This document shows, piece by piece, positions 1 to 64,000 of a stretch of 64,000 nucleotides of DNA. Source of the stretch: Oidiodendron maius Zn (Eukaryota; Ascomycota; Leotiomycetes; Myxotrichaceae); assembly GCA_000827325.1 (NCBI GenBank), contig KN832873.1, positions 2,680,245-2,744,244 on the forward strand, written 5' to 3'. Position numbers and translations under genes: made by a program. The notes below the pieces were generated by a model, which had not been told where the DNA came from, ran no database searches, and was given only the letters and a program-made list of their open reading frames with translations. Numbering within the stretch: the stretch's first letter is position 1; every line of letters starts with the position of its first letter.

Positions 1-1047
1 TTATGTGGTGTGTCGTGCGAGGTAGTGTAACCCTGCGCCAACTACCCCCCTTTCAATTTCGTCTTTGCTTTTGTTGATTTGAAGAATGCCCGTGATAGGC
101 AGAGGGGAGCGTGCTAAGTGCTTGTGGTTTGATATGTGGATGTCAAAGCTGTGCAAATTATACGTGATGCGATATGATTCCTGTTCAACCACATTAGTTG
201 AGAAAAGTATCCCAGGCAGATACAAGATGAGGCAAAGAAGGGGCTGCTTTGCGATTAAGTGACTGTACCATATAGGAAGAGGCAAGCACATGTCTAGGAG
301 CCCGGCATAATTATGCATGCCGTTTATGCCGCCCGCTTGCAGCGTATATCTCAGTTCACACCACAAATTATAATAACTGTCTCTCATTATCAAAATTGTG
401 ATCTACTTTGGAAGTCCTCTTGAGATTATTAAAAGACCCATTCGTATTTCATTTCATTACGGCTACGTCCAGTCCTCTCTGCCTTATTATCTATGTAAAT
501 TATTAAAATGGAATAAAAAGCAAGAAACTGGTCCTTCCCGGTTGCATACAAGAAGTGAAGATAGCGACTGTACAGGTCCCCCCCTCTAACATGTTTCTGT
601 GATCCCCCCATGCGCGAAAATGCCCAATGCTGAAAGTACAATCGTGATGTGCCTAGCGAGAGTGTGGTCTTCCGCTTGTCCGTATGCATATAACAAAATA
701 TATACGGGATGAACGGTACCGAATCCAGGTCAAGCCAGTCCAGTCCATAAATTCCTGCTGTCTCTCCCGCCCTCTCTTTTATCTGTATATTATTAAGACA
801 AGTGGACTGACACAAATGGGATGGAAGAGGTGGCTCCATGTAAAAAAGTACACAAGAGTACCTTAAATCTCACGAGACCTTTCCGCCTCAGCCCCCCGTG
901 CCTCACCCATCACAGAGGGAAGGAAAGGAAGTCCCCCACGTCTTTCATAAAGATACACCCGCCCAACCACACCACACCCCGTAATACACCCCTCTGTAAG
1001 ACTGAAAAAAGAGCAGGAATCTGCGGGGAATAAAATCCGAAGCCAAA
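1..1047. other. no gene recognised; 3' flank of ceramide synthase
   Basis: Only short overlapping open frames on both strands, the longest about 130 codons at 1-393 (-). None has a recognisable motif or a plausible splice continuation. The part next to 1048 should hold the 3' UTR and terminator of the ceramide synthase gene. Confidence 0.5.
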
Positions 1048-2740
1048 TCAAGCTTTTCGCCGACTCGCCTTGCCATTCGCGCGCGTCGGCTGGGCAGAAG
1101 ACGTTTTTCCATTCCCACCCCCATTCGCAACAACAACATCCTTCTCCCTCTCCGCTTCTTCCTCCTCCTCCTCCTGCTCTCTCTTCCTACGCGCCTCATC
1201 CAACCTCTGCTCCTCGGCAAACTCATTGTCATCATTATCACTCCGATCATCCTCGTGGATCTTAAAAAATACATAGCGGTACGCGATTCGCAGGATATAA
1301 TACAACCAGAAGATGTTGAGCGCCTGGAGAGACGCGAGGAGCGCCGTGGAGATGTAGTGCGAGATCCAGCATTTGTATTGCTCTGTCACCCAGTCGAGCT
1401 CGTACGGCCCGACGGTCTTGAATTCGTTGAATTCAGAGTAGATGATGCGCAGATTGAGGTAGTGACGTTGGTAGATCCAGACGAAGATGAAGAAGGCGAA
1501 GTAGGGTCCGACAAGGGGATGGTCAAGATAATTAAGGGTTTTGGAGGTCTGGATGTATAGTTAGTATTGAAGTTTCTGGGGAAGGGGAGATTTCTTGGAT
1601 ATTTGGCATATAGTTTAGATAGGAGGGGCAGACTCACGGCGAGGAAAAAATCGCTGATATCATGCGTGATGAACACCCCCAGACCCATATACGTAAAATG
1701 GAAGCGATAGCTCAGGAAGATCAGCGCCAGGGAGACAACGTGATGGCCGACCAGCTCCTTGAAATCCTTGCGTGGCTTTTCCATGCCCAGCAGCAGCACG
1801 ATGGCCTGCTGCGCCCAGTACGCCGCCTGGAAGAGGTAGTAGAACTTGAAGTAGGCGTCGTGAGAACGGTGCGGGAAGTCTTCGTACATGGCGCGCGTGT
1901 TGAAGTACCACAGCGGCGTCCGGCTCATCACGTACAGCCCACAAGGACTGGTGACGCCGAAGTAGATGGCCGTGTACATCTGCTCCATGAAGCGGGACTG
2001 CTTGGCGCGGGACTTGAGCCCGCTGCGCCGAGCCAGCGGGCGCAGGAACTTCTGCATGATGAACTCGCGCGTGAAGGAGAGCACGATGATGTAGAAGGAC
2101 ACAAAGGCGAAGTCCCACTTCCCCTTGCCGTACTGCACGGGTGTGTCGGGCGCGGCCGTGGGGTCGAGGGGTAGGGCGTAGGAGAGGAAGAGGAAGCGGT
2201 GCACGGGGTTGGCGGGCGTGGGGTTGACGGCGTAGAGGGCGAGGATGGTGGTGAGGAGGATGAGCGGGATCACCCAGGTGTGTTTGAAGGCATAGCGTTT
2301 GAATTGCTGCAGGAGGGAGCGGGCCTTGCGCCGTTTCGAGGCGGGCTTCTTGCGATCTCGCTCATTCTCAGCCTGGCGGAGGAGAGGTCAGCGCGGTTCT
2401 TCCTTTCGCATTATCCTCAGCCTCGGGAAGAGGCGGGGGATATAATCCACATCTCCACGTATACATATCTGCACCTGCACATGCATAGTTGGAGATCTGG
2501 CTAGGGGGACATATAGATTTCCATCTTCCCTACCTTAATCGAGCGCGGTGACTGCGGAATCACATCCATGGTCGCCAGAGCCGGGGCGCTGGTATCGCCG
2601 GCCCTGATCTCGCCGCCCAGGCCGCTGGACCTCCTCCGTGATCGCGTGCCATTGTCATTCGTGTTGGGCGTGCTCGAGCGGCTGCTGGGGCTCGGGCCCG
2701 TGGACGGGGCGAGGAGGGGGAAGGCTTCTGTCGCGGGCAT
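1048..2740 (-). CDS. LAG1: ceramide synthase (sphingosine N-acyltransferase, Lag1/Lac1 family)
   Basis: Joins an acyl-CoA to a sphingoid base to make (dihydro)ceramide in the ER membrane. Exons 2740-2534, 2372-1638 and 1548-1048 (phase 0 joints; donors GTAGGG and GTGAGT, acceptors CAG) give 480 residues. A Ser/Pro-rich N-terminus is followed by a Lys/Arg-rich stretch (residues ~70-95), several hydrophobic segments, and the TLC domain. Its Lag motif lies at ~275-312: paired His (KELVGHHVVS) at ~279-280 and the later THDISDFFLA. The last exon holds more membrane segments (YFAFFIFVWIYQRHY) and ends in an acidic, then basic tail (KREQEEEEEE ... ASRRKA). Length and domain order fit fungal Lag1/Lac1. 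The start at 2740 is the first ATG of the frame spliced to exon 2; an overlapping upstream ATG is in another frame. Which paralogue (Lag1- or Bar1-like) cannot be decided here. Confidence 0.93.
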
Positions 2741-4241
2741 CGTGCGAATTGAGGAGGGGAGCGGAGCGGGCGTGAGATGGAGGGCAGCGGATGTTCAGAG
2801 GGGGGGGGGGAGACCATTCGCGAGGCGGAAGGGAGCGGTGGTGACGGTAGAGCAGGAGGTGAAGGAGAGGAAAGAGTACAAGCAGAAGCGCGTGAGATTG
2901 GCCCGAGGAGACCCTTCTTCGAGATGGGAGGAGGTGATGGTTCAGTCCCTTTTTTTTCAGGGTCAGATTTGGGCGCCCCGGGAGCCGCGTCGAGCTAGCG
3001 GAGGGACGGTCAGCCGAAGGAGGAAGAAGGAAATAAGACATCAATCAGCGGCACGCGCTCTCACTCTCGCCGACCGCCTCCGACAGGGCGATGAAATGAA
3101 ACGAGAGAAAGTGATGAAGCATTCATGGACCTCGAGGAGAGGACGGTGCCCATGCCCTCCATCTTATATTAATTGTCCTCTTCTTATTGTCCTCTGCTTC
3201 TTGTCTCCTCCACACAGCATCTCTCTCTCCCCCTAAAAAGGGAACTCTACCAATCATCACCCCCGCGACCCGATCCCGCCAATGAGATGTCGTCTGTCTC
3301 CCCAGACCCGCTTCTGGCCCTTTCAGACCTTTCTAAAATTCCCGGCTTCGTGGGTTGACGTCGTCATTGGCTGGAGGAGCGAGTAGGTAATCCCATTTAC
3401 TGTACCACCAGTACCACGGTCTACTAAGTATATATATTCTTTACCCTTTTCTCAGGATGGGCGTGTGAACGGAAGATGTAATGGAAGATGACCTCTCCTC
3501 TCTCTCATGATTACTGTGTCTTCCAGCCGCGAGGACACAACCCGCCAAGAGGGAGCTGAGCGGAATGATTGCGTCGAGGTATCCCAGGGTAATCTTGCAG
3601 CTCTTGGCACGTGAGTGGCATGGGAACAGGACAGGTACTTCAGATGCCCGACTCGGCCGAGTGGAGGGGTCGGGGTTGAAGTGGCTCTAAGCATGTTCTG
3701 TTGTAGTGTGCAGAGTTATGTCTACGTTGAAAAGGAACAGTCTGGCATTCTAGAAAATGTCTTGCCTTGCTTTTGTCCCCGGAAAGTTAGGGGTTCAGAG
3801 GGATCCGGGCTGAGACATTGCCTGGGTGGACGGTGACGGGTACGCTACCATGATTCAAGGAATTTATGTTTGGACTTTCATGGAGCAGAAATGTGTGTCG
3901 TCGAACATATTGTATTAGATATCAGGTTAAGTTGTGTTGTGCGTGGTACGCAAGATAAGTCGTACATGTATATGCTGGTTGTGCCTATGCCCGCGACAAT
4001 CATCCCCTCCGAGCTCTAATGCAGGCTAGCCAAATTCCATTCCCACGCTCCGGGCGAGACTCGTCGCCCTACTTTATATATAAAACGCCATACGGGGACT
4101 ATACGCTCCGATATCCCACCGTCCACATAAATTTTGGATTTCTATGATAAGAGATGCCCTTCCACCCGAGCCCAAGCGCCGCGCTGGAAAATAAGACAGA
4201 CAAATAGACAGACAGTCGCCCACTGCCTAAGGGAGAGCTCC
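2741..4241. other. intergenic: ceramide synthase promoter side and palH 3' flank
   Basis: 1.5 kb between the start of ceramide synthase and the end of palH, both on the minus strand. It has an 11-G run near 2802 and purine-rich stretches at 2750-3060. The open frames here are antisense or random-looking. No gene is supported. Confidence 0.5.
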
Positions 4242-6467
4242 TCATGGGCCGCCTGGCTTCGCCGGCCGTTGCGGTGTCGGGACGCTGAGGATGGGAACGC
4301 CGTTCCTCTGCGTCGAAGGCGGGCTCCGGTTCTGAGGTAGAGGACTTCGTGAGTTTGACCTGTTTCCACGCAGGTCACCTAGTAATGACGCGCTCGCTCC
4401 ATCCCCTTCTCTTTCGTGACTGGAGGAGACGAAGGAGATCGTGCCCCGCTGTGTGATGGAACGTTGGTTAAGGTCCCCAGGTGTATAGGGATCGCTAGAT
4501 CGATGCGTCCGCGCAGGGTCCGTGCTCAGTGCGGAACGCGCCTGCGGACTCCAAGGTCGCTCTGCATTGCCCTCTGCATTGCCCTCTGCATCCTCTAGCT
4601 CCTCCAGAGTGGTGGCGAGATCGCGCCTTCGCGTCGGCGCCGGGATGACGGTGACGGTCAGGGGCTCGCTTGTCGGACTGGGGCGCGCTCTGTCCCTGAA
4701 CTTCTCCGCCTTTGTGGCGGCGAAGTTCTCCAAGCGTGAGCGTATATCCCATCGCCCGGATGCATCATGGCTGCTGGCTGGCTGTTGTGGTGCTGCTGCG
4801 TGTGCAGACACTTCTGGAGGGGGTTGACCGGCCTTGGTTTTGAAAGGGTTGACTTCAACGGCCAGTGCGCGCCACGGCCTCCGGTGTCCTGCTGCGCCAG
4901 CGCCTGTTGCGGTTGCTGCCTGCTCAGACTGTGGCATCACAGCATCCTCACCGCCGGTCTGGGCTACAGTGCTGGAGCTTTGCCGAGAGTCAGGAGGATT
5001 CGTATTGTCTCTGGCAGATGGCGTTGTGTCGCTGATGGGGTGATATCGCACTGCATACAGGGTGCTCTCAGCGCTCGCAGTGTCTGTCCTGCTCACAGGC
5101 GTCGCAGTGGCAGGGGGCCGCGTCGGCCAGAGCGGTGGCACCCCTCGCATCGCCGCCGGTTTCGTCCTATTCTGACTCGGGGCGGTCTGCCCATTCTCCC
5201 CTGTCTCAACATCATTCCGAGGTTTGGGCCCATGGCGACTGGCGATGGCAGGCCACGAGAGTCCGGTGGCGCCGGCGGTGATCCCACCTCCTCCTCTACC
5301 ACTGCCTTTACGTCGCTTCCGTTGCGGCTCCCACACAATATCGGAGGAGGGGTTAACGTCCAGCATTTCGTCCCCATCAAATACCTCTCTTCCTAGCACA
5401 CCATCCTTCTTATCATTCCGCTCCAAAGCCTCGATCCTCTCGACCCATTCCCATACTGTAACACTAGCTGCCGCTGCTCCAACCCAGCGCACATAATCTC
5501 CCCAGGAAGCCAGGTTCGGCCTCGAGACGTCCAGTACAAAGAAAACAACTGGGACCATTATTGACAGTATAGATAGGAGGGCGACGAGACATATATTCTT
5601 CATCTGCGGGTGGTAAAAAGCAAATCGTTTCTTCGTGAAAGCATAGTACATCACCCAGGCGCAATATAACAAGCTCAGGGCGAGTTGGAAAAGGTAGCCG
5701 AGTGCAGGGACTGCATTGACAAAACTACGGGGCCGCGATGCCCCTTCGTAGACGAAATCATTAAGGATACTGAACAAGGTGTCCATGGCGATGAGCGCAA
5801 AAGCCGTCCACTTGATGATAATCTTCTCCCGCTGACGAGGAAAGAGCCGGATCAGCGTCTGAGCCTGCGCCAACCAGAGGAAGGTGTCGGAGATGATGCG
5901 GATGATTTTGAGCTGTGTCCCGTTCTCGACGTCTTGCTGCAACGCCCACGCGTCCATGATCCCCAGATAATACTGCTCCTCGGCGACCTTGAACGTGTCG
6001 GCCGTCGCAATAGAAAGAGATATGGCAGCGGTTAGCGCTGCTACTTTTTGTAACCACGGCCGCCCCCCGATGCCAATCCCTGCGTCGCTACCGGCAGGCC
6101 CATTCGTGAATCCCCGGCGGCCCAGGATGACCACGCCCTCATGCAGGAAGGCCCTCGGTGTGATGAGGAGCATGATGAAGAGCATGTATGCGATCATGGT
6201 CGTGGCGGCCAGGGCGTAGCATTGTGGGAGCGTGGATGCGTAGAAGGGGTCACGCAGGGACGTGTAGCTAGAGATGGTGGCCGAGTTGGACAGCAGCAGG
6301 TCGCCCGTGGCCGTGCACTCGGGCTGGAAGACGGCATCGGTAGTGAGGGTAATGACATCGACGTCGTCAATATACAACACGCCTTTCGAGGGGAGACTGA
6401 AGGCGGTGCAGTGGGGGCCGTCGGCGGTGGTCTGGCTGGCAAGGTTCCAGATGGCCCTCTTGTCCAT
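4242..6467 (-). CDS. palH: ambient-pH sensor PalH/Rim21
   Basis: Seven-pass plasma-membrane sensor of alkaline pH in the Pal/Rim pathway, which through the arrestin PalF leads to proteolytic activation of PacC. One uninterrupted frame of 741 residues. An extracellular N-terminus with Cys (PHC, PEC) comes first, then the first membrane segment at ~83-104 (CYALAATTMIAYMLF) and six more hydrophobic segments up to ~residue 370 (for example FQLALSLLYCAWVMYY and NICLVALLSILSIMVPVVFF). A long, polar, Ser/Pro/Arg-rich cytosolic tail follows (~residues 390-741), as in fungal PalH. I chose the ATG at 6467 (MDKRAIWN), because family members begin close to this point. An in-frame ATG 23 codons upstream (6536) adds a stretch without family resemblance. 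The tail is the region known in the family to bind the arrestin partner. Confidence 0.9.
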   Translation of the reverse strand: MDKRAIWNLASQTTADGPHCTAFSLPSKGVLYIDDVDVITLTTDAVFQPECTATGDLLLSNSATISSYTSLRDPFYASTLPQCYALAATTMIAYMLFIMLLITPRAFLHEGVVILGRRGFTNGPAGSDAGIGIGGRPWLQKVAALTAAISLSIATADTFKVAEEQYYLGIMDAWALQQDVENGTQLKIIRIISDTFLWLAQAQTLIRLFPRQREKIIIKWTAFALIAMDTLFSILNDFVYEGASRPRSFVNAVPALGYLFQLALSLLYCAWVMYYAFTKKRFAFYHPQMKNICLVALLSILSIMVPVVFFVLDVSRPNLASWGDYVRWVGAAAASVTVWEWVERIEALERNDKKDGVLGREVFDGDEMLDVNPSSDIVWEPQRKRRKGSGRGGGGITAGATGLSWPAIASRHGPKPRNDVETGENGQTAPSQNRTKPAAMRGVPPLWPTRPPATATPVSRTDTASAESTLYAVRYHPISDTTPSARDNTNPPDSRQSSSTVAQTGGEDAVMPQSEQAATATGAGAAGHRRPWRALAVEVNPFKTKAGQPPPEVSAHAAAPQQPASSHDASGRWDIRSRLENFAATKAEKFRDRARPSPTSEPLTVTVIPAPTRRRDLATTLEELEDAEGNAEGNAERPWSPQARSALSTDPARTHRSSDPYTPGDLNQRSITQRGTISFVSSSHEREGDGASASLLGDLRGNRSNSRSPLPQNRSPPSTQRNGVPILSVPTPQRPAKPGGP

Positions 6468-7451
6468 GGTGTGCGCGATGCGGGCCGGCCGCGTGTCTTC
6501 AAGATGCAGAGGGAGGGTCGCGGGTCGACATGGCACGCTGTGGTCGCTGAAGAAGATGAGGAGCTGAGGAGGGACGGCGTCTTATCGTCGTGGTGGGCTC
6601 GTGGGGTTTTCGAAGTCACGGCGACGTGCTGATTGGCGGAGGATGAGGATGAATCGAAATGGTCGAGCGAGGTGTATCGCTGTGTCTTTTTTGCCTCTTT
6701 CAGGCGTCTCTGGGACCGGGGTTTCTGGTTGTGACAGAGCGCGTGTCGCTTTTGCGTCTGGAGTAGGAGGAGGAGAAGCGGATGCTGGGGGTGAGTGCAA
6801 AGTGAAGGAGGAGACGAAGAGAGTTGGCTGGATTGGGAAAGCGGGTCAATGGAACGAATCCTTTCAGCCCCGGCTGACTCGCCCAATGGCTGCGCCGGAG
6901 AGTCGACGCCGTGTCTTTGGAGTCGTAACTGTGGTATACCATATATACCCAAAGTCTTATTATGGTCTTCCAGTGTCGATAATTTAGGCTTCTGACATGG
7001 CTATTATCGCTGACGAGACCGCGCGGACTTTCGAGGATATGTTGTCCATCGCCACGATTGCCAAGCCGCTCCCCGTGCATCTGGGTAGTGGGGAATCGCT
7101 GCCGACGTTGGACCTCCCGCCTTGGGAAGACTTGGCAAATGCTTGGGCAACTGGTGTGCTGGGCACATTGAGGACGCAAAGTAGGCTATATTCCTTTTGC
7201 CTCATTCGTACCTCTCCACCGACGCCGGCTCCTCCCTCTGGACAGTACTGTACGTAAAAAGGAACGGAGGTAAGTTGCGCAAGAACCTCCCATCGCCCCG
7301 AGTTCCTGGCCCGATCTCCAAAACCCGCGGAGTTATGGTAGGGATATAATCCATTTCTCCTATGTTTCTACACTCCTATGCTTCTGCACTCCCTATACCA
7401 TCTCTTATTCCCGGATTCTGTCTTATACGAACGAATAGTATCTTCCACATA
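6468..7451. other. divergent promoter region palH / MDR oxidoreductase
   Basis: Shared upstream region of two head-to-head genes. A small open frame at 6997-7257 (+, 86 codons, MAIIADETART) is the only candidate gene. It has no recognised motif and could equally be leader sequence. A TATA-like stretch (tataccatatataccc) lies near 6934. Confidence 0.4.
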
Positions 7452-8720
7452 ATGGCAGCGCAGACAGCAACAGCCACGATGAAAGCGGTCGTGATACACG
7501 AAGCTGGCGGCCCGCATGTCCTCAAGATCCAGCGGTGGCCGAAGCCAAAGCCCCAGGTTGGCCAGGTCCTCATCCGCGTCAAGGCTTTTGGCCTGAACCG
7601 CTCAGAGTTATATACCAGGCAGTAAGTGGCAGTTAAGTAGGGTATTCCCAAGAATATCTTTTATAAATTCTACGCTTTCTGGACGACCTAGTAGTCGTTG
7701 CAGACGCCCACCTTCCGGCTGGCCCGGAGCAGGTGAAAGTCAAACCAGTCTCGATATAGAGTCTGAAATCTGATCTGTAGTGTGGCACAGATCTCCAGAC
7801 TAACTCGCACAAAGAGGTCACTCACCCACAGTAACGTTCCCTCGGGTGCTAGGCATCGAGGCCGTGGGCCTGGTGGAAGAGTCACCAGGTGGTGAATTTA
7901 ACAAAGACGATATCGTAGCGACGTGTATGGGGGGGATGGGTAGGATGTTTGATGGTGGGTACGCAGAGTATACATGTGTTCCTGCAAGTCAAGTTATGGT
8001 CATTAAAAAGAAGATCCCGTGGGAGCAATTGGGCGCGCTTCCGGAGATGTTGAATACTGCCTGGGGGAGCTTGTTCAGATCACTGCGCCTGCGGAAGGAT
8101 GACCACTTGCTCATAAGGGGAGGGACGACGTCGGTGGGACTGGCTGCTGCCGTGATTGCAAAAAATCTTGGGGCCACGGTGGCGGCGACCACGCGCAAGC
8201 CGGACAGAGAGGCGATGTTGAAAGCTAACGGGGCTGACGAGGTCTATATTGAAACCGGGTCAATTGCAGACGAGGTCAAGAAGAGGCATCCGGGGAAGTT
8301 TAGCAAGGTGCTAGAACTAGTAGGCGTCTCAACGCTGAAGGACACCATGCAGTGCGTTCAAGATAATGGCATTGTCTGTCTAATTGGCGGCACATCTGGG
8401 CAGGTAAGCATGCTCCTATTCCTGATGTGTCCACCGCATCTCCAGAGGTCCAGTTTCCAACGAGATGCATTGCTAAGCCCGTGATCTAGTGGACAATAGA
8501 GAATTTCTACCCGCAAGATGTGATCCCAACATCCATCTGCCTCACGACGTTTGGCAGCAGCCCCGCTGGGTTCCTCGCGGCGCCCATCGAGGACCTTGCC
8601 CAACAACTGATGGACCGCAAGTTCCCTATTAAAATCTTTACCTTGGACCAGATCGTGGAGGCTCATCAGGCCATGGAGGATAATTCGGCATTAGCTAAAA
8701 TCGTGGTCCTGGTGGATTAA
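7452..8720 (+). CDS. zinc-less MDR oxidoreductase (quinone reductase-like)
   Basis: NADPH-dependent oxidoreductase of the medium-chain dehydrogenase/reductase superfamily, probably cytosolic; substrate unknown. Exons 7452-7621, 7815-8403 and 8490-8720 give 329 residues, normal for the quinone oxidoreductase branch. The N-terminal GroES-like domain (MKAVVIHEAGGP, FGLNRSELYTRQGHSP) runs into the VLGIEAVGLVE strand. The Rossmann dinucleotide motif is GGTTSVGLAAAV at ~residue 150, a variant of AxxGxxG. Cys/His ligands for a structural zinc are absent. The C-terminus (LDQIVEAHQAMEDN) is the usual end of the family. The first intron is unusually long for this window (193 nt), and its acceptor AAAG follows a ctaac branch site very closely. 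A start ten codons later (MKAVVI) is possible. Confidence 0.85.
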
Positions 8721-9563
8721 AAGTAGTGTACGATAGCAAGTAATCCATAATTAAAAACTAAATGACAGCGCTAGACTCGACATTTGATGGCAGTTATTCA
8801 GAGAGAAACCAACATGCAAGACCAGAACTGCGTCAATCTGTAGATCTCGCGGCGTATAGGGGGCATGGCCTATATCTCCCTCGGATATCGAGGAAGTATC
8901 AATACCGGATCACTAATGTGGACGTTGCGAAGGCAGACGGCGTCGATTGACTATGGATTTTCGTTCACAGCATGAATTTGCGCCTTTCAGGAGGGCCAAG
9001 TCGAAGCGCTGGAAGGGGTGTAGCGTAGTTGCAACGCTCCGCGACGATCAGGTTTCAAAGTTTCATCGCTCCCTCACCCAGAAATTTCCCCATCGTCCAC
9101 CAGCCGCCGCAAGTAAGTCTTCCTGCCGACCGGTGACGACCAAGAAACTTTCATCTCTCGCTCTCAACACCCCTCCCCTTCCTGTCTCTCCTGCTTCTTG
9201 GGATACACCATCGCCCTCCTCTTCCGGTGGCTACGCAGGCCATAGCCCTTACGATTTCAGCCCCTTTCAGCTCGTTCCCAGCCCGCGGTCTTTGTCTCCG
9301 AACGACGGCCCCTGCCATTCCCTACAGCCCGCAGCAATTTCTCAGCACGAGGACTGCCTTCCACTCATTCACGATCTCTCTTACGAAACATCTCTCTCAC
9401 ACCCTTCATCCCGTTCGCATCTCGTCGCCGGCGGACATCAGTAGAGGGCTGCGGATGACATAATCCGCCGGAAGCATCTGCGGATTGTTGCATCGACGAC
9501 AGTGGCTCGGTCCCTCGACCATTTTCTCCAGATTTCGAGAGAGCCTCATGCGGCTACGGCATC
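8721..9563. other. upstream region of teaC
   Basis: Pyrimidine-rich near 9150-9420, as expected for a long 5' leader. It contains two overlapping upstream open frames (8947-9444, 165 codons; 9227-9463, 78 codons) with no recognised motif. If transcribed they could act as uORFs for teaC. Confidence 0.4.
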
Positions 9564-12500
9564 ATGACTCGCCCAGAGATCGTACGACAAGGTAAGTGGG
9601 GGGTGTGTGCGCGCAAGGGACGAGGAGAGCGGGACAGATGGCTAAACTCTCGCAGACTCAATTGATCTTCAGGAGAGGAACGCGCCCTCCGCGCAGGATC
9701 ACACTCGACAACATGCCCACACCAGTCCCACGGGCATCGGTGCTCACCAGGCGGAGGCACTGCGCGGAGCCGCTGCGGAGGCGGCCGGTGAGATCTCCCG
9801 AAGCCCCCGCGTGTCGAGGGAATGGAGCAATGGCGAGGTCCAGGGCCTGCATGTCCACGAGGGCAGCGAGCTGGCTGCTGCGGTGACAGCGTCATTGACC
9901 GAAGACGAGTCGCACCAGCAGGATGAGCTAGCGGTGGCACAGAATGGCGGCCACACGGGCTCGACGGCCGAAGACGCAGAGATGGCGGATGCGGAGGGCG
10001 ACGACGGCTTGGATGATGAGGATGACATGATGGACAAGATCTCGAGCTCTCCGTCCATCGACGATGGTGGGTATCCCCTTCCGCTTTCGTGGCCCCAAAG
10101 GTCGGATTCTCTTCTTGTGCGCCACAGCACTCCAGTTTTATTATGCTCTTCATCTACAACACAAGCGTGCAGTGATAGTTTGTCGCCTTTTGAAGAGAAG
10201 TATATTACTACTCATGATCCTCTGCGGCCACTACGCGATGAAATCGACAAGGATGTGGTCCCAGAGGTACAAGTCAAGAAAGCCCCCAATCAAAAGCATC
10301 ATCTTCAAGGTGAGTATCTGGACGATTCCAGCCGTAACGAACGAGAGAACAACGATGAACGCAGTGAGGAGTGCGAAGAACATGACGATGCGAGTAATTA
10401 TTCACAAGAGCAACTCCCGGAGACTCCTGAACGCAAACAGGCACTCGAACCAGACGACTGCGAAGAAGTTACGACTGAGCCTTACGATGATTCCGAGGAC
10501 TACGATGTAATGACCATACCCTACGAAGGTTCCGAGGATGAATGTGAAGATGATGACTATGACATTCCTTATTCTACAGACTCCAGATTTATTGATTCGG
10601 GGTGGGGTGGAGAATGCTTACAAGAACTAGAGGATATCGACTTTGAATTCGTCTACGCCCTCCATACCTTCGTCGCGACCGTCGAAGGCCAAGCGAATGC
10701 CACAAAAGGCGACACCATGGTCCTGCTCGACGACAGTAATAGTTACTGGTGGCTTGTGCGGGTGGTGAAGGACAGCAGCATTGGTGTGTCATCTGATGAC
10801 TGTTGAGGCTGAATGGCTTGCTTACTCTTAACCTCAGGCTACTTACCAGCAGAGCACATCGAAACGCCAACGGAGAGATTAGCACGCCTGAATAAACACA
10901 GGAATATTGATGTACGTGACGATTATTCTTTTTCTTGCGCAGCGCTCTAATTGTCATAGCTCACATCTACTATGCTGGGTGACCAAGCGGAGAAGCCTAA
11001 GAACCCCTTGAAGAAGGCTATTATGCGACGTGCTGCCAAGACCGTCAGCTTTGCTGCGCCTACGTACGTCGAGGCCTCAGATGTCGATTATTCCACCGAG
11101 GAGGAGGACGCTGAAGAAGATTATTACGGGGCAAACGGCCAGCAAGAAAAGACTAGCGATCAGCAGGAGAAAGAACCCGAGGAGGAAGAGAAAGCCAAGG
11201 TGGAACCTCTCAAGACTCGCACGGAGGTTCGAGACACCAGCTTGGACTCGACCGATATCGACAGTGCAGATGCTGCCAAGATCAGCTCTGACACTGCCAG
11301 GACAAGCGACGAGATATTTGAGGGCAAATTGGAGGCTAGCAGATCCAAGAATGGCACGGTTAGGAATACCGATTCCTTCTTCAAGGACGATACTGTGGAG
11401 ACGAGAAAGATCACTCTTACACCGAATCTGCTCCGCGATGACTCCAACACCTCGCCTCGAACCTCAGCTGAGTCCAAAGACCTCAAGCCTCGGCCGAGCC
11501 TGGATAAACTGGAGAAAGACTCTACTGACAAGAAGGACAAGAAAAACCAGAAGGACAAGAAGGAGAAGGATAAGAAGCCAGGCATGCTGAGCGGGCTCTT
11601 CAAGCGGAAGGACAAGAAGGCCAGATCCCTGGATGAAGATGGTGAAGAGGCTCTGGCTGGAAAGGAGAGCTTCAGAGAATCACCCGTATCCGATGATGTC
11701 ACCTCACCAGAAGAGATGCAAGCATCAGAGGTTCAGCGACAGCCGAGCAAGCTGCAGAAATCTCCCAGGACCGAATCACCCACACGCTCTAGACCCTCAC
11801 CCACCCTCAATAAAGACGCAAGGACTCTTGAACCGTTGCAGATCCCGGCGCCCGACCGACCAACCCCTGTCGAAGCTGCCCAAGAGCCTTCTATGCGACT
11901 AGTGCAGTCTGCACCAGATGAGGAGGCTCAGCAAACACCTCGCGATGTTTCTGCGGACTCGCAAACTAATCTTTCGTCGCCGAAGGAGTCGAAAGCGGGA
12001 GCGGCAATTTCGAAATTGCTCCGATCCGCGAGCAACTCTGAGCCTAAGCCGATCAAGGCCAAGAAGGCTCGATCCAGGGTTGAATTGGATGACTTTGACT
12101 CTTCTGAAGAAGTCTCGCCTATTGAAGAATCAGACGAGGACTCCAATAGACAGCAGCGCCCAATCCCCGGCAGCTTCCCGGACAGCTATGCTGGTTCGTC
12201 ACACGACAAGTCCCATCTGATGGCCGAGCGGCTATCAGAGTCGCCTGTGGAGGTATCTCCGCTTACCCCCACACAGCCATACCTTCCGCCCCTCATAGTA
12301 GACTCGTCGAGCCAGGAGGACCCACCTTCACCGATGTCGTGGACGTCGCCTGAGCTCAACGAAGTAGATGATGCTCGTGAGAAGAAGGCTGACAGCTCGA
12401 CGACATCTACGTCTACCACAGCATGGAGTGATACTCACTTACGAACCTTCTTCGACGACGGCTCGGAGATTAAAGATCTGCTGACAGTGGTGTACGACAA

Positions 12501-12707
12501 GTCAGACGTGGTGCCTGCGGGCCCCGACCACCCCATCACGGGTCCGCTTTTCAGGGCAGAGAATGCCAAGCTGGCGGATATAACCAATGTAAGCATTTTT
12601 TGTAGGCTGATTGCCTTGGACGTGCATTGCTGACCCCGATACAGCGCCTGGACGGCTTGCTTGGCGACTGGCTGGCACGCAAAATGAGGACACAAGCGTC
12701 TCGGTAG
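9564..12707 (+). CDS. teaC: SH3 cell-end polarity protein, Tea4/Bud14 family (TeaC)
   Basis: In Aspergillus and fission yeast this family links microtubule plus ends to the cortex and formin, marking hyphal tips and polarity sites. It also binds type-1 phosphatase. Exons 9564-9591, 9656-10783, 10838-10911, 10960-12588 and 12645-12707 give 973 residues with all phases consistent. The SH3 domain is at ~340-400 (FVYALHTFVATVEGQ ... NSYWWLVRV ... GYLPAEHIETP) and is followed by the family tail ERLARLNKHRNID, which is split by two introns. The rest is acidic (DDGLDDEDDMMDK; EEEDAEEDYYG), then Lys-rich (DKKDKKNQKDKK at ~600) and low-complexity, ending GLLGDWLARK. The first exon codes for only nine residues, so the start is the least certain part. 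A stretch at 10065-10300 is kept as coding because it is open and in phase. Confidence 0.88.
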
Positions 12708-13736
12708 CGGAGGCTGTACATGATGTAATGAAAATGAAAATGAAAATGAACAACCTGGGACGGGGCGGCTGCTATGAGACCAGGCATAAACGGGAGCCGC
12801 CAAGGGGACTATGAAGTTTTTTTTGGCCACCGGCGCAGGGGAAGGGGTACGTGATACCACACTTGCGATGTTTCGATGTTCAACTTCAGCGAGTTCAATG
12901 GGGGATGGTAGAAAGAGGAAAGTACTCCGAAGGTGAAGAAAAGGGGCTGTTTCTTGCCACCCACGCGATAAAGTGTATTTACTGTATCACTCACCTATGG
13001 CATTCAACGCCATACCCATCGCTGTGATAATGAAGACACGGGCTCCAAACAAATAATCCGTGCTGTAAAACATGTTCTGTTCTGCTGTGCCCCTCATACC
13101 GACACGGTGTCTGATAGTGAAACTTTTGCGTTGCGTCTGAACCCCCTTTCCCCTCGTTTCGCCTGTCGCAAAAACTTATTTTACGCGGGGACGGAAATAC
13201 TCCGGATTGAAACCTGGTCCGTCAGGCACCACGTCTCGCCTAATTTTCTCTTCCCAGTGAGTTTTCTACTGCGCCTTCCCCCAATAGGAATCGCGCGTCC
13301 AAGCGCGCGGTCTAATCCCAATCCGGCCCACGCCAGGGTCTTTGTACCTTTTGTGCCTGGACGCACGGAAAAGGGTACAAAGGCCGTCGACGCCTGTTAC
13401 GGTACTAGTGGCAGCAACTGACAAGTGCGAAATACGCGGCTCCACTTCCAGCCGGCGTCTGGACTTGTTCCTGCTTCAACTTCAGCTCCCTGAGCGAGAG
13501 AGCGACTCTTCTTCTCCTTCTCCCTTCTCTTCTCTCTCTACCCCTCTCTCTCTCTCTCTGTTGTGTCAACATTATACGGGGATCGATATTCCTCAACTCT
13601 CCTCCTTCCTCTCTCTCCTCATCTCCCTCGCTCCACCACCACCTCCTCTTAATCTCTCTCTCGGGGGTCTAGCCTGCTTCCTCTCCCCTTCCCGCGCGGC
13701 TCGGTTTCCTTCGTTCCTTCCTTCCCCAGCACCACC
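12708..13736. promoter_or_regulatory. ste50 upstream region with long CT-rich leader
   Basis: About 1 kb between teaC and ste50. From ~13,500 to 13,650 the plus strand is almost pure pyrimidine, with a (CT)n microsatellite at ~13,540-13,560. Pyrimidine tracts like this commonly precede transcription starts of highly expressed filamentous-fungal genes. No gene is seen. Confidence 0.45.
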
Positions 13737-15441
13737 ATGGCCTTCGAAACCGGCACCGCGTACCCCGAGAGCGACGCCGACGACGAGTACGAACGCTCTG
13801 TCCACGACAGGTCGCCCGTTGCCGCCACCGATTCCGAGACCTCGCCCACCGACTCTGAAGGGCCTTCCTCCAACGAGCACACCCCTACGACTTACGGCGG
13901 CGGGCGCTCTAGTGGCGACCGCATACCGGAGACGAGCATTACTGAGTGGTCGGCGGATGAGTGCGCGGATTTTGTGAGCGGGCTGGGACTGAGACAGTAT
14001 GGGGATTTGTTTCTAGGTATGTGTGGTTTTTAGTTTTTTATGGAGCTTGTTGGGGGAGTGGGAAAATGAGAAAGGAGTTGGGTTTCAAGGAGAGAAAGGA
14101 GAGAGTACGGAGAGAATATTGGACTGACGACAATATAACAGAGAACGAGATTGTGGGCGAGGCGTTGGTGGCGCTACAGCATGATGATCTCAAGCAGATG
14201 GGTGTGACTAGCGTTGGACACCGGTTGACCATCCTAAAGAGTGTTTATGATATCAAGATCAAGCAGGATATACCCATAGAGAGCGACCATTATGTTCCAT
14301 TGTGTGAGTCCAGGATCCCGTTCGAGCTTTTGTAGAATGGAAGACTAACCCCTATCCAGCGGCAGATGCGGAGGCACAGTATGCCACAGCGACCCTGAAA
14401 GATATCCAGCACCTGGTAGAGCAACTAAGATTACGAGACGAGAGGATGTCAGTGGCAGAGATGGAGCTGAGGAGGATAACGGCAGAGTACGCGAGGCTGA
14501 GGGAAGACCTACTACCGGTGTTCCGACTGGCAAAGGAGGGTCAGCCGCTGCCGTTCCCGTCGCAGGACAGCAATGGGCAGTCGAATTCGCATTATGACAA
14601 TATGACCACGGTCTCCCCGCCGGTGCCGACCCCATCCTCTGGAGGCCAGTCTGGTGGTGGCTTGTCGCCAGAGTACTCGTCGAAGAAGCTCTTTTTTGAT
14701 GGGACGCTCAAGAGCTCGTCATCTCCAACCTACTTGCAGTCTGGCCAGGAGAAGTCTCTAATGGAACAGGCGCTGGATCCCGCGAATGCAGCAGAGAGGG
14801 CTGTCCTCTCCTCCTCGCACCTGGCGGCGATGAACGGCGGAGGAACAGCAACTTCCCCAGGTCACCTCTCCCCAAATCAACCCACACCATCCCCGACCTC
14901 TCCCCCCTCGCACGGCACCTCTACTCTCGCCCTTCGATCGTACCGCTCCGATCCGCCTTACCACCCCTCCTCCACCCCAGCAGACAACTCCTCTTCTTAC
15001 GCCCCTTCTACCTATAACCGCGAGTCCACCCGGCCCGCACCCTCGCGCCGCACGCAGACCCCCGCCCCAGAAACCCCCGCAGGCTCCTCTGGCGGAGCCT
15101 CGGTCGAGATTTTCAAATCCTTCAGAGTCAGCATGGAAGATCCCTGCTACAAGGTCCTCCCTGCCGCGCTGAAGAAGTACAACATCAATGCCCCCTGGGA
15201 ACACTACGCCCTCTACATCGTGTACGGGGATAAAGAGCGCTGTCTGGGCATGGATGAAAAACCCCTCATCCTCTTCAAGCAGTTGGATAAGGAGGGCAAG
15301 AAACCCATGTTCATGCTCCGAAAGATGAATGCTAATGCCGACGGGACGTCTGCTGCGGATATACCTGGGAGCGCCGGGTTGGAAGGCAGGAGAGGACCAG
15401 GGCAGGGCGTGGGTTATGATCCGCCTGGAGGAGTACTATGA
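13737..15441 (+). CDS. ste50: MAPK cascade adaptor Ste50 (SAM + Ras-association domains)
   Basis: Scaffold that tethers the MAPKKK Ste11/SteC in the pheromone/development and osmotic MAPK cascades (called SteD in Aspergillus). Exons 13737-14016, 14142-14303 and 14360-15441 give 507 residues. The SAM domain is at ~65-135 (ITEWSADECADFVSGLGL ... LKQMGVTSVGHRLTILKSVY) and is interrupted by the first intron. Next come a short coiled-coil-like stretch (~160-190, QHLVEQLRLRDERMSVAEMELRR) and a long Ser/Pro/Thr-rich linker. The C-terminal Ras-association domain is at ~397-475 (EIFKSFRVSMEDPCYKVLPAAL ... ALYIVYGDKERCL). Domain order and length match the family. The ATG at 13737 lies in the context caccATGgcc. 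Confidence 0.93.
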
Positions 15442-16693
15442 TAAGAGTTCTTAACCATCTTATGAGATTGGATGGCCTTGTCTTCTGATAATTTTTTGTT
15501 TGGCGGGAGTTGGAATCATAGCCTGGACCCCTGATCTGTCTGTTACCTTTGTCACTCTTCAACCATTCCAACTGCGATGCATAGCGGGGAAAATCCGATC
15601 TTAGACGGGAGCGGGAGTGCGGGAGTGCTTGGATCTTGTTGGCCTTTTATTTACTGATTGTAGTTTTTTCACGCCCGACGTTTCTAGTGCTCATTCGTGT
15701 GCGCTACATAGAGGAGTACGAATGGGAAATTCGGAGGATACCTGACTGCGTTGAGGGCGAGGCCTTCAGCAGGAATGGTCCTTTTCTGTGTCGATGATTT
15801 AATATCCTCGCGGATATCGCCTGACTCTTTTACTGGGTGCTTAGCGGATTTGGTGAGATGAGATGAGATGACGGTTATACTCTACATTACCCATTTACCT
15901 AAGTTTAGTATTTTCATTTCTGCACTCATAGTTGATGGGTGTATCATGGGATATCAGGGGGTAGAAAATTCCCCGTCTTTTGAGTAGTGTATGTATGTAC
16001 ATGGAGATTGACGATATCTATGAGAATCTGAATCTTATTAATTGTGAGACCCTCTTTTGTGATTTGTGTAAGATTACAATTTTTTTTTTAAATTAAGGAG
16101 TGGAGATTTGTGAGTGAATGGTTGCAATTTGTGGATGGGAAATGAGGTTCAAAGATGAGAAAAACACCACGCTCCACACTAATTTCAAGTGTTTCATGTG
16201 CTCTGAAATTGCCGTGCGATGCAGACGACAAAAAATGCCAGGGGAAGCGGGAGTGGGACATAGGGAATGGGTTTGTGAGGCTTGAGATACCAATTTCCAA
16301 TATCTTGGTGGAGGAATGTAAAGCAATATGCCATCAGGGTTGGGCGGCATAATTATGTTTGTCCATATTACAAGTATATGCTATGACATGGAACTCTTTG
16401 GTGCATTCATCAAAGACGGAAACTCACGACCGCGATACTATAGAGGTCTTTGCGTGGCGTATTGTTTTCATTGCACATGACTTCCACACATCTACGCTTG
16501 ACGATTTAACCCCCAATTTGACTCCTTGTGGGATAAATTCATCCACTTCATCACGCATAAATATCCCCGTCATGGCCGCTCGGAATAAAATCTCCCATCC
16601 GGCCTCCTCTGACAATCCCGGAAAACGCTTTACGCAGATGAACCAATCAAAATTCAAAATCAAAAATAAATCCCCCACCCCGACTCTCTTCAT
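15442..16693. other. convergent 3' flanks of ste50 and het-C
   Basis: 1.25 kb between two genes that end toward each other. It contains A/T runs (for example near 16,080), as expected of 3' UTRs and polyadenylation regions. Nothing else is recognised. Confidence 0.5.
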
Positions 16694-19235
16694 CTAATAC
16701 TGGTACGTGCCTCCATATGGTGGCTGTCCTCCATAAGGTGGTTGCTGCCCATATGGAGGTTGTGGCGGATAGGCTCCTGGAGGAGGACCACCTAAATACC
16801 CCGGAGGTGGAGGCCCAGGAGGAGGCCCCTGACCCCATGCTCCAGGGCCGTACGGTCCCGGACCTGGTGCACCGTATGGCGGCTGGGTTGCTTGGATGCC
16901 AAGACCTTGCGAGGATCCTGCTGGCGGGAATTGGCCTGGCGGCATGCCATACGGCGGCTGATAGCTCTGCTGCGGGGAGGGAGCTTGATAATTGTTATGA
17001 TGTGGATGTGGGCTTAGATGTGCTGAGGGGCTCATGGGCCCGCTGGCAGGTTGAGGAGAGGGGTTTTGGTACCCATAGTGTGGTGAGGCGGGGGGTCGGG
17101 AAGGGGATGCGGCAGGCTGTGGGGATGAGGAGGAGAGATATGAGATGGAGGGAGTGGCGGTGTCGGTGCCTTCCATAGCTGCAAGGTCACGGCTCTTGAT
17201 CTCGGACCAGATAGATCCTGAGGTCTTGCCATGGCCACCGAGGGCGCCATGGTTATTGTCACCGGCGAGAGCGCCGACGTGATTACGGCCGTCCTTGACG
17301 GCGGCGGAGTTTAGGCGGCCGGTAATCTGACTACGGTCGGGTTGCTCGTCGACCCAGATCTTGACGGTGTTGAACATGGTGCGGTGGATCTCCACGGACT
17401 CATCACGCAGGGCCGGGTGGTGGAATACACGGAGGACGTCGGCCGCTACTTCTTCCACAGGAACCCCTAAGTTCTCCCAAGCGTAGAGAACTCGTCTGGT
17501 TGCAATTAGTGTTTGCGTTTAGAGTATCAGAGGACATAGCTTACGGAGCAACATATTGCAATATTCTCGATGCAACTCTCCCCGCTACCGGATTTAGCAT
17601 GTTCGAGAAGTGGTCCTTGGAGAGCATGGAGTGAGTAGGATCCGTGCAGTGGGGATCATTCCACGGTTCGAACTGCTGCTTGGCGCTTCAATATCAGTTA
17701 GTATGTACTTTCATAGTGAGGTCTCGTAGTTACCTCGACTCGAGAACACCGGATGATCCCTTTTTAAGAGCAGCAGATACAGCTTCGATTATGGGTCGGA
17801 CGAATGGAGCCAGGAGGGATAAGACGAACAGCGTCAGAGTCTCGCTAATTTTCTCAATTAAAGGTTCCATACCAGGAATGCTGGCAATGGTTTGATTGAT
17901 CGCCTTGACCACCTTATCTCTGAATTCGAGGATCGGATATATTTGTTTCGCCGTCTTGATCGGATCGAAGGTGGGGCTCATGCCTGGAACTCCTGGGCCA
18001 GCCATGCCACCTGTCGAGCCCGGCGGAGCAGCGAAATTAGTGTTGATTTTAGTTTCGTTTGTAGCATTCTCATATTCTTGTGCGGCGGACTGGGTCTGCA
18101 GGTCTCTAGCAGTCTGGGCAAGACCACTCATGCCAGGAACTTGAGCGATGAGACCGGAGAAGTCGTGCCCGTCTGCCCGACCGCGATGTGCAGCTCCTTG
18201 AGCATTCTCAGCCCCCTTCAGAGCCAGGTCCATCTCATCGACCTCGGACTGTGTGAAGTGATCAGTTGCTTCGCCAAGGACTGAGTGCAGAAAGTCCACT
18301 CCTCCGAATGTTCCTGTTACAAGAGGGAAGACACGGCGACCTTTGATATTCATCTCGGTGGCTGCTCCAGTGTGGGGAAAGACTTCATGGAATCCAAGCT
18401 CACGTAAAGCAAGCTCACAGTAGTTCGTATGAGCCCCAAAGTCCTCCAGGCAATGCAGAGCCTGGCCAAGGCACCGGAGAGCCTCGCAGAGATCGGCTTC
18501 TCTCCCCTTGGTGTTTCCCGCGCCATTAGTGTAAAGTCGACCGAAATGGATACTCCTGGACAAGCTGAACCTCACGTAACCAGAGCTCGTTGCCCAGCCG
18601 CCATTGTCATTGGCGATGTAATTCTTCAAGCCCGTGTTGTGGTCTATCCCCAGCTCAACTTGCTGGACCGGCCCTCTGAGGCGGGGATCATATTGCCGAG
18701 CATCTAGATTGTCTGCATACCCTTTAGGATTATCAATATGCTCCTCTGGCCTATAGACACCCAATCGCTCCTCAGTGACTTCAAACTCAGCAGTGGCATA
18801 CCCAAATGATAGGAAACCAAGGACCCAGACCTGTGATGTATTAATTTTCAGAGGTTGCACCTGCCAAGGCTTTTTCATACCAAAATTCTAATAGTAGGAG
18901 CATTGACACCCTTTAAGCTTCCCACATCGACAGCCTGAGAATAGTCACGCAGCCAATTCCCAAAGTACGCTCTCTTGACCATCATCGAAGTCCATTTGTG
19001 GCCTTTGATGAAGGCAATAGTCTTGAGCATATCCTCAATATCTGAATAGAGCTTAGTACTAGTGTCTCAGTGAAACTAAGGAATGCTGACCTCCATGGCG
19101 AAAGTTTTTACCCTCAACCTGTGCAATACTGGGAATATTTCCTGCTCCAAAAGCAGCAGCTGGTGAGGGGAGAATTAATAGCAGGACACACACAACCAGA
19201 AAGATCGATCCTAATCTGGGGACAGCGCAGGCCAT
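16694..19235 (-). CDS. het-c: heterokaryon-incompatibility protein HET-C (Neurospora type)
   Basis: Secretory-pathway protein whose alleles in Neurospora control vegetative (heterokaryon) incompatibility together with the HET-domain gene pin-c. Exons 19235-19091, 19041-18881, 18830-17734, 17685-17545 and 17495-16694 give 781 residues. The signal peptide is residues 1-~27 (GSIFLVVCVLLLILPSPAAA). The Het-C domain follows (SIAQVEGKNFRHGDIEDML; KRAYFGNWLRDYSQAVD). A metal-hydrolase-like motif at ~200, HCLEDFGAHTNYCE, resembles zinc-dependent phospholipase C signatures. The variable stretch before NPTFDPIKTA-like sequence (here MSPTFDPIKTAKQ, ~325-370) corresponds in position to the allele-specificity region of Neurospora. 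The C-terminus is Gly/Pro/Tyr-rich, ending in PPYGGQPPYGG-type repeats, a known hallmark. No HET-domain (pin-c-like) gene lies beside it in this window. Confidence 0.92.
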
Positions 19236-19608
19236 TTTGTCTCCTGAGTTCAGTTACTGTCTTGGACCGCAGATCAGTATGCCACAGAATACCGCCAGAT
19301 TTTGTCTGGATGTTGGTGAACTGATAGCCAGGTGCGAATGGCCCTCACGTGCCGGGCGGATCGCGGTTGTCGGCCTCAGGCACGTTGACAAGCGTAAGGA
19401 ACAACCGCCCCTCAGGAGAATAAAAGTAAGACTCGTGAAAGATCGGACAATTTAATGCTCATTACCGCTCCTATCTCTCCAACGACACTCCTCTGCCCTC
19501 CCTTTCCTCACGTACTTTCCTCATTGCAATCCTTTGTTAGAAACGTTACACACTGCGGAAACCAGCCGTTGAAAATTCTCTCCTTTCACATACCCGATAC
19601 TGCCGGCC
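19236..19608. promoter_or_regulatory. divergent promoter het-C / fatty-acid 2-hydroxylase
   Basis: 373 bp separates the two start codons, so the promoters must overlap. No individual site is confidently recognised. Confidence 0.5.
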
Positions 19609-20797
19609 ATGTCGCCATCTCGCACCCTCCCGACATTCCTTCGTGCTGAACTGGCTAAGCATAATACAAACAAGAGTTGCTATGTCTCTATAGGCACACG
19701 CGTGTTTGATGTTACAGACTTTATTTACAGTCACCCCGGAGGCGGGGAGCTTGTTCTGGAATATGGGGGGAAAGACGTGACGGAAATTTTGAAGGACGAT
19801 GCTTCACACTTCCATTCAGATGCTGCATACGAGGTGCTTGAAGAATCCTTCATTGGATTTGTTGCAACAGAGAAGGTGGAGAGAACCACTGCCAAGGACT
19901 CTCTTCGTGACGAAAGCGAAACCTCGAATGAAGATTCTACAAATCGACGCTCAGTCTATTCTGCAACCGGCATGTCCTCAGCAGAAGACCTGTCGAAAGA
20001 GACAGACCTTGCTGCTGATTATCAACAGCACAAGTTTCTCGACTTGAACAAGCCGTTGCTAATGCAAATGTGGTTTGGTGGGTTTAGCAAGGAATTTTAC
20101 CTGGAGCAGGTGCATCGGCCTCGTCATTACAAAGGAGGGGAATCCGCACCCTTGTTTGGGAATTTCCTGGAACCTCTTAGCAAGACTCCTTGGTGGGTTA
20201 TCCCCACGATATGGCTACCGCCGGTAACATACGGAACGTATATTGCGAGGGAAGGTTGCTCTAGTGTACTCGAAGAAGCCGCATATTGGTTCCTCGGTCT
20301 TTTTCTCTGGACCCTAGTCGAGTACTTCCTGCATAGATTCTTGTTCCATCTGGATAAGTATGTGCAATCTATCGCTTTATTAATTCTTGCTAACGAAGAT
20401 ATTTAGATTTTTGCCGGATAACCGAGCGGCACTTACATTGCACTTTCTCCTTCATGGTATCCACCACTACCTTCCAATGGACAAGCTCAGGCTGGTCATG
20501 CCCCCGACCCTCTTTCTTGCTCTCGCGACGCCCTTCTGGAAATTAGCCCACACCGTGTTTTACTGGAACTGGCACATTGCTACTGCCGTCTTCTGTGGCG
20601 GCATCTTCGGATACATCTGCTACGACTTGACTCATTACTTCCTCCACCACAAGACACTGCCTGCATACTGGAGAGAATTGAAGAAGTACCATCTCCAACA
20701 CCACTTCATGGACTACGAGAATGGCTTTGGAGTTACCAGTCGGTTCTGGGATGTCATCTTCGGCACCCAACTTGCACCACCTCCAAAGAAAGTCTAG
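19609..20797 (+). CDS. SCS7: sphingolipid fatty-acid alpha-hydroxylase (Scs7/FA2H)
   Basis: ER di-iron enzyme that 2-hydroxylates the very-long-chain acyl group of ceramide. Exons 19609-20357 and 20407-20797 give 379 residues. The N-terminal cytochrome b5 domain (~8-90) has the heme ligand in HPGG (His42) and a second His in SHFHSDAAY (~69). A linker follows, then the hydrophobic hydroxylase domain with His boxes: HRFLFH (joined across the intron), HGIHHYLPMDKLRLVMPP, HYFLHH and HLQHHFMDYENGFGV. The intron sits just after the first box. Length agrees with yeast Scs7 (384). The same window holds ceramide synthase, the enzyme acting on the same lipid. Confidence 0.95.
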
Positions 20798-21324
20798 ATG
20801 GTAACAGCATTGTACATAAGGTGGCTCCTCAGTTCGCCACACAACATACATATGTGAATAATGAGATTACGCGGACGTGTAAGGGACGTTTTCTTGTGGA
20901 AAGTGGTTTTGTTGGCTAACTAGGCGCTCTCTTGAGCAGGTTACTCATTAAAGAGCAAAGTCTTGTAACGGTTCTAATACATAATAATTACTTCTTAATA
21001 AAATACCTCTCTCGAATAAACGAGTGCTTCATGAATATAAAGGCAATGATCTTTCAATGACAGTGATCCCCCTCTCTTCCCTTCCATTCTGTCGCTGTTA
21101 CTGCTTTTCAAGCACGTGATCAACTTACACTCTAGCCGCAAATTTCGCCACTTTGCGTCTCGGCTTTTCACTTCAACGTCAAGTTATCAACAACTCATTT
21201 ATTTCGGCTTGACTATCCAGCACAGACACTCGACTATTGACACGTGCAGGCTGATTGATTACTCTCTGCTGTGTACGCAGTTTCAGGGTGACACCATATT
21301 CTACACATCGACCACTTCGCAGTA
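20798..21324. other. intergenic, upstream of the RBM39-like gene
   Basis: 527 bp between two plus-strand genes. There are AATAAA-like signals near 20,998 for the upstream gene and T/C-rich sequence before 21,325. No gene. Confidence 0.5.
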
Positions 21325-23237
21325 ATGTCGTCCCTCGATGTTGAAGCACTCCTAGATTCGACTGCCAACGCTGTTCCGGCCGACCAGGGTGAGGTACTTA
21401 ACTCTAAGGACTCTGATGATCGTTACAGGTCTGAGCGCAGCGAACGTCGCGATCGTGACAGAAACCGTGATGGTAGTAGAGACCGCGAGCGCGACAGAAA
21501 GCGACGAGATCGGAGCCGCGATAGATATCGAAGAGAAGCAAACGGAGATAAAGAGCTTATAGGAACACCTACGAGTGACCATGGAAGTGCTCATGGGAGT
21601 GTGAAGAGTAGGCGTAGAAGCAGAAGCCGAGAGGATGATCGTCGACACCGTCGCTACCGTGATAGCCCTGACGATAGAGAGCGGCGAGATGGAGATTATT
21701 ACAGGGGAGGTGGCCGAACTCGCTCACGTTCTAGGAGTCCTAATAGAAATTCGTGGCGCCCACGCGGAGAGCGCCGCGAGCGTGATGATGCGGAGACGCG
21801 ACCGAGGGAAGACCGTCGCGAAAAAAATGAGCCGCGCCGAGCAAGTAGAAGTCCAAAGCGCGAGAGTACACCTCCATTGACCGAAGATGAGCGGGATCGC
21901 CGCACTGTGTTTGTACAACAGCTTGCTGCTCGTCTGAGGACTAAAGAACTCATAGCATTTTTCGAGAAGGTCGGTCCTGTCAAGGAAGCCCAGATCGTTA
22001 AGGATAGAGTTAGTGGCAGATCAAAAGGGTACGCAGCCCCATCCCTTGTGCGAGTGTGTATACTGACACGTCTCATAGTGTTGGCTACGTTGAGTTCAAG
22101 AACGAAGAATCGGTACCCGCTGCTATTCAACTCACAGGACAGAAACTCCTAGGAATCCCAATTATTGCACAGCTCACTGAAGCCGAAAAGAACCGCCAAG
22201 TCCGCAATCCCGAAGGAACGAGCAGTAATCCAAACCAAATTCCGTTCCACCGACTTTATGTGGGTAATATTCATTTCAGCATCACTGAAAGCGATTTACA
22301 GAATGTTTTTGAACCATTTGGTGAGCTCGAATTCGTTCAGCTGCAGAAGGAAGAGCAGGGTCGCAGCCGGGGGTATGGGTTCGTCCAGTAAGTAGTTTCC
22401 TTTGATGGTTTACGTCTAAAGCTAACGGCTCAAAGATTTCGTGATCCAAATCAAGCCCGTGAGGCTCTCGAGAAGATGAACGGGTTTGATCTGGCAGGAC
22501 GACCAATTCGTGTTGGTCTTGGTAACGATAAGTTTACTCCTGAGTCTACCGCCACCTTGCTGCAGAGATTTCAGGGCCAAAGTCACCAACAGCAATTCCA
22601 GGGCTCTGCATTCTCAGGAGCTGGTGGACGAGGCCCGCAAGCTGTGGGCGGTAGCAATTTCGATCGTGCGGGGGGCCGTGATAATGATAAGGGTACAGGT
22701 GGTGCTAGCGCCTTGGATGATACCGATGTTGGTGGCGTAAATTTCAACAATTATAGTCGAGATGCATTGATGCGCAAACTTGCCAGGACTGATGAACCCC
22801 CAGCCACGAACGGTCGCGATGAGAGGCGCGAGATACTAAAACCTAAAACAGAGACCAAACCTCTGCCAGTGAACGTCAATATGGCCAGTAGATGCGTTGT
22901 GCTGAAGAACATGTTTGACCCTGCAGAGTAAATTTACACATTTCGTTCTATAAGGCAAAGGCTGACAATTCATTATAGGGAAGAAGGTGACACTTGGGAA
23001 AAGGAGCTCGAGGACGATGTCCGAGCGGAAGCAGAAGAAAAATATGGTCACGTTGTTCACATTGCCCTAGATCCGAACTCGCAAGGCGACATCTATCTGA
23101 AGTTTGATCGTGTTCAGGGCGGCGAAAACGCTATTAAGGGCCTAAACGGAAGATACTTTGGTGGTCGGATGATCAGCGCTACGCCTGTTGTGGATGCGGT
23201 CTACAGCAGTTTGTTCTCACGCACAAAGGCGATTTAA
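21325..23237 (+). CDS. U2AF-like splicing factor, RBM39/CC1-like (Rsd1 type)
   Basis: Nuclear RNA-binding protein of the CAPER/RBM39 family, acting with U2AF/SF3b in early spliceosome assembly. Exons 21325-22028, 22079-22387, 22436-22927 and 22979-23237 give 587 residues. An N-terminal RS-like region (~30-175, many SR/RD/RE dipeptides) is followed by RRM1 (~190-262, [12 protein letters not shown] ... KGVGYVEF), RRM2 (~290-365, [12 protein letters not shown] ... RGYGFVQF) and a C-terminal UHM-type RRM (~485-580, [12 protein letters not shown] ... GRYFGGRMI). The UHM carries the R-x-F motif that binds tryptophan-containing ligands. Domain order is diagnostic. Two of the three introns interrupt RRM core strands (G|VGYV and FVQ|F). 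Confidence 0.94.
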
Positions 23238-25914
23238 GATGCTAATTATGGCCTCTCCTTTCGTCGGACTTTAGGATTGTTTCTGGTGAGTAGAATGCCC
23301 ACAACTTTGACATTATTTTTCTAATATAAATTTAAGATTGCTTCTCCAGAAATCGTCTATCTTTCTGACTTACCGTTCTTGGATAGTGGTTGACTCGCTC
23401 GTCAACTAAGGCTATGTTCTGCATCCGACGCTTCGTTGATTCTATATAGTTGGCCTGGACGTAACTGCACTACCTGCAAGCGCCACACCCAGCTCTCTTT
23501 TATCAATTGGGTTGGGCCTCTACTAGTCACGCGCGGCGCGGTGCTAGCAAGACGATATTTGGAGAACCTTGCTGATATTTGCATGCAGGAGCTTCTCCCC
23601 TAGCGACTCTGTCTGCCCTGCAACATGCTAATAGTGCCTCCTGATTCCACTGATTGCACATAGGTAGCTCACTGTATACAGATTCCTTTTCTTGAAATAA
23701 CTTAGAGAATACAAGTCGTATCATCAGTTTGTAGTTTCGTGATGTGGCTGGTTGCAGGTCATGAGAGGTGACTCTCTAACGTAAGGAACATGTATCCACC
23801 ACGTACTGCTATGGACCTTACTGCGGGAAAGTATTCCCAGGAGCGCTCATCAATAATTCCGTGCTTTCGAATTTTCTTCGGTCTCCGTCTCTCTGCTCTG
23901 CCTGCTTAGAAGTAAAGTTGTTGGTGACGGAATCCCTTGGTTTCATACCCGCGCCGCGAAGAAGTCTCGAGTTGCAGGATGCAATTGGTTTGTCTGAATA
24001 GCTTGTGTATGGAAGAGAGCGTTTTATGCCGTTGAATAAATTCTGAAAGGCTTCTATTCGGTGGGAGGCTAACAAATCTATTATGACCTTGTTCCGATTT
24101 CATGGGCATTTCATGCTGTCTGCTATGTAATTAGATTCTTCAAGTGACTAACCACCAACAATTTCGATTTTGAAGAGATCAACTTGCTGCTTTTTTGGCA
24201 CGCCATGCCAACTCTCCTTAGATTGAGGTTAACCCGCACTTGGTCTCGCTTGTTGTCTCGCTTCTGGCTGGGCTGATATCTCAATGTTGAACATCTTCGT
24301 CTTCCAAACACCCGAACAATGCGCATCACGAACGGACTATAAACTGAAATGGGACCCTATGCTCCAAGATTTCCTTCCTAGGTATGCATATTCCTACCCC
24401 GTCCTTGCCTGTCCTTGTCCCCCGAATGAGGCTGAGATATTTTGTTAGGCGTGGTTCAGGTCAAACTCCTTGCACCAGTTTTGAATACGTCAGAACTTGC
24501 TGTTCGCGCTCAGTTATATAGTTTGCTTGGAGATAGACTGTACTAAGAGGGATCACTTTATATCTAGGAACAAGGCTAGCGGATGGGTGCGTAGTCCATA
24601 CTGCCGTCTGAGACAAATGGACGACCCAAGCAGGTAATCCTACGATTCATTTCACATTAAGTTATGTGTTTATACCCTTCTGCATGGACTGCTACTGTAC
24701 TTTGCATAGTTTATTCTTTATCACATGGTAGCCTGCTCCTTGCTATTGCACACACTGCTTTGATCCCATCCTCCATGTTTGGCAAAGCTTCTTTGCTTAT
24801 CTACAATCAAATAATCATCCTTTCAGTGTTAGTGCTAACACCTTTCTCGGGTTTTTGTGTATGGCCCAATGCGCTGCACAGCTCCTATACGTCTTGCACA
24901 GTACTCCCGCATATGTATAGGATGTTTAAAATAATCCTCACTTCAAAGGCTGCTTATATTAATTGTTATAGTGTCCGGATCTATTATTGAAATGGGGTTG
25001 GCAGGTAAATTGTCTTATTGCATGCGGCCTGATATAAAACTATGTCATTTATTAACTAATATATCTATAGGAAAGGTAGATTGTCATGTTGGCTATGAAA
25101 GTTTGTCGCGCTTGTGGCTAATTTTTGCTTCACTCGAATAAAGACGATGTGAGACTGAAAATACATGGGACCAGTGATCTAGCATCGTTGAAATGTCTTC
25201 ATTGGCCCTGTACTATCAAGGGGAGATGCAATTCGACCCCAGCGGTGACCCAGTCTAGGACACCAGCTGGGAGGAGTGTGACACTACTCGTCCAAAAATT
25301 TAACAGCTGTGTGTGCATGAAAATGTTTGCATCCTTTGTGCATCCATCGTATCTGCTGTTCATATTCCTTCCTGTTGCATTGCCTTGCTGGCATCAGGCA
25401 AGCACTTGAAAAACCTAAGCTCCGAAAATTGGCAGACTCTCACAGTCTTACTTCCTAGGAGTTACCCCTTATCACTATATGGTGAATCCGTATTCAAGGT
25501 CTCGATTACCTTGCGGCTTTTCTATTATATCTACTCCTATTCTCGGATATGGAGACCTTAGTATTCTATCTGGGCTATGGGTAGAGTTGAAGCCTTTAGC
25601 GTGGCCTCGCTAATATCTTCTCCTTGATCTCTTCGCGTCTTCCTAGATCTCCGTCTCGCTACCCAGCACAAACATCACCCTCTCATTTCATTTCTCCCTA
25701 GGAAACTATCATATCTACTTCTTGTGGGCCATCAGGGAAGGAGATCCCCTTTCGATTGATAGCTGCCAGGTGCTCTAGGATAAAGGGACTCTATCCGCCG
25801 TTTCCTCTCGCATCACCTTCAATCTTCCAATCAAACATAGAAGCTCAAGAGACTTCTTCGCCATAACACCACAAAGTCTCATCATACCGCCACATTCTCC
25901 ATAAGGGGGTCACA
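23238..25914. other. 2.7 kb without a recognisable gene
   Basis: The longest gene-free stretch of the window. It is AT-richer than the flanks, with many short frames on both strands; the best is 24,664-24,990 (+, 108 hydrophobic codons, no known motif). No tRNA-like cloverleaf, no transposase remnant and no long inverted repeat were noticed. It may hold a long 5' leader of the next gene, a non-coding transcript or decayed sequence. Confidence 0.4.
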
Positions 25915-28247
25915 ATGTCGTCTGCTAGAGGCTTTCGCTCTGAGGAGCGACAGCGGCGCAACTCCAGCCCTAACGCGCAAACCCAGGGTAGAAAAGGTTC
26001 AGGGCGAATGAAGCTCGTCGAGACAGCTGATCGGAGAGCTGCCAGCCCTTCCGCGCTTCAGTCGTCTCTTAGCATATCTCCAACCCCAAGCGGAATTGTC
26101 GTTCGGCCTTGGCGACAACAAGGGGGACGCAATAACTCGTTGCCACTGTCGACTCAAGCTCAAGGCAATCCTAACAGCCAAGGCTCCAGCCACCAGGTAG
26201 CAAAGTCAAACTCGAGTAGTCAGAGCAGTGGCGGTGTTCCACTCTCTCCTGAGGAGTCTTCTAATAACTTACAAATAAGGTCTGCAACTCGAAACGCTTC
26301 CAGTAACGATTTATCTCCAGCAGAATCTCAAGATAGTTATTACCTGACCTCCCAGACATATCAAGTAAATATCTTTCTTCTGCTTACATTGAATTTTGCT
26401 AACTATTGACTGCAGAACATATCTACCAACCAAGCGGCTCAGACCAGCCAGATCACTGCGGGATCAAGAGGTGATATGTCTCCTGTAAACGCTCCCATCA
26501 GCGTTCAATCTCGCACATTACTGATCTTTCATCGCAGCAAACCACCGGAAGTCAACTGCCACTCAAATTCCAAGTAATACTCCATGATATCGCGGAGAAC
26601 CTTACGAGCAGTCCTTTCCTACCACCGTCTGTGCAAGATCAGCTTAATCAGAAGCTGGACGGCTTGTTTCACGAGCTCACAGCCTCGCACCACGCTCTAC
26701 GACAAAATTTGAGTGCTACCAAGGGCGATCGTGACAAGTATCAAATTCAATTGAAGGAAGCTTACGATCAATTGGCGGGGACAATTAGAGATTGCAAGAA
26801 AATAGCGGACGAGCGAGACGCACTCGAACTGAGACTCCGCCAACTTTGCTTGGGACCTATTAAAGATGACCCGCATATTGGAGATTCAGAGAAGGAATTG
26901 CAGACGATCAACGCAGAGCTTCGCGAGCAGCTCCGTTTCAAAGATGAACAATTAATGGGTAAGCGTGACCTATGGATGGAGACTCATCCAGATTCTGCCG
27001 CCAGGCGAAGGCGAATGCGTGCACTCCCAGATCCGTTCAACACGCCACTCCAAACTGCAACATCAAGAATGGGTGCGGGCTCAGGAGCTGGCCAAGACAA
27101 AGAATTTCCTAGCCCAGACGTAAAGTCTCCAATTCGCGGCCCGCCATCTTTCATGAGATTGCCGTCCGCCCCATCCGGCCCGTCTGGTTCGACGTCAATG
27201 CGAGGTCCATCAGAGTCGTTTGACTCACCTATTCCGTCGGATAGACGAGGAACGCGCCGCCACAACATTCCGGCACGTAGCCCCACGACGACAATTGATC
27301 TTAACAACTCTATTGACCCTGCGTCCTTGCGTAGATTCAATTCTGATCCAAGCGAGGCAATGGCTATGGTACCTTTCGGGACTAATCAAGACCGTTCTCT
27401 TGAGTTTAAGATAGATATCGGAAGGCTCTATCAGTTAGTACAAGACTGGGCCACCACCTATGCCAACCTCCCCGATTTTGAGAGTGATCAGGCAATTACC
27501 AGGTCGGATCATCTGTTATGGGAGTACATGATGAATTGTACTTACCCCGGCCAGAAAGAAGAGGCTCATGCTCGCGTCATGGCTCTTCTTGGGGATCCAG
27601 CCACGCGAGTCTTATTTATCACGAGAATGGCCGTTACGTACTGTATCCAAGATATCATGTCGGTAGAAACTTTCAAGCGTTTCGGCTTCCACGCCACAAC
27701 ATCTATTGATGACGTGAAGATTAGATTGAAGGAAGGAGGTAAGAAATAAGACACATACTTTAGATCACTGTGCAGTGACTAATTTGACGTAGGCCTGGCC
27801 ACTGACGCCCGCCAGGTCCTGATTGACAAGCAAGTCAAAGTTTTGCAGGATATGAAAGGCTCTCCTAGATTCAACGTATTCCGTCACGACCAGCTCACAC
27901 TGCATTCGAAGCGTCTCAGGGATATGCTTGGTCCGTTACTCAATAAAGGGTGCTCACGTACGCAATCTTGCGCGGCGATTTTAGCCATTACTACCACTGC
28001 CTGGGAACTGGCGTTCAAGATGCACACCTCGCACTTGAGTTTTAAAATACTTTTCCCCGAGACCACGGCCAAATTTAACTCGGATTCCATGATCGCTCTA
28101 GGCATGACGGAGGACCCATATCAGTTGCAGTGTCAACAGACTCGTCTCAACCTTGTGGTGACGCCAGTTATTACCCTCCGTGATGACCGAGGTACGACCA
28201 TTAAGGTCAAGAACGTTTGCAAGGCCGACGTCTTGATATTGACGTGA
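25915..28247 (+). CDS. uncharacterised protein with central coiled coil and folded C-terminal domain
   Basis: I do not recognise the family. Exons 25915-26364, 26416-26484, 26538-27738 and 27793-28247 join in phase to 724 residues. The N-terminal ~170 residues are Ser/Asn/Gln-rich and disordered. Residues ~190-330 hold a heptad-like helical stretch (DQLNQKLDGLFHELTASHHAL; RDCKKIADERDALELRLRQL). A Pro/Ser/Arg-rich linker follows, then a compact C-terminal region (~440-724; for example RLYQLVQDWATTYANLP, LLWEYMMNCTYP, ARQVLIDKQVKVLQDM) rich in Trp and helices that looks like a genuine fold. Exon 2 is only 69 nt. I placed its donor at GTAAAC (26485), because the nearer GTGATA would shift the frame. 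No signal peptide or membrane segment. Nuclear, cytoskeletal or signalling roles are all possible. Confidence 0.78.
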
Positions 28248-28688
28248 AGCAGAAGCCACCGTGCAATGTCTCGGTTCTCTGCTACGTCGCTAGTCTCACA
28301 GACGTGTAGTTTGGTAGGAGGGATGGAACGTTTTAGGAAGAACTTAGTTGGGTAAGTGTAGCGGGTAGGGCATGAAGAGGAAGGGAGGGACTGGCATTAA
28401 CAGCGAGTCTGCGTGTTTCCTGCTGTAGCTGCACCCGTCTCAACCGCGCCCACCTGAGCTGGTGAACTGTACGGATCCCTATAGTTGAATTAAAGCAATT
28501 CTATCGATGTTTTATTGCAATTTGCAAGTGCCGAAAGCTATGGTTAAAGACTAATCTACGACTAATCTACTGTACAATTGTGAATCCTCTTTCCATGAGC
28601 TCCTTAGTTGCGATTCCAGCGCATCAGTCGGTCATTACACCAGTCTTTGATCCCTGATTAATCTTTGAAGATACTACAGTTTTATTTT
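28248..28688. other. convergent 3' flanks
   Basis: 440 bp between the ends of the 724-residue gene (+) and chorismate synthase (-). It is AT-rich in the middle. Nothing recognised besides likely 3' UTRs. Confidence 0.5.
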
Positions 28689-30026
28689 TCATAGAGTGAG
28701 CGCCGCCATCCTTCTACCTCCTTGCATCAAAAGAGCGTCCAGCAAGCAAATCGAAGCCATGGCCTCCACGATTGGAACTGCGCCTAAATATGGTTAGCAG
28801 AATCAGTTTCATTATTGATAAATTTGACCTACGTGGAACAACACAGGGATCATGACGCCCTTTGGCCTCTAGAAGCCCATCACTTTCCCCTTCAAATGTG
28901 ACCGTTTGTTGAGACAGTCCAATCGTTGCAGGCGACTTGAAAGCGACACGGAAAAAGATGGGCGCACCGTTCGTGATTCCTCCCTGAATACCTCCGCTGT
29001 TGTTCGTCGAGGTTGTGAGCTTTGGCTTCACAAAGCCGTTCTTAGAATCCGAATTAGTATCGGGGTTGCGAATAAACATGTCATTGTGCGCGGACCCAGG
29101 GATTTCTGTTCCTTCAAATCCAGAGCCGACTTCAAATCCCTTTGTCGCTGGAATGCTTAGCATTCCGTGGGCAAGTGTCGCCTCCAACTTCGAAAACACC
29201 GGTTCGCCTAGTCCAGTTGGAACGTTTCGAATGACACACGTAACTGTACCTCCAATACTGTCCTGGCAATCTCGAAAGTTGGCGATGCACTGCTCCATGC
29301 TGGCAGCCACTTCCGGGTCTGGACACCGGACAGGCGATTTGTCAACGGTTTCCCGTGTAACCGCTTGAAGCAGTTGGAGAAACTTAGGGTTATGAGAAGT
29401 GCAAGGATACTCAGTTGTTGGTGGGATGTGATAAATACTCCCAACAGATGAAACCCAAGCAACAATCTCAATCCCATAGGCAAGTTTAAGGTAGTGTTCA
29501 CACAGAGCACCTGCCGCCACACGGCCGATTGTTTCTCGTGCACTCGAACGGCCCCCACCTGACGATGCACGAACACCATACTTCTCAAGGTAGGTGAAGT
29601 CAGCATGACTAGGGCGCGGATACTGCTTCATGGTATTGCCTTTGTAGTCTGACGGGCGGAAGTCCTGGTTCCTGACCATCATGGCTATCGGGGTCCCGAG
29701 TGTGACTCCTCCTTCCACCCCTGACTGGATTGACACAATGTCAGCCTCATTCCGAGGTGTCGTAATAGAGCTTTGACCGGGGCGACGGCGAGAGATCTGA
29801 CATTTTGTGTTACAAAGTTCTAGAAAGTGTGATAGTTGTTCCATATACTAACCTGAGGCTGAAGTATCTCTTCCGAGACCGGGACTCCAGGAGGAAAATT
29901 GTCGACAATACATCCAACGCTGGGACAATGGCTAAAAAATTAGCAGCGGGCGCTATTCTGGCTCGAAATAGATATTTACCTCTCACCGTATGTCGTTACA
30001 CGCAGAAATTGCCCAAATGTTGACAT
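28689..30026 (-). CDS. ARO2: chorismate synthase
   Basis: Last step of the shikimate pathway: 5-enolpyruvylshikimate-3-phosphate to chorismate with reduced FMN. Exons 30026-29980, 29931-29853, 29796-28833 and 28783-28689 give 394 residues. Signature segments are [20 protein letters not shown] at the N-terminus (spliced inside GES|H), [30 protein letters not shown] at ~120, [12 protein letters not shown], and [17 protein letters not shown] near the C-terminus (spliced inside PR|A). Fungal enzymes are usually bifunctional with an intrinsic flavin reductase activity; that is family knowledge, not visible here. The C-terminus after LLMQGG is short and basic (RRMAALTL) rather than the longer tail of many relatives. 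Confidence 0.95.
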
Positions 30027-31175
30027 GGCGGGTTATGCTAATGGTTTGTCAGAGATGTATGTTCTAGGAAAACGTTTGTGGCTAGAGCTATGAACTACCC
30101 GTGTTCCTGATCACGTGCACACCATGCTTACCTTATGTGTCCACTTTTCCCCCACCTGCTGTGCCACTTTATACTGTTATTCCCGGAACGGCTTAACATA
30201 CTTCCAGAACAACAAAAGCACACACGCATGTATGCATAAATGTGCACTCGCACACGTGATGACGTGCACCCAGCTTGTTCACACGTGCAAGTAGGCAGCC
30301 AAAGCAGCCTCCAACAAACATCTCCCTTTACTCTGTACAACACGCTTGTCTCAATGCATGCAACCTCCTCTCAAAATGTGCATATGTTTACCTCCTCAAT
30401 GTTGCAAAACTTCAACAAATAAGGCTTAAAACACTGCCAACTCGCGTTAAGATCTTTTCAAGGCAAATTATTACGCTTGCGTCTATTCCCCTCTCGTACG
30501 TTTTAGGAACAGCCTACAAAACCCTATCAAGGCCCCACTAAGTTAGAAAGCCCAATAAAAGCAGAGCTGACTCTGCTCAGGGAGGGGCTAGCATTTTCGT
30601 TCTGTGTTGGTATATAGCGAAGTCATGGATGCCTCGAATATCAGGCGACAGTCCTCGATGTCAGAGTTTGCTTATATAATTGATACCCAATCCGGTGGAT
30701 TGAAGCCCAACCCTAGAAGCATATAAACCCCTAAGCCAGAGGGTTATATCCTTAATTAATTGAAGCACTTACACACCCTTTACAGCCCTATTTACGTGCC
30801 CTTTTACGGTTCATTGTTCTGCCAGTATAACCTGTAGAGGATATTACCGATACGTTGTAGTTGTAGCCGTATTAAGTTTAGCGCTGCATTGCTCGTAAAC
30901 CTGACACTCGAACTAGGGGGATAGGGGGAATGATATTCCATAGGGCAGTAAATATCACACACGCCACGCACTGTAGAATAGAACCTTAGACTTAATAATT
31001 TATTTTCATTGAACTAGACCCCAACACACAGTACTGTGTTCCATACCGGTGGAACGACATTCTGTTTTCCCTACATTGACCTCAACTTCATCGTTTCCTC
31101 ACCTAATTACGGCGGGGATATTGCCTGTGAACGACCTTAACAGTACGGAGTACAACGAACAATCCCTCTCGAAGT
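30027..31175. other. AT-rich flank between aro2 and the zinc-finger/recombinase region
   Basis: 1.15 kb of AT-rich, gene-free sequence marking the left side of the accessory region. No clear terminal inverted repeats or target-site duplication could be picked out by eye. Confidence 0.4.
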
Positions 31176-32488
31176 ATGCCGTCCGGAAAAAAATATCCTT
31201 GCCCTCTTGCAGGAGCTGAGCATTGCACCGCACTCTTCTCAACCAAAAAAAATGCGCGAGCCCATGCAAGAGACATACATTCTAGGAAACATCACCCTTG
31301 TCCTGCTAAAGGAGATGAGCATTGTAGCAAAGTATTCGCTACTAGAAGAAGTGCCCTAGCCCATGCGAAGGCCTCACATCAGGGTATTCATTACCCTTAT
31401 CCTTTAGCCAAGGAAGAGAGATGCACGAAGACTTTCACTTCCAAAGGCAGGGCGAGCGATCATTCACGATCAGAACATCAAAATATCACATGTGCTTGCC
31501 CGTTGGCAAAGAGAAAAATTGCGTCTTATTGTTCGCCTCCACTTCTAAGGCAAATGAGCACGCGAAGATCATGCACCGAAGCCTCCCGTATCCTTGTCCC
31601 TTTGCGGGGGAAATGAATTGCACCAAAGTATTCCAACACTCACAGAACGCAAAAATGCATGGAAATCTCGTACATCTCCGCAATGGCTGTTGTCCTTGTC
31701 CGTTGGCTGATGAAGCAAGATGTACAATGACATTCAACACTAGAGAGCAAGCCAGAACACACGCTGATGCATTTCACCAACAGCAACGACCTCACGCTTG
31801 CCCGCTCGCCATAGAAATGAACTGCTCTCTGCGGTTTTGGGGAATGAACAGCGCACGTGCTCATTCAGATATGGTTCATCTCAAATTACGCCGTAAATTT
31901 CCTTGTCCTTCTGCAGCGGATGACAATTGTACCAGCATGTTTACTTCAAGAGCTGCAGCAAGCAGACACGCACGTCAGAACCATCTACCCATTTTATGCC
32001 TACGAACGGGGTGTGACCAGCATTTCCGGACAGTTTCAGATGCCTTAGCGCACGCGGAAGACTCGGCTCATGGCATTACGCCTGTCTTCCTTTGTCCTTT
32101 GGCTATGTGCAAACTCGCAGTGACAAGGAAACAACTTACGGAGCGCCAGATGCTTAAGCACAGGTCAGAGCATTTGAGTGCTGGCCATATTATCTCTGAG
32201 TCCGAATACCACCCTCGAGAAATTCCCAACTTCATCGTTCCAGGCAGGTATACCTTATACTTAAAAATGCTGGAACACAGTCCAAATCTCAAAATGGCCG
32301 TACATGACGCTGAGTCCCGCCAGAATGACCTCAACGCCGAAAGCGACCCTGAAGAGTCTGACTACGATGAACGGCCTCGCAGCGCGAGGGACCCCGAAGA
32401 TTTTGATGACGATGAAGGATACTATGACGATATTGAATCTGGCTTTTATCATCACGTATTCGAAAAAGTCTACAATGCGATCCCATGA
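31176..32488 (+). pseudogene. C2H2-like zinc-finger array protein, frameshifted
   Basis: An array of about nine fingers with the pattern C-x7-C-x12-H-x4-H and a 33-35 residue period (CPLAGAEHC, CPAKGDEHC, CPFAGEMNC, CPLADEARC, CPLAIEMNC, CPSAADDNC). A C-x4-C finger (CLRTGC) and a region ending in an acidic tail (EDFDDDEGYYDDIE) follow. Fingers 1-3 are read from the ATG at 31176; fingers 4 onward continue in another frame. The two frames meet inside the first loop of finger 4, so about one base is missing near 31,508. Finger 3 also has Tyr for its first Cys (YPYPLAKEERC). Undamaged, the product would be about 437 residues, probably nucleic-acid binding. A sequencing error could explain the frameshift alone, but the lost Cys and the decayed neighbour favour a pseudogene. 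Function unknown. Confidence 0.7.
31200..32030 (+). repeat. about 99-bp degenerate tandem repeat encoding the zinc fingers
   Basis: The first fingers recur every 33 codons exactly (C at codon 9, then 42, and so on), drifting to 34-35 codons in the later ones. DNA identity between units is low outside the Cys/His and CPLA codons, so the repeat is old. Confidence 0.6.
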
Positions 32489-34338
32489 TCTGCGGCGCGG
32501 TGCTGCACAGGATGCAGCAAATCTGGTGACGAAGATCAAGGGCCATGCAACCGATGCTGTCGCTGAGTTCCTTGGCCACAACGACACCAAGACGACGAAG
32601 CGTTATATTGGAGGCATCAGCGATTCAGTATACACCATAAGAGTCGAAGAGAATTTCCAGGATCCGTTCAATCTCGCGACAACAGACAGCCGCTATAAGA
32701 AGCGTCGCAGACTGGACCCCGCGATCATCACTGAGAGATGTGAGAAAGAGGGTCTGGATCCATCAGTTGCGAAACATAGAAGCGCCGTGAGCCACAAGTT
32801 CACTAGAAAGTCATGGGAGGCCTGGGTGACGAAGGCCAACGAATCCTCGTCTAGCTCTTCAGGTCCGAGGCCCCTCCCCGCGCAAAACCTCTCTTTATAT
32901 AAATGCTGACAATCTCAAAAGTACTTTCGGAAGAGACTGTCGCCACTGATGATGATGCTCCAACAAGTCCGAGCGATCTCGTGGAAGAGCCATCTGACAG
33001 CTCGCTCAAGGAAATGGACGCTGTCGATTTCGCGATTCCAAAGACTCTTCTGCTCTCCGATAGTCTCGACTTCGAAATTCTCCAGGATGATCGGATACAC
33101 CAAACCACAAACTTCAAGGACTTTGAGACTAGTGATCATTTCATGGACCCTGCTCTCCTTCCTGGTAGCGTCGACTGGGATACTCTACAGTTTTTTGCTA
33201 CGGATGGGACAACCTCCGTCAGAAACTCCAACGACGCTGTAGTCGAAGCCCCCAACTTGCTGCTGCATATTGATCCTCGCCTACTGACTGGAGAGTGTGA
33301 CTTCGAAGGCTTGGTGGAGACCAATTCAGAGACAACTGCTGCTGTAGAAGAGGTGTACTTCGATAACATCGGCACTACTGTTGTAGAAGAGGTACACTTC
33401 AACGACATCGTTTCACAAACAGTCCCGACAACGGTCCCCGAGCTGCAAATCGACCCTGTCGATTTCGTCCGTTTCTTTTCCAAGATTAACGTCTCTACCA
33501 ATCAGGTCTTGGCACAGAAGGGGTATCATAAAGATCAGCTTGCCTTGGCTCGATCTTTCTACGCGACACACAGCCAGGACCCAGTAACATCATAGGTCTA
33601 TCCATGCGAGAACGCCAAGTTAGGCTGCTCGTATCAGAACTCTTTCTATAGTGCAGTGCGCGAGCATCAGCTGTCATACAAGATCAAGTCACCAGAGGCC
33701 CTCATCGAGTTGAGTAAGGTCAAGGCATTTCCATGTGATCGCTCAGGATGTAAGAGCAGCTTCGATAGGGCAGGACGACTCAACGGCCACATCCACGAAG
33801 TTCACGAATGGAAGCCGCGCAGCTGCAAGGTGGAAGGTTGTGATTCAAAAGTAGTTTTCGAATCAAAAAAGGAGTTCAAGCGTCATCAGGAGAAGAACCA
33901 TTCTCCTTACACACCCAGTCGATGCCAATTTCCAGGTTGCTCCTCCGAAGTCGAATACGCGACCGCTATGACCTATCGCCATCATCTGGGGACCCATGGA
34001 CTGAGGGACCGCAAGGAGAAAGACAAGTACATGCCAGGAAAGAAGCCTCCCTACACACCCAGTCGATGCCAGTTTCCAGGCTGCTCATCCAAAGTCGCAT
34101 ACACGACCGCTGCAATCTATCGCAATCATCTGAAGCTCCATGGGCTGAAGGACGGCAGGGAGAAAGACAAGTATATTCCATGAAAGAACCGGCTTTGATG
34201 CCCCTGAAGTGCCAGATCCCAAGCTGTAGCAACGCCGCGAATTTTTCTAGACCAGGCAAATTGAGAGATCATCTGGCAAAGAAGCACGATTACCAAGGGA
34301 AAGAGATTGAGGAGCATCTGTCTGTACAGAGGGGCTGA
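32475..34338 (+). pseudogene. tyrosine recombinase C-terminal half with C2H2 tail, decayed
   Basis: Begins abruptly at RSHDLRRGAAQDAAN, which matches the H-x-x-R box of tyrosine recombinases. It continues through EFLGHNDTKTTKRYIGG, the H and nucleophilic Tyr of the catalytic core. The upstream half with the first catalytic Arg is missing. A probable intron at 32863-32921 (branch gctgac, acceptor aaaag, weak donor GTCCGA) restores the frame. An acidic linker with 'SDSLDFEILQDD'-type sequence follows, then zinc fingers (CENAKLGC; CDRSGCKSSFDRAGRLNGHIHEVH; two copies of CQFPGCSS; CQIPSCSNAANFSRPGKL). The tail is broken by TAG at 33593-33595, TGA at 34181-34183 and a one-base shift near 34,191. 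The family resembles Crypton- or DUF3435-type fungal recombinases; which one needs a profile search. It lies immediately after the frameshifted zinc-finger gene. Confidence 0.68.
33908..34195 (+). repeat. 144-bp tandem duplication (two zinc-finger units)
   Basis: Two consecutive 48-codon units starting with tacacacccagtcgatgcca at 33908 and 34052, each encoding one CQFPGCSS finger plus an EKDKY linker. Most differences between copies are single-base substitutions. The second unit ends at the TGA/frameshift damage. Confidence 0.75.
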
Positions 34339-34894
34339 ATCGACGGTGTCTATTTCATCTCTGTTGACATTGCCTATCACGCCGTCAAAATATATTAGCA
34401 ATACGTGTCGCTTGGAGTGTGTGTGGATATGGAGTTGCGAAGCATTGCTCAATTATTTGCTACATTACAAGAGTACTTTTAGAGCATGTCTTTACAAGTA
34501 GCTCAGTGATACATTTGCTATCAGAGATTTTGGGACGAGCTTTACCCAATTATTGTATGTAGATGAATACACTACCTACTGTCGAACTCATATCTCCACT
34601 TATGTCTGTTATTGTAGATAAATAGGCAAGCAGACTGTAATTGTTTTTATGGCTGCATCTTCAAAAGTACTTTCCGAAGAGAGACTATATCGTTGGACGG
34701 CCTCCACGGCAGTGGCCCCCGGAGGGCCAGCGGAGCGTCAGTCTTCATGCTGCTCTTCATAAGCGTAGGACAAGTTACGATGTGCGATCAACTATGAGGC
34801 ATTTGGGATCTATTTGTCTATCGCTGAGGAGATCTAGTCTATGCCAAACTAAAAATTAAGCTAGGAAAGAAATATAACAGGCAAATACCTAGAA
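34339..34894. other. AT-rich right flank of the accessory region
   Basis: 556 bp with no gene. It contains a 20-nt near-copy (34,661-34,680) of sequence at 32,915-32,934 around the pseudogene's intron acceptor, too short to call a second element copy. The vWA gene ends at 34,895 on the other strand. Confidence 0.4.
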
Positions 34895-36073
34895 CTATCT
34901 TCCTCTGCGATCAAGTCTGCGATTCACAGCACCGAGCAGGCATTTCAGAATGAGCTCGCCAGTCAAACTGATACTGCCTTCGGTGGAAGCCCAGGTCACA
35001 GTATCCACGATGTCTCTAACACCGCCCTCGACAAGCTCGCTCAATCCATCATCGAGCTCCTCAAGCGCCTCTCTCGCGCCCGGCTCGTTGCCTACCTGAA
35101 AGAACTGCACGCCGACCTGATAAGGCGGGGCATCTAGCTTGTCGAGCTTCTTGGCTACAGCCAAGAGCACGGACTCAACATCGTCGGAAGGAACACCGTC
35201 GGTAAGAACGATGAGATTGAGAGGCTTGAAATCTCTGCCTTCGGATAGTTCGCTTTTCAGTTTTGCCATGTAAGGCTTGAGGATGTTTTGCACTCTGACT
35301 CCGGTGGGGGTTCCACCCTGGGGCCGCACACGCTCAAAGATCTGCGTCACTGTCTCAGCTCTCTTAATGCCTCGGTAGCCGTTAGGGGCGACGCCCTCAG
35401 AGGCTGAGCCGGGGTTCTCTGAGATATGGTTTAGGAAGTAGATGTCGATTCCGTCCTGGTCATGCTCGGTGACGATGGGTGCTATGGTGGCTAGAGCTTG
35501 CGAGACTTCTCTCCAGCCGCGGCCGGCCATGGAGCCCGAGTCGTCGATGAGGAGAGTGGTGTTAAAGGTAGTGAGGAATGCATACGGATCTTCTGCGCCG
35601 GCTGCAGACGTTGATGGTGCAGGTGGCGCGGCTGCAGCCGGAGGGGTAGCTGCCCTCGGGGAGTCGAGCTCATAAACCGGGGACGGAGCTGAGTGGTCCA
35701 GGGTTGGGCCTGATACGGCTGTAGGCTCGGCAGTATATGCTGGTGGCGGCTCATTGGAGGGGACTGTGAAGGCGTTCATGCCAGGACGATCTGGACGTCG
35801 GGTTGGGGGAGAGGGACCTGACATGAAGAGTGGGCTTTGTGCCGTTCTTCGTGGGGTCACGGCAACGGGCGATATGGATGATGGAGAGAAGGGCCAGTCA
35901 GCAGTGGGAGAACTGGACGATCTCATCGAGGATGGCGAAGATGGAGTTGGGGTACTGGTGCTGGTGCTGTTGAGCTTCCGTAGAGACCCAAGGAGGGATC
36001 GCCTTGGTCGCAGAGGAGCGGGGTAGTCTTCAGATCGCGGACAGAGGGAATTGATATAGAGGTGATGAGACAT
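34895..36073 (-). CDS. von Willebrand factor A domain protein
   Basis: A single 392-codon exon. An N-terminal basic and Ser/Pro/Thr-rich region (~1-165) includes EPPPAYTA, a PPxY motif that could bind WW-domain (Rsp5-type) ubiquitin ligases. The vWA domain spans ~170-365: NTTLLIDDSGSMAGRGW is a clear MIDAS motif (DxSxS), followed by GGTPTG and NLIVLTDGVPSDD, the second and third metal-site elements. No signal peptide, so it is intracellular. Related fungal proteins are uncharacterised. A role as a metal-dependent protein-interaction adaptor is inference. Confidence 0.88.
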   Translation of the reverse strand: MSHHLYINSLCPRSEDYPAPLRPRRSLLGSLRKLNSTSTSTPTPSSPSSMRSSSSPTADWPFSPSSISPVAVTPRRTAQSPLFMSGPSPPTRRPDRPGMNAFTVPSNEPPPAYTAEPTAVSGPTLDHSAPSPVYELDSPRAATPPAAAAPPAPSTSAAGAEDPYAFLTTFNTTLLIDDSGSMAGRGWREVSQALATIAPIVTEHDQDGIDIYFLNHISENPGSASEGVAPNGYRGIKRAETVTQIFERVRPQGGTPTGVRVQNILKPYMAKLKSELSEGRDFKPLNLIVLTDGVPSDDVESVLLAVAKKLDKLDAPPYQVGVQFFQVGNEPGAREALEELDDGLSELVEGGVRDIVDTVTWASTEGSISLTGELILKCLLGAVNRRLDRRGR

Positions 36074-36888
36074 GGCTGAGAGATTTTCAAGAGTGTATAT
36101 GATCCCCTGCTTTGTATGAGAGAAATAGGCTGATGATGATGCGTCTGAGGAAGGAACATTCTCTCATTGCCCACCTTGATCGTGTCCTTTATACCTCATG
36201 ATAGTTTGCCTTCCATGGCCCCTCGCCCCCACACTCGTGGTTCTGAGGACGGCCCTACAATCTGCCTATGTCTATGTCCTCATCCGCAGCAGGCTTGTGG
36301 TTATCCGACATCCTACTTGGAGTCTGGGATCCTCAAGTCATGCTGTCGGCTTTGGGGCTTATGATAACACAGCCCAGCCTTCTACGATAAAACATTGCGG
36401 CCTAGCTGGCTGCGCCACAATCAAGGCCACCACAACTTTCGGCCGCCACCACCGCCACAACCGAAGTCATTGGACGAAAAACGAAGATGCGGACTTTCGT
36501 CCTCCTGACTGGTTACCAACATCTGACTCGACCCGCGCGGCTGTGATACGACTAGGTGACATCCCCTCAAGACGCAGCCCCCTTGGGACCCGATCTACTG
36601 GGCCACGTTCTAAGTTCCCCAGATCTGCCCAGTCTGCCTGGCCGCCTAGTGCATATAGTGCCTGTATTAAACCGCGAGTGGATTTGAGCCGGCTCTCATC
36701 ACGTTCTAGCTGTGGGCTTGGTTACACGGGGCACAGACGCCCTGCAGGAACGGCAGTGGGATGAGCACTTTATTTTATGTACCGCTCATGGTGCTATCAA
36801 CATATACAGCGAAGCCTGACATGTACGCGGGGGCCAGCCTTGACATCGCATCTGCCCTCCTGTCAGACCAGTCCTTCTCCAACCGGGC
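36074..36888. other. intergenic, no gene recognised
   Basis: 815 bp upstream of the vWA gene and downstream of the GH12 gene. An open frame of 188 codons (36198-36764, +) has a composition typical of non-coding sequence and no motif. Confidence 0.45.
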
Positions 36889-37723
36889 TTAGTTCACCAC
36901 GGTGTTATAGGCTGACACGGTGAGGACGGCGTTGGATCCTGCCAGAGTTAGTGACTCCTGGTGTCAGAGGCTCACAACATACCTGTGAAGGGTTCCGTGC
37001 CGGCGCCAATACTCAGGAGGTACTGGCTGGAGGGGAATCCATCGCTGCTCTCCAAATACTTGAAGAAATCTAGCAGATTTCCTGAAAAGCTCGTCACTTG
37101 GCTCGATGCCACGAAACTATACACCTTCGTGGAGCCATTCATCCCGGAGAACAGCTTCCAGCTCACGCCGTCGATGGTAGGCGTGGCAATTGGCGAACCG
37201 GTGCTGGAGATGGGGCCCGCGCCTCCAAGTGCCGTGAGCCAGATCATTATTTCATACTCGTTGGAGCCGCTCGCGGATGAGGATGTGAACATGTCGTAGG
37301 CGACGTCTGCGACGATGTTGGAGCCGGAGTAACTGCATGCAATTAGATTTTACTTCGCAGTAGAAGAGGGTAGCCTTACCTCCAGTGCCAAGTTGTAGGG
37401 ATACTGCCAATTGCTGAGATCTGTTTGACGGATGCGCTCACTACGGCATTGGCAAACGATTTGACGGAGGAGGATCCTCCTGCCCAAGTCCAAGACGTAG
37501 ACCAGCTCAATGTCCCACTTGTATCCGAATTAACCGTGGTGCATTGAGAGCCAGAGGTGGCCGCGGACTCGCCCCAGAGATCTTGGTACACTGTGTAAGT
37601 GCCAGTTACCACACTATCCCATTGCCCACAAATGGTTGTGGCTCTCTTCTCGAGAGTCGGAGTGGGCGCGGCAAGGGCAAGGGTTGCCAGAGGCAGTGCA
37701 AAGAGAGACTGCTGGAATTTCAT
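36889..37723 (-). CDS. secreted GH12 endoglucanase / xyloglucanase
   Basis: Extracellular retaining glycoside hydrolase family 12 enzyme cleaving beta-1,4-glucan or xyloglucan. Exons 37723-37380, 37332-36983 and 36938-36889 give 247 residues, the usual GH12 length. The signal peptide is [18 protein letters not shown], followed by a pro-segment ending at the Kex2-type site EKR (~residue 27). The core begins [10 protein letters not shown]. The nucleophile is the Glu in NEYEIMIWL and the acid/base Glu lies in GAGTEPFTG, at the last intron. Ends SAYNTVVN. Xyloglucan versus cellulose preference cannot be read by eye. Such genes are usually induced on plant polysaccharide and repressed by glucose. 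Confidence 0.93.
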
Positions 37724-39057
37724 GATGATTGAATATCACTTGATACGTATTTTCGCAATATATAGTGCGGCTTAAGGACAGCGAAAAGACACTCTGAGGT
37801 GATATACTTATACTCCAACTGATGTATTACCCCAGACGTGGCATAAGTACGGAGAAACCTTAACCCCGCACTGTTTTCGGCTATTTCGTGAGGATAGAAA
37901 TCTTCCATGAACCTTCTTGACCCAAGAGAATTAAATCAGATCCAGGCTGAATTGACGAAGATCCCTCAGATCTGCCGGTTTCATGTCGCAATTCCCGCCA
38001 ATCACAACCTTAAATGCGCCACAAAAACGAATCACAGACAAAAGAGTGACTGCACGATATTGAGACGATCTCCGCGCATTTATTCCGTCTCCAAAGTGAC
38101 GCTGTCGATCTTCTCTATATTTCTACGCGTGGTTGCCGTCTGGTGATGAGAAATGTGCAGCCGCGTGCTTTCTGGTGATGCATAGGCATTGACATTTGAG
38201 GAGAAATCTGGAATAAAAGCAAGAAAGAGACGAAAATCACTTTTGTACAACAAAGTAAAGATTTTATATAGCAAACAGAGGAAAGCTTCTTGTGGAGATG
38301 TATCAGAAACCCCGGGCAAGGTGGGTAACAATTGCTCAATGCTACGACAAAAGGGCTGCAGGGAGCTTGAAAACAGCATACATGAAGGTCTGGGAGAAGT
38401 CAACATGGATGCTTAATGCCCAAGAGTCCCGCATCCTGAGGGATGGTAGCTGTAGCGTGCTGTAGATATGCCATATAGCGGACTACAGAGCTGGTCTGGA
38501 GAGTCTCGACTTCGTAGAGGAATGGCTGAAAGTGCCATTCTCAGCCTGATACTTGCAGGCACTACCGAGACAGGCCGGGGGTATTACGGGTGTAATACCA
38601 CGGTTAATAGGTAAATAAACGCGTTCTCAAGATCCTGCTGTCGGGAGGCTTCATTCAGCTTTAACAAACATGGACAGACATCACGTGGTTTACGATTCAA
38701 CAAGTGCATGACTAAGCGAAGTCTATCTGGCGCCCCACGGGTGAACCTTGACCAACGTCTGACCGTGTCGTTCATTGCTGGTTCTCCGCCATCTTCATCC
38801 AAAGCGCATCTTCATACCTTCATTTCGCATCAGAGACACGCTTTCGACAGCGACAGGTGCCTTGGACCACAAGCGCCCAGCGCCCGGGGCACCCTCATCC
38901 TTGCTCCGATCAGATTGGCTGCCTTGTGTAACGCATCATATACTTTTCAGTCGCATTAAATGGACAGACCAGATCGAAGTCAGCGATAACGTTGGAACCA
39001 TTAGCTTTTCTCGCGCGTGCATGAGAGCGCTGGCCGGCGCTGAGTAGAGCTCGAAAT
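37724..39057. other. divergent promoter region GH12 / spt20
   Basis: 1.3 kb with no supported gene; only short open frames on both strands. It should hold the regulated promoter of the GH12 gene (right of 37,723) and the spt20 promoter (left of 39,058). Confidence 0.45.
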
Positions 39058-42008
39058 ATGGCTCCCTCGGCGACGGCGGCCAAAACCGTCCCCGGCAAAG
39101 TTAAACGCCCTATACCACCAGGAATCCAGACGAACGGCATCAATGCCTCGTCTTCCTCCCCATCACCATCTATGTCGGCGAGTAGACTCTCCTCAGGCGC
39201 AAAACACCCTCCGAATTCTGCCACCGGAAGTGCGATACCAACCAGCGCTTCGGGGGCGAGATCTGCCAACCGGACGAGGCGCGACACCCCGGCGCAGTTA
39301 CTTGGTCGAGGCCAAAGAAACAGCAGTGTTGGTCTAAGATCCGGTAGTGTTGTTGGGGAACTGACTATCCCGCAAGTGGCCGAGCCTCAGCCATACAGTA
39401 TGTAGCAGATTTGACCGACCGGGTACCAGTATACTAACTATCGCCAGTCAAAACAGATGAATATATTCTCAGGAGATATAGGGGCAATCCCCCATCATTG
39501 ATCGTCCACTTGCACACAACACATTTTCGTTTCGATCAGCAGGAGGGCAGCTTCTCATACAAGTCGCCTATGCGAGTTTTAATCGAACACCTGAGACTGC
39601 GCACTATACCACACGATCTGATGGAATTTTTCTCGGTATCAAACGTCCCATTCTATGAAGGGTGCATGATTGTGCAGGTGTATGATCACAAATCTACGGC
39701 CCCGTTGAAGGACTCGAATCGAGCAAAAACTGGACCAGGAAAGACCGTCCCTTTTTCTGTGCACAACTACAACCAACACCTTACCCCATCCCCGTATGTA
39801 CCATTCCCTATGGAGAGCCTCCAGAACGGAAATAGCAATGCCGAGTCAGACAAGTCAAAAGATTCCGAGCAAAAGGACAAGGAGAACATGCCTGCGCCAG
39901 CCGTACCAGGCGATGTGCAACAAGGCAAGTCAGAAGCTCTAGCCAAAAAACCAAAAGTTTCGACGATTGTCCTGCACCCTACTTCTATCAGCAACCATGC
40001 CGACTTGACCACCAAAGCAGCTGATTCTCGCTCTGGTAACGCCGATAGTAAAACGGAGACTCGTCAGGAGATGAACGGACCGTTGTCCGCGACAGTTCCA
40101 CCCACTCCCAGCACGGCTGTCCCTCCAACGCCACAAGCAAGCATGGCCCCACCGGCGAAAAGGCAAAAGAAGATGAAACTCGAACTTGATAGCAGCAATA
40201 TCCATGCGCTGGAAGCACAAATAACTCTAGCTACCACGGCACCTCTCATCTTGGATACTGTAAGCGATGCGGCGGAAGCCGCTGCACTCCTGGACTCCCT
40301 TGCCCATCCCATGCACTCTGAGAAGCCTCCGTCGCCGAAGACTCGGAAGCGGACAGTCGCAGAGATGGCTGCCGACGAGGCACTGGCAATTGCACAAGAA
40401 CGATACATGCTTTGCTTTGATGAGAGACTTTCCTCTAGTACGGCAGGCGCTCAAGGCGGCGCTAACCAGGCCGATGGTGACGGCCAAGCTGGTGGAGCTG
40501 CCTTTGAGCCGAGATTTGAACGGTTCAAGACTCTTGAAAATATCAAGATCCAACTAGAAGAGAACAAGAAGGCGGAGAAGGCTCGACAGGCAGAGGTAGA
40601 GAGGAAGAATCTGCAAGATCGTGAGAGGGAGCGTCTCAGAATAGAGTCCGAGAAGGCAAATCAAGAAAAGTTGCGACAACAGGCTATGCAGCAGGAGGCA
40701 ACTCGGCGACAACAAGAAGCCCACCGGCGCGCAATGTCGGCTTCTCAACAATCGCAACAAAACTTACAAGGGGTCCCCGCTCAGGTTCAAGGTCAGCATG
40801 GCCATCCCCAGCCAAACAATATTATGGCGAACGGGATGCCTGGCCAGCCTCAGCGATTCCATCAGCAACAAGTATCTCAAGCCCAGTTATCATCTCCAAT
40901 TGTTCGAAATGGCACTCCACAGAATCACATGTCACCCACCGTCAACAATATGGGCAATATCCCAATGCAGCATTCGACGTCAAGCATGGGTGGAAGTCCT
41001 CCACGGCCTGGATCTGCCGTTCACATTAATCACCCCCAGATGGGAGGTCCTACATCGCACAATATGACCGCCCAGAGGAGCCAACAAAGTCATGCTGGCA
41101 CACCGCGTATGCCGAATGCTACGCCGAATGTTCAGTCCACTCCACTCAGTAGGCAGATGAGCCAAACGCCAAGGATGAGCCAAGCTAGCCCTATCCCAGG
41201 AGTTATGGGACAAGTTCCTCACATGCAACCTATCATTGGCCCTAATGGCCAGCCGATAAATCTCAGTCCTGCCCAACAACAGCAGTTTCAGCAACAACAG
41301 CAACAACAGCAACAACAGCAGCAAGCCCTGTTCCAACAGCGAATGCGTCAACAAGCAGCTGCTGCCCAGAATATGGCTATCAACGGTCAACCAATGAATC
41401 AGCAGCAACAGATGTTGCACGCTCTGCGGGCGCAACAGGCCAGTCAAATGAACAGCCAGATGGCCCAGAACTACACTGCACAGATGGCTGCAATGCAGCG
41501 CGCGGGAGGAGGGATGCCAAACATGAACTTCGCCAACAATCCTGCCGCTATGCAGAACATGCAACAAATGCAACAACTTCAGCAGATGCAGCAATTGCAA
41601 CAAATGCAGTTCCAAGCTCAGGCTCAAGCTCAAGCTCAGGCCCAGGCCCAGGCCCAAGCCCAAGCCCAAGCCCAAGCACAAGCCCAAGCCCAGGCCCAAG
41701 CCCAGGCGCAACAGCACCCGCAACAGGCAAACCAACAAGCGCAACAGCAAATAATGATGCGTAAGGCAATCAGTGGTCGGGCACACCAAATTTATCAGCA
41801 GCAGATACCCCAATTCCAGGCTCAATACCCTGGTGGAATACCCGAAGATGTCCTGACAAACTTGAGACGTCAGTGCAACCAAACTGCAACGGTGCAGATA
41901 ACTCAGCAGATGAATGCGCAGAGGATGCAGCAAATGATGGCTGCCCAACATGGTGGCATGCAGCCAAATGGAATGCAAAACGGAATGCCAATGCAAAGAC
42001 CGCAATGA
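39058..42008 (+). CDS. SPT20: SAGA complex subunit Spt20
   Basis: Structural subunit of the SAGA coactivator complex, needed for complex integrity and TBP recruitment. Exons 39058-39397 and 39448-42008 give 966 residues. The conserved Spt20 domain is at ~113-205 (YILRRYRGNPPSLIVHLH ... FSYKSPMRVLIEHLRL ... GCMIVQVYDHK), directly after the intron. The remainder is low-complexity: a KKMKLELD basic patch (~365), a charged coiled-coil-like segment (~485-560, QLEENKKAEKARQAEVERKN), then Gln/Met/Asn/Pro-rich sequence. That part includes a poly-Gln run and sixteen consecutive Gln-Ala pairs, typical activation-type sequence. A run of Gln-Ala hexanucleotides may vary in length between strains. Confidence 0.93.
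41274..41324 (+). repeat. poly-Gln (CAA/CAG) tract in spt20
   Basis: Seventeen codons, all Gln except one Phe (TTT), in mixed CAA/CAG usage. Confidence 0.9.
41613..41708 (+). repeat. hexanucleotide repeat encoding (Gln-Ala)16 in spt20
   Basis: Sixteen uninterrupted CARGCN hexamers (96 bp). The repeat is in frame, so unit gains or losses would keep the gene open. Confidence 0.92.
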
Positions 42009-42368
42009 GAGTAATCTAATACGATGGCGTTGGAAAGGTATATTGAACATTGGATGATGAATTGGTCTTGGTATTCGGCGAATGACGGCGTTCTGTGCAT
42101 TGGCGGCGAGGCGTGGGAATAGCTGCCCCGGAAGGCTCTAGGAGCGCTACGCTATATGCCCTGACGACGGTGGAAATGGCGCCTGGTCCAGTATTATTTC
42201 ACGAGAGGGATAAATTTTGGTTGAGGTGTTGTACATTCAGAAGTGGAGTCTATTTACAAGAAAACGATGTCTACTTCCACAAAACCTGTGATTTTAACTT
42301 CATATCTCAATACAATGATGACGCCAAATGCAGACCATTATGTTTATACACAGACCCAAAAGCAAACC
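42009..42368. other. convergent 3' flanks of spt20 and emi1
   Basis: 360 bp between two convergent genes. Nothing recognised. Confidence 0.5.
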
Positions 42369-43046
42369 TCACGAATTCGCCTCGGATTGGAGCTTGGACG
42401 TCCTCTCCCTCTCCCTCCGCTTCCAGTCCTCATCGCTCCCCTTCAGCTCCGGAAAAGGGGCATTGAACGCCTCTCCCCACTCGATCTTCTTATCCCTACT
42501 CTTCCACACATCCTCACTGCTCTTCCCAATCTCGTCTCTGGCATACTTCCTCCCCTCCTTCTCCCTATATCGCGCCCTTATCAGCTCCTGCTTCTCCTTG
42601 TCCCCGTAACTCCTCGTGCGCATGCAGAACCAGAAGTCGCTCCAGTTCTCCGAACACGATCCCACCGTCCCGTAGCGATAGAGATTGTTAAATTGCCCGC
42701 CTAGGGAGTTGCAGTAGAAAGCGGCATCGAAGGCCACCCTGCAGCTCATGGTGGTGGGAAGGAGTTGCTCTGATAGAGGTTCCTTGCTGACGGTTGAGTG
42801 GGCGGCATCGAGAGGGGGTGGTTGCCTGGGCACGCGGTTGTACTTTGTACTGCTCGGTCTGGTATCGGCTTCGATTTCTTGCAGGAAGGATTGTAGCTCC
42901 TTCTCTGCGAGCTCTTCCTGAGATAAGGGTTTTGAGGAGGGCGATTGTTGCGATATGGGTGGGGGTTGTGACTTTGGTTGGGGAGATGTGATGGTATTTT
43001 CTTGTGATGTAGACGGCGTAGCCGCTGCAGACCAGAGCCAGCCCAT
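42369..43046 (-). CDS. EMI1: Emi1-like twin CX9C protein (DUF3128)
   Basis: Single exon, 225 residues. Yeast EMI1 was found as a gene needed for early meiotic induction. Family members are small proteins with a DUF3128 core. Here the core begins TTMSCRVAFDAAFYC, with Cys102 and Cys112 nine residues apart, and continues GSCSENWSDFWFC with Cys131 and Cys141, again nine apart. This is a twin CX9C arrangement, which in mitochondrial intermembrane-space proteins forms two disulfides through Mia40; that location is inferred. The N-terminal ~95 residues are Pro/Gln/Ser-rich with a short helix (QEELAEKELQSFLQEIE). The C-terminus is charged. It is divergent from YME2 with 269 bp between the start codons. 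Confidence 0.87.
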   Translation of the reverse strand: MGWLWSAAATPSTSQENTITSPQPKSQPPPISQQSPSSKPLSQEELAEKELQSFLQEIEADTRPSSTKYNRVPRQPPPLDAAHSTVSKEPLSEQLLPTTMSCRVAFDAAFYCNSLGGQFNNLYRYGTVGSCSENWSDFWFCMRTRSYGDKEKQELIRARYREKEGRKYARDEIGKSSEDVWKSRDKKIEWGEAFNAPFPELKGSDEDWKRRERERTSKLQSEANS

Positions 43047-43315
43047 TGTGAATGTATATGAACTTCCGTAGGCGTAGGAACAAGGCTGAATGGAATTTAG
43101 AGATGTTCCGCTCGATTTTGAAGCAGGGGTATTTGAGGCACGTGATTGGTGCGAGGCTCTGCGTTGGAAACTCTCACTGACGTTATAACCTCAACTCGGT
43201 TTATTTCCTGGTTCATTGTTCGCAGTTCTTACAAGGCCTGGGATTTCTATGCAACTCCAGGCCTCCGCATATGAGCAGCATGAATTAGCGACTCTAGATT
43301 GTAATTTTAGCCATT

Positions 43316-46081
43316 ATGCAGACCACCAGGCGCGTCGTGTTTAATCCCACGAGCCTGCCAGGCTTAAGGGCGGCGAGAATCCAGAGTCGGGATTTATATA
43401 GTACTGGAATCAGTGCAAGAGCAGTACCTCGACCTTTTAAGTTCAGTGGTCCTGGAAGATGGATGGGCGTGAGAAGGTATAAGCTTCTTCGACGGTGATG
43501 GAAGGAATGTCCCCCTTTACTAATGCCACTTAGATCAAGCTCGCAAGCCGGGGAGAATAAATCCGGCCATATATCTGCAAGTGCCAATGAAGGAATTCTC
43601 TTCTTTGATAGTGAGTAAATGAACTGTTGTATTTATGACTACAAACTAATGAAAGGTCAGATCTATTTCCTTTGAAGTTAAATTGGCTCCTTCGTCTGCC
43701 ATGGCAGGCCGACAGAGCCCTGCCAGATATATTATGGCGATTCAACCACCGAACACTCCCGGTATACGACCCCCTTACCTTTATCCAACGTGCCATACCT
43801 TCCAGTGTTCCCATCAAAGTGACAGAAATACTACCGAGGCTGAAAGATGGGTAAGCTCCTTTTATGGCTGAGATATACCAATACTTATGTTAATTAGAGG
43901 AGCTTTTGTTAAATTTTCTCACCCCGATGGCATGTCGGCAAAAGAAATAGAAGGCATGTGTAGCCTGAGTTCTAGCATGGCAACACTAACGAAGCAATAG
44001 GCCTCATTTCCCGCTATCTGGAAGAAAACCCAATGAAGCCATGGTTTAGCCCATTTCGGCGAATCAGAACCAATTTAGTTGTTGGTAAGCCCTGGCTAGA
44101 GGACTTGCATCGATTTCCGAGCTCTCAAATTAAGGTTGAATTCGTGCCTACAAGCCCTGGTCTTGAAGCTGCCGAGTTATCCCAGGAGACCCTTTATTCC
44201 TTATTTCGAAAGTATGGCAAGCTTGCAGAGATATCGTCTCAACCGTCGGATTCGAAAGTATTGCCCAAGTTCGCAGTTGTTGATTTTGCACGCATGCGAC
44301 ACGCGATCATGGCGAGAAACTGCTTGCATGGGCTAAAAATATCAGAAGAAGCAGGCGGCGGCAAAACAGGAACAGTCCTCCGCCTTTCATATGCACCCAA
44401 AATGAAAGCGCACTGGATCAGGGACTGGATTGTTGGCCATCCTAGAGTTGTCATTCCAATTGTTGCGGCTCTCATCGCCACTTTCACTGTTGCGGTTTTC
44501 GACCCTATTCGGACCTTCTTCATCAAGGCGCGTATAGAACATTCGTTAAGTTTTAAGGACAGCAAAATTTACAAGTGGTTCAAAAACCAGGCAACGAATG
44601 TTCTTGCCTTCCGCAGCAAATCGGAGGAAGTCAGCCTCTCTGCAATTTGGGATGATAGGAAATCTGTCATTGATCAAATACAGACCTGGCTGATAGAGAC
44701 GGCCGACACTTTCATCATCGTGCAGGGGCCGCGGGGGTCAGGAAAGAAGGAGTTGATTTTTGATCAGACATTGATGGGTCGACCAAATACACTACTTATC
44801 GACTGCAAGCCAATCCAGGAAGCAAGAGGCGATGCCGCTACCATTAAGGCCGCTGCAGTCGCCGTCGGCTACTATCCTGTGTTCTCCTGGATGAACTCCA
44901 TTTCTAGCCTCGTTGACTTGGCTGCACAGGGTACGTTTGGCGTGAAGTCTGGCTTCTCAGAAACGCTCGACACACAACTGGCCAAGATCTGGCAAAACAC
45001 GTCGACTGCTCTAAATAAGATTGCACTCCAGTATCGCAAGAAAGACGACAAGGATGCAAACCTCACCGATGATGATTGGCTCGAAGCGCATCCCGAATGT
45101 CGACCGGTCGTCGTCATAGACAACTTCCTGCACAAGAACGAAGAGAGCAGTATCGTATACGATAAGATAGCAGAGTGGGCAGCTAGTCTAACAACATCGA
45201 ACGTTGCCCATGTGATATTCCTTACGACTGATATTTCCTACTCAAAGTCACTGAGCAAAGCTTTACCCGATAGAGTTTTCCGACAGATATCTCTGGGAGA
45301 TATCTCGCCTCAGGTTGCTAGGAAGTTTGTCATTAGCCACTTGGATGCAGATGATAATGCGCCCTCTTCGGGCAATGAGAACCATCTGACGCCCAGCCAA
45401 CGCCGCAAAGATCTGGCCGAGCTTGATCAATGCATAGCGGTCCTCGGAGGACGACTGACCGATCTCGAGTTCTTCGCGCGACGACTCAAGACTGGCCAGA
45501 CGCCGAAGCGTGCCGTTGCCGAGATCATTGAGCAGAGCGCATCCGAAATCCTCAAGATGTACCTGCTCACTATCGACAAGTCAGGTCTCAAGTGGTCTAC
45601 TGAGCAAGCATGGTTCTTGATCAAGGCCCTTGCCTCTCAAGAGTCTCTTCGGTACAGCGAGGTGCTTCTATCTCAAACATTTGCATCCTCGCTAACGCCG
45701 ACGGCTTCGAACGGGGAGGCCGTCCTGGAGGCGCTGTCCGCTGCTGAACTCATTAGTATCAAGACCAGCAAAGGCCGGCCTACCGCCATTAAGGCCGGGA
45801 AGCCAGTATACCAAGCTGCGTTCGAAAAGCTAACGGAAGACCGGGTGCTGAAGAGCAGGCTTGAGTTGGCGCAGCTCACTGAACTCACGAAGATCGAGAC
45901 CAAGAGCATAGACAAGTACGAGGCGGAGCTGAACATGCTTGGCAGTCTGCCAAACCAACCCCGGGAGGTTGGGCCGCGAGTGCGGTATCTATTGGGGAAG
46001 CTGGCGGCCAGCCAGCAGAAGGTTGAGGCGTGGGAGAAGGAGATGGGAGTGCTGAAGAAAATCCTGTCGACAGAGGAGTAA
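43316..46081 (+). CDS. YME2: mitochondrial inner-membrane protein Yme2/Rna12
   Basis: Integral inner-membrane protein affecting mtDNA escape, nucleoid structure and rRNA processing. Exons 43316-43476, 43534-43610, 43661-43850, 43898-43953 and 44001-46081 give 854 residues (yeast protein 850). A basic presequence-like N-terminus (MQTTRRVVFNPTSL) leads to the family motifs NEGILFFDNLFPLKLNW and EENPMKPWFSPFR. An RRM-like region follows (~200-280, LPKFAVVDFARMRHAI). One membrane segment is at ~305-325 (VVIPIVAALIATFTVAVF). The P-loop ATPase-like domain comes next (IIVQGPRGSGKKELI) with PVVVIDNF as the Walker B-like strand. The fourth intron appears to start with GC (GAAG|GCATGT) rather than GT. 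The last codons and stop lie inside a 63-bp tandem duplication. Confidence 0.92.
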
Positions 46082-46150
46082 ATAAAGGAGGCGTGGGAGA
46101 AAGAGATGGGAGTGCTGAAGAAAATCCTGTCGACAGAGAAGTAAATAAGG
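46025..46150 (+). repeat. 63-bp tandem duplication spanning the YME2 stop codon
   Basis: Copy 1 (46025-46087) encodes the final residues (EAWEKEMGVLKKILSTEE) and the stop; copy 2 (46088-46150) repeats it almost identically downstream. The unit length is a multiple of three. The stop in copy 1 ends the protein, so copy 2 is 3' UTR. Confidence 0.92.
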
Positions 46151-46578
46151 GAAGGAAATATGATGTAATATACCCAACTCAATACATACATGCCCATGCG
46201 ATGTCCATCTGAAGAAAGCAGAGACTTTCATAGTCGAGCACACCGCGTAGCACACTGTGAAGAGATAGAAGGTATGTATATTTACTCTACTAATAAAAGC
46301 TAACCCATTGAGTCCATCGGCAATAGATATGGAATTCTGCCACAAGTAACCAACGGCATCTAACGAGAAATACACTCCCTCTACCGGGGTATCCGCGCCC
46401 AATTCGCCATACTTAAACATTCCAACGCTTATTTGTGCACTTTTGTGGGAGTGTTCCCACTATATCCAATACATCCCAACCCCATACTCCCCGCCAGCTC
46501 CTGAAAACGAAGCCGATAAGTCAATCAAGGCACCGAATATACCTCTTCTCTCTGCACTCCCCGCTGCACAACTAGAAT
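46151..46578. other. convergent 3' flanks of YME2 and OMP decarboxylase
   Basis: 428 bp between two convergent genes. No other feature seen. Confidence 0.5.
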
Positions 46579-47709
46579 TTATGAAGAAGAAGTCCTCTCT
46601 AAGTACGCCTCCCAAGCATGCCTCCGATACCTCTCCGCCTCGGTTCTCGGATTCGCCGCGTTGATGATGCCCCTCCCCACAATCACAATATCGTTCCCCA
46701 TGATGCCCACCAGCTTCCGCGGTGTATTATACTGCTGGCCCTTCCCATCCCCCTGGATCTCCGCATCCTCATCCTCCGTGTCCTGGGGTAACTGGCATCC
46801 GGGCGTCATGCTGATGAATTGATCGTCGGGCTGCGCATTCAGCGTCTCCTGCGACACGAAACCCATCACGTAGTCCCGATGCTCCCGCGCGCTCTCCACA
46901 CACGCGTCCGTGTACGCGCGGGTCATAAAATTCCCCTTGCTCGACATCTGCGCCAGGATCAGCAGACCGCGCTCCAGCGGCGGCTCCTCGATGTCCGGGA
47001 ACAGGTCCCCTGCGAACTCGTCGTGCGTCCGCGGCGAGTTCACGGGTTCGAAGTGTTGCGAGACGGTGGTAATGGACACGATGCTGGCCTTGCGACCGTC
47101 GTGCGTGGGCTTGTCGGCCATGGGTGTCCTGCGGCCTGGCCCGCCCTCGTCCGAGTCCTCGCCGTCCTCGTCGTCTTCATCCTCGTCTGAGTCCCCGACG
47201 GCCTCGGCCGAGATGTCCGTCTTGACCTCGTAGTGTTTCCGCTGGCGCCAGCGTGCCGCGGCCTCGGCCATGGTGTCGACGACAGCCTTACCGGGCACCA
47301 TGTTCACGTTGGTGATGTGCGACCACTCGATGATCTTGGCGCTGCCTTCGACGTACTGCGCCTGCACCGTGCTGCCGATGTCCCCAAACTTGCGATCCTC
47401 GAACACCAGGAAGCCGTGTCGTCGCGCCAGGCGGTTCAGCCGCGCCCCCGTGCCCGTCGACGGGTGGTAGTCCCAGTTGCTGATCAGGTCGTAGTGCGTC
47501 TTGAGCACCACGATGGACGGGCCGATGGCTTCGGCCAGGTGCAGCAGTTGGTTCGTCGTTGACACGTCCGCGCTGAGACAGAGGTTCGATTTCTTGATTG
47601 CCATGAGCCGGAGGAGGTACGCCGAGAGGGGGTGCGTGGTCTTCAAGGCGCGCTCATCGAAGCTGCTCCTGGCGACGGGAGGGAGAGTAGGGCTGGTCGG
47701 CATCGACAT
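46579..47709 (-). CDS. pyr4: orotidine 5'-phosphate decarboxylase
   Basis: Final step of UMP synthesis: OMP to UMP plus CO2. Single exon of 376 residues from the ATG at 47709 (MSMPTSPT); an in-frame ATG 44 codons upstream adds only Ser/Pro-rich sequence. Motifs: [31 protein letters not shown], the catalytic-lysine segment [13 protein letters not shown], then [17 protein letters not shown] and the phosphate-binding end [12 protein letters not shown]. Between the [10 protein letters not shown] helix and RGLLIL there is an insertion of about 90 residues containing a very acidic run ([17 protein letters not shown]) and [13 protein letters not shown] similar insertion is known in Neurospora pyr-4, while Aspergillus pyrG lacks it. 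The gene is a classical 5-FOA/uracil selectable marker in fungi. Confidence 0.95.
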
Positions 47710-48503
47710 AGCGGCTCTATGTGTGGTGCTGGGCGGAGAGGAGAGGATGGAGGATGGCGGCGGGGAGGGAGAATTGGAGGGGGGGAGTGATTGCGTTCCC
47801 TTGGCGTATTTATCTTCTTCTCTCTCCTTCTTTCCGCGCAATATATGAGGGGTTGTGGTTCAATTTTGGTATCAGACTATATTTATAGGTGCCGGGAAGG
47901 TTTCGGCCTTATTTCCAAGGGCTGCAACCGCCCGGCTGGAATCCCACGGAGGGAAGCAGAAAACATCCGTGCAAACGCTGCAGCACCGCGCAAGACCGAC
48001 CTCTAGGGTGGTAAGGCAATCGATTGGGGGCCTCTAAAGGCTTCACATGCTAAGAAACTATCCACCAGGAGGGGTTGGTGCGCAGATCGTAGGGGTCGAC
48101 TTGGACCCGGAAAAAGCTACTTTCTCGGCCACCCCGATTCCGGCAGTCAGCCCTTGACGATGCTACAGAATCACGGCCACATTTCACATTTCAAAGATAA
48201 GGAGGATACACACGACGGCACGGACCTGGGATTTTACGACTTTATTTTTTGGGTGCGACCTTCTATCAAGGGCGCCTGTAGTACATCATGCAGTTTGCTG
48301 GCTGGAAACCACCAGCTTTTCCCCCCCCCAGTGTATCGTCGCATTAGGAAACAATAACGAACCGCAAATTCGCAAGCAAAAGTCTAACCACAAGAGCAGC
48401 ATCAGCAGCACACCGGCAGCCTCATGTCATTAACGCGCTCCGGCGTGAGGAGATCATCCAATCAATGCAAGAACCCGAACTAAAGAGACTCGTGAGTAGC
48501 AGT
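47710..48503. other. OMP decarboxylase promoter side and Hsp70 3' flank
   Basis: Just under 800 bp between two minus-strand genes. It has a pyrimidine run (ttttcccccccc) near 48,318 but no supported gene. Confidence 0.5.
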
Positions 48504-50621
48504 TTAGTCGACCTCCTCCACGGTTGGTCCGTCGTCCTGAGCAGCACCGCCTGGAGCTCCGGCGCCAGGGAATCCACCACCTGGCATGCCACCGGGCATA
48601 CCTCCCTCGCCGCCGGGCTGCGAGCCGTAAAATCGCATCATTATGGGATTGGCGACGGCTTCCAGCTCCTTCTGGTGTTCCTCGTATTCCTCCTTAGTGG
48701 CTTGCTGGCTCTCATCCAACCAGGCGACGGTCTTGTCGATCTCGTTCTTGAGGGCCTCCTTGTCAGCGGCATCCAGCTTCTCGTCAACCTTGGAGTCGGA
48801 GAGTGTGTTCTTCAGCGAGTAGGCATAGGACTCGAGACCGTTCTTGGCGCTGATGCGGCCAGCCTCAGCCTCGTCCTCGGCCTTGTACTTCTCGGCCTCA
48901 GCCAACATACGCTCGATGTCCTCCTTGGAGAGACGACCCTTGTCGTTGGTAATGATAATCTTGTTGGACTTGCCGGTACCCTTCTCAAGGGCAGACACGT
49001 TCATGATTCCGTTGGCGTCGAGATCGAAGGTCACCTCAATCTGGGGGACACCACGAGGAGCAGGAGGGATGCCGGTCAGCTCGAACTTGCCGAGCAGGTT
49101 GTTGTCCTTGGTCCGTTGACGCTCACCCTCGAAGACCTGGATAAGCACACCAGGTTGATTGTCGGAGAAGGTGGAGAAGACCTCTGACTTCTTGGTGGGG
49201 ATGGTGGTGTTGCGGGGAATGAGCTTGGTCATCTGGCCTCCAGCAGTCTCGATACCGAGGGACAGAGGAGCCACGTCGAGGAGGAGAATCTCGTTGGTGG
49301 ATTTGGAGGAGGTATCTCCTGAGAGGATGGCGGCCTGAACGGCAGCACCGTAGGCTACGGCCTCGTCAGGGTTGATGGATTTGTTGGGCTCCTTGCCGTT
49401 GAAGTAGTCGGTAATGAGCTTCTGGATTCTGGGGATACGGGTGGAGCCTCCAACCAGGACGATCTCGTGGACCTTAGACTTGTCAATCTTGGCGTCAGCC
49501 AGGACACGGTCGACGGGAGTGAGGGTGGATCGGAAGAGATCCTGGCACAGCTCTTCGAAACGAGCACGGGTGATGGAGGTATAGAAATCAATACCCTCGA
49601 ACAGGGAGTCGATTTCGATGGAGGTCTGGGCGGAGGAGGAGAGGGTGCGCTTGGCACGCTCGCAGGCGGTGCGCAGACGGCGCAGAGCACGGGCATTGGA
49701 GCTCAAGTCCTTGAACAAGTTAGCTTTTTGTTTTGACAAATTAGGAAAAGGGTTTAGGAAAAGGGTTCCTCATACTTTTTTATGTTTGCGTTTGAATTCG
49801 TTAACAAAGTGATTGACCAAGCGGTTGTCGAAATCCTCACCACCCAAGTGGGTGTCACCAGCAGTAGACTTGACCTCGAAGATACCTTCCTCGATGGTCA
49901 GGAGCGAGACATCGAAGGTCCCTCCTCCGAGATCGAAGATGAGCACGTTGCGCTCGCCCTCAACCTTCTTGTCGAGACCGTAGGCGATAGCAGCGGCAGT
50001 GGGCTCGTTAATGATACGGAGCACGTTGAGGCCGGCAATCAGACCAGCATCCTTGGTTGCCTGGCGCTGGGAGTCGGTGAAGTAGGCAGGGACGGTCACG
50101 ACAGCGTTGTTCACGGTGCCTCCCAGGTAGGCCTCGGCGGTCTCTCGCATCTTGACTAGGACCATGGAGGAGATCTCCTCAGGAGTGAACTGCTTCTTCT
50201 CACCCTTGAACTCGACCTCGACGACAGGCTTGCCTGCACGGTCGATGACGGTGAAGGGGAAGTGCTTCATGTCTGCCTGGACCTCTGCGTCGGCGAACTT
50301 GCGACCGATCAGACGCTTGGCGTCGAAGACTGTGTTGGCCGGGTTCATGGCGACCTGGTTCTTGGCGGCATCACCGATCAGACGCTCGGTGTCGGTGAAG
50401 GCGACGAAGGACGGGGTGGTGCGGTTGCCCTGGTCGTTGGCGATGATCTCGATACGGTCATCGCGGAAGATACCCACGCAGGAGTAGGTGGTACCCAGAT
50501 CGATTCCTATGGCGGGCATGTTAGCTGCAGCTCCAGACATCTGTGAGGCGGTTGACGAAGGGGAATTGCGGGCGTGGTGCTGGTGGGCTGATGGCGATGA
50601 CTTACCAATGGCGGGAGCCAT
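48504..50621 (-). CDS. hsp70: cytosolic Hsp70 chaperone (Ssa type)
   Basis: ATP-dependent chaperone for folding, translocation and stress. Exons 50621-50606 (16 nt), 50506-49776 and 49709-48504 give 650 residues. Motifs: [12 protein letters not shown] at the N-terminus, [21 protein letters not shown] and the substrate-domain linker [13 protein letters not shown]. The C-terminus is [16 protein letters not shown]...[12 protein letters not shown] marks the cytosolic form that binds TPR co-chaperones. The first intron splits Gly6 ([10 protein letters not shown]). It is 99 nt, has no stop and would be read in frame if retained, and it ends with its own ATG-CCC-GCC-ATA-G. The second intron holds a 13-bp tandem repeat. 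Divergent from eS19. Confidence 0.97.
49741..49766 (+). repeat. 13-bp tandem repeat in Hsp70 intron 2
   Basis: Two perfect copies of ttaggaaaagggt back to back within the 66-nt intron. Confidence 0.9.
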
Positions 50622-51480
50622 GATGAGGGAATTCTCGTGGGAGGGAAGACAGGTGATGGAGTAGATGTGATGATGATGGGATGGATGTGTGAGTGTGTGT
50701 GGTGATCGAGGAGATGATCGTAGAGAGGGGGGAGAGGAGAAATTGTCTTGAAAAGAAAGAAGAGGAGATTTGGGTTGTGCGGGCGACAATGTTTTATGGG
50801 GGGCAGTGTGTCCGCCTAGAAGCCCGCGGAAGCTGGTCGAAGCTGCGCGAACACTGGCGGGGTAGCTACAACATGCCAGCAGAGACGGCGCGGAAGAGTC
50901 AGGCAGACCAAGAGGGACAAGGCATTGATGGCGACTGCAGCCGGAGATCACATCTATCTCCTTTTTTCGTGACGTCTATTTACTGTCATATCTGGTGATT
51001 GACTCCTGAGGTGGTGGTGGAATTTTCCTGTCCCCTCACCGCCCATGACGTCGCTTAGACAACCCAAAATTTGACACGAGTGCTAAAGAGATGGGCGCCG
51101 AGGCGGAGAAAGCATTATGTGTATACGGGAGGCATGTTAATACAGTAGAGCAGGAGATCAGGAGAGATAGTTCGAATTTGTCTCTTAGTTTCTCTTTCTA
51201 TACCCCTTTCTCACCTTTGCCCCCCGAGAATCCATCTCACATCCAAAGAAGGCTGAGTGTTATTGCCTAAGGCATAAATTCTTCATCGCAAGATCATTTA
51301 TCTTCACGTGAGGAAGATCCCAAAACAGACTAGGAATGCTCGCTTAATCCCACATCGAGCTTTTTGGAAATTTCCACACGCTCGAGATTTCCAATTTCAA
51401 GGCGTGAACTTCGAAATTTCCAACCTCCATCCACCACCACCACCACTCTCCGTCCCTCTTCACCACCCCCGACCGCAACC
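50622..51480. promoter_or_regulatory. divergent Hsp70 / eS19 promoter region
   Basis: 859 bp between head-to-head start codons. GAA-nn-TTC pairs, the core of heat-shock elements, are seen at 51,019-51,028 (ggaattttcc), near 51,365 (ggaaatttcc) and near 51,411 (gaaatttcc). Each has only two clear units, whereas functional elements usually need three. The last two are close to the eS19 start and occur with a third aatttcc-like copy. A 3-nt (cca) run near 51,430 lies in the eS19 leader. Confidence 0.4.
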
Positions 51481-52255
51481 ATGGCTGGAGGTGTTTCCGT
51501 CCGAGATGTTGATGTGAGTACTGTCTCTTGAAAACCGTGGCAGGAAGGGCAGCCACCATCACCCTCACTTCGACGACACCTCGACGCTCGACCCCTCACT
51601 CTCAATCTCTCAGAGATACAGGACAATGGAGCAGGCGCGAGGGGGTCGTCAAGACCTCTGCTGACGGAATGATGCTGATTCGATTGGGTGTGTGCAGGCG
51701 CAGAAGTTCATCGAGGCATACTCCGCCTTCTTGAAGAGACAGGGCAAGCTGCCCATCCCAGGTATGATTTTATATCTACTCCGCCATAGCGTCGTCCTCC
51801 TGCCTTCTATGAACACACATGCTGATCGCCTTCCCTCTCTCCAGGTTGGGTCGACACTGTCAAGACCGGCCCTGCTAAGGAGATGCCCCCGCAATCCATT
51901 GACTGGTTCTACGTGCGCGCTGCCTCCATCGCCCGGCACGTTTACCTACGCAAAACTGTCGGCGTCGGTCGTCTGCGCAAGGTCCACGGCTCCACGAAGA
52001 ACCGCGGCTCGCGACCCTCGCACCACGTCGACGCCTCCGGCTCCGTCGACCGCAAGGTCATGCAGGCCCTCGAGAAGATCGGCGTGCTTGAGAAGGACGA
52101 GGAGAAGGGAGGCCGTCGCATCACCCAGAGCGGCCAGCGGGATTTGGATCGTATGTGCCCTCGAGTAGTAACTAAATATATGGCGTAGTACTGACTGATT
52201 TCTGACAGGTATTGCTATGACAACGTTGGAGGCTGAGGAGGAAGACGACGAGTAG
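51481..52255 (+). CDS. RPS19: 40S ribosomal protein eS19
   Basis: Component of the small-subunit head, required for 18S rRNA 3' maturation. Exons 51481-51513, 51698-51761, 51845-52150 and 52209-52255 give 149 residues. The protein reads MAGGVSVRDVDAQKFIEAYSAFLKR..., with WVDTVKTG, the signature block DWFYVRAASIARHVYLR, VGVGRLRKVHGS, and KVMQALEKIGVLEKDE, ending EAEEEDDE. Several introns near the 5' end are typical of fungal ribosomal protein genes; the first (184 nt) is the longest. The start lies in the strong context caaccATGgct. Confidence 0.97.
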
Positions 52256-52567
52256 ATTCTGCGCGAACGGGTCCGGATTTGGGGTTTATTTGCGGCATTG
52301 GCTTGGCATGGTGTATCCACATGAATGGTTAAAAAAAACTATTAAAAGCCCCTGATAAGATCAAAGTCTTCTTGCACGTATCTTCTTGTATCTACCTTTC
52401 TTCCCATACCTCTTCCCAGTATCCATCCTCTGCCTGTCCGTAGGCACTCCAATCATGTGTTATACGGCGTGAACGACTTGCCTATCGACACGAAAAATTT
52501 TGTATACCGAGAGTCACTCGAGGCAATCTCACTAAGTATCTCAAAAACTTCCAGATTTCCATATTCC
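52256..52567. other. convergent 3' flanks of eS19 and Efl1
   Basis: 312 bp between two convergent genes. Nothing recognised. Confidence 0.5.
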
Positions 52568-55500
52568 CTACCTCTTCAACGTCTTCTGCTTCTCTGCATC
52601 CTTAATCAACTTCCTTCCACTTACCACCAATCCCTTCCTCATCCTCACTTTATCCATATACCTCTTCGCCACATTCTCTCGATCCGCCAACTCTCCCAGA
52701 TCCTCCAGATCATCTTCCGTAAATGGCACCCAGAGCGGATCTTCTTCCAGGATCTCGAACCCTTGGAAGATGAGTTGCGGAGACGCGGCGCCGGACGTGC
52801 GCTTGCGGATCTCGTCGCTGAACCCGAATGACTCGGCGACGGGTAGCAAGGACTGGATCGTGAAGAACGGTGTGCCTTCTTTGAGGGACTCGGAGAGGAT
52901 GCGGCCCCGCCGACGAGTCAGGACGTCGTATACCCGACCAAGGACTTCGGCTGTGGGTTGAGAGTTAGAGGAGGAGAAAAGGACAGACAGGGAAAACGAC
53001 TAGGAAATTGACTTACTGCTCGCTTGAATCTCGCATGAGTACATGGCGAGAAGGAGACGAGGGCTCCAGTCTAGGAATCCCTGCTTGATGGCCTGCTGCG
53101 TCGTCTTGATCACCTCACCCGTGAGCCGGCCCATCCTGTCACGAGCAGAGGACTCGTCGTCTGTTGATGGGCTGACGATGACTTCCTCCAGGAAGACTGC
53201 GATGCCTTGCACTGGCTCGTTACATAGGGGACCCTGTTGGGTAGCCAGCTGGAATGCATAGCTGATGCGGTCTGAGAAATCTCTAGCTTGGAGGATCTCG
53301 CCCAATGCTTGATGTGTCTCCTCTACAGACGTATCTCGAAGACTGAAATCATTAGAATGCATATACGATAGAAGGATCTGAACTCACAATCGACCACATA
53401 TACTCTCTTTAGTGGAATCAATGAGGATATTTGGGCCCGTCCTACGGGGGCCAAATGCTGTGATCTGCTCGATTGCTTTGCTCCAGATATCTCGTTGGCC
53501 TTTTACACCCTCCAAGGTGGCTTGTAGCTGTTGCTTGAATTCTAGAAGGGACAAAACTTCTTCACCTCCGAGAACTCGGTCCGCCTCTGCTGCATCTTGG
53601 TCCATCTCCTTCTCGACATTTTCTACATCTTTCCTCTCCTCTGCTTGACGATCCGCGTAAAACCGTTTAATAGCACGAGAGTTCTTGCTCAAAAATTCTG
53701 TAACCTCTCCAGGGAGTGGAAGGACTCGTAACCGGATAGTAACTTGTCTCGACGTGGTAGTTGCAATGACGGTTCCTCTCCCAAGTTCTTTATCCGCCGG
53801 TGGCCTCATCTCTTCAGCTCTCACAATCGCCTCCCGGTATGGGACGATCGGCTCGCCAGCTTGGATTTCACATCTGGCAAACCGTTCTCTGAGGTCCGTT
53901 AAACAGCGCTCGAGATGCAACTCGCCAGCAGTCAAGAGAACGTGCTCACCACTCTCAAACTGCTCGTACTCGGCACATGGATCACTCTGTACGAGCAACT
54001 TTAGCCCCTTGATCATCTTGTCAAGGTCTCCCGGCCAAGCCGGCTCGAGAGCAACTCGAACGATGGGCTGGGACCCCATGCTCATGCCAGCAAGGTTAAC
54101 ACTGCCATCCAACTGACTGCATAGTGTTCCTGACTTGAGAATATGGCCCTCGAGACCAGCAATACCGAATACAACACCAGCGGGAACTGATTTCAAAGGT
54201 TCCAAACCACGACCCATGAGTAAATACAATGCCGTGACAGTAACCTTTTGTGGTTCGGGTTGGCTGTGCGCATTTGCTGGTGTGAATTTAGGCGGAAGGA
54301 CGTAGACAGAGTCTCCGACTGATAGTGTTCCAGAGTATATGCGTGCAAATCCAATTAGGTGTTCTGAATCTGGTTGCTTCTCCTCTTCAGCGGCCCCATC
54401 TTCTAGACTTGCTTCTCCAAGTGCCCCAGTGAGGTCATTAACGGACCCATTCTCGCCGCCTGCGAGAGACTGGGCCCTAGCAAGCTCAGCTCTCTTCCGT
54501 CGGCCCATCTCCCGAGCTTCCTCAGGGGTCAGGAGGCCACCGCGACGCTTGTTCTCTGGGAGCTCACTCTGTGGTATCGATACCATTTTACTTACGTAGA
54601 CAACCACGGGATCGCTGGATGAAGTCTTTGATTTAACCATTGCTTCGCGGATTTTTGCATCGACGTGAGTCGCACCAGGGGAGCTATCAATCAGGGCTGG
54701 TAGTCGTGCCTCTTGAGCAACAGGTGGAGATGGTAGTGACTCGATCACAGACACTAACAGTGCAGTTGATAGGGGCAACCAAGAACTGAAGAGAGCTGTA
54801 AGTATAGCTCGAGGATCACGAGATCTGGTGATATGAGAGGGCAAGGTGATGTTTAATGACTTGGTGATTTTCTCCGTCATTGCAGGGTCACTAGGACATA
54901 GTCAGAATTCGAGCAGTCTCAAGATTAATTGCTAGCATCAAAGATACGAGGGATAGATCCACGAACCCCTTTCCTTTGTCGCTACCTGTAGTTGCTTGAT
55001 ATACGGCCCAAATTTGTTCAAGAACTAACTGAACAAACATTGGCTTCAGATTGCGGCCCTTCAAGTGCTTCTGAGCCAAGACCTTTTTAGTTTTGGGATC
55101 TAAGTAAAAGTCTCCCCACAAGACTTTCTCCATGGCTGTCCGTTTGATTCCCAGCTTCTTTTCATACAAGCTTGCGAATTGCTTAACAGTGAAGGCCCAT
55201 CCGTCAATGGCGCTAGCAAAGATAACATTGTGCTTTTCAGGGGCAAAATAAAGGTCTTCGTCATCCTTTTCTTCAAATTCAGCATTGACAGATGCCATAC
55301 CTTCTGTGTCTACTGATGCTGTTTCTGACACATCAGCAGCGAGTTTGTTTGCCTTTTCTTGTTCCCTGGCGCTAGATGCTGCAATTCTTGCCTCGACACG
55401 CTCTCGCCAGTTCAGGTCCTCCTCCATTCTCTCGCCTTGGAAGAATCCTCCTAACACAGCATTAACTTGCTCTAACAGTTTGCTCAGATGGGTATAAGCC

Positions 55501-56118
55501 TCTCCGGGAGTCATTTTTAATTCTGTGATGAGTCTATCCATTTTATTTATCACCAGCAAAGGTTTCATATGTTCAACCCACGTTTGCCGGAGCACAGTAA
55601 CAGTTTGACTGCATACGCCCTCCACGGCGTCCACTAGGACAACAGCACCATCGCAGAGGCGCGAAGCAGTCGAAACTTCACTACTGAAATCAATATGTCC
55701 AGGCGAGTCTATCAAGTTTATCAGGTAGTCTTTCTGCTCTGGCGTGGAATCGGGCGAAGATCGTCGCAGCATAGAGAAGTATAAAGAGATAGCGGAAGAC
55801 TCCATAGTGATCCCTCGCAGCTGCTCATCCGGTCTCGAATCAAGATACCTAATCTTCCCGGCCAGCTTCGGGGATATGATACCGTTGGTGGCAATTAGGG
55901 CGTCTGTAAGTGAGGTCTTGCCATGGTCCTGTTCAATTTTGTAAGTCGCGCCCAGCACAGCTCTGCAGAGTAAGAGCTTACAACATGAGCTAATACACAT
56001 ATCTTGGGACGTCATTAGCACGGCGGAGATAGATATGCTTCCGCGTCCCACCTACATTTCTGATGCCTTCTGGATTTTGCTGCAGGGCGACCAGCTTCTC
56101 TGGATTGACAACAGGCAT
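52568..56118 (-). CDS. EFL1: ribosome-biogenesis GTPase Efl1/Ria1
   Basis: Cytoplasmic EF-2-like GTPase that, with Sdo1/SBDS, releases Tif6 from pre-60S subunits. Exons 56118-56056, 56002-55982 (21 nt), 55928-54967, 54890-53388, 53342-53017 and 52950-52568 give 1085 residues (yeast 1110). G1 is [12 protein letters not shown], split by the second intron. Then come [12 protein letters not shown] (switch I), [14 protein letters not shown] (G3), INKMDRL (G4), the long insertion typical of Efl1 (~180-270), EF-2 domain II ([20 protein letters not shown]), [15 protein letters not shown] (domain III/IV), and a C-terminal EF2-like end ([30 protein letters not shown]). The third intron uses donor GTTCGT; reading through it gives an open but unrelated tail, so splicing there is required. 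Confidence 0.94.
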
Positions 56119-56877
56119 TTTTGCTGCGAATCCTCATATTACGCTCTCCAGCAAATTTGCAAATGATCGTAAGAGATAGAGCACGGTAATATTCAGAGTA
56201 AAGGGTTGCACTGTGCAGCCCAGAATGGCCTTCTGTGTGGCTGTAATTTTCCTGTATCAGTTGTGATTTTTTCTACACGCGTGCTAATCATCCACCTTTA
56301 CAACCCCGCGACGATGCCCAGGGTGCGGAGGGGTTCAATTGCCGCCTGAATACTCGCCTCAGAAGCTAGGCAACAACATCCAGCCGCCACCCAACTTGCG
56401 TGCACACGGGCCCCTTCACGTCTGCTTCTCTTCCTTCTCTTCCTCATACAGCACATACGTAACTGCGTCCTATCTCCTTGTTTCTGAAGGATCATAGTAA
56501 TCGCTGCTTCGCCGTGTTCCTTTGCCACAACCAATCATCTCAAAGTGCCTCGTCAGTCTCGCATCAGATCTGGGTTTGCCGCAGCCCGTGACTGGTGGGC
56601 TGCTGTCAGATCGAGTTTCACCAGCCTCGTCCACACCACCGAGCTCTTTGCCACACACAGCCATCTTCTGAGTACTACTTAATGGATCGTCCCAACATGG
56701 CCCCATTGCCTCCCAGATTTTGAGAGACGCATTGAGCCGCTGCACGTTACCGCCTGGTCGCAAATCCACTATCCATCTAGCTATTTTCCAACAGCGCTTG
56801 CAATACCAAGCTCCACAGACCAACAGCCACAAGACGGACAGCGCGTACCTGCAGGAGCCACCTGCGAATGTCCCATC
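56119..56877. promoter_or_regulatory. divergent promoter Efl1 / PH protein
   Basis: 759 bp between head-to-head starts. No specific site identified. Confidence 0.45.
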
Positions 56878-58185
56878 ATGGCAGATATACAGCGTGTGCC
56901 AATTCCGGCAGCTTCACAACCACAGCCCATTCCCGGACGAGCTCTTCATGTACCTTCTGCCTCTACTGCACCGCTAACAATTCCGTCACCCCCAAACCGA
57001 ATCCGCAATTCTTATCTTGGTCTTGATGTGATGTCCCCTGTCAATCAGAATGGGAGCTTTGAATTCGATCGGGTGCTGAAGAGCGGGTTTGTTCAGAAGC
57101 GGACACGCAAAACGAAGGTAATACTCCTTGGAAGGGATTTTAAAGGCTACTAATTGCTAATCTTCCCTTAGACATGGAAGCAGATATTCTTGGTGCTACG
57201 CCCGAACAGTCTCTCCATATACAAGGATGAACATGAGGAGAAACTACGGCATAAAATCAACCTGGCAGACCTCACCGCAGTCGCCCTTCTTAAAGATCCC
57301 AAACAGAGGCGCCAAAATGTCTTTGGCTTATTCTCCTCGTCACGAAATTATCACCTCGAAGCCGCATCTAAGAAAGATGCTGAACAGTGGGTCGACCTGA
57401 TTAGACAAGAAGCACGAGTCGAAGAGGAGGAGGAGGAGATGCTACTGGCGAGTCCCGGAGCAAACACTGTAGGCACGTTCCAGGGGTTTGAGAGGACAAT
57501 GCAGGAGCAGAGTGAGTCTAGACGATTAGATGATGAACGTGTCGGCTCAAGTTCCCCTGAACCAAGTGATCTCCCTCCTCGACCTGCCAGATCGGAGGCG
57601 CTACCCCCTGGCGGACAGAGACGGGCGTCACATACGATTGAGTATTCTGGGACAGACCTTGCGTCCCAGTCAGATATGTCAGACATGGAACCGGCAAGAG
57701 CTCGTGATGCATCTAAAGGCACAATGCCAGAAACTTCTGTGACTTCTCAGCCTCAAAGCATTCAGCCACCTAGCGAAACATTAGTGTCGGATGCGCGAAA
57801 TGTCAGTCAGATGAGTGGCTTTAGCGTTGAGGTTGACCCTGAGCGCGTGGTTTGGCAGGGCCACCTTCTATACCTGAAATCCAAGGGAGGAGTCCGACAG
57901 TGGAAGGACTTGTGGGTTGTCATCCGAGCCAAAAATTTTGCCCTATACAAGAATGAGTCGGAATACTCACCTGTCTTGATAATACCCCTCTCTTCTGTCA
58001 TAAACGCTGTGGAGATTGATCCCATTTCAAGGACCAAGAGAAATTGCCTGCAGGTTATTACGGAAGAAAAGAGCTACAAATTTTGTGCTCACAATGAAGG
58101 AGACTTGGATAAGTCGCTTGGCGCATTCAAGAGCCTCCTCGCCAAGCGCAAAGAACATGAGGCTAAAACTAATCGTGCACGGTAA
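56878..58185 (+). CDS. double pleckstrin-homology domain protein (Opy1-like)
   Basis: Probable phosphoinositide-binding adaptor. Exons 56878-57117 and 57172-58185 give 417 residues. PH1 is at ~66-165 (LKSGFVQKRTRKTKTWKQIFLVLRPNSLSIYKD ... EAASKKDAEQWVDLI) with the intron inside it; PH2 is at ~310-405 (WQGHLLYLKSKGGVRQWKDLWVVIRAKNFALYKN ... LDKSLGAFKSLL). Both keep the invariant C-terminal helix, including the Trp of PH1. The linker is Ser/Pro-rich and acidic (EEEEEEMLL). Two PH domains and little else is the architecture of yeast Opy1, a PI4P-5-kinase modulator; orthology is inferred. No transmembrane segment. Confidence 0.88.
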
Positions 58186-58576
58186 ATACCGATTTTGCAA
58201 GGAGTTTATGTGACTTTCTGGGCAAAAGGACTTAGGGAAGGGGAGATCTTCACTGAAGCCAGCTCTCTGCTGGTTTCGCTAACGTTTAACGAACTTATGA
58301 TTCTGTACGAGATACGAAAGTAAATGTAATGCTATTATGACTCTGAAAAGCTGCCTGGGTGAATCTATTGCATTCGTTTATGATCTTATGCTCTCTAGCA
58401 GCAACAATTGAGTCTATCCTATCCTGCAACGCCATGCGTACCAATGACGCCACCGGTGAGCCTAACATCCCATTAAGCTATGCGCAATCGTAGCAGCACG
58501 TAATAAAAGTGACTACTTCTACCATTCTGGACCTCTAGACAGCCCTAGCCTCGCTCCATCCAAGCGCCGAGCTATC
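58186..58576. other. convergent 3' flanks
   Basis: 391 bp between the PH gene and the next minus-strand gene. Nothing recognised. Confidence 0.5.
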
Positions 58577-59948
58577 TTAAACCTGTGTAATGAGGTTGGG
58601 AACATGCAGTCCAACAGCCTCTTCCGTAACCGCAACGCCGCGTCTGAGATCTAACGGCGCGCTCCCGAACATACCCACCCGCTCGCTCTCCTCCATGGGC
58701 GTGGGGGGTCCCGAGATCAGCGCTAGCTCTTCTGGTGACTGAGCCGGAAGAGGTGTGAATAGGGCGAGCTGAAACTTTGCAGCAGCAGATGGGTTACGTG
58801 TATCATGGATTTGAAGCGATGTTGTAGATGTGCCGACCTCCGTTTTGATGGAACTGGGCGTGGAGGAGATACATTTGGTGGAGTCCACGTAGGAGCGGCT
58901 GAGTCTTGTGATGGTAATAGGAAGGCCGGAAGATTCTTCTTTATGAGCGCAGTTTTGATGTTGGTCCAGGTACGAAGGGGAAGCAGGGGGCTGATATTGC
59001 GTTAGGTGAACTGGATTTACGAGCTTCTTGTTAGAACTTGCATACCTGAGGAGGAGATGGCCTCAGACCAAGGCTTTTGACATGCTTGACAAGAGCGACT
59101 GGTCGTTGCTTTTGCAGATGAAAGCCAAAACCAGCGGCGGCCGTAGGTGAGATGCCACCACTAGCTACCTCGTTTAGACTGAGATAGCTTCTATCGAGAA
59201 GACCGGGTCGGCAGTAGTGGCAACACTTAAATTGACATTCGGTATCTGCGGCAGGCAACCAGAGTTTCATCGATAATCTAGTAGGTGTAGCCTGTGGGGG
59301 GAGAGAAGAGCGTCTGTATGTTGAAGAGGTGTTATTGGTTGATAGGCCGGACGAGGACGATGCATCGTCCGCGACAAGGCCTTCGGTTTCGCGTCTGGCT
59401 ACTTCAAGTACCTACACTATTGTTAGATGCGATTCAGGCGAGGAATGGAATAGGATGGCTCTGCGGGTACTGTGCGGGACCAGGACCGTTACTTACATGC
59501 GATCTTTGAGAAAGAATCTGTCGCAGTTGCGCCGGTGTATATGTTTGGAGGTCTGCTTCATTAATCTCGTCCAAGAAGCTGAGCCTCGATGCCCGAGCAG
59601 CAGGACTTCTTTTCCTTGGCACATCTGATCTTGGAATCAGATCAGATATCGCATCCAGCTTATCCTTATACTGGTCAGAAGAGTACTGTAGTGGCTGAGA
59701 GATATTCTTACCTCGTCGAAAGCCGCATCCTCTTCTAGCATAAGATCCCTGTCTTGAGTACACCTCCAAAGCCAGCCGGTGGAAGAGGTCTGAAGGCAGA
59801 CTACGCATCTAAAGTCTTCAGTGTACAGACGAGTCATTGTAAGATGCGTACAAGTGCCATTCCGGGCCGCAGCTCTGTGTTTGCGAGGCATAAACATCGA
59901 AGCGTGATCTTTGATTGTTGACCTTGGTGTGGAGGTTGTTGCGGCCAT
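58577..59948 (-). CDS. uncharacterised Cys-rich protein
   Basis: Exons 59948-59712, 59670-59497, 59411-59046 and 58990-58577 join in phase to 396 residues. I do not know its function. Two Cys clusters stand out: FRCVVCLQTSSTGWLWRCTQD (~46-66) and ECQFKCCHYCRPGLLDRSYLS (~180-200). Both look like zinc-binding knuckles. The second is followed by a Gly/Ala-rich segment, ISPTAAAGFGFHL. A central block (PRSDVPRKRSPAARASRLSFLDEI; TYTPAQLRQILSQR) looks like a phosphorylated helix-linker region. The C-terminal third is Ser/Thr/Pro-rich and ends in LHVPNLITQV. The first intron (41 nt) is the shortest in the window. Confidence 0.78.
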
Positions 59949-61297
59949 TCTTAGTCTAATATAATGATTGCAGAATTGGGGACACCTGCTAATGATTACA
60001 TTCGGATGAATTATGACCGCATGGTTGTTGTCGGTGTTGCTTTTGTTGTCTTTGCATTTGGTTGCTTAGGAGGAGGCATCCCAAAGAGCGCGAGAGGTGT
60101 GGTCTATTTGTTTTGCCCCGGTAAGGAAATACTTTAACGCTTCGACAAACGAACCTTAAGAGTCGACTTAAATATTGCTACACTATCTTTTAAGACTGTA
60201 TTTAAGAACTAGAATGTGACGCACACACAGGAATGAATGGCTTGGAGAGCCGGGATTGCTCGACTAGCTCAGCTGCCTTGGTTCTTCATACACTGTATGG
60301 CAGCCTTCAAGCATATAGATAGAGTGAAATAGAGAAACACACCAAACCTTGCATCATCTTGTTAGAGACTTACGCGTGAAGCCCATCCACCAATTGCATC
60401 GACTGATATGGCCGTGCATTGGGTGGATGGGATTGCAACAGGCGTGACAAGGCAAGATGCACGAGAATATCCTAACTATGAGAACGCCATCCTTTTCAGT
60501 AGAGTCACAACGAAACTCTCTTAGTGAGGTTTCTAAATATCGATCCAACCAAAGCGGGTTATTCTCGATTTGCGCGCAAGAGGTCCTGGAATCTGCACTA
60601 CAGACTGTCACAGCTGCTGGAAGATCGATAGTCAAATGAATCATGGTACTCTGTCACCACTTCTGGGGACCCCATAGCACCGGGCCGGGAATCACTGCTC
60701 CCAACCCAGCTTCACAAGAGAGATGTCCTCCTCGTGCACGCGGCGAATTTCTTTTTCGCGACATGAGAAGTCTGGCTAGAGCAGCGCAGTTGACTCCTTA
60801 GAGCGGCGTGGAAGTCGTAGTTCGCCTAGACACCACGCGAAACCCGTTTCTGGACATTTCAGTCACTTCTAGCGCGGCTCCGCCCTCATATGGAAAATGC
60901 GGAGTCGGCCGCCCGGGCTTCCTGCTCCCAAGTAAAACATATCAGCCATAAACCCTTCTTCTGCCGGAAAATAGACCCCTTCCCATAAGACGGTATCGCG
61001 GCAAATATTCCGAGAGGGAAATTGACCTCTTCTCCCTCAAAGCTCTCCTGATTATAGTACCTAGGTATTTGGTGCGTCCCGCTCGTCGAGAGATCCCGCT
61101 TAGTCAGCGACCCAGTTATTTTCCTATTACAGTACTTATCCACTACGTTGCCTCGGCTGCCGCTTGACGGAGGAGTAAACACAATAAACATCTAGACACT
61201 CCCCTATCCTCACCATCTTCCCCACACTTTCAGGACATCTTCTGTTGACACGCGCACATCTGCAGACCCGCAAGTTATCTAAGCTTCCATTGTCGCC
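59949..61297. other. 1.35 kb without a recognised gene
   Basis: Divergent region between the Cys-rich protein and the Mpv17-like gene. Only short frames are present (for example 60354-60644, -). No motif or RNA gene seen. Confidence 0.45.
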
Positions 61298-62157
61298 ATG
61301 TCTGTCAAATTCGAGAAGGATACCATACGGCAGGGGGTCCCCGTCCCCAGCCTGAGATCGGGCAAGCATGAATTGGCGGATGAGATTGGCACAGCGCTCA
61401 CAGGAGGCAAGGCAAATGCGGGACAACCTGGATACTTGGCTGTACGTTCCGTCTCCGCTGTGAACTGAGAGAATGCTGACCTTTGGCCTGGCAGGCTTAC
61501 CTCCACCAACTGCAAACAAACCCGCTCCGGACCAAGATGCTGACGTCCGGCACCCTGTCCGCTCTGCAAGAACTGCTCGCATCGTGGATTGCAAAGGATC
61601 GCAGTAAGCATGGCCACTACTTCAGCTCGCGAGTGCCGAAGATGGCCGCGTACGGAGCCTTTGTCAGTGCGCCGTTGGGACATGTTCTGATCAGCATCCT
61701 GCAAAAGTTGTTCGCAGGCCGGACCAGTCTGCGGGCCAAGATCCTCCAGATCCTTGTTAGCAACTTAGTGGTATGTTCAATTTGCCTAGTCCGGGAATCC
61801 CCTTCTGTACTGATTGTCTGGTGAAAGATTGCTCCCATCCAAAACAGCGTGTACCTGGTCTCCATGGCCATCATCGCTGGCGCGAGAACATTCCACCAGG
61901 TCCATGCAACCTGGAAGGCTGGTTTCATGCCCGTCATGAAGGTCAGCTGGGTCGTCTCCCCCCTGGCTCTTGCATTTGCACAGAAGTTCCTTCCCGAGCA
62001 TACCTGGGTCCCGTTCTTTAATATCGTTGCTTTCGCTACCGGGACGTACCTCAACTCCGTGACGAAGAAGAAGCGCCTTGCGGCCCTGAGAAAGAGGTAC
62101 CAGGAGGAGAGCCGAGGCAGAGACGATTACCCCGGAGCAACCAAGAGAGATTACTAG
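61298..62157 (+). CDS. Mpv17/PMP22 family membrane protein
   Basis: Small multi-pass protein of peroxisomal or mitochondrial inner membranes; family members form or modulate channels. Exons 61298-61441, 61495-61770 and 61828-62157 give 249 residues. The Mpv17 core begins AYLHQLQTNPLRTKMLTSG, with the family's xxYxxxLxxxPxxTKxxTsG pattern. It continues through YGAFVSAPLGHVLISIL and SVYLVSMAIIAGARTF, and ends in the signature HTWVPFFNIVAFATGTYLN. The usual W-P...N-F is partly altered here. The N-terminal ~45 residues are polar, longer than in Mpv17. The basic C-terminus TKKKRLAALRKRY suits a peroxisomal membrane protein like PXMP2. Organelle is uncertain. Confidence 0.88.
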
Positions 62158-62704
62158 ACATAGAGGGGTCGACAACACGGGGTGACGCAGCGTTGCGTAT
62201 CTCCCTCTCCTGGACGAGGTACAAAACTCGGTAATGAAATGGTGGCAAGGAGTGACTGGATTCCTGCAGTGTATTCGAGGCGTGCTAGCTAGTGCATGAG
62301 CAACACTATTGCACAGCAGCAGTGGCATTTGCTTTGTAAATTTCCCCTTCTCATTGGTTTCCAGACTTGTCAGATACAAGTTATATAGGCGTTTGTTTGC
62401 AACCCCTCTCTGGTGTAACTTTGACTTGTGATTGTTTGCTCCTTGATTACGATCCTGTTGTCTTTTTCATACGACGTCTATGTTTCAATGTCGACGGAAT
62501 CAAGTCAGATGCTTGTCAGAAGGCAGTATAGTGGTACCACAATGTGCTATGGCAAATATCCCAACGTTCGAGGTAAGTCAATTTGCTTTGGGAAACTCCG
62601 TGTCTGTGTCACCCCCGACAGTCCAGGGCCGAAGTTTTAAATGGTCTGCAAGGACCGACAGACTTCTCTTCTCTTCTCTGAAGATTTTTCTCTTCACAAA
62701 AGCC
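62158..62704. other. intergenic before the right-edge gene
   Basis: 547 bp, no supported gene. Pyrimidine-rich stretches near 62,660 could be the leader of the next gene. Confidence 0.45.
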
Positions 62705-64000
62705 ATGCCTCCTTTAGACTGGCCTGGTACCATGGGTTACCATGTTCCGCCATCGCTCATGTCCGACAATCTCGATGAATCCCCATATGGGAGACATCAC
62801 TACTCACCAACACCTCTGCGAGAGTTCCTTGGGATGCGTGGGGGCAGTTTCAATCCGGTCAGATACGCACCGCCTCGCGAGTGTACTCCGCGTGGCCGCG
62901 GACTTGCAGATGCAGGGGAACTCGCTGTTCGTCTACGTGACCGCGGGCGAGCAGATGACGCCGCTGATGGCCTCGTGCGAGGCCGTGGAAATTTGGATTC
63001 TATTCGGAAACTTGTAGCTGCCCTTCCTACCAGAAACTCCGACATCTTGCGAGACTGTGGCCATGCAGATGACACAGCTGATGACTTCGTGCGACGCTCT
63101 GGAGATCTGGATTATATTCGGAAACGTATGGACGGCCTTTCACCTACATATCCCGATATCTCGCGTGGCCGTGGCCATGTAAATGAGCGTCGTGTGCGTT
63201 TCATACTCCCAGGCGAACATGACGATGACCTACCTCGTGGCATTCTAAAAAACCGAAGACGCGGGCCCGACTTGGCCGCTGGACCACGATATCAGCCTGC
63301 CCGACGTCAACCGGATCCAGACCATGATCATACGTGTAACTCGCATCGTTGCCTGAACACGGCGAACATTAGCCTGGGAGCACGAGTATGGCTTGATCAC
63401 GACTCAGACCATGAGAGGCACAATAATCATAATCACAATCGCCATGGTTGCCAGCACAACAGGAAATGCTGTGGATGTTGCGATTCCAACTCCAAAGACG
63501 ATAAAAAGCACGGGTTCAAGACGAGGGACGTTACGTTGCGCGGGAAGTGCTACCAGATCCGCAAGTCATTCCTGGCGGAGTTCGGCAAGTTTGAGAATGA
63601 GTTTGCTAAGTTCGTCGAGAAGAAGTCTGAGGAGGAGCTTCCTAATGAGGTCATTCAAATGTTGGTTGATTGCATTAATGACGAGCCTGGCGAGTTGAAC
63701 TCGGCCATAAACCTCGTTGGGCTGAACATTCTGGCATCCAATCTTGGGTGCAGGTCCGCCGTGGAGGATTCTTTGCAAGAGCTCAAGAAGATCGAATCGG
63801 ACAGTCTGATCAGGGCAGACGAGTTAACCAAGATATGTGGCACTATAACAATGTCAGGTAAGGTAGATGACAGACTGCAAGCCTGGCTCAAGAGGTTCAT
63901 TTGTAAGCACGACGCCTGGCACCTGTTGCAGAATTCGCAGAAGTTCCGATTGTTGGTCACCAGACATCCCGAAGTGAAGACCAGATTGGAGACAATAATG
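62705..64000 (+). CDS. uncharacterised protein, partial (runs off the right edge)
   Basis: One frame stays open from the ATG at 62705 to the last base, 432 codons with no stop. Family unknown. The N-terminal part is Arg/Gly/Asp-rich with an internal repeat: two 38-residue units (ADDAADGLVRGRGNLDSIRK / ADDTADDFVRRSGDLDYIRK) and degenerate copies on either side. Next come a short block (VRFILPGE ... RGILKNRR) and a His/Cys-rich segment (HDSDHERHNNHNHNRHGCQH; KCCGCCDSN) that may bind metal. The C-terminal ~160 residues are helical (FLAEFGKFENEFAKFVEKKS; LQELKKIESD; RLQAWLKRFI). A GTAAGG sequence at 63,857 could be a donor, but read-through is open, so I kept one exon. Confidence 0.7.
   Translation, partial: MPPLDWPGTMGYHVPPSLMSDNLDESPYGRHHYSPTPLREFLGMRGGSFNPVRYAPPRECTPRGRGLADAGELAVRLRDRGRADDAADGLVRGRGNLDSIRKLVAALPTRNSDILRDCGHADDTADDFVRRSGDLDYIRKRMDGLSPTYPDISRGRGHVNERRVRFILPGEHDDDLPRGILKNRRRGPDLAAGPRYQPARRQPDPDHDHTCNSHRCLNTANISLGARVWLDHDSDHERHNNHNHNRHGCQHNRKCCGCCDSNSKDDKKHGFKTRDVTLRGKCYQIRKSFLAEFGKFENEFAKFVEKKSEEELPNEVIQMLVDCINDEPGELNSAINLVGLNILASNLGCRSAVEDSLQELKKIESDSLIRADELTKICGTITMSGKVDDRLQAWLKRFICKHDAWHLLQNSQKFRLLVTRHPEVKTRLETIM
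62939..63166 (+). repeat. 114-bp tandem repeat (two 38-codon units)
   Basis: Unit 1 62939-63052, unit 2 63053-63166, sharing gcagatgac, ttcgtgcga-like and attcggaaac blocks in register. Weaker unit fragments flank them on both sides. Confidence 0.75.

Follow-up and report, generated by a model that had tools for sequence, protein, structure and literature searches.

The window analysed here, a stretch of 64 000 nucleotides, corresponds to positions 2680245–2744244 (plus strand) of contig C4 in the 45.9 Mb, 58-contig genome of Oidiodendron maius Zn. At 31176–34338 it carries, on the plus strand, an array of C2H2 fingers, the C-terminal piece of a tyrosine recombinase (YR), an acidic stretch and a second set of fingers. 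The locus is positioned between a chorismate synthase gene (28714–29844, minus strand; Pfam PF01264, E = 8.2e-107) and a vWA-domain gene (34895–36073, minus strand; PF00092, E = 3.9e-7). The flanks are AT-richer than their surroundings, as stated in the first-pass annotation, with GC fractions of 0.448 and 0.415 versus 0.515 for the whole window.

The left flank contains a solo LTR of 248 bp (TGTCAG...CTGACA, 30659–30906, no strand assigned) bounded by a 5 bp duplication, CTCGA. Its family occurs at 40 or more other places in the genome with 94–100% identity; this count is a lower bound, 40 of 108 candidates having been scored. Eight pairs of these copies lie about 5.0 kb apart. The LTR is taken for a recent, ordinary and independent retrotransposon insertion, unconnected with the recombinase. 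For one pair (on C10), a single reading frame of at least 120 amino acids was seen in the 7 kb examined. The right flank has one other match in the genome, 41 bp at 90% identity on C8. Comparison of the two flanks for direct repeats gave a score of 49, versus 67–76 for the ten best of 200 shuffles; the inverted comparison, made without separate shuffles, scored 53. RIP-type decay was considered and rejected: the indices were 0.54 and 1.58 for the array and 0.54 and 1.33 for the YR piece, which is not RIP-like by the customary thresholds. The TpA/ApT value of the left flank was higher, at 1.10.

The finger array is read in two frames. Frame 0 (31176–31616) holds two fingers and a third, at about 31398–31478, in which Tyr replaces the first Cys, and then breaks near 31510. 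Frame 2 (31421–32488) carries fingers from about 31511 to 32071, followed by a linker with an acidic end and a stop at 32486–32488. A pattern search returned eight fingers besides the degenerate one, two in frame 0 and six in frame 2; seven have C-x7-C or C-x8-C spacing and one is of the C-x4-C type. The first frame-2 match starts upstream of the break, and the two frames pass into each other inside one finger, which points to a genuine frame break or to an error in the assembly. The frameshifted finger-array gene proposed in the first-pass annotation is thus recovered. So is the overlap of its stop with the start of the recombinase: in the YR frame, the nucleotides of the stop belong to codons for S-H-D-L, part of the HxxR motif. 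Being formed by YR codons, this stop seems to have arisen from the join rather than to mark the array's own end.

Pfam supports the array fingers weakly. The frame-0 part matched zf-C2H2 with E = 5.8e-5 and 23.8 bits, just under the cut-off of 25.2, and the frame-2 part gave nothing better than E = 0.004, to a profile that is no finger family; the frame-2 fingers are therefore predicted from the C-C-H-H pattern. The genome has one clear paralogue of the array, located near 2836000 of C1, with E = 1.4e-19 and 35% identity over 154 residues. It is decayed as well and also carries stops. A match on C6 was marginal (E = 0.03). No relative of the array was found in IMG/VR or GTDB, collections that include no fungal set, so that these misses say little.

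The YR piece (32469–32909) is open in frame 0 from about 32469 up to a stop at 32909, with an ATG at 32475 directly before the HxLR motif; HxLR, LGH and the Tyr precede a basic KKRRR stretch. It matched the Pfam profile Phage_integrase (PF00589) with E = 5e-4 and 20.3 bits, below the curated cut-off of 27.1. The integrase families of PHROG were matched as well (phrog_216, E = 8e-4; phrog_1, E = 0.004), while the reversed YR core, used as a control, gave no match. Alignment with Escherichia coli XerD places four residues (H and R of HxLR, H of LGH, and Tyr) in shared columns, which bears out the core residues H-x-x-R, H and Tyr named in the first-pass annotation. LGH-D--TT--Y is in register, the spacing from LGH to Tyr being identical; from HxLR to LGH the piece is longer than XerD by a net five residues. 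Judged by these matches, the motif is more than chance.

The PF00589 match covers only positions 124–166 of the 172 in the profile, the first 123 being absent; the truncation of the recombinase to its C-terminal part, also noted earlier, agrees with this. No match to profile positions before 124 was found in the pieces of the window or listed in the genome. When the genome was searched in six frames (E up to 1), this locus was the sole PF00589 place listed (E = 0.016, below the cut-off). The catalytic residues of tyrosine recombinases include a first Arg and a Lys. Since these and the N-terminal core-binding domain are absent, the piece is, as far as sequence can tell, a fragment and not an enzyme. 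PMC3212892 gives the catalytic residues as R-H-R-Y. The piece differs from PF00589 recombinases such as XerD, beyond its truncation and the extra residues, in being followed by basic, acidic and finger stretches. No PDB sequence was matched at E up to 1, and in NCBIfam the only match was XerA (E = 0.055). Searches by tblastn of GTDB genomes, IMG/VR and phage records found no relatives; as no fungal collection was covered by these, the misses say little.

The acidic stretch (32903–33595, frame 2; 43 D+E and 11 K+R among 224 residues) is closed by a TAG at 33593. It is followed in the same frame by a finger tail (33596–34183) with four C-x4-C fingers, frame 2 running from 32903 to 34183 apart from this stop. 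A fifth and last C-x4-C finger, located by pattern search at 34186–34338, lies in frame 1 behind another stop and frame change. The recombinase had been described as having its own finger tail; the fingers are present, but the tail and the YR piece are in different frames, with a frame change and the TAG at 33593 between them. The tail contains a tandem duplication of 142 nt (33903–34044 and 34047–34188, 119 of 142 positions identical) that serves as an internal control: the first copy stays open, whereas the second is interrupted at about 34183 by a stop and a subsequent frame change.

The tail gave six other matches in the genome, at five places on C3, C2, C18, C4 and C1 (E from 1e-11 to 0.04), some of which may reflect no more than general finger similarity. 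No relatives of the tail were found in IMG/VR, where a miss again says little for want of fungal coverage. At the paralogous places on C1, C3, C4 and C6 no recombinase was seen by eye in the lists of reading frames, in agreement with the PF00589 search of the genome. Near 1131900 on C3, decayed C2H2 fingers lie beside frames that resemble, by eye, a mitochondrial carrier. The match on C4 is a gene near 253 kb in which a likely intron separates a first part from C-x4-C fingers matching the tail (E = 0.006). Its fingers and those of the tail both exceed the FOXP-CC cut-off; in contrast to the locus, it has no recombinase in the frames listed beside it and its first part is different. A tail of this kind thus also occurs without a recombinase. 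This gene lends some weight to a reading with three neighbours, in which the recombinase fragment lies between the finger-array gene and an ordinary C2H2 regulator made of an acidic exon and fingers, the tail never having belonged to the recombinase. The acidic stretch and tail, sharing one frame from an ATG at 32903, are consistent with such a regulator. However, a genome search with the acidic stretch (E up to 1) found no counterpart, in the C4 gene or anywhere else, the codon usage of this stretch is like that of the YR piece, and an in-frame intron could join the two; we regard this arrangement as improbable.

The reading is interrupted by frame changes or stops at five places: near 31510, at the array–YR join, at the YR–acidic boundary, at the TAG at 33593 and at about 34183. 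For the last four, candidate introns were sought, defined as GT...AG, 40–140 nt in length and keeping the frame. Between the YR piece and the acidic stretch 11 in-frame candidates were obtained, six with a branch motif; the neatest (59 nt, 32863–32921) has a poor donor, GTCCGA. Two candidates (32300–32399 and 32300–32417), sharing a fair donor, GTACAT, and having a branch motif, could connect the array to the YR frame and would make much of the D/E-rich linker intronic. The TAG at 33593 is spanned by ten candidates, all lacking a branch motif; use of the best donor among them, GTAACA at 33584, would delete the two Cys of a finger-like stretch. Each of the six candidates at the tail break cuts into one or other of the two adjoining fingers. 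Except where a finger is damaged, this analysis neither proves nor excludes the introns. Of the apparent lesions, those near 31510 and in the tail have the strongest support; the other three frame changes or stops may be introns.

These breaks bear on whether the locus could encode a domesticated protein still in use, in which a truncated, catalytically dead YR piece translated from the ATG at 32475 would serve in DNA binding or regulation. The position of this ATG immediately before HxLR, the long open frames and the host-like codon usage are what such a protein would look like. Against it, frame changes and stops separate the YR piece, the acidic stretch and the fingers, the TAG at 33593 is spanned by no intron with a branch motif, every candidate at the tail break damages a finger, and no relative turned up in GTDB, IMG/VR or the phage records, none of these being a fungal collection. 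We consider a protein of this kind very improbable.

Codon usage was scored with a table derived from 15 open stretches of at least 300 codons elsewhere in the window, which run from stop to stop and are not verified genes. The array scored -0.03, with a third-position GC of 0.37–0.46. The corresponding values were 0.24 and 0.55 for the YR piece, 0.23 and 0.53 for the acidic stretch, and 0.12 and 0.58 for the tail; the reference stretches themselves, scored in-sample, gave 0.21 and 0.60. The array thus appears unlike the other three parts, which favours two genes of different history. The contrast is not decisive either for two genes or for the position of the junction, because repeats rich in Cys and His bias such scores, the stretches are short, an out-of-frame reading of the first array part containing two stops outscores its reading frame (0.09 against -0.03), and the linker that follows the array is host-like (0.18 and 0.50).

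For the read-through test, the PF00589 score of the YR core was determined with upstream sequence added, the frame break being marked by X where that sequence was in frame 2. The core alone scored 19.1 bits. Addition of the short frame-2 part gave 21.5 bits and of the long linker 19.5 bits; in single controls, the short part gave 19.1 bits when reversed and 20.0 bits when scrambled. The highest score of the test, 22.1 bits, was obtained with the native frame-0 upstream sequence. There was no convincing gain of YR similarity across the frame break and no PF00589 match starting before position 124.

Both analyses concern the possibility that a single ancestral gene encoded a tyrosine recombinase with a finger array on its N-terminal and a finger tail on its C-terminal side, the middle being lost and the frames broken later. 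The array, YR piece and tail do lie on the same strand and in this order, the linker stays open for 100 codons (chance about 0.006) with a host-like codon score, the two branch-motif introns described above could join array and recombinase, and the top read-through score came from the native frame-0 sequence. The codon usage of the array speaks against a common origin, as do the frame-2 read-through scores, which are to be read against those of the core alone and the controls, and the C1 paralogue. The latter is followed by an open stretch of 145 amino acids in another frame, for which no significant Pfam match was found (best E = 0.19) and which is without YR similarity, C1 not being listed in the genome search with the YR piece. 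A single gene is a conceivable but rather unlikely origin.

Taken together, the locus is probably, with considerable room for doubt, a dead relic of two genes: a truncated YR–acidic–C2H2 gene beside a decayed finger-array gene. This reading is based on a PF00589 match beginning only at position 124, the register with XerD, an array stop formed by YR codons, the frame changes and stops, and the contrast in codon usage. Against it stand several frames that remain long and open, the PF00589 score below the cut-off, the empty search of PDB sequences and the three frame changes or stops that may be introns. The first gene would have encoded a fungal tyrosine recombinase, with the basic and acidic stretch and the C2H2 tail continuing its C-terminal catalytic part, and the second would have been a separate finger-array gene immediately upstream. 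A rearrangement, most simply a deletion, would have taken the N-terminal part of the recombinase, with the arm-binding domain and the first catalytic Arg and Lys, and joined what remained to the acidic end of the array gene, after which small lesions would have disrupted the reading frames. An intact enzyme would cut DNA at paired sites through a Tyr–DNA bond, its fingers probably adding DNA binding, and such cleavage cannot be expected of the present piece. The YR piece, the missing profile positions, the frame changes and stops, the lack of a second copy in the searches and the codon contrast are observed; the deletion, the joint ancestry of YR piece and tail, the loss of activity and any former mobility are inferred. 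The interpretation in the first-pass annotation, a deletion fusing a cargo or partner gene to a truncated recombinase and leaving a relic mobile element, is thus supported in part: the truncated recombinase beside a decayed array is borne out, the deletion and the mobility are putative.

The locus was compared with the recombinase families of known mobile elements. The first-pass annotation had named Crypton and Starship-captain enzymes as examples of tyrosine recombinases, and neither kind was supported for this locus. DUF3435 (PF11917), the captain model, matched none of the window pieces, nor the YR strings at E up to 10, whereas a threshold of E up to 0.1 gave 27 pieces in other parts of the genome, of which 21 exceed the cut-off. 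Many of these pieces contain stops; at 12914–14277 on C44, three cover profile positions 1–417 of 418, with two TAG codons listed. The YR piece, if fungal in origin as supposed here, would share with captains the tyrosine-recombinase class and differs in giving no DUF3435 match. GCR1_C, which marks CryptonF, likewise gave no match at the locus versus five places elsewhere in the genome. According to PMC3212892, CryptonF elements consist of a YR plus GCR1_C and end with short (4–6 bp) direct repeats. They resemble the locus in having a YR followed by a putative DNA-binding tail (PMC3212892) and differ in that the tail here consists of C2H2 fingers without GCR1_C. DUF3504 (PF12012), the animal-type Crypton model, gave no match here and matched no control genome either. 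As described in PMC3212892, PMC13373834, PMC12134995 and PMC3783388, captains are recombinases of the DUF3435 type whose kinship with Cryptons is very remote, and one Ascomycota genome contains a single Ngaro remnant.

A bolder reading would make the locus the fossil of a fungal YR lineage apart from captains and Cryptons and nearer to the general Phage_integrase profile, its members carrying a C2H2 tail of their own and perhaps an N-terminal array that served as an exchangeable module for targeting; we hold this to be a long shot. Similar proteins, with HDLRRGAA...LGH and C2H2 tails, probably occur in many filamentous ascomycetes. Among the titles and abstract openings listed, no finger-bearing fungal recombinase of such a kind was described; subscription papers are mostly outside this literature, which is thus no proof of novelty. 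Recombinase genes that move large fungal cargo are an active subject of research, and captain- and CryptonF-model searches of this genome did not list the YR piece, so that some sequences escape scans of this kind. Modular DNA targeting could be put to the test in a finger-bearing recombinase, should intact relatives exist. The locus is at present a single, probably dead piece, and no second copy of its YR or acidic sequence was found in its own genome.

The two copies of a 22-nt direct repeat (32915–32936 and 34661–34682, plus strand, 21 of 22 positions identical) lie on either side of the tail and most of the acidic stretch. Since the YR motif lies outside this interval, unlike in CryptonF with its end repeats of 4–6 bp, the repeat is not readable as a pair of element ends. 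It occurs nowhere else in the genome within two mismatches and at one further place with three, the reversed-pattern control giving none. Both copies lie shortly downstream of an ATG.
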